Source: a virus. From it: a stretch of 21,023 nucleotides of DNA. Positions 1 through 21,023 of this stretch are shown piece after piece. The notes beneath the pieces were generated by a model that did not search any database, was not told where the DNA came from, and was given only the letters and a program-made list of their open reading frames with translations. The translations under genes were made by a program, and so were the position numbers. Numbering within the stretch: the first letter of the stretch is position 1; every line of letters starts with the position of its first letter. The stretch spans positions 1-21,023 of the IMG/VR virus record IMGVR_UViG_3300025141_011228, one strand, 5' to 3'.

Positions 1-628
1 AATCGATCTGATGAAAATTGTAGACTGTGATACAGTTGTCTACATGATCATGAACTCTATCTCCATCGCGGTCCGTTACACACTGCATATTCTTGGTGTA
101 GTCGCGCCTATGCAATAGGGGGCATTCGTCAGTCACATCGAGGACTCCGTCGTTGTCATCGTCCGAATCACACACGTCTCCCCACCCATCACCATCAGTA
201 TCTACCTGGCTAGGGTTGGCAACATCTGAACAGTTATCGTCAGAATTGTTCACCGAATCTCCATCCAGATCCTCGTCACAAGAATCTCCTAGGCCGTCGG
301 CGTCTCTATCAAATTGATTTGGGTTCCAACTGGTACGGCAAGTGTCGCATGCGTCGCCCCAACCATCCGAGTCTACATCCATCTGATCCGGGTTGGCGGC
401 CCATGGGCAGTTATCGAAATCATCCTCCATCCCGTCCTCATCAAAGTCGTCAGCAAACTGCTGAGTGTCGCCCTGATCAGTATTAGCGATTAGAACGCTT
501 CCTCCGCCTCCTCCACCCCCTCCGGATTCCTCCGGGGTTCCACACAGGCCTCCGGCGCACTCGCCCTCCTCGTCGGCGTGAGCGACGTTTACGAACGCCA
601 AACTAATCATAATCATATTCTTTATCAC
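1..628 (-). CDS. Secreted thrombospondin type 3 repeat protein (3' end cut by window)
   Basis: The frame stays open from a GTG at 628 to the window edge (209 codons), so the C-terminus is missing. An AAGGA ribosome site (636-640) precedes the GTG; an in-frame GTG at 634 is too close to it. Residues 1-18 form a short signal peptide: Lys3, a hydrophobic core and an Ala-His-Ala end, predicting cleavage before Asp19. A Cys-containing stretch and an eight-Gly linker follow. From about residue 60 there are repeats of the type DNCP...NPDQ.D.D.DG.GD.CD, the thrombospondin type 3 Ca2+-binding pattern, with at least three DNC units and many DxDxDG loops. The mature protein is very acidic. Seen: export signal and repeats. 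Known: such repeats bind Ca2+ and form stiff rods in extracellular proteins. Inferred: it acts in the periplasm or outside the infected cell, or on the virion. It has its own promoter. Confidence 0.85.
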   Translation of the reverse strand, partial: MIKNMIMISLAFVNVAHADEEGECAGGLCGTPEESGGGGGGGGSVLIANTDQGDTQQFADDFDEDGMEDDFDNCPWAANPDQMDVDSDGWGDACDTCRTSWNPNQFDRDADGLGDSCDEDLDGDSVNNSDDNCSDVANPSQVDTDGDGWGDVCDSDDDNDGVLDVTDECPLLHRRDYTKNMQCVTDRDGDRVHDHVDNCITVYNFHQID

Positions 629-635
629 AGTCACT

Positions 636-640
636 TCCTT
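636..640 (-). promoter_or_regulatory. Ribosome binding site fixing the GTG start at 628
   Basis: AAGGA lies 7 bases before the GTG at 628. This supports the non-ATG start, which places the whole signal peptide, including Lys3, in the product. ATG codons at 616 and 610 would remove the charged n-region. Confidence 0.6.
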
Positions 641-660
641 ATTTGCCAATAACATCAATT

Positions 661-688
661 ATTTTATCACTTTATCAAGATATGTTAA
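661..688 (-). promoter_or_regulatory. Sigma70-type promoter for the TSP3 repeat gene
   Basis: On the minus strand, TTAACA (683-688) is followed by a 16-base spacer and TAAAAT (661-666); both hexamers match consensus at 5 of 6 positions. The predicted start near 654 gives a leader of about 26 bases containing the AAGGA ribosome site. It lies in the 70-base gap after the membrane protein gene. Confidence 0.6.
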
Positions 689-698
689 CACTAATTTG

Positions 699-1013
699 TC
701 AATTATCCAATTTATCCAAGTCAACTAAGAAACTCAGATTTCCATCATTTTCTGGTAGGTAACACTTTCCTTTGAAATATATGGTCCTCTCTACCTCTAC
801 GAGTTCGCGACAAACTAATTGCCCGCGGTAATCCGATTCTTTTTCGAGCCACAGGACTCCGCCAAATAGCGCAGATTCTAATACAAAAAAAAGAACGCCA
901 AACAATATTGTTCTTATCTTCGTCCGTCGATGCTGAGTGCGCAGCTCGACTACGGCCAATTCAGCCTTGTCGGCCCGTACTCTGTTTGGGCACACTGGAC
1001 ACCCCTCAGTCAT
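699..1013 (-). CDS. Small single-pass membrane protein, unknown function
   Basis: 104 residues from an ATG at 1013 whose ATGA overlaps the stop of the Smr-like gene. A TTG two codons upstream could also start it, but the coupled ATG is preferred. A Cys-Pro-Val-Cys motif lies at residues 5-8, a basic stretch (HRRTKIR) at 28-34, and one hydrophobic membrane segment at about 36-56. By the positive-inside rule the N-terminus is cytoplasmic and the C-terminal half periplasmic. That half has two Cys (68 and 84) that could form a disulfide. No family was recognised. The next gene encodes a secreted protein, so the two may form an envelope-directed pair; superinfection exclusion or lysis accessory roles are guesses only. 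Confidence 0.7.
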   Translation of the reverse strand: MTEGCPVCPNRVRADKAELAVVELRTQHRRTKIRTILFGVLFFVLESALFGGVLWLEKESDYRGQLVCRELVEVERTIYFKGKCYLPENDGNLSFLVDLDKLDN

Positions 1014-1258
1014 AGCCAACTAATAATAAACCCACTATTGAAGCCATCCCCTATCTGAAAGTTTAACTCGTATTCTTCCAGCAGGTCGATTACGATTGCT
1101 TTCATTTCTCCAGAGTACCCAGTTATGAACTGCACTTCATCATCCAAATCCCAGTTGTCCTCAATGAACTCTATACATACCGAACGCACGTCTTCGTGCT
1201 TTACGCCGTGTAGATCGATCTTCTTAGGGCTACTTTTCTTTTTCTTTTTCTTCGACAT
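1010..1258 (-). CDS. Small Smr-domain-like protein
   Basis: 82 residues. After a Lys-rich N-terminus (six consecutive Lys at 3-8) comes the Asp-Leu-His-Gly motif at 15-18, then an ITGYSG motif near 45-50 followed by a Met-Lys and a hydrophobic helix, and a Gly-Phe-Ile-Ile end. This order (DLHG, then TG.G, then a final strand) is that of Smr domains, which bind or cut nucleic acids and occur at the end of MutS2 and as stand-alone proteins. Here the domain is alone and short, so activity is uncertain. The start ATG lies inside the last 29 bases of the 5' nuclease gene and its stop overlaps the next ATG, so it is co-translated with its neighbours. The basic tail could bind nucleic acid. Confidence 0.6.
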   Translation of the reverse strand: MSKKKKKKSSPKKIDLHGVKHEDVRSVCIEFIEDNWDLDDEVQFITGYSGEMKAIVIDLLEEYELNFQIGDGFNSGFIISWL

Positions 1259-2216
1259 TGTAGTCTGATATGATCCTTTGATAGTTTTGGAATAATGAGT
1301 TCAGTGAAATCTCTCCGATCCCATCCTCCACAAACATGGTTCGAACACGGGTCTTGTTGAGCTCTGGTTCAAACTGCTGTATTACGTTGTTGATCTTGTT
1401 CTTTGCCTGTATCGCCATAGACGGTGAATACAACTGCATAAGTTTATAATTTTCTCTTATTATATCCTCACCGGCAATTATATTATTATGGGCAGCCAAC
1501 TTTCTGTCAACATTCTCACAAAATTCAACAATATCCTCGACCATGTAACTCTTTTCCTCAGAAAGGAAGGGCAACCTCTTCGCTACTGTAGTAATCCCCA
1601 CCCTGCCGACGCCGGCTAGGTTATCGCTGGAGTCTCCACTTATCGCCCGGGCCATGGCAAAATTGTTTGGATGGATGCTGTACTTTTCTAGCACCCTACC
1701 AATATTAAGAATCTCTTTCTGGATTGGCCTCAACAAGACTGTTTCACTGTCTAACAACTGGATGAAGTCTTTGTCTGAGCTTATGATTATTTTTTGCCAC
1801 CCTTCATAATTGGGATGTTGAGTTATGTATGAGATAACATCATCCGCTTCCACGCCGTCCGATACTAGCTGCACCAACGGCATTTCATTCAAGTATTCGA
1901 ATAATCTAGTTTGCTGCCATATCTTGTTAGCGACTTCCTCGTTCTCCGACAGATTGCGTATATCTCGATTGAGGCGGATGGGGCTGCGGCCTTCTTTATA
2001 GTTTTTGTTAGCCGCCTTTCTTTTCTTCGAGCCGCCCTTCCCATCCCAACAAATCACAATTTCATCAGGCCTGATGTCGTTGGAATATTTATTAAGCGAC
2101 CCTAAAAAGCCCTTGATCCCTCCGATTGGTTGTCCGTTAGAGGACAAGCTTGGATTAACAACATAATGTCTAATAAAGGCGTTCAGTGCGTCAATTACTA
2201 ATAGTCGTTTGCTCAT
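1230..2216 (-). CDS. 5'-3' exonuclease / flap endonuclease (FEN family)
   Basis: 328 residues, matching the size of phage RNase H-type and Pol I 5'-nuclease domains. The acidic metal-binding residues are in place: Asp9 (VIDALNAF), Asp58 (CWDG), Glu123/Asp125/Asp126 (EADDV), Asp148/Asp150 (SSDKD) and Asp195/Asp198 (GDSSDN), followed by the helix-hairpin-helix-like AGVGRVGITTVAKRL. A Lys/Arg-rich arch segment occupies 64-85. It would remove RNA primers and flaps from Okazaki fragments. In bacterial Pol I this domain is fused to the polymerase; here it is a separate gene about 4.4 kb downstream of the polymerase gene, as in T4 and T7. The ATG overlaps the previous stop (ATGA). Confidence 0.9.
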   Translation of the reverse strand: MSKRLLVIDALNAFIRHYVVNPSLSSNGQPIGGIKGFLGSLNKYSNDIRPDEIVICWDGKGGSKKRKAANKNYKEGRSPIRLNRDIRNLSENEEVANKIWQQTRLFEYLNEMPLVQLVSDGVEADDVISYITQHPNYEGWQKIIISSDKDFIQLLDSETVLLRPIQKEILNIGRVLEKYSIHPNNFAMARAISGDSSDNLAGVGRVGITTVAKRLPFLSEEKSYMVEDIVEFCENVDRKLAAHNNIIAGEDIIRENYKLMQLYSPSMAIQAKNKINNVIQQFEPELNKTRVRTMFVEDGIGEISLNSLFQNYQRIISDYNVEEKEKEK

Positions 2217-2419
2217 TCATCTTCTTTTTCGCCAGAGCCTTTCCTGGACTTTTGATAGTGTTTAGAAATTTTCTGATATAGCATTTTCTTCCACGGTTTG
2301 CTGTTCATGTCTTCTTCGGTGAAGTTCTCGGATAAAAATTCAAGGATTTGCCTCAATTCTCTTCTGGATAAATACACTCTTCTCAAAAAGGGTAGGGCCC
2401 TTTTTTGGTCTTCTTTCAT
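2213..2419 (-). CDS. Small basic protein, unknown function
   Basis: 68 residues from the ATG at 2419, chosen because GGAGG (2428-2432) lies 8 bases upstream; the frame also extends to a TTG at 2434, which would place the ribosome site inside the coding region. It is rich in Lys, Arg and Glu and predicted helical, with no Cys, signal or membrane segment. It lies between the deaminase and 5' nuclease genes and its stop overlaps the nuclease start (ATGA), implying coupled translation. The basic character fits nucleic-acid contact, but no family was recognised. Confidence 0.6.
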   Translation of the reverse strand: MKEDQKRALPFLRRVYLSRRELRQILEFLSENFTEEDMNSKPWKKMLYQKISKHYQKSRKGSGEKEDE

Positions 2420-2427
2420 CCATGAGG

Positions 2428-2432
2428 CCTCC
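2428..2432 (-). promoter_or_regulatory. Ribosome binding site deciding the start at 2419
   Basis: A full GGAGG core sits 8 bases before the ATG at 2419. It overlaps the in-frame TTG at 2434 that would otherwise be the longest start, so the shorter product is preferred. Confidence 0.65.
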
Positions 2433-2466
2433 AATTGTAATTATGTCGCTAGACGCCTTATCTCTA

Positions 2467-2865
2467 CTATAGTTTGATTTTGGTAACAGAATTTCCTCCA
2501 GTTGTGTAAACAACCCTCTTGATGCCACAGAATTTCAATACATTTTGGCACATTTGGCAAGGTCTGGAATTCCTGTACTCTCCTTCTCGGTTCACTCTCA
2601 CCACATAGACCGTTGACCCTGTGGTGACCTTCCTGTCCAGACCTAGGATGACACCTAGTTCCGCATGATGCGTCGCATGGCCGCACGTCTTAGTATTCCG
2701 GAATCTATTACCAAACTTCTTGTGTTGTGCTTTGTTGTAAGAAGTGTTTATTATTGAGCCGCCCCTCACTAGTACAGCTCCGTGCTTAAAGGTATCGTGT
2801 TGGCTCTGCTGAGCCACACGTTTCGCCAAAGTGAGGTAGTTTTGAGTTTTATTCGAAGCATCCAT
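2467..2865 (-). CDS. dCMP / cytidine deaminase-family zinc enzyme
   Basis: 132 residues. The zinc site is complete: His67-Ala-Glu69 (HAE) supplies a ligand and the catalytic Glu, and Pro102-Cys103-x-x-Cys106 supplies the two Cys ligands. This HAE ... PCxxC pattern defines the cytidine/deoxycytidylate deaminase superfamily. In a phage replication module the likely reaction is dCMP to dUMP, feeding thymidylate synthesis, but the substrate cannot be fixed by sight and tRNA- or nucleoside-acting relatives share the motif. It is shorter than T4 Cd. The ATG at 2865 has no ribosome site, and a strong extended -10 promoter lies exactly where transcription would start on the A of the ATG. Confidence 0.8.
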   Translation of the reverse strand: MDASNKTQNYLTLAKRVAQQSQHDTFKHGAVLVRGGSIINTSYNKAQHKKFGNRFRNTKTCGHATHHAELGVILGLDRKVTTGSTVYVVRVNREGEYRNSRPCQMCQNVLKFCGIKRVVYTTGGNSVTKIKL

Positions 2866-2871
2866 ACCAGT

Positions 2872-2899
2872 ATTATACCAGATAACTACAAAAAGTCAA
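2872..2899 (-). promoter_or_regulatory. Strong extended -10 promoter giving a leaderless deaminase mRNA
   Basis: TTGACT (2894-2899), a 16-base spacer and TATAAT (2872-2877) preceded by TGG, so the extended -10 element TGnTATAAT is present. Six bases separate the -10 hexamer from the ATG at 2865, so the usual start distance puts +1 on or next to the A of that ATG. It lies in the 38-base gap after the recombinase stop and should drive the deaminase and the genes below it. Confidence 0.7.
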
Positions 2900-2903
2900 T
2901 AAC

Positions 2904-4025
2904 TTACTTTGCCGTTTTCTCAACAACCTCATCGCCGTCAATATCATAAAAATCGTCAGCCTTGCCAGTGCGATCTTCAAACTTGCGTACGATCTCCTGA
3001 TCCATAATCTCTATGACGCGATCTCGAAAACGTCCGACCTGCATCTTTTCCATCCAGGCCGCCTTTTGGAACTTTACGTTCTCGCCCTCTTCGAAGTTGA
3101 GAGTGAACCAGGCGCCTGCATTAGTGAGATTCTCAGACGTTTTAATTGCATCGAACCAACTTTCTTCGTCACAAATTTTAATCTCATCGGATCCCCACAT
3201 GATCTTGAACGTGCATTCACGACCCTGCGTTCCGAATCTGGACTTTTCGATCTTAGCCTTAACCTCTGAACCTACTCTAAACCCATTCTCGTCTGTTAGA
3301 AAACTGGCTTTTGATTTACGCCCAGTGAGCCAAATTCTCAGCGAATATGCATAGCTCAAAGCCTTCCCACCCGGAGTAAAGTAGGGAGTCGTAAGTGCTT
3401 CACCCATATTCCTCGTGATGTTAGTCTTAAGTTGGTTAAGAATTAATAGAGAGGATCTGTTGTTCGCAATAGGTTGCACTAGTTTGGAAAGACCTTTCGA
3501 GAGAATCCTGGGCTTTACTGCCATCGAAGACAGCGGGTTATAATCTCCCTCAAGGTCCGTTCTCGAAGGGGTAAACGCAAGGCTGTCCCAGATGAACAGA
3601 AACTGATTTCCAGTTCCAAGGAGCTCCTCAATGTATTCCAAAACAGATTCTACATCAACTGCCTGAACATAGAGTACCTCGTCAACGTTGCACCCAGCCC
3701 TCTCAAGGAAAGTCGAATCCAGAGCGGACTCGGAATCAAAATAGACGACACTGAACCCTTTTCTCTGTGCGTTCGCTGCGATCTGGGCTGCCATGTAAGA
3801 CTTCCCCGTGCTCTCAAGGCCGGCGACCTCCGAGATCTTTCCGATCGGTATACCGGATACCTTACCTCTGCAGATAATGGAATCCAACCAGCGAGAGCCG
3901 GTCGGGATCCAATCATCAACATCTGTCGGGTTCTTCTCATTTAAATTATATGCAATAGTTGAGCCGGCCTTCTTGTTCAGAAGCTTCCGCATGTCCGCGA
4001 TATTCACTTTTCCTGCCTTAGTCAT
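2904..4025 (-). CDS. uvsX: RecA/UvsX-type recombinase
   Basis: 373 residues, close to T4 UvsX (about 390) and E. coli RecA (about 350). The Walker A motif GLESTGKS lies at 69-76. The strand YFDSES at 95-100 follows, with Walker B FLFIWDSLA ending near 150 (Asp147). The Q-loop-like LLILNQLK and the FTPGGKAL segment of the DNA-binding core come after. The C-terminus is acidic (RTGKADDFYDIDGDEV), as in RecA. It would form ATP-dependent filaments on ssDNA and catalyse strand exchange for recombination-dependent replication and repair, working with the ssDNA-binding protein encoded upstream. The ATG follows the previous stop by 5 bases with no clear ribosome site, suggesting coupled translation. 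Family certain; UvsX rather than bacterial RecA is inferred from phage context. Confidence 0.9.
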   Translation of the reverse strand: MTKAGKVNIADMRKLLNKKAGSTIAYNLNEKNPTDVDDWIPTGSRWLDSIICRGKVSGIPIGKISEVAGLESTGKSYMAAQIAANAQRKGFSVVYFDSESALDSTFLERAGCNVDEVLYVQAVDVESVLEYIEELLGTGNQFLFIWDSLAFTPSRTDLEGDYNPLSSMAVKPRILSKGLSKLVQPIANNRSSLLILNQLKTNITRNMGEALTTPYFTPGGKALSYAYSLRIWLTGRKSKASFLTDENGFRVGSEVKAKIEKSRFGTQGRECTFKIMWGSDEIKICDEESWFDAIKTSENLTNAGAWFTLNFEEGENVKFQKAAWMEKMQVGRFRDRVIEIMDQEIVRKFEDRTGKADDFYDIDGDEVVEKTAK

Positions 4026-4030
4026 TATTG

Positions 4031-4534
4031 CTAACCATCAATCTTAAGTTGTCCGATCTTGGTTGGTACTGTAGTGCTCCATCCAGCAAACAAATATTCC
4101 GGACTTTCCATCACACTCCCAACGGTGGTCTCGACGTTAGCCTCTAGCGTCAAGAACCCTCTCTTGTAATCGTACTGTTCTACCGTATGATCGACAAACC
4201 CGAATTCATACATGTTCTCACTAAGAACCTTCGAGACAAACGATTCGAATCCAGAAAAGTCTCGTTCGTAGTCTTCCAGAAAATCACCTTGCCGCATCTC
4301 TGAGATGGCCTCGTTGGGAAACTCCGAAGTTGTGATGACGGTAGCGACAATGTCAGCGAACCCAGTTTGTTCTAACACACTGTCCATGTAATCATCGTAT
4401 GCGTGAACCACGTCTGCGCCGGCAGAATAAGTCAATGTGATTTTGTCATCTGCGGCCAAATCCGCTTCTCGTAACTTGCTTTGTAAACTCACTTTTTCTC
4501 CTTGTGCAATGAGTTGAGACATCTGTAACCCCAT
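4031..4534 (-). CDS. Unknown protein between SSB and recombinase genes
   Basis: 167 residues from the ATG at 4534; a second in-frame ATG at 4522 (starting MSQLIAQ) is possible. The AGGGAGG site lies only one base from the first ATG and 13 from the second, so neither spacing is ideal. The product is acidic, Glu/Asp-rich, without Cys, signal peptide or membrane segments, and looks like a mixed helix/strand soluble protein. No domain was recognised. Its place between the gp32-like and UvsX-like genes, in one transcription unit, suggests a recombination or replication accessory role (T4 encodes the mediator UvsY, but I see no similarity to it). Confidence 0.65.
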   Translation of the reverse strand: MGLQMSQLIAQGEKVSLQSKLREADLAADDKITLTYSAGADVVHAYDDYMDSVLEQTGFADIVATVITTSEFPNEAISEMRQGDFLEDYERDFSGFESFVSKVLSENMYEFGFVDHTVEQYDYKRGFLTLEANVETTVGSVMESPEYLFAGWSTTVPTKIGQLKIDG

Positions 4535-4544
4535 GCCTCCCTGC

Positions 4545-4576
4545 GGGTCATCGCCGGCGGACCCACCTCACCGGCG
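4545..4576 (-). promoter_or_regulatory. Two overlapping, mutually exclusive hairpins in the SSB downstream gap
   Basis: In the 51-base gap after the SSB stop, CGCCGG (4571-4576) can pair with CCGGCG (4552-4557), or GGGTC (4560-4564) with GACCC (4545-4549). Each hairpin uses the loop of the other. The second ends just before the AGGGAGG ribosome site of the next gene. There is no U-run, so this is not a standard intrinsic terminator; a translational switch or RNA-processing site is possible. Confidence 0.35.
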
Positions 4577-4585
4577 GCGAAACAA

Positions 4586-5353
4586 CTAGTTGTTCAACAG
4601 CTCATTGAAAGCGGCGTCAACCGACGTCGTCTTGGCGCCGGAGGCCTGGGGGCCGCTGCTGTACTGCGTCGTCTCCTTAGAGGAGGTCTCAGCATCTTCG
4701 TCCGAAGACAAGAACTCATCCAAAATGGTGCCAACCTCTTCCACCGACTTTCTCTCGAAGAGGGTGGTCACATCCGGGATGTTCTCCAGAAAGTCAGTCG
4801 TCTTCTCCGGAGTACTGCTCAAGGCGGAGTTATGACGACGGGGCTGAATCTTCGTGTGAGGAAACGCAGCGCCCGGGGGACGTCCGTAATTGATGGTCAA
4901 GTCCGTACCGTTGTCAACATCAGTGATGTCTCCATAGTCAGGGTTCAAGACCAAGCTCAACAGAGTCTCATAGGCAGTCTTTCCGTAACCCCAGATACGC
5001 ACCCCTTGGTCCTCTTCGTCGCGGACCAGAACAGGCGAGAAGAATCGCTGACGCGCAGTCAGAGACTTAGCCATCTTAATGCTATCCTCGGCTCCGTCAT
5101 CGAACAACTGTGAGACAAACTCGCACACCTTGCAAGTATCTCCGAAGTTACGCTTCGGGCATAGAAACCCGGATGTCTTACCCACGTTGTAGTGGAAAAA
5201 GAATTCCTTGAAGGGGTCGCCGTCCGATGTCGGAACAATGCGAATTGTAGTCTCGGACCCGTCGTCCGGACGCCAAAATTGTGAAGAGTTCCCGTTGCCG
5301 CGGCTCTTCAGGGCGGTGTACTTCGCCCTAATCTTTGTCATGTCAATGCCCAT
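4586..5353 (-). CDS. gp32-type single-stranded DNA-binding protein
   Basis: 255 residues, a little shorter than T4 gp32 (301). A basic N-terminus (KIRAKYTALKSR) precedes an OB-fold core with IRIVPTSDGDPF, then a zinc site His54-x10-Cys65-x8-Cys74-x2-Cys77, nearly the spacing of the His-Cys3 zinc ribbon of T4 gp32. A linker at about 215-240 is acidic and Ser/Thr-rich (SSDEDAETSSKE), and a short conserved-looking tail follows (VDAAFNELLNN), where gp32-like proteins recruit partners. It would coat ssDNA at forks and recombination intermediates and load with the UvsX-type protein. The ATG at 5353 follows AAGGAG by 11 bases. A strong promoter directly upstream suits a protein needed in large amounts. 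Confidence 0.85.
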   Translation of the reverse strand: MGIDMTKIRAKYTALKSRGNGNSSQFWRPDDGSETTIRIVPTSDGDPFKEFFFHYNVGKTSGFLCPKRNFGDTCKVCEFVSQLFDDGAEDSIKMAKSLTARQRFFSPVLVRDEEDQGVRIWGYGKTAYETLLSLVLNPDYGDITDVDNGTDLTINYGRPPGAAFPHTKIQPRRHNSALSSTPEKTTDFLENIPDVTTLFERKSVEEVGTILDEFLSSDEDAETSSKETTQYSSGPQASGAKTTSVDAAFNELLNN

Positions 5354-5416
5354 ACTTTGCTGTTCTCCTTTTCTTAGCTAAAGTAAACTCGGTAAATCTC
5401 CCGAATTTCTATATAC

Positions 5417-5445
5417 AATATAACACGCGTGGTGCCCTTTGTCAA
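5417..5445 (-). promoter_or_regulatory. Consensus promoter for the ssDNA-binding protein
   Basis: Perfect TTGACA (5440-5445), a 17-base spacer and TATATT (5417-5422, 5 of 6). The -35 hexamer includes the TGA stop of the tubulin-like gene. Transcription would start near 5410, leaving a leader of about 57 bases before the ATG at 5353 with an AAGGAG site. Confidence 0.75.
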
Positions 5446-6290
5446 GTAGTTTTTTCTTCTAACTGAACTTTAGAGGTGTACACCAGGCAATATGCGTAGT
5501 CCTCCTTATACTCAGTTGAATAAATGCCATAAGAAACTTTCACTTCCGGCTTTCGCTTATTCTTGACCTGTTTCTTTATCTCTTTCGCCAACATTCCGTC
5601 AACCTCAAGCCTTTTCCTATTTATAGCATAATGATACATCTTTTCGCGGACTAAGTCAAGAGGATAAAGTAACTTTTCTTCTCCAGTGCTTACGTTAACG
5701 ATCCCGATCGTGTAGATTCTACATGCCGGCAGGGGCGTCAGGCGGGCTCCCACTAGTGGTGGGGTGTTCTGGAACACATTCACCATATGTTTGGTGTTGG
5801 CTATTAGTCCGTTAAGCTTTTCGTAGTACCCTATCACGGGCACGTTTCCTATAACATCTTCGGCGCAAGTGTTGTCAATCAAACATATATTTTCAAAAAG
5901 ACCAGATCGAGCATATTCTTGTAATATACCTCGAAGAGCGCGCTCCTTCCTCAGTGAATATTTCCCAAACAACTCGGTGTCTGGCTTGATATATATGACG
6001 TGTAACTTACAATCTTTGATGTGTTCCAATATCCAAAGAGACGCACCGGGGGTGTTCCCGCCGCCGCCGACTATGAACACCGCTTCACCAGAGACAGTGC
6101 TAAGAAATTCTGTCAGATCCTGAGTGTTTTTTTCGTATTCCTCAAAGGTATCCTGTTCCTCTAATCTGAAGTAGTTTTCGTCATCTAAGAACGGTAAGGC
6201 GCTATCAATTTTATAAATATTGTACTGAGGATAAACCTCGAACTTTGTAGCCAAGGCGCAGCCCGCAGAACCAAGACCGATGATATTCAC
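5442..6290 (-). CDS. Divergent tubulin/FtsZ-superfamily protein (putative)
   Basis: 282 residues from a GTG at 6290 overlapping the previous stop (GTGA). Residues 3-9 give a first strand and glycine loop (IIGLGSAG), as at the tubulin/FtsZ N-terminus. Residues 72-88 (VFIVGGGGNTPGASLWI) sit where the GGGTGxG phosphate loop belongs, with the following helix. Residues 97-105 (HVIYIKPDT) and 135-141 (ICLIDNT) match the next two core strands and the nucleotide-contacting Asn. Residues 155-174 resemble core helix H7. A smaller beta-rich C-terminal domain follows. The G-loop is not canonical, and I see no clear T7-loop catalytic acidic residues. Seen: motif order. Inferred: a phage cytoskeletal or scaffold GTPase. 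An NAD(P)-type Rossmann protein is the main alternative. Confidence 0.6.
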   Translation of the reverse strand: MNIIGLGSAGCALATKFEVYPQYNIYKIDSALPFLDDENYFRLEEQDTFEEYEKNTQDLTEFLSTVSGEAVFIVGGGGNTPGASLWILEHIKDCKLHVIYIKPDTELFGKYSLRKERALRGILQEYARSGLFENICLIDNTCAEDVIGNVPVIGYYEKLNGLIANTKHMVNVFQNTPPLVGARLTPLPACRIYTIGIVNVSTGEEKLLYPLDLVREKMYHYAINRKRLEVDGMLAKEIKKQVKNKRKPEVKVSYGIYSTEYKEDYAYCLVYTSKVQLEEKTT

Positions 6291-6598
6291 TTATCCGAGA
6301 CCTCTCCCAGTATTATTTGTTCTGCAAAGGCGCCTTTAGCAGTTTCCTTAGCTTGGCGTGCAGTCTCGACTTCATATAAATCCAGACCATAGAAATCTGT
6401 TATTGCGGCAAGAACTTCCATGATATCCGCCATCTCTTCGAGGCACGGCTTCTCGTGGAACTCCTGTACTTCCTCATCCAGCTTCTTCCACAACTTCTGC
6501 CCGTATTCATCACTGTTGGCGATGTGATGGGTGTACTTCTTCCCAAGACTATCCAGAATCTCAGGGATCCTGTCTCTAACCAACTTGTCATATATCAT
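6287..6598 (-). CDS. MazG-like / phosphoribosyl-ATP pyrophosphohydrolase-like NTPase
   Basis: 103 residues. It begins with YDKLVRDRIPEIL, a hallmark of small MazG-like proteins. The metal-binding motifs of all-alpha NTP pyrophosphohydrolases follow: Glu42-Glu43-x-x-Glu46 and Glu55-x-x-Asp58 (EEMADIMEVL). It would hydrolyse (d)NTPs to monophosphates and PPi, either cleaning the nucleotide pool or, as proposed for other phage MazG proteins, tuning host nucleotide signals. The substrate is unknown. Its ATG lies inside the last 11 bases of the polymerase gene, with GGAG 12 bases upstream, and its stop overlaps the GTG of the tubulin-like gene. Confidence 0.8.
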   Translation of the reverse strand: MIYDKLVRDRIPEILDSLGKKYTHHIANSDEYGQKLWKKLDEEVQEFHEKPCLEEMADIMEVLAAITDFYGLDLYEVETARQAKETAKGAFAEQIILGEVSDK

Positions 6599-7775
6599 GT
6601 TTTTTCATTTCTCCAAAGTTTCTTCCGATCGATATATTCGCCCCGTATATGCCCAGGTCCGTGTCCCGAAAAACCTTAACCATTTCAGAAATCATCTCCT
6701 TATCTCCAAGGGATAAGTCTATCACAAGGCTGTCGTGCATTGGAAAAGCAACGAAAGATGTCTTGCCCTCCAACATACTGTCAAGCTTGATCGCTTGTCT
6801 CAACAATAGATCACTTGTTGTGCTTTGTATAGTATAATTTAAAGCATGTCGCCCATCACAAGGGATGGTCCTATCAAAAAAAGTTGTGACCTGCTCGCCA
6901 GTGAAATATTTTCTTACCACTGACTCACGATCGTAAGTTTGTTCAAGAAGATAATCTTTCGCCTCTGGGTTATAGAGCCATGCGAACACTCTCTTCTTCG
7001 CCTCATCCCTTGTCCCCATACCTCGGAAAACATTCTTGATATTCCACTCATGTAGGTCTTCCTGCGGCTGTTCAAGGCCCGAAAGGGCCAGCAATGTCCG
7101 AAGTTCCGCTGCATTGAAGTCCAATTCGACAAAGCAATCGTTTTTTGGCTTCAATATGGATCTGTACTCTCTGTCCATCGTTAATATGGGAAAACTTCTC
7201 TTTTTAGAGCTCAATCTTCCCGTTTTCGTCCCAAAAAGGTCTAAATCTATGAAATTATTGGATTTTTGCACTTTTTTGATGAATTGGCGAACTTTAAACT
7301 CGTGATTCCTGCTTTTCAAGGCATTTAGGTCAATATTTAGCTCATTTTGTTTAATTTCGGATAAGATACCGCTCACTTGCCTTAAAAAATCATAATTTTT
7401 TGGTTTTTCATAATTTTCCAACACATATTCTGTAATTTTGTTCTTGATCCCGCAGAAATCAACCAAAAAGCGCTGCGGGACAAGGTCAAAGAAGCAGTTT
7501 TCCTGCAAAGAGACCTTTGATTCTCGAAAAGAAGTAAGAAATGCCTTTAGTTTTGCCGACCTCTCCTCCCATTCGTCAGAAAGATGTTCCGGACAGGCCT
7601 CACCCAGCTCTTTTCCTCCGCAATATAACTTAGCGTACTCAATCTCTATGCCTTTTAAAAAGGCAGAGTAATCCCATGTGCGTGATAAACCGTCAGGTAT
7701 GGAGTTGTAGGACAACTCACCGTCAGCAAAGACTCCGATGCATTGTCCCTTGTCGTCAAGTGCTTGGAAGATCAT
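6588..7775 (-). CDS. Minimal family A DNA polymerase (no visible proofreading domain)
   Basis: 395 residues from the ATG at 7775, which overlaps the previous stop by one base (TGATG); an in-frame TTG lies one codon upstream. The palm and fingers motifs are present. The GTKTGRLSS segment lies at 182-190 and motif A Asp219-Phe-Asn-Ala-Ala-Glu224-Leu-Arg at 219-226. Motif B is Arg256-x3-Lys260-x3-Phe264-x3-Tyr268, with Asn in place of the usual following Gly. The NYTIQSTTSD helix lies at 313-322 and motif C His347-Asp348-Ser349. The Pol I Phe762 position is Phe264. It is much shorter than T7 gp5 (704) or Klenow (about 605), and no 3'-5' exonuclease motifs are seen. The second acid of motif C (Glu in Pol I) is Ser. 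It is the only replicative polymerase candidate in the window. Confidence 0.85.
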   Translation of the reverse strand: MIFQALDDKGQCIGVFADGELSYNSIPDGLSRTWDYSAFLKGIEIEYAKLYCGGKELGEACPEHLSDEWEERSAKLKAFLTSFRESKVSLQENCFFDLVPQRFLVDFCGIKNKITEYVLENYEKPKNYDFLRQVSGILSEIKQNELNIDLNALKSRNHEFKVRQFIKKVQKSNNFIDLDLFGTKTGRLSSKKRSFPILTMDREYRSILKPKNDCFVELDFNAAELRTLLALSGLEQPQEDLHEWNIKNVFRGMGTRDEAKKRVFAWLYNPEAKDYLLEQTYDRESVVRKYFTGEQVTTFFDRTIPCDGRHALNYTIQSTTSDLLLRQAIKLDSMLEGKTSFVAFPMHDSLVIDLSLGDKEMISEMVKVFRDTDLGIYGANISIGRNFGEMKKHDI

Positions 7776-9022
7776 CAAATATTCATTAAAGTAACATCGC
7801 TTGTCGACGATACTGCATGCAGTATATCATACTCTTCTTGACTTGTAATCCCTTTTATCCACCATCTCTCAGGATTTAAATCCAGGATTCTTTCATTAAG
7901 TGAGTGCAGGATCTTCCCATGACCTAGGGCTTTGTGTAATCCTGAGATTTGATTCAAGTGCACTTTTAGTTTTGCCGGGTGGAGGACTACACCAGTCTCC
8001 CTCAGTCTTATTCTGAAGTAAAGCTTTAACCAATATTGCTCTCCATACAACCCTTCGTACTCCGACTCAGTTATAGTCTTTCTGGGGGATCTGTGAATAA
8101 ACGGGTTCTTACCACATTTTGATTCTTTCAATTCTTCAACAACCGGGGCGGAGTCGACGTACTCTTCATAAGAGGAGAACAAGAAAGATTTTAATAAATC
8201 AATGTCCTCTTCGTAAGTTTTAGTATAGAGAGTCTCGAATATATCAGAAGCCGAGCCAGGCGCATATGTCGTGTTATAATTCTTTGAATAAAATTGCATT
8301 CTTGGGGAGGCTAACTCTGCGGTCAGGCGCCATGGAGCGTTTTTGTCAACTACAAATCCAAACTTAGCGGCTGTATTGCGAAATACTTCAAAGTTTACAT
8401 CTTCAATATATGACTTTTGTTTCCTCAAATCTGTTGCGTGGTCTTCTCCCCCTAGCTCAATCGTAAGTCCGCTGACCATAGGGGAGCAGAACTTGGAGAT
8501 TACAAACCCAGATTTAGTTATTGGCAATGCCGGCAGTATTTTATTAAAAAATTGGATGTATCTTTTCGAGAAGTCCTCAAATGTCCTGACACTTTGGTGG
8601 GTGCGATCTTCATTTAAAGAATTTAAAAAGAGATCGTTTATCGCATCCAAATAGGAAAAATATAAATTAGTCGCATTCGACCAGGCTGCGGTGGGATTGA
8701 GTGCTGAATACACACCGCCTCGTGAAATTGCACTCCTCAAGGCGCCATGTTCAAATTTACTTTTCAATTCTTCGAAGGCATCGACAACAAAGTTTACACC
8801 CAAGTACGTTCCTGAATTAGTACGAATTTGTTTTAAAGAATCCGTTCTAGGCACGACAACCCTTTCTTCACGATCTATTCTACCATAAAAACTCTTATCA
8901 TACCAGTAATCTATAAACCTTGGTCCAAACTCTGGATATGCATTTTCCTTATAAAATCTTCTAAAAATATATGTGTCAAGAGCAGTCTGCTTGTTTGTAG
9001 CGGTGAAGTCTGGTAGGGGCAT
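7775..9022 (-). CDS. Unknown 415-residue protein, possibly virion-associated
   Basis: 415 residues from an ATG with GAGGAG 7 bases upstream, 11 bases after the hub gene stop. It is rich in aromatic residues, Arg/Lys and Asn, without signal peptide, membrane segment or Cys cluster. A segment near 240 reads FGFVVDKNAPWRLTAELASP. The C-terminal third is helical with many basic residues. I recognise no enzymatic motif. Placement at the end of the baseplate genes and the large size argue for a structural or assembly protein; direct abutment with the polymerase gene (stop and start share one base) leaves a replication role open. Its bases are more A+T-rich than the hub gene next to it. Confidence 0.7.
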   Translation of the reverse strand: MPLPDFTATNKQTALDTYIFRRFYKENAYPEFGPRFIDYWYDKSFYGRIDREERVVVPRTDSLKQIRTNSGTYLGVNFVVDAFEELKSKFEHGALRSAISRGGVYSALNPTAAWSNATNLYFSYLDAINDLFLNSLNEDRTHQSVRTFEDFSKRYIQFFNKILPALPITKSGFVISKFCSPMVSGLTIELGGEDHATDLRKQKSYIEDVNFEVFRNTAAKFGFVVDKNAPWRLTAELASPRMQFYSKNYNTTYAPGSASDIFETLYTKTYEEDIDLLKSFLFSSYEEYVDSAPVVEELKESKCGKNPFIHRSPRKTITESEYEGLYGEQYWLKLYFRIRLRETGVVLHPAKLKVHLNQISGLHKALGHGKILHSLNERILDLNPERWWIKGITSQEEYDILHAVSSTSDVTLMNI

Positions 9023-9033
9023 TCAGTGTCTCC

Positions 9034-11664
9034 TCAACGTGCCGGCCTTGCGCGGGGCTTCTTCTTTCGGTCGCCGCGGCCGGTGACTTTGCCGAAGGAT
9101 GTCCAGGTGCATTTAAGTTCTGTTTTATACCCCCTAGAACTGTAGGTGGAGGTGACCTCGATCACGTCGTAATATCCTCCCAAACCTAACTCCTTCGCCA
9201 TTTCGCCCCTGCTGCCGGCGGCTCCTAGGCCTGTCAAAGTTGGGTTTATATAAATCTTTTGGCCTGGTGTGAAAAACGGGTTCCCAACCAAATCAAGCGT
9301 CGTATCATATTTATGCCTCAGTTGACCCCTGTCGGTTTCGGCAGATGTAAACCTGGCCTCTGTGAGGCCCTGCACATCGGTTTTCGAAAAGTTAACAGAT
9401 TTAAGGATGCCAGCGTCAGCGCCCAAGACAAAATGGTACACCCCGTTCTGGAAATCGGCTTCCTCATTAGAAGGGTTTAAATCATCCGGAGATTCCGCTG
9501 CACCGTATATCAGTAGACAGTGTTGATATCCGCTGAACAGCCGGCGGGGCGGCGCTTGTGTCGGAATAAAGCTTGAAAACACATCCGCTTTTAAATCTAC
9601 CCCCAGTTCGACGTCGCCCTTCTTGATTCGAACTGCGTGGCCGCCAGACTTCTTAGGCACCAAGAGCGACTGAAGGCCTACAAGGTTTGTCTTCTTGCCA
9701 ACGCCTGCAAAACATAATTCACCTAGGGCGGGCAAGATTAATTCAATCACAATATCTCTTATAAAGGCTCTCATCGGATATCGATCTTTGAGTGGTCTTA
9801 CCACATTCCTGTTAAACCATATTTCAAACAACTTAGTAGATATCGGAACGTCAGCCAAGTTAACCACCACGCGGTGTCCCTTTTGGTCATAGTAAGTGAA
9901 AGAGCCGAGAATCATTTGAATTTCCGGGATCATCACCTGACTGTTTCTTAATTCTTGGAATATACTGGAGATTTCCTCTATGAGATCTCCAAAATAAAAA
10001 AAGTTTATGCGATGTTTGCTTGGGTCGGCCTTGGGGACGTCCTGGCCTTCAACCAAATTCCATCTAGGTCCAGAGGTAGCGCCGTCGGCGCCCCTATTCA
10101 AATCCGCCGTCCTTAGCTCGTCAGCGCCTGGTGTCCGTACGCCGCCGGTGGGAGAAGGGCCGGGCTGTGTACTCACAAGGGGGGGGCTGTTGTCTCTTCC
10201 CCTCGCTTCTGCACTATACAACATGGTTGTTACTTCGGCGGTGGATAAATCGTAGTGGTATATCTTTTTCTTGGTGAAAAGGGCTGTCAGGATCCTGGAG
10301 TATTTTTTGGCCCGGGCTTTCGCTTTTACGGTGGCCATTTGTTTGGTCAGAGCCTTAGACTCTGCTCTTAACTGCTCTATCCCCCGCTCTGTTGCGGCTC
10401 TGCTGAGCCTGGTCGTGCGTCCGCCGGGCGTTGCTGGGGCTGTTGGGGGGGCGTCCTCGGCAGCCACAATTCTTTCCAGGCCGTGCTCCTGCTCACTGAG
10501 GTTGTGTGTATTCGTGGAGAGTTGGGCTGCCATCACCTCTAGACTTCTTTCGTTTTCTCGATCTTCCTTCAAATAAAGCACGTCCAAAAGAGGATTGTTC
10601 ATAATGCTTTGAAGGGCACCTTGATATTCAATAGTCAGCTCGATAGTCCCGTCTTGCCTGAAATCTATCGAGTGATCTGTCATGTCTAGAAAAATCGTTT
10701 GGCTGCATCTTTCTAAAGATTTTTTCAACATTGTAGTGTTGGGGCCCAAATCCATGGCAGCAGGTGGAGTGGCCCAACCGACGACTGCCATCAATTTGAA
10801 GTACTTCTTGTTCAGAGTCCGGGGGGTTCCCGGGATAACGCGGCCATCGCGATATCTCTCATATGTATATTTTGTCCTTCTAGTGATCAGGTGTAGGTAG
10901 TTTATGTGATCGGGTGCATCCTCGTCCACAAGCATCCCTATGTCCTGGAAAGTCAATGTTAGCGTGCATGCAACCAGCGCTCCTTCGGCAGGATTTCTAC
11001 CCTGCGTTTTAACTTTAAACGCCTTGATCCCTACTCCATCGCCCCTACCGTACTTGCTAGTCGTCATCTTTTCTAGAGATTCTTTACTTGTCGAGTCATT
11101 AAATATAAGTTCTGTAATCTTTTTTTCTTGATCGAGTTCGTCATAGAATACTTTGAATAAACGAATCTTTGGGACAAGGGCGGCGATCTCATAAGGTCTA
11201 ATACTTCTTATAAAGTAGGATGCATGCTGCCGTGAGTTAAACTTACTTAATACAGTGGACGGATCGTCTGTGCCGAGGCGCGTTATGAGTTTGTGCTTGT
11301 CTTTTTGAGCGGCGGCGTAGGCGGCGTATTCAGGTAGGTGATCTGAAAGGAAACATTGTTCGCGAAACTCTAGTGTGTCGCTTATGTGCTCTGGCGGTGT
11401 ATTTGTTGGTGCGGCGGTGTTGGCCCCTAGGGCGCGTTGTTGTGATTGGGCTGTGGCTGCAGCGAGTCGGCGGGTGGCGACGGGGTCTTGAGCCTGCAAT
11501 TGCTGTTGGTGCCCAGCAATGCGCTCCTCTCTTTCAATTATCTCTATGTATTCCTCCAGGCGTCTGGCTCTGGTGCCGCCTTGGGAGTCTGCGCGTGCGC
11601 GACGGCGCGCCTCCGTAATGATGCGTTCTCGCTTCTGCTCTTCGGACTCGGAAGGGGGAGCCAT
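9034..11664 (-). CDS. Large baseplate hub-like virion protein
   Basis: 876 residues. The N-terminal 90 residues are charged and helical (EEQKRERIITEARRRARA), then a Gln/Ala-rich stretch. A globular region at about 95-380 includes PKIRLFKVFYDE and SIDFRQDGTIELTIEYQG. A second Arg/Lys/Ala helix lies near 430-460, a Pro/Gly/Thr-rich linker at about 495-545, and a C-terminal beta-rich part follows. That part holds GNPFFTPGQKIYINP, then GLGGYYDVIEVTSTYSSRGYKTELKCTW. The last pattern resembles the hub family of T4 gp27/P2 gpD, where such strands contact the tube and spike. Position after tape measure, tube-like and LysM genes is the usual hub place. The tail is basic (RGDRKKKPRARPAR). Hub assignment is inferred from order and a weak C-terminal likeness. 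Confidence 0.6.
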   Translation of the reverse strand: MAPPSESEEQKRERIITEARRRARADSQGGTRARRLEEYIEIIEREERIAGHQQQLQAQDPVATRRLAAATAQSQQRALGANTAAPTNTPPEHISDTLEFREQCFLSDHLPEYAAYAAAQKDKHKLITRLGTDDPSTVLSKFNSRQHASYFIRSIRPYEIAALVPKIRLFKVFYDELDQEKKITELIFNDSTSKESLEKMTTSKYGRGDGVGIKAFKVKTQGRNPAEGALVACTLTLTFQDIGMLVDEDAPDHINYLHLITRRTKYTYERYRDGRVIPGTPRTLNKKYFKLMAVVGWATPPAAMDLGPNTTMLKKSLERCSQTIFLDMTDHSIDFRQDGTIELTIEYQGALQSIMNNPLLDVLYLKEDRENERSLEVMAAQLSTNTHNLSEQEHGLERIVAAEDAPPTAPATPGGRTTRLSRAATERGIEQLRAESKALTKQMATVKAKARAKKYSRILTALFTKKKIYHYDLSTAEVTTMLYSAEARGRDNSPPLVSTQPGPSPTGGVRTPGADELRTADLNRGADGATSGPRWNLVEGQDVPKADPSKHRINFFYFGDLIEEISSIFQELRNSQVMIPEIQMILGSFTYYDQKGHRVVVNLADVPISTKLFEIWFNRNVVRPLKDRYPMRAFIRDIVIELILPALGELCFAGVGKKTNLVGLQSLLVPKKSGGHAVRIKKGDVELGVDLKADVFSSFIPTQAPPRRLFSGYQHCLLIYGAAESPDDLNPSNEEADFQNGVYHFVLGADAGILKSVNFSKTDVQGLTEARFTSAETDRGQLRHKYDTTLDLVGNPFFTPGQKIYINPTLTGLGAAGSRGEMAKELGLGGYYDVIEVTSTYSSRGYKTELKCTWTSFGKVTGRGDRKKKPRARPAR

Positions 11665-11666
11665 CG

Positions 11667-12005
11667 TTACGGATCCAGATACCCAAGAACTTTATCTAGC
11701 GGTAGTGGTATCTGTATGACATCGCCGGCCCGAACGTGAGCCTCTGTTGGCCTCTGATTGAACCACGCGATGACCCACCATAGATCCTCACTGCCGTAAT
11801 GTTTAAACGCCAACTTCCAGTACCGATCCCCAACTCCCCACATGTGTGCAACTAGAGTTAAGTTTCCTATTTGCCTCGCTGTGGGGTGATTCAATTTTGC
11901 AGTCCGGAATTGTTCGATGAACTTGACGTTCCGTTCTTTAAAGAAAGAGTCGTATTTGTCGTCGTTGTTAACTGCCGTTATTCTATTTTCATATCTTGAT
12001 GGCAT
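11667..12005 (-). CDS. LysM-domain baseplate protein, gp53-like
   Basis: 112 residues. From about 48 the sequence LTLVAHMWGVGDRYWKLAFK, then GSEDLWWVIAWFNQRP and AGDVIQIPLP, follows the LysM fold pattern of phage baseplate proteins: a repetitive Trp-rich helix pair, then a final G-D-x-I-x-I-P strand. T4 wedge protein gp53 and P2 gpX are LysM proteins that join the wedges or hub near the tube. It would act in baseplate assembly rather than as a peptidoglycan hydrolase; there is no catalytic domain. AAGGA lies 10 bases before the ATG. Only two bases separate its stop from the hub ATG, so the two are probably co-translated. Confidence 0.75.
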   Translation of the reverse strand: MPSRYENRITAVNNDDKYDSFFKERNVKFIEQFRTAKLNHPTARQIGNLTLVAHMWGVGDRYWKLAFKHYGSEDLWWVIAWFNQRPTEAHVRAGDVIQIPLPLDKVLGYLDP

Positions 12006-12018
12006 AAGTTATTTGTCC

Positions 12019-12738
12019 TTACCCGGGGGCGGGGCCACCTCCGGTCATCGCTCCAACCCTTGATTCGTTCACCGCAGGTATCGTTGCTGGGAGATCTTGG
12101 AGGGTGGCCGTGTCGCCGCCGCCCTTGGTTTTACCCGCGCCATGAGGGAATCCCTCTTGCCGTTGGAGGCCTGCCTCGGCGATCCTCCAACCAAGCCGGT
12201 GCGTGTGAAAGACTGTGAAGTCGCAGTTCAAAGTAATGGTTTGTGGGTAAAGACTACCACCCTCGTAAAATGTCCCGTGATCAAAGGTTGGGACATACGT
12301 AAATCCACCCACTCTTCCCACTAACCCTGTCGCTGCAACACCGCTGTTGGGCTCGGCGCCCGGTTGTGAGATTAGATTTGCAAACTTAAGTCGCAACAAC
12401 GGGGAAGCTGCGATCGTCCCTGCGCCGCCATGGACGCTTTCGTAAGCCGGATATAGCATGTTCATGAGGAGGTCTGCCTTCGCCAAGTTATCTTGGGCCT
12501 CCTTTAAATTTGCAGACGGAACTTCCCATGACAAGTTGATCGTTCTTTTTGTGCCCTGGAATGTTTCAATGGGATCCATCCTACCATAAACATCTTCCGA
12601 ACTCCAGTTTGATTCAAACCGATCTTCAAAAGTTGTAACAAATGCTTTAAAAGAAACAAAAGAAGTTGAAGCAATATGCTGGAAGCTTATTACTAATTTC
12701 TTACCCTCCAAATATAGGGAGCCATCATTGAACGCCAT
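12019..12738 (-). CDS. Tail tube/baseplate-associated structural protein
   Basis: 239 residues. The core motif SFKAFVTTFEDRFESNWSSE, then VYGRMDPIETFQGTKRTINL, and a later LLMNMLYPAY and FTVFHTHRLGW, gives a beta-rich fold with one long helix. This is the style of proteins that cap the tube at the baseplate. It lies immediately after the tape measure and before the LysM gene, where tube-initiator or distal-tail proteins are encoded in contractile phages. The C-terminal 40 residues are Gly/Ala/Pro-rich and probably flexible. AGGAGG lies 9 bases before the ATG and overlaps the end of the tape measure gene, suggesting coupled translation. Exact counterpart (gp48/gp54-like) is inference. Confidence 0.65.
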   Translation of the reverse strand: MAFNDGSLYLEGKKLVISFQHIASTSFVSFKAFVTTFEDRFESNWSSEDVYGRMDPIETFQGTKRTINLSWEVPSANLKEAQDNLAKADLLMNMLYPAYESVHGGAGTIAASPLLRLKFANLISQPGAEPNSGVAATGLVGRVGGFTYVPTFDHGTFYEGGSLYPQTITLNCDFTVFHTHRLGWRIAEAGLQRQEGFPHGAGKTKGGGDTATLQDLPATIPAVNESRVGAMTGGGPAPG

Positions 12739-12743
12739 TTATA

Positions 12744-15368
12744 TCATCCTCCTCCAGCAAACGCCTTTTTAAGTTCTGGACTGTTCTTCACGACCTGAAG
12801 CACTGCCTCACCAAACGTGTCCTTATCCATCTCCACAGTGGTGTGAATCTCGATCGGACGGACGGGGGCGGTGGGTGCTGCAGGCCCTGCGGTATTCTCT
12901 ACTCTTCGTTCAGTCACTGTGTTAAATACTTCGGTTATTCTTTTTACGTTCTCTGCATCGAAATTATCTGCAGATTCTGCGATCATTTTCATTCCTTCGC
13001 CCGCATGGCGCGTACCCTCGCCGGCTGACAATGTCATCTTCTGGATAGAGCCCATCAGGCTCGCCATATGTTCTAATTTGTCAGTGCTCAAGAGAAGCAA
13101 GGCTGCTCCTAGAGCGCCAACGCCGACTGCAAAAACAGTAAGTCCCGCCCCTGCTAGGCTACCTAGAGCAGCCATTTTCACCATAGCGATCGCGAGGATA
13201 CCCACTATAACAACCAGGGCGATAGACTCAACCCCCATGCCCTTCATTTGCCCAGCCATAAACCCGATTCCAACAGCGGCGATGCCGATACCTAACCCAA
13301 TCAACGCGATTGCGCCGCCAAGTGCGAGGAGGGGTGGCGCCGCAACGCCTGCGGTGGCGGCGGCTGCAGCAAGGGCAGGAATCATGACATAGAAAGCGCC
13401 GGCCAAAGTGCCCACGATAAGAACCAGGGCGAGAGATTCGGCACCCATACCTTTCATCTGACTAGCCAGGTATCCAATACCGGCGGCTGCGATGCCGACC
13501 CCGACACCAATCATGAGGATGGCGGCGCCGTAGGCCAATATTATTTTGACTTTGTCTGGTGAGGGTGTGGCCTGTTGTTGTGAGCGAGCAAGATCCCTGT
13601 TTGTGTCGGCCAGGGTCCGGTTGACCGGAATCTGCTGCTGTCGGGCAACCGTCTGTGCTTCGGTCAGGGCAGTAGAAGTGGCCGTGGTAGCACTCTGAAC
13701 CGCCTCTGAGCCTGTTAAGTTCTTCAGTATGTCTGCGAAAGCATTGCTGCCCGCCGCGGCTTTGGCGTCCATAGCGGCTTTGATTTTCATGGCCTTGGAG
13801 ACCGCGTACATGACGCCGGTGAGTATGAGGAGACCGGTCATCAGTTTCCCCGAACCGCCATCCCACTCATACATCTTTTTAACAATGCTGTGAATCACAT
13901 CAACGGTCGGCCTCATGCCTATTGCGAGCAGCCTCCAAGTGTCTGCCAACTTTTCGGTGACGCCACGGGCAGCATTGATTCTCTTTTCCATTTCTTCCGT
14001 CTTGATGGCCGAGGCGCCAGACGCATCTCCGAACCTATCCACGCTCTTGGTCATGAGTTTGGTGGCCTCGTTCATATCTGTTATACCAAGAGTATTGGCA
14101 ATTGCCATCCTTTCGAACCGGTTCATTGATTTCCACTGCCGGCCCGAGGCGTCGATTGAATCCTTGATCATACGGACTCTCTCGTCTTCTGTCGCCAACA
14201 GTAGTTCAGTACTATTTAAGAGATTCCCTCCCAAAATAGCGTTTAACTTGCCGGCGGCCTGCGCTGCGCCCTCAAACGTATCAAATTGACCAACGATGTC
14301 CAGAAGCCTTTGAGTTTCAATACCCAGCGAGCGAGCGGCGGATTGCACCTTCAAGAAGATTTTGGGCGCCTCGGAACCATAGCGGGCGAGGATTGGCATT
14401 GCCTGATTGAATCCGGCGACGACCTCGCCCATATGCATCTTTAGTTGCGCAGCAGCTGTTGCCAACTCCTTTTCAAGATCTAACGCCCTCCCGTGAGAGA
14501 AACCCAGGACATCGGTCGCTGTGTCAAATACTTTAGTAGAATCTTCGGCGGCCACTCCAAGTTTCTCGAAGCGCGCAGCCGATTCGACCAAACTTTTTTG
14601 GGTGTCCTCGTTAACTAGAGAAAAACTAGTCATACCAGAGCGCAACGAGAGCAGAGCCGAGCCGGCATTTTCGGTTGATATACCAAACTCTCGATTGCTC
14701 TTCTCGACTTCCATTAACGTGGCATTGAATTCAGTACTAGTGCTAGTCATTTTACTGACGTTCGCTAGAGCGTCATCCTGCTTCACTGCTAGCGCCATGG
14801 TCGATTGCGCCACCTTCGCCAAAGTTGAGGCAAACAAGGTGGTGGGGTTGATTGCGTTCGTGAACCCGGAGACCATCTGGCCGGTGGCAACTTTCAAACC
14901 GTCCATCGTGTCTGTTGCGCCCATAATGGAACCCATGAATCCCGTTGGGGCACCAATGCCTGTCAAGTTGGTAATCAGAGAGGAAAATTCAGAACCAACC
15001 TGGGTGGCGTTTTGCAAGGCCTTCTTCTGTATCTGTAACTTTTTCTTCTCTACCTGTAATTCTTCATATCTTTTCTTTAGAGATGCATCTAGATGACCGC
15101 TTTGGTCGGCGGCGGCTTTTATACTTTTTAACTCTAGTTCATGAAGATTCTCTGCGGCCTCCAGTTCCGCCAAGCGCTGTTCTCCTAAAAGGTGCAAGGA
15201 TTTCAATTTGCCCGCGGCCCAGTCCTTGCCCTTGGAAGCCTCGTCATTAAGCTTCCTCTCCATCGCTATCTGTTCGGCTATCTGAACCTTCTCTTGGGCG
15301 CGAGTCTGCAGAGACTTTCCCTGTAGTTCAAGATATTCCTTGAGTTCTTCTAAGCTTTTATCAGCCAT
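12744..15368 (-). CDS. Tail tape measure protein
   Basis: 874 residues, the second-longest helical-looking product here. Residues 1-130 form a charged coiled coil. Residues 130-500 are a helical, Ala/Ser/Thr-rich region of the TP901-like tape measure type. Residues 505-525 are one hydrophobic segment, and 609-761 hold a run of very hydrophobic Gly/Ala/Ile/Val segments like the membrane-interacting part of tape measures. Within this, residues 617-662 and 687-732 are near-copies 70 residues apart, both containing GIG(Y/F)...QMKGMG.ES.ALV. It sets tail length, fills the tube and is ejected before DNA. At roughly 1.5 A per residue the length implies a tail of about 130 nm. Its position between chaperone and baseplate genes fits. 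Confidence 0.85.
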   Translation of the reverse strand: MADKSLEELKEYLELQGKSLQTRAQEKVQIAEQIAMERKLNDEASKGKDWAAGKLKSLHLLGEQRLAELEAAENLHELELKSIKAAADQSGHLDASLKKRYEELQVEKKKLQIQKKALQNATQVGSEFSSLITNLTGIGAPTGFMGSIMGATDTMDGLKVATGQMVSGFTNAINPTTLFASTLAKVAQSTMALAVKQDDALANVSKMTSTSTEFNATLMEVEKSNREFGISTENAGSALLSLRSGMTSFSLVNEDTQKSLVESAARFEKLGVAAEDSTKVFDTATDVLGFSHGRALDLEKELATAAAQLKMHMGEVVAGFNQAMPILARYGSEAPKIFLKVQSAARSLGIETQRLLDIVGQFDTFEGAAQAAGKLNAILGGNLLNSTELLLATEDERVRMIKDSIDASGRQWKSMNRFERMAIANTLGITDMNEATKLMTKSVDRFGDASGASAIKTEEMEKRINAARGVTEKLADTWRLLAIGMRPTVDVIHSIVKKMYEWDGGSGKLMTGLLILTGVMYAVSKAMKIKAAMDAKAAAGSNAFADILKNLTGSEAVQSATTATSTALTEAQTVARQQQIPVNRTLADTNRDLARSQQQATPSPDKVKIILAYGAAILMIGVGVGIAAAGIGYLASQMKGMGAESLALVLIVGTLAGAFYVMIPALAAAAATAGVAAPPLLALGGAIALIGLGIGIAAVGIGFMAGQMKGMGVESIALVVIVGILAIAMVKMAALGSLAGAGLTVFAVGVGALGAALLLLSTDKLEHMASLMGSIQKMTLSAGEGTRHAGEGMKMIAESADNFDAENVKRITEVFNTVTERRVENTAGPAAPTAPVRPIEIHTTVEMDKDTFGEAVLQVVKNSPELKKAFAGGG
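13173..13520 (-). repeat. Internal duplication within the tape measure gene
   Basis: Codons 617-662 (13383-13520) and 687-732 (13173-13310) encode two similar 46-residue hydrophobic units, period 70 residues, sharing GIAA.GIG and QMKGMG.ES.ALV. Protein likeness is strong while the codons differ, so the duplication is old or kept by selection. Confidence 0.7.
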
Positions 15369-15382
15369 TTAGAGTAGGATCC

Positions 15383-15718
15383 CTATTTGAAAGGCCACTT
15401 CAGACCAGTTGCTTTTTCAAACTTTTGCACCGCTTTGTCCAACCTATACTTGTTAGCATAAGTTCTCTTATCGTTTAAGCCGTGCTTTTTAAGTGATTGG
15501 AGATAATTCTTCTCACCGTGGACAGCGTTGGTGAAGGATCTGACTTCTGACGGTGTTCCCTTTATCTTAACGGGGATATCTGCATCGCCGAACATAGATT
15601 TCATTAGAATCTTTACCCAGCCTCCGAACATCCTGAGCCAACTTTCATCAAGTTGGCCTCTTCTAGCAACTCCTAAATCAATTACAATCGGAACAATCGT
15701 CTCTTCTTGTATGTCCAT
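15383..15718 (-). CDS. Small tail-module protein, unknown function
   Basis: 111 residues from the ATG at 15718, preceded by GGAG at 9 bases; the frame also extends to a TTG at 15733, which overlaps that site and is not preferred. The N-terminus VPIVIDLGVARRGQ, a centre with FGGWVKILMKSMFG and a C-terminus LDKAVQKFEKATGLKWPFK suggest a compact folded protein; the last part looks like a helix ending in WPFK. No enzyme motif. It lies between the tail-chaperone frameshift ORF and the tape measure, 14 bases ahead of the latter, so a role in tape measure folding or tail assembly is plausible. I cannot name a family. Confidence 0.65.
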   Translation of the reverse strand: MDIQEETIVPIVIDLGVARRGQLDESWLRMFGGWVKILMKSMFGDADIPVKIKGTPSEVRSFTNAVHGEKNYLQSLKKHGLNDKRTYANKYRLDKAVQKFEKATGLKWPFK

Positions 15719-15727
15719 ACCGAGGGT

Positions 15728-15731
15728 CTCC
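15728..15731 (-). promoter_or_regulatory. Ribosome binding site deciding the start at 15718
   Basis: GGAG lies 9 bases before the ATG at 15718 and directly overlaps the longer in-frame TTG start at 15733, so the ATG start is preferred. Confidence 0.55.
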
Positions 15732-15789
15732 AATAGATCTGTGCATAAATAATTAGTATTCTATAAGAAATAAAGTAAAAAGGAGGGGT

Positions 15790-15978
15790 CTAACGTCTTT
15801 TGTTTTTGGCTTTTTCATGCTCTTTCTGTTCATCCTCAAATTGCTTGACCAACCTTTGGAGGAACCACTTTCGAAGAAGCACTGGCAAGTTATAGGCTTC
15901 GATAAAGCTCCACCCACCGTGATATTTCATTAGAAAGAATTGTTCGTAGACGTTTTGAATGTAGTCGTCACTTAACCC
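15790..15978 (-). CDS. Tail-assembly chaperone extension (frameshift ORF), T-like
   Basis: An open frame in +1 relative to the preceding gene begins within its last codons and runs to TAG at 15790-15792. It reads GLSDDYIQNVYEQFFL, then MKYHGGWSFIEAYNLPVLLR, then a charged tail ending KNKRR. The only start codon is an ATG at 15930 (46 residues) with no ribosome site, while protein-like sequence extends 15 residues upstream of it to the overlap. Position between tube and tape measure genes is where lambda G-T, P2 E-E' and similar chaperone frameshifts lie. The joint product would continue the gp26-like protein as ...NADFF-GLSDDY.... It would chaperone the tape measure before tube assembly. Fusion by frameshift is inferred. 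Confidence 0.6.
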   Translation of the reverse strand, partial: GLSDDYIQNVYEQFFLMKYHGGWSFIEAYNLPVLLRKWFLQRLVKQFEDEQKEHEKAKNKRR

Positions 15979-16828
15979 AAAAAAAGTCCGCGTTAAACGG
16001 AACCTCCAGTGTCTGCTCTAGACCACAATCAGAGCACTCAAAGTCTTGTGCTAGATCGATGTTGGGTACCAAATCCCTATAAGTATTTCTTAGGGCTCGG
16101 GAATCAATGGCCGGCATGTTCTGGATTAGCGAACTGATTAGTGAAGCGTCCTTGTGTTCGTTGACGGAAACAATAAATTGTTTGAATTGGTCTGTCAAGT
16201 TGGCTTCTTCCATCTTATGCTTCTTCTTCTTGTTGGCAATCATGGCCAATGCCTTCTCGTCTTTTCCTGTGAGAAGCTTAACCTCTACATTAACCTTCAA
16301 TTTCTCTAGAGGGATTATGAACGTACCCTCTTCCGTTTCGGTGACGCCTTCGACATCGCCGCCGTAGTTTACATGCCCTTCGTTCAAGTCAAAAGAGTGG
16401 GTCACGTATTCGGTACAGGCTGGGCAGATTACCTTAGTCTCGTATTCTGCGCCATACCCCGTTCTTCGGGTAGCGATGATAACAGCATTTTTGTCCCCAA
16501 TCAGGAGATCGTCTGCTCTAATTTTCTTGTTGACAATTACACTTTGCAATAGTCGATCAATGGCGATGCCCTTCTTGAGTAGTGTACGAGAAGTTAGTAT
16601 GTCTTCCTCTTTGGCAGTCATATAACGAATTTCGATTGTTTCTTCGTTATGAAGAGGGTGGCCCTCTAAATAATATCTTCCCTTTGAAGGGAGTTCCACG
16701 AACTCCGTTGGAGTTACAAATGAAAGTGCACTTGGCTCCTGTTGTGGGGTTGGTGGTGTTAAGTTTTGAATAGGTGCGGAATCCGAATGCATAGCAGCAA
16801 TCCGATCCTCATTGTTGCGAACGCTCAT
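15968..16828 (-). CDS. gp26/PF12322-type baseplate protein acting as likely tail-assembly chaperone
   Basis: 286 residues. The segment FVELPSKGRYYLEGHPLH, then IEIRYMTAKEEDILTSRTLLKKG and LLIGDKNAVIIATRRTGYG, is the signature of the T4 baseplate family represented by gp26. Two CxxC pairs (Cys135/138 in VICPACTEY and Cys265/268 in FECSDCGLE) could bind one zinc. A Lys-rich stretch lies at 200-206. It ends with ADFFWVK. Although T4 gp26 is classed as a baseplate hub component, here the gene sits directly between tube and tape measure genes and runs into a +1 frame extension, matching the organisation of G-type tail chaperones. It has its own promoter, and AGAGG lies 5 bases before the ATG. Confidence 0.75.
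   Translation of the reverse strand: MSVRNNEDRIAAMHSDSAPIQNLTPPTPQQEPSALSFVTPTEFVELPSKGRYYLEGHPLHNEETIEIRYMTAKEEDILTSRTLLKKGIAIDRLLQSVIVNKKIRADDLLIGDKNAVIIATRRTGYGAEYETKVICPACTEYVTHSFDLNEGHVNYGGDVEGVTETEEGTFIIPLEKLKVNVEVKLLTGKDEKALAMIANKKKKHKMEEANLTDQFKQFIVSVNEHKDASLISSLIQNMPAIDSRALRNTYRDLVPNIDLAQDFECSDCGLEQTLEVPFNADFFWVK
15979..15985 (-). promoter_or_regulatory. T7 slippery run at the chaperone frame overlap
   Basis: The end of the gp26-like frame reads GAC TTT TTT TGG GTT AAG TGA. Seven consecutive T allow slippage by +1 or -2 into the frame GGG TTA AGT GAC, which is open for 63 codons counting the TAG. The -1 frame meets TAA within three codons, so only +1/-2 gives an extended product. 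A sequencing error of one T would look the same. Confidence 0.45.
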
Positions 16829-16851
16829 TATAACCTCTGGTTTGTATAGTA

Positions 16852-16880
16852 ATTATACAGCGTTTCAAATTAGTTGTTAA
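16852..16880 (-). promoter_or_regulatory. Promoter for the tail-chaperone / tape measure genes
   Basis: TTAACA (16875-16880, 5 of 6), a 17-base spacer and perfect TATAAT (16852-16857). It lies in the 57-base gap after the tube gene. Start near 16845, leaving a leader of about 17 bases with an AGAGG site before the ATG at 16828. Confidence 0.7.
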
Positions 16881-16885
16881 CTTAT

Positions 16886-17443
16886 TTACGAGATGGGCGC
16901 GCCGTCTCCGGTGGCTGTATACTCGGCCCAGTCGTAACGTACGGTTACAGTAATGCCGACTAGTTCGTCTGATTCATAATCGAGCTCGCTGAAGTCCACC
17001 GATCGAATCCAGGGGTTGTTCAGCAACCAGTGGCCGACCGGCGTGCCGACGTTGGCAACACCGAGGGCGGAGCCTCCGGTGGCGGCGCCGACGCCCAAAA
17101 GTGTCAACGTCATCTGGCCGAGGGCCGTGGTGGCTGCTGCCTTAGAGACAGTATTCGTGATATCCGCGGTGGTCGGCAAAACGTAGCCGGCTGCCGTGAG
17201 CTTCTGCATCATCTTGTTTGTTGCATCCGGAGTCAGCGGATCCACTAGCTCGAATGTTACCTCTTTCCACTGGACTCTTCCGGGGTACCAGAACGAGTGG
17301 TTTAGATACTTGTGCTCGTGCTCAGAGATCTCGAAACTAGGCTGGCTAACCTTTTTAACGATCCATGAGGCCTCGGGTCCCCACTGTAGTTGCCATCTAT
17401 ATGCTCTCTTTGGCTCTAAAGCCGCGTCTGACCAAAATGCCAT
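16886..17443 (-). CDS. Tail tube protein, gp19-like
   Basis: 185 residues, near T4 gp19 (163). It opens MAFWSDAALEPKRAYRWQLQ and carries KKVSQPSFEISEHEHKYLNH and FWYPGRVQWKEVTFELVDP, the beta-rich pattern of contractile-phage tube subunits. Near the C-terminus are WIRSVDFSELDYESDELVGI and TVTVRYDWAEY. A Gly/Ala/Thr-rich segment at about 100-130 may be the loop lining the tube or a hydrophobic helix. Hexamer rings would stack inside the sheath to form the DNA channel. It follows the sheath gene by 55 bases, the canonical order, with AAGGGAG 10 bases before the ATG, the same ribosome site as the sheath gene. Confidence 0.85.
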   Translation of the reverse strand: MAFWSDAALEPKRAYRWQLQWGPEASWIVKKVSQPSFEISEHEHKYLNHSFWYPGRVQWKEVTFELVDPLTPDATNKMMQKLTAAGYVLPTTADITNTVSKAAATTALGQMTLTLLGVGAATGGSALGVANVGTPVGHWLLNNPWIRSVDFSELDYESDELVGITVTVRYDWAEYTATGDGAPIS

Positions 17444-17498
17444 AATTTAGTTTCTCCCTTTCACGGTAAATAGATTAAGTATCACTTTTGTACCCCGT

Positions 17499-20489
17499 TT
17501 AATCATCGAATGAGGCTCCGGATCTGGTGATAACGAAGTCAACAGCAATGAACTCGATAGAACGAGCAGGCTTCAAGAATACCTTAGCGTAAAGGATGTT
17601 TCTATCGACCAAGTCTGGTGTAGTGGTAGTCTCATCCAACACAACCCGGTAGTCCGACAAGCCACCGCCGGCCTGGATACCACTTAGGAGTCTATCGACC
17701 TTGCCTGAGAAGTCATTCCAGGTTGCAGCGATGCTATTCTCGAACAACGTGGTTGCTGCGATTCTAGACACCTCTTTCTTAACATAAATCAGAAGTCTTC
17801 TGACATTTATTCTGTCGAGGGCGGATGCCTTCAATTGCATCGTCTTTTGTCCGAAGATTACAATGCCCTCGGCGGGGAACGATGCGATTGGGTTAACGTT
17901 GTTCGCGTAGAGTTTATCTCTCTGCTTGGCAGTTAGTTTCTCCTCAACACTAACAACGTTTAGGCCAGATGCGCCTCCGCGTCCCGTGAGCCCGCCGCGG
18001 ACAAAGCCTGCGGGAGCGAACCAGACATCCGTTGCCTTATCGGAACTCGCCAGAGTCCCCAAGGCCACAACAGATGGTGGAACCATCAGGCGGCTTCCGC
18101 CGTCCTGGATTTGCACCCATGGGTAGTAAGCGGCTGCATAACTTGAGTTAATCTTTCTGGCTCTTACGCCACTGGATCCGTCGATAACTTCCTTAACGGA
18201 ACCAACTCTCGAAGCGGCAGCAGTCTTAGACTCCGCTCTTGGAGTATAACCACCGACCAAATCGATGATTGCCAATGCATCACCGCGAGCCTCGCACACG
18301 TCGATCATATGATCTGTGAGGCCAGTAGTGTCGATACCTGGCATAACCAATGCGTTCATTTCAACAGCCTCGGGATCTGCAACAGTATCGATCGCTCGCT
18401 TAATCGAGTTATATTCATAACTAGAGAGTTGGCTAGCGCCTATGGAAGCATTGTTAAATGGATCCCTCTCCTTAATGTCTACACCGTCCGTGCCTCCATA
18501 TAGTGGCGCGGTGAATTTGTCATATCCGTCATCCAATATCTGTTTCCAACTTGAGGAAACCGCGGTGGTGGAAGTACCAGCCCTTCTTGAGCCAGATGCC
18601 CACGTTGTATCGGATGTAGATACAAGAACATCATCCAACGAAAAGGTGAAAGATAATTCGGTACTAGAATCTACATCATGTGAATCGACGCCAACTGGCT
18701 TAGCCCTAACAAAATCTCTGTATGCCTTGCGGTGAGACCTGCTGTCGCCGCGGCTAGCGTTAGTGTTAATACCAAAATAAGCATCGGTGTTTTTGGTTGT
18801 GCCCTTCGATGCTGAGAGTCTCATGAAGCCTGAGTCTCCCACGGCGCTAGCGTTGCCACGGAGGTTAAAGTCCTCCAGGCTAGGCCAGTGCAGTACCATT
18901 GAGGCGGTCATGGCTGCTGCCGCGGCGGTGTCGCCCGGGGCCGCCGGGCCGCCGACCTCGTTCTCGGCGCCGTTGGTAGCGCCGGTGACGAATAAGTACG
19001 CTCGGACAGTGGGCAAAGCACCATCCGCTGCGCCTCGGAGGGGATTAACCGCGTTGGCCACGTTTTCGGTACCGCCCTCCAGGAACGTTGATGTGCTGCC
19101 AACAGTGTTGGTCTGGAGCGTCGCTTTCTTGTATCTCGGAATTCCCAAGAAACCAAACGGGAGAAGCTCGGCGCTGATACGGCCAGTGGTAACATCTTCA
19201 TGCACCTCGACTCTCACAAATTGAGAGATATTGTCGTAATCTCCCAACTCACGAAGAGTCCGGTCTGTGTCGCTCCATGTTGCTTCTTTATCACCAATCT
19301 TTTTGGCTATATAGTCTGGAGAGTTGGGGTTCAAATTGCAGTTGAGGAATCTTTCAACAGCCTGTGGTTCCCTGTCATCATCTCCGTCAATTAGTCGTAT
19401 TGCAACCGTAAACGATCCAAAAGCGTCAACATCCGTATCAGTGGAGTAGTTTATATCCTCAATGGAGATCGAAAGGTTATTTTGCTCCCAACTTCCATAA
19501 GATAAACTCTCGATTCTAAATAATTTCTGCATGCTTTCGACATTAAACTTCGTGTTGTCGCCAGTGTCTTGAGACACAAACCAGCCGGTTTTAGACGGGG
19601 CCATGGCTTTTTTATTATTTTCATGAGTAAGAGTGCCGTTGTTAACGGCCAATATCGCCCCGACTATAGAACTACCGCTGAGCGCTTTTGCCTGGTATTC
19701 ATACGTTTCTCCAAGCCAGTAGTCTGTAGCAGTAGTTGTGATCGTCGTGTTCACCCGGCTGGGACTAGTCGAGAAGGCATTCCTAATGAAGTTTGAGTTC
19801 CCAGGTTGGAAAGTGCATTGGATTGGTCCAGCCGTTATATTGCTGCTATCATCTGTGACCACGATGGACCATGTTCCGCCGGCGTCAACATTGTCGGAAG
19901 AACGAATTAACGCACTTGTACTGGCCGTTGCATGTTGTTCAAGGCTAGCTGTGGTGCCGTAAAACCCCGGAGTATCAATCACGCCCGATAATAGTACCGA
20001 GCCAGCGTTGGCATAAAAAATTGCACCAACAGTGCCGGTGCCGTACCCCTGGTTACCCGATGCCCAAAGACATAGGGCATATGCTCCACCATTAGTGGAA
20101 GGTATTGCAGTTGCTACATTCGAAGTAGTCCACCCAGCATCTCCGTTAGCGTCTTTATCAGAATGTGCCGCACCTGCTAGTTTTACAATCGTAGCAGGGG
20201 CATCGCCGTTCTTCAACCAAGCGCTGGCTGCATATGCAGCATAGGTCGGAGCGTTAACTTCTCCGTCTCGCCACGGATCAACAGAAACCTCTGGGCCGGC
20301 GACGGGGGCGCCAAAGATAGTTTCAAACTCAACATTGTCCGACACTTTTACCGGGCGCAAAGAAGGGCCGCGGCGGAATCTACCGATGATGACCGGACCT
20401 ATTGCTGCGGGCGGTCTAGGTGTTTGCGACTTATCAATTTCGCTGAGTAAAACCCCAGGAGAAACAAATCTAAATTTTTTGGCTGGCAT
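17499..20489 (-). CDS. Contractile tail sheath protein, gp18-like, unusually long
   Basis: 996 residues against 659 in T4 gp18. The N-terminus FVSPGVLLSEIDKS, then PAAIGPVIIGRFRRGPSLRP and SDNVEFETIFGAP, and the C-terminal part (from about 700) with VMPGIDTTGLTDHMIDVCEA, VWFAPAGFVRGGLTGRGGAS, SFPAEGIVIFGQKTMQ, RLLIYVKKEVSRIAATTLFE and a final SIEFIAVDFVITRSG are typical sheath core. The central part (roughly 110-690) is Ser/Thr/Gly-rich and beta-like, corresponding to protease-resistant surface domains, and accounts for the extra length. It forms the outer contractile cylinder driving tail penetration. The ATG has a GGGAG site about 9 bases upstream. The gene is followed by tube and chaperone genes as in other contractile phages. 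Confidence 0.9.
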   Translation of the reverse strand: MPAKKFRFVSPGVLLSEIDKSQTPRPPAAIGPVIIGRFRRGPSLRPVKVSDNVEFETIFGAPVAGPEVSVDPWRDGEVNAPTYAAYAASAWLKNGDAPATIVKLAGAAHSDKDANGDAGWTTSNVATAIPSTNGGAYALCLWASGNQGYGTGTVGAIFYANAGSVLLSGVIDTPGFYGTTASLEQHATASTSALIRSSDNVDAGGTWSIVVTDDSSNITAGPIQCTFQPGNSNFIRNAFSTSPSRVNTTITTTATDYWLGETYEYQAKALSGSSIVGAILAVNNGTLTHENNKKAMAPSKTGWFVSQDTGDNTKFNVESMQKLFRIESLSYGSWEQNNLSISIEDINYSTDTDVDAFGSFTVAIRLIDGDDDREPQAVERFLNCNLNPNSPDYIAKKIGDKEATWSDTDRTLRELGDYDNISQFVRVEVHEDVTTGRISAELLPFGFLGIPRYKKATLQTNTVGSTSTFLEGGTENVANAVNPLRGAADGALPTVRAYLFVTGATNGAENEVGGPAAPGDTAAAAAMTASMVLHWPSLEDFNLRGNASAVGDSGFMRLSASKGTTKNTDAYFGINTNASRGDSRSHRKAYRDFVRAKPVGVDSHDVDSSTELSFTFSLDDVLVSTSDTTWASGSRRAGTSTTAVSSSWKQILDDGYDKFTAPLYGGTDGVDIKERDPFNNASIGASQLSSYEYNSIKRAIDTVADPEAVEMNALVMPGIDTTGLTDHMIDVCEARGDALAIIDLVGGYTPRAESKTAAASRVGSVKEVIDGSSGVRARKINSSYAAAYYPWVQIQDGGSRLMVPPSVVALGTLASSDKATDVWFAPAGFVRGGLTGRGGASGLNVVSVEEKLTAKQRDKLYANNVNPIASFPAEGIVIFGQKTMQLKASALDRINVRRLLIYVKKEVSRIAATTLFENSIAATWNDFSGKVDRLLSGIQAGGGLSDYRVVLDETTTTPDLVDRNILYAKVFLKPARSIEFIAVDFVITRSGASFDD

Positions 20490-20532
20490 ATAATATACTC
20501 TCCCTTACGTGTCGAGTGGACATCTTTGATCA

Positions 20533-20538
20533 ATTATA
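20533..20538 (-). promoter_or_regulatory. Possible -10 element upstream of the sheath gene
   Basis: A perfect TATAAT on the minus strand 44 bases before the sheath ATG, in the gap after the terminator-like gene. No good -35 lies at 16-18 bases (about 3 of 6 matches), so activity would need an activator or another sigma factor. Confidence 0.25.
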
Positions 20539-20570
20539 AATAGTGCCTGGAACTTTGAAAGGACAAAAAA

Positions 20571-21023
20571 TTAATCCTTGTAGAACCCTCGTTTATCTAT
20601 GTGTTCTGGAATGTCTCCGAGTACAACGGACTCTCTCCCAAGCTTAACCTCTACGGCATTTTGCCTCTTGATAATCTTTGGCTGATCTTCGTTCTTATCA
20701 CCACCGATTATGTATCCAAGCACGTTAACTGTGACTTTGGTTTCGTACTGTCTCTCCTCTTCATCCATACCAGAAATATTGTTTTCATGAGAGTACTCTT
20801 CATTGATGAAGGCTTCGTACCTATGGCCGTCCCTGCTGATGAAGAAGTAATTGATCCCGCCAGTCTTAGTCAGGAGTGGCGCCAACATCTCGTTCATTTG
20901 CTGCTGATATTCTGTTCTCAGGCTTATTGTATACACGATATCTAGGTATGCGGGTATTGGTATAGAGATTGTTTCATATACAACCTTCTTATTCTTCCTT
21001 GGAAAATTTATTTGACCTTGGCC
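20571..21023 (-). CDS. Tail terminator / sheath-completion protein, gp15-like (5' end cut by window)
   Basis: The frame is open to the right edge (150 codons without a start), so the N-terminus is missing. A GTG at 20936 is internal, because protein-like sequence (KKVVYETISIPIPAYLDIVY) continues upstream of it. The stretch YTISLRTEYQQQMNEMLAPL parallels the YELSIFTRYEDDMFQIVEQI part of T4 gp15. After it come a basic segment with FFISRDGHRYEAFINEE, the EERQYETKVTVNVLGYI strands and a charged C-terminus. T4 gp15 caps the tail tube and sheath and is the joining point for the head. The gene is directly upstream of the sheath gene, where terminator proteins are usual. Assignment rests on that position and a local likeness. 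Confidence 0.6.
   Translation of the reverse strand, partial: GQGQINFPRKNKKVVYETISIPIPAYLDIVYTISLRTEYQQQMNEMLAPLLTKTGGINYFFISRDGHRYEAFINEEYSHENNISGMDEEERQYETKVTVNVLGYIIGGDKNEDQPKIIKRQNAVEVKLGRESVVLGDIPEHIDKRGFYKD

Follow-up and report, generated by a model that had tools for sequence, protein, structure and literature searches.

Phage-encoded tubulin-like proteins are on record for nucleus-forming jumbo phages, where they are called PhuZ, and for plasmid-like prophages (TubZ). Two distinct FtsZ/tubulin representatives were noted among jumbo phages in a 2021 survey (PMC7824862). The canonical protofilament contact is formed by loop T7, the base of helix H8 and strand S9 (PMC3678025), and T7 donates catalytic residues to the next subunit (PMC5414002). 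Here we describe TUB, a protein encoded in a 21,023-nucleotide stretch of viral DNA (the window; IMG/VR record IMGVR_UViG_3300025141_011228). By its predicted fold TUB is a member of the tubulin/FtsZ superfamily, and it represents another phage tubulin family, invisible to the sequence libraries that we used. We propose, with a probability of roughly 0.5 for the statement as a whole, that TUB is a guanine-nucleotide-binding, non-canonical tubulin that is made with the phage polymerase and would act as a scaffold at the replication centre. No TUB-like family is described in the literature that we searched, which did not extend to preprints or subscription journals.

Among known systems, the best structural match of TUB is archaeal CetZ (3zid, 4b45, 4b46), which has the same fold end to end (Z 22–25, 2.8–3.3 Å over 253–261 residues) at 13–17% identity; TUB is shorter, lacks T7/H8 and helix H9, and has a degenerate T4 loop. 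TubZ, of plasmid and phage partition systems (2xka, 4ei7), also shares the fold (Z 22–23) and is likewise encoded by mobile elements, but TUB has neither a catalytic T7 nor a long C-terminal tail, and its gene sits between those for a family A DNA polymerase (PolA) and a gp32-type single-strand DNA-binding protein. The constant neighbours of TUB are PolA and gp32, with no recognisable TubR of the TubZRC type adjacent, as far as can be judged with small flanking genes and repeats left out of the analysis. PhuZ (phiKZ TubZ) is a phage-encoded tubulin fold of similar size that retains the aspartate of T7 and ends in an acidic C-terminal tail (PMC3678025); TUB has no such tail and no detectable sequence similarity to phiKZ PhuZ (hhalign E about 0.1), and its contigs, of which the largest examined is about 203 kb, carry a T4-type gp32/UvsX/tail module. 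FtsZ resembles TUB in fold, with T4, T6 and H7 aligned in HMM–HMM comparison, whereas TUB lacks GGGTG[ST]G, an NxDxxD T7, H8 and a conserved C-terminal peptide. Measured by the features of the known GTPase families, TUB has the T6 and H7 asparagines; it fails on T4 and on T7/H8, and we therefore do not file it as FtsZ, TubZ, CetZ or PhuZ.

Gene, library searches and predicted fold

The original prediction, which placed the TUB reading frame and its GGGGNTPG motif where Table 1 has them, was exact on both. The start of TUB overlaps by 4 nt the stop of an upstream MazG-like open reading frame. The Pfam match of the latter is below cut-off and its assignment to MazG is weak; a KLVRDRIPEI and EExxE...ExxD pattern is nonetheless visible. 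IMG/VR holds 31 close relatives of TUB, and a profile search of the same database returned at least 570; relatives are 36–48% identical over the full length. Twenty-five columns are invariant in an alignment of 23 sequences, and 13 among 79 non-redundant ones. Given these many relatives and invariant columns, we consider TUB a real gene under strong constraint. It was present as a single copy in each of the 14 large contigs first examined.

Single-member searches of Pfam, PHROGs and NCBIfam gave no significant match, nor was a significant relative found among PDB sequences or cultured phages (INPHARED, two queries), and no close relative is encoded on GTDB genome contigs. No TUB member exceeded the cut-off of Pfam PF00091 (best member E 0.018–0.033), a family that was above cut-off in 0 of 14 TUB genomes versus 13 of 14 control genomes. 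The BFVD viral protein models included only distant tubulin-fold proteins, at 10–15% identity to TUB. In HMM–HMM comparison the match to FtsZ was weak (probability 14–74%, E 0.002 to 2.8e-5) but collinear: the T4–T6–H7 region aligned at E 2.8e-5 with 23 rows and at 0.002 with 79 rows, T6 falling on the IPN of FtsZ. Among the controls, PolA, gp32, UvsX and reversed FtsZ gave E about 0.1, and the reversed alignment of a second phage tubulin (see below) gave E 0.02. Because this sequence-level support is weak, the case for homology rests mainly on predicted structure.

AlphaFold2 models of the window TUB (23 rows; pLDDT 91.5, pTM 0.90) and of a different member (79 rows; pLDDT 94.3, pTM 0.92) both have strands S1–S10 and helix H7 in tubulin order. 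Foldseek against the PDB returned only FtsZ, TubZ or tubulin among its top 50 matches (best, FtsZ, E 2.8e-12). With VIA-align, CetZ ranked first both for the window TUB (3zid; Z 24.2, 3.1 Å over 260 residues) and for the second model (Z 25.0, 2.8 Å over 253 residues), followed by TubZ, FtsZ and tubulin at Z 21–23. The match to these four spans the whole length of TUB, with H7 and the C-terminal domain included. The first 50 structural rows did not list PhuZ, an absence that is uninformative about its relation to TUB. On these two independent predictions we are close to certain that TUB has the tubulin/FtsZ fold. The fold proposed in the original prediction is thus supported, and the elements named there (the IIGLGSAG, HVIYIKPDT and ICLIDN strands, an H7 helix and a beta-rich C-terminal domain) can all be found in the predicted structure. 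The proposal would have been refuted by a plain Rossmann fold that matched no tubulin, and the PDB matches gave no such result. What could suggest a plain Rossmann NAD(P)/ATP-binding protein that is no tubulin are Pfam matches below threshold: 13 of the 79 members hit TrkA_N (best E 0.005), and single members hit other NAD-binding families. The tubulin-superfamily match runs over the whole length (Z 21–25, all listed rows being of that superfamily) and refutes such a protein at the level of structure prediction; we rejected a plain NAD-binding identity on structure and give it next to no credence.

Table 1 Features of TUB, its neighbours and the second phage tubulin (positions in the window unless stated)
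Feature	Residues	Position	Strand	Remarks
TUB, divergent tubulin/FtsZ-superfamily protein (by predicted fold)		5442..6290	(-)	282 aa, GTG start
MazG-like nucleotide pyrophosphohydrolase ORF		6287..6598	(-)	103 aa; weak Pfam match PRA-PH, E 0.056
PolA, family A DNA polymerase		6588..7778	(-)	PF00476 E 2.8e-12; constant upstream partner of TUB
gp32-type single-strand DNA-binding protein		4586..5353	(-)	PF08804 E 1.3e-12; phrog_1192 3.1e-28
UvsX/RecA recombinase		2904..4025	(-)	PF00154 E 4.2e-35; PHROG 1.4e-50; next in conserved module
TUB T1 loop, GLGSAGCAL	5-13	6252..6278	(-)	family GLGxAGCNI; near-invariant in 79 sequences
TUB degenerate T4 phosphate loop, GGGGNTPG	75-82	6045..6068	(-)	family GxGx[IV]SG
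TUB T6, ICLIDN	135-140	5871..5888	(-)	N140 invariant, 79/79
TUB central helix H7	155-174	5769..5828	(-)	N160, H168 invariant
TUB segment replacing T7 and helix H8	175-191	5718..5768	(-)	coil, no conserved acid
TUB N-terminal elements	S1 2-6, H1 7-19, S2 24-29, S3 40-42			predicted structure
TUB elements	S4 69-75, H4 80-90, S5 95-102, H5 110-128			predicted structure
TUB elements	S6 134-139, H6 140-147, H7 155-174, S7 192-198			predicted structure
TUB C-terminal elements	S8 214-224, H10 234-243, S9 251-259, S10 265-272			predicted structure
Second tubulin, CetZ/FtsZ-like		L110:1027-2121	(-)	364 aa; contig IMGVR_UViG_3300025131_009739

Kept and lost elements of the predicted nucleotide site

The TUB model has the full set of ten tubulin-fold strands; the names of secondary-structure elements in Table 1 follow their order and are our own assignment. 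The T2 aspartate is kept in 77 of the 79 sequences, and the H7 asparagine, N160, in every one. N140 of T6 is presumably the base-binding asparagine of FtsZ and tubulin. In T4, compared with the canonical GGGTG[ST]G, the threonine position is variable and the glycine that follows is replaced by isoleucine or valine (72/79). The glycine-rich loop of T3 is missing, with a conserved ExYE (E50, Y52, E53) in its place. Residues 175–191 form no helix in either AlphaFold2 model (pLDDT 85–96 in those blocks), and across the T7 region of the 79 sequences no column has an acid conserved above 58%. Helix H9 is missing and replaced by a beta hairpin, and the chain ends within about 14 residues past the last strand. 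An altered G-loop and a missing T7 acid had been pointed out for the window TUB; both hold for the whole family, from which T7/H8 and the canonical T4 have been lost. Invariants specific to the family are LQxYARS, which closes H5, and H168 within H7; conservation also extends to the C-terminal domain (RISTIG, YSTxYE and the terminal glutamine).

The loop residues of TUB that would contact the nucleotide are assigned only by analogy to FtsZ and tubulin. By this analogy TUB would retain the guanine-binding half of the tubulin site, namely T1, the T2 aspartate and the T6 and H7 asparagines. With this half kept, T4 degraded, T3 replaced and T7/H8 gone, we predict nucleotide binding without the usual intersubunit hydrolysis; from the loss of T7/H8, neither standard hydrolysis nor a standard longitudinal contact is expected. 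Nucleotide binding, the lack of hydrolysis, assembly and a scaffold role are all inferences: absence of canonical hydrolysis is likely, some ordered assembly falls slightly short of an even chance, and with its degenerate T4 TUB might bind no nucleotide whatever.

Assemblies of another kind are not excluded, because Staphylococcus aureus FtsZ with a replaced T7 still shows straight-filament packing in crystals (PMC5414002). The same packing, the tubulin fold and the acidic ExYE near the expected T3 site could be taken to favour a cytomotive filament of the PhuZ/TubZ type, treadmilling and centring phage DNA by means of a non-standard catalytic residue (for example, E50 or E53). We consider this quite improbable for a protein with a degenerate T4, without T7, H8 or a conserved acid in that region, and without a C-terminal tail like that of PhuZ or TubZ. 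Instead of a treadmilling PhuZ-type spindle we prefer a nucleotide-stabilised scaffold, which may self-assemble or dock via its top face at the replication centre. TUB lacks T7/H8, the element that elsewhere couples filament contact to hydrolysis; were it to bind nucleotide or assemble, it would show what the tubulin fold is capable of without cross-subunit catalysis. The protein is short and its models are confident, making it ready for expression.

Position within the replication module

The recurring gene order in the 109 loci found via TUB was hub–p415–PolA–(MazG)–TUB–gp32–UvsX–exonuclease, gp32 being the constant downstream partner of TUB by synteny. TUB also lay between PolA and gp32 in all 123 loci that hold both and that were fetched independently of it, through PolA or gp32; seven fetched loci without TUB all end at the start of gp32. 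These loci are the nearest relatives, taken as the best 80 of each scan and in part overlapping, and the claim is therefore confined to the clade. There, TUB has a fixed place between PolA and gp32, and it is universal in the sampled part of this large uncultivated T4-like clade. The stop of PolA and the start of TUB are at most 30 nt apart, and often overlap, in 136 of 217 loci, and about 280–360 nt apart in some 50 others, a spacing that fits one MazG-sized gene. Across the clade, identity is about 60% for gp32 and about 66% for UvsX but only about 43% for TUB, which therefore evolves faster than either and yet is never missing.

The replication-centre association put forward in the original prediction is supported by this strict synteny, without experimental demonstration. 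Coupling to MazG applies to the window, with its 4-nt overlap, and is not general, since no more than about a fifth of the 109 loci have a recognisable MazG. Similarly, the module was called T4-type, which is apt for gp32, UvsX, the tail sheath and the tail tube, but not for the polymerase, which belongs to family A and is not T4 gp43. At 396 aa the window PolA is short, and its match lies mainly in the polymerase domain. Positions 9034–11664, upstream of the 415-aa protein, encode a large hub-like protein of 876 aa that is rich in Ala/Thr linkers, its function guessed from position alone.

A conserved place among replication genes is no proof of a role in replication. An association of TUB with replication nevertheless seems probable to us on synteny alone, and TUB would then be part of the DNA-replication module of these phages, made together with their DNA polymerase. 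As a scaffold it could keep polymerase and single-strand DNA-binding protein at the replication centre. The same neighbourhood can be read in another way: TUB frequently overlaps or nearly abuts PolA, and MazG-like and dCMP-deaminase genes are close by, as might be expected of a monomeric, non-polymerising pseudo-GTPase that senses GTP/GDP (or dGTP) or serves as an accessory subunit of the polymerase, without any cytoskeletal role. The missing H9 and T7/H8 bottom contact, together with the degenerate T4 and T3, would suit such a protein. However, the tubulin fold nearly always serves assembly, and the conserved motifs of TUB extend into its C-terminal domain; we regard a pseudo-GTPase as unlikely, though the strongest of the alternatives. 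If the preferred scaffold binds nucleotide or assembles, it would provide a direct link between a tubulin relative and phage DNA replication. We advance only tentatively, at somewhat less than even odds, the broader view that TUB, without its catalytic loop, became a core part of the replication machinery, and would be the first tubulin relative placed at a replisome and not in a cytomotive filament.

Clade boundary and a second phage tubulin

Judged by tail sheath and UvsX, the closest relative in culture is Microcystis phage Mel-JY01, which has the same module without TUB; its slot (PolA ... gp32-UvsX-exonuclease) was read and contains no TUB relative. For RM378 and Flavobacterium phage immuto, near relatives by tail sheath, no tubulin is named in the record stretches inspected, on annotation only. 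Large phage contigs of a sister lineage, some as long as 281 kb, have the order hub–PolA–x–gp32–UvsX, and their slot is filled by genes other than TUB; for two of four such phages this was, by eye, a DnaQ-like exonuclease. Given its absence from the slot in Mel-JY01 and the sister lineage, TUB was either gained at the base of the clade or lost outside it.

A second tubulin occurs in some TUB phages and in many contigs of the sister lineage; it belongs to the superfamily of TUB but has sequence matches to CetZ and FtsZ and adjoins a sigma-like gene at a different locus. At least 107 IMG/VR stretches carry it, among them contigs of up to 281 kb (relatives L293–L372), and it was not found in cultured phages by tblastn. 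Its T4 (GGGTGS) and T7 (D..DL) show no variation among 59 sequences, so the loss of both from TUB is not an artefact of phage divergence. Both tubulins were present in 6 of 20 contigs tested (G005, G015, G016, G017, G023 and G028). Most TUB contigs tested lack the second tubulin, which argues that TUB is independent of it; in sister phages with the second tubulin only, the PolA–gp32 slot is occupied by other genes.

The presence of a canonical tubulin in some TUB phages bears on a further possibility, that TUB is a decoy or cap whose top face, lacking a working bottom face, terminates the filaments either of host FtsZ, which would block division, or of a phage tubulin. A missing T7/H8 longitudinal face beside a partly kept nucleotide face is compatible with such a cap. 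But TUB is locked into the replication module and not into a host-takeover region, most TUB genomes tested have no second tubulin to cap, and its identity to FtsZ is only about 13%. We find a cap doubtful, less plausible than a pseudo-GTPase and marginally more so than a cytomotive filament; the scaffold remains our preferred reading.

One relative of the window phage (G006; 172,361 bp, L284–L292) encodes, as judged by eye, adenylosuccinate synthetase, an IMP dehydrogenase-like enzyme, glutamine synthetase, ThyX, dUTPase, GroEL, a DnaE-like polymerase and a phosphate-permease-like protein, and ARAGORN identified one tmRNA and seven tRNAs in it. In L284–L292 and L385–L388, many unrelated small proteins share a leader, MKITKxQLKQIIKEEL or MKLLLENWRxYL, which is possibly a targeting sequence or a cleaved propeptide.
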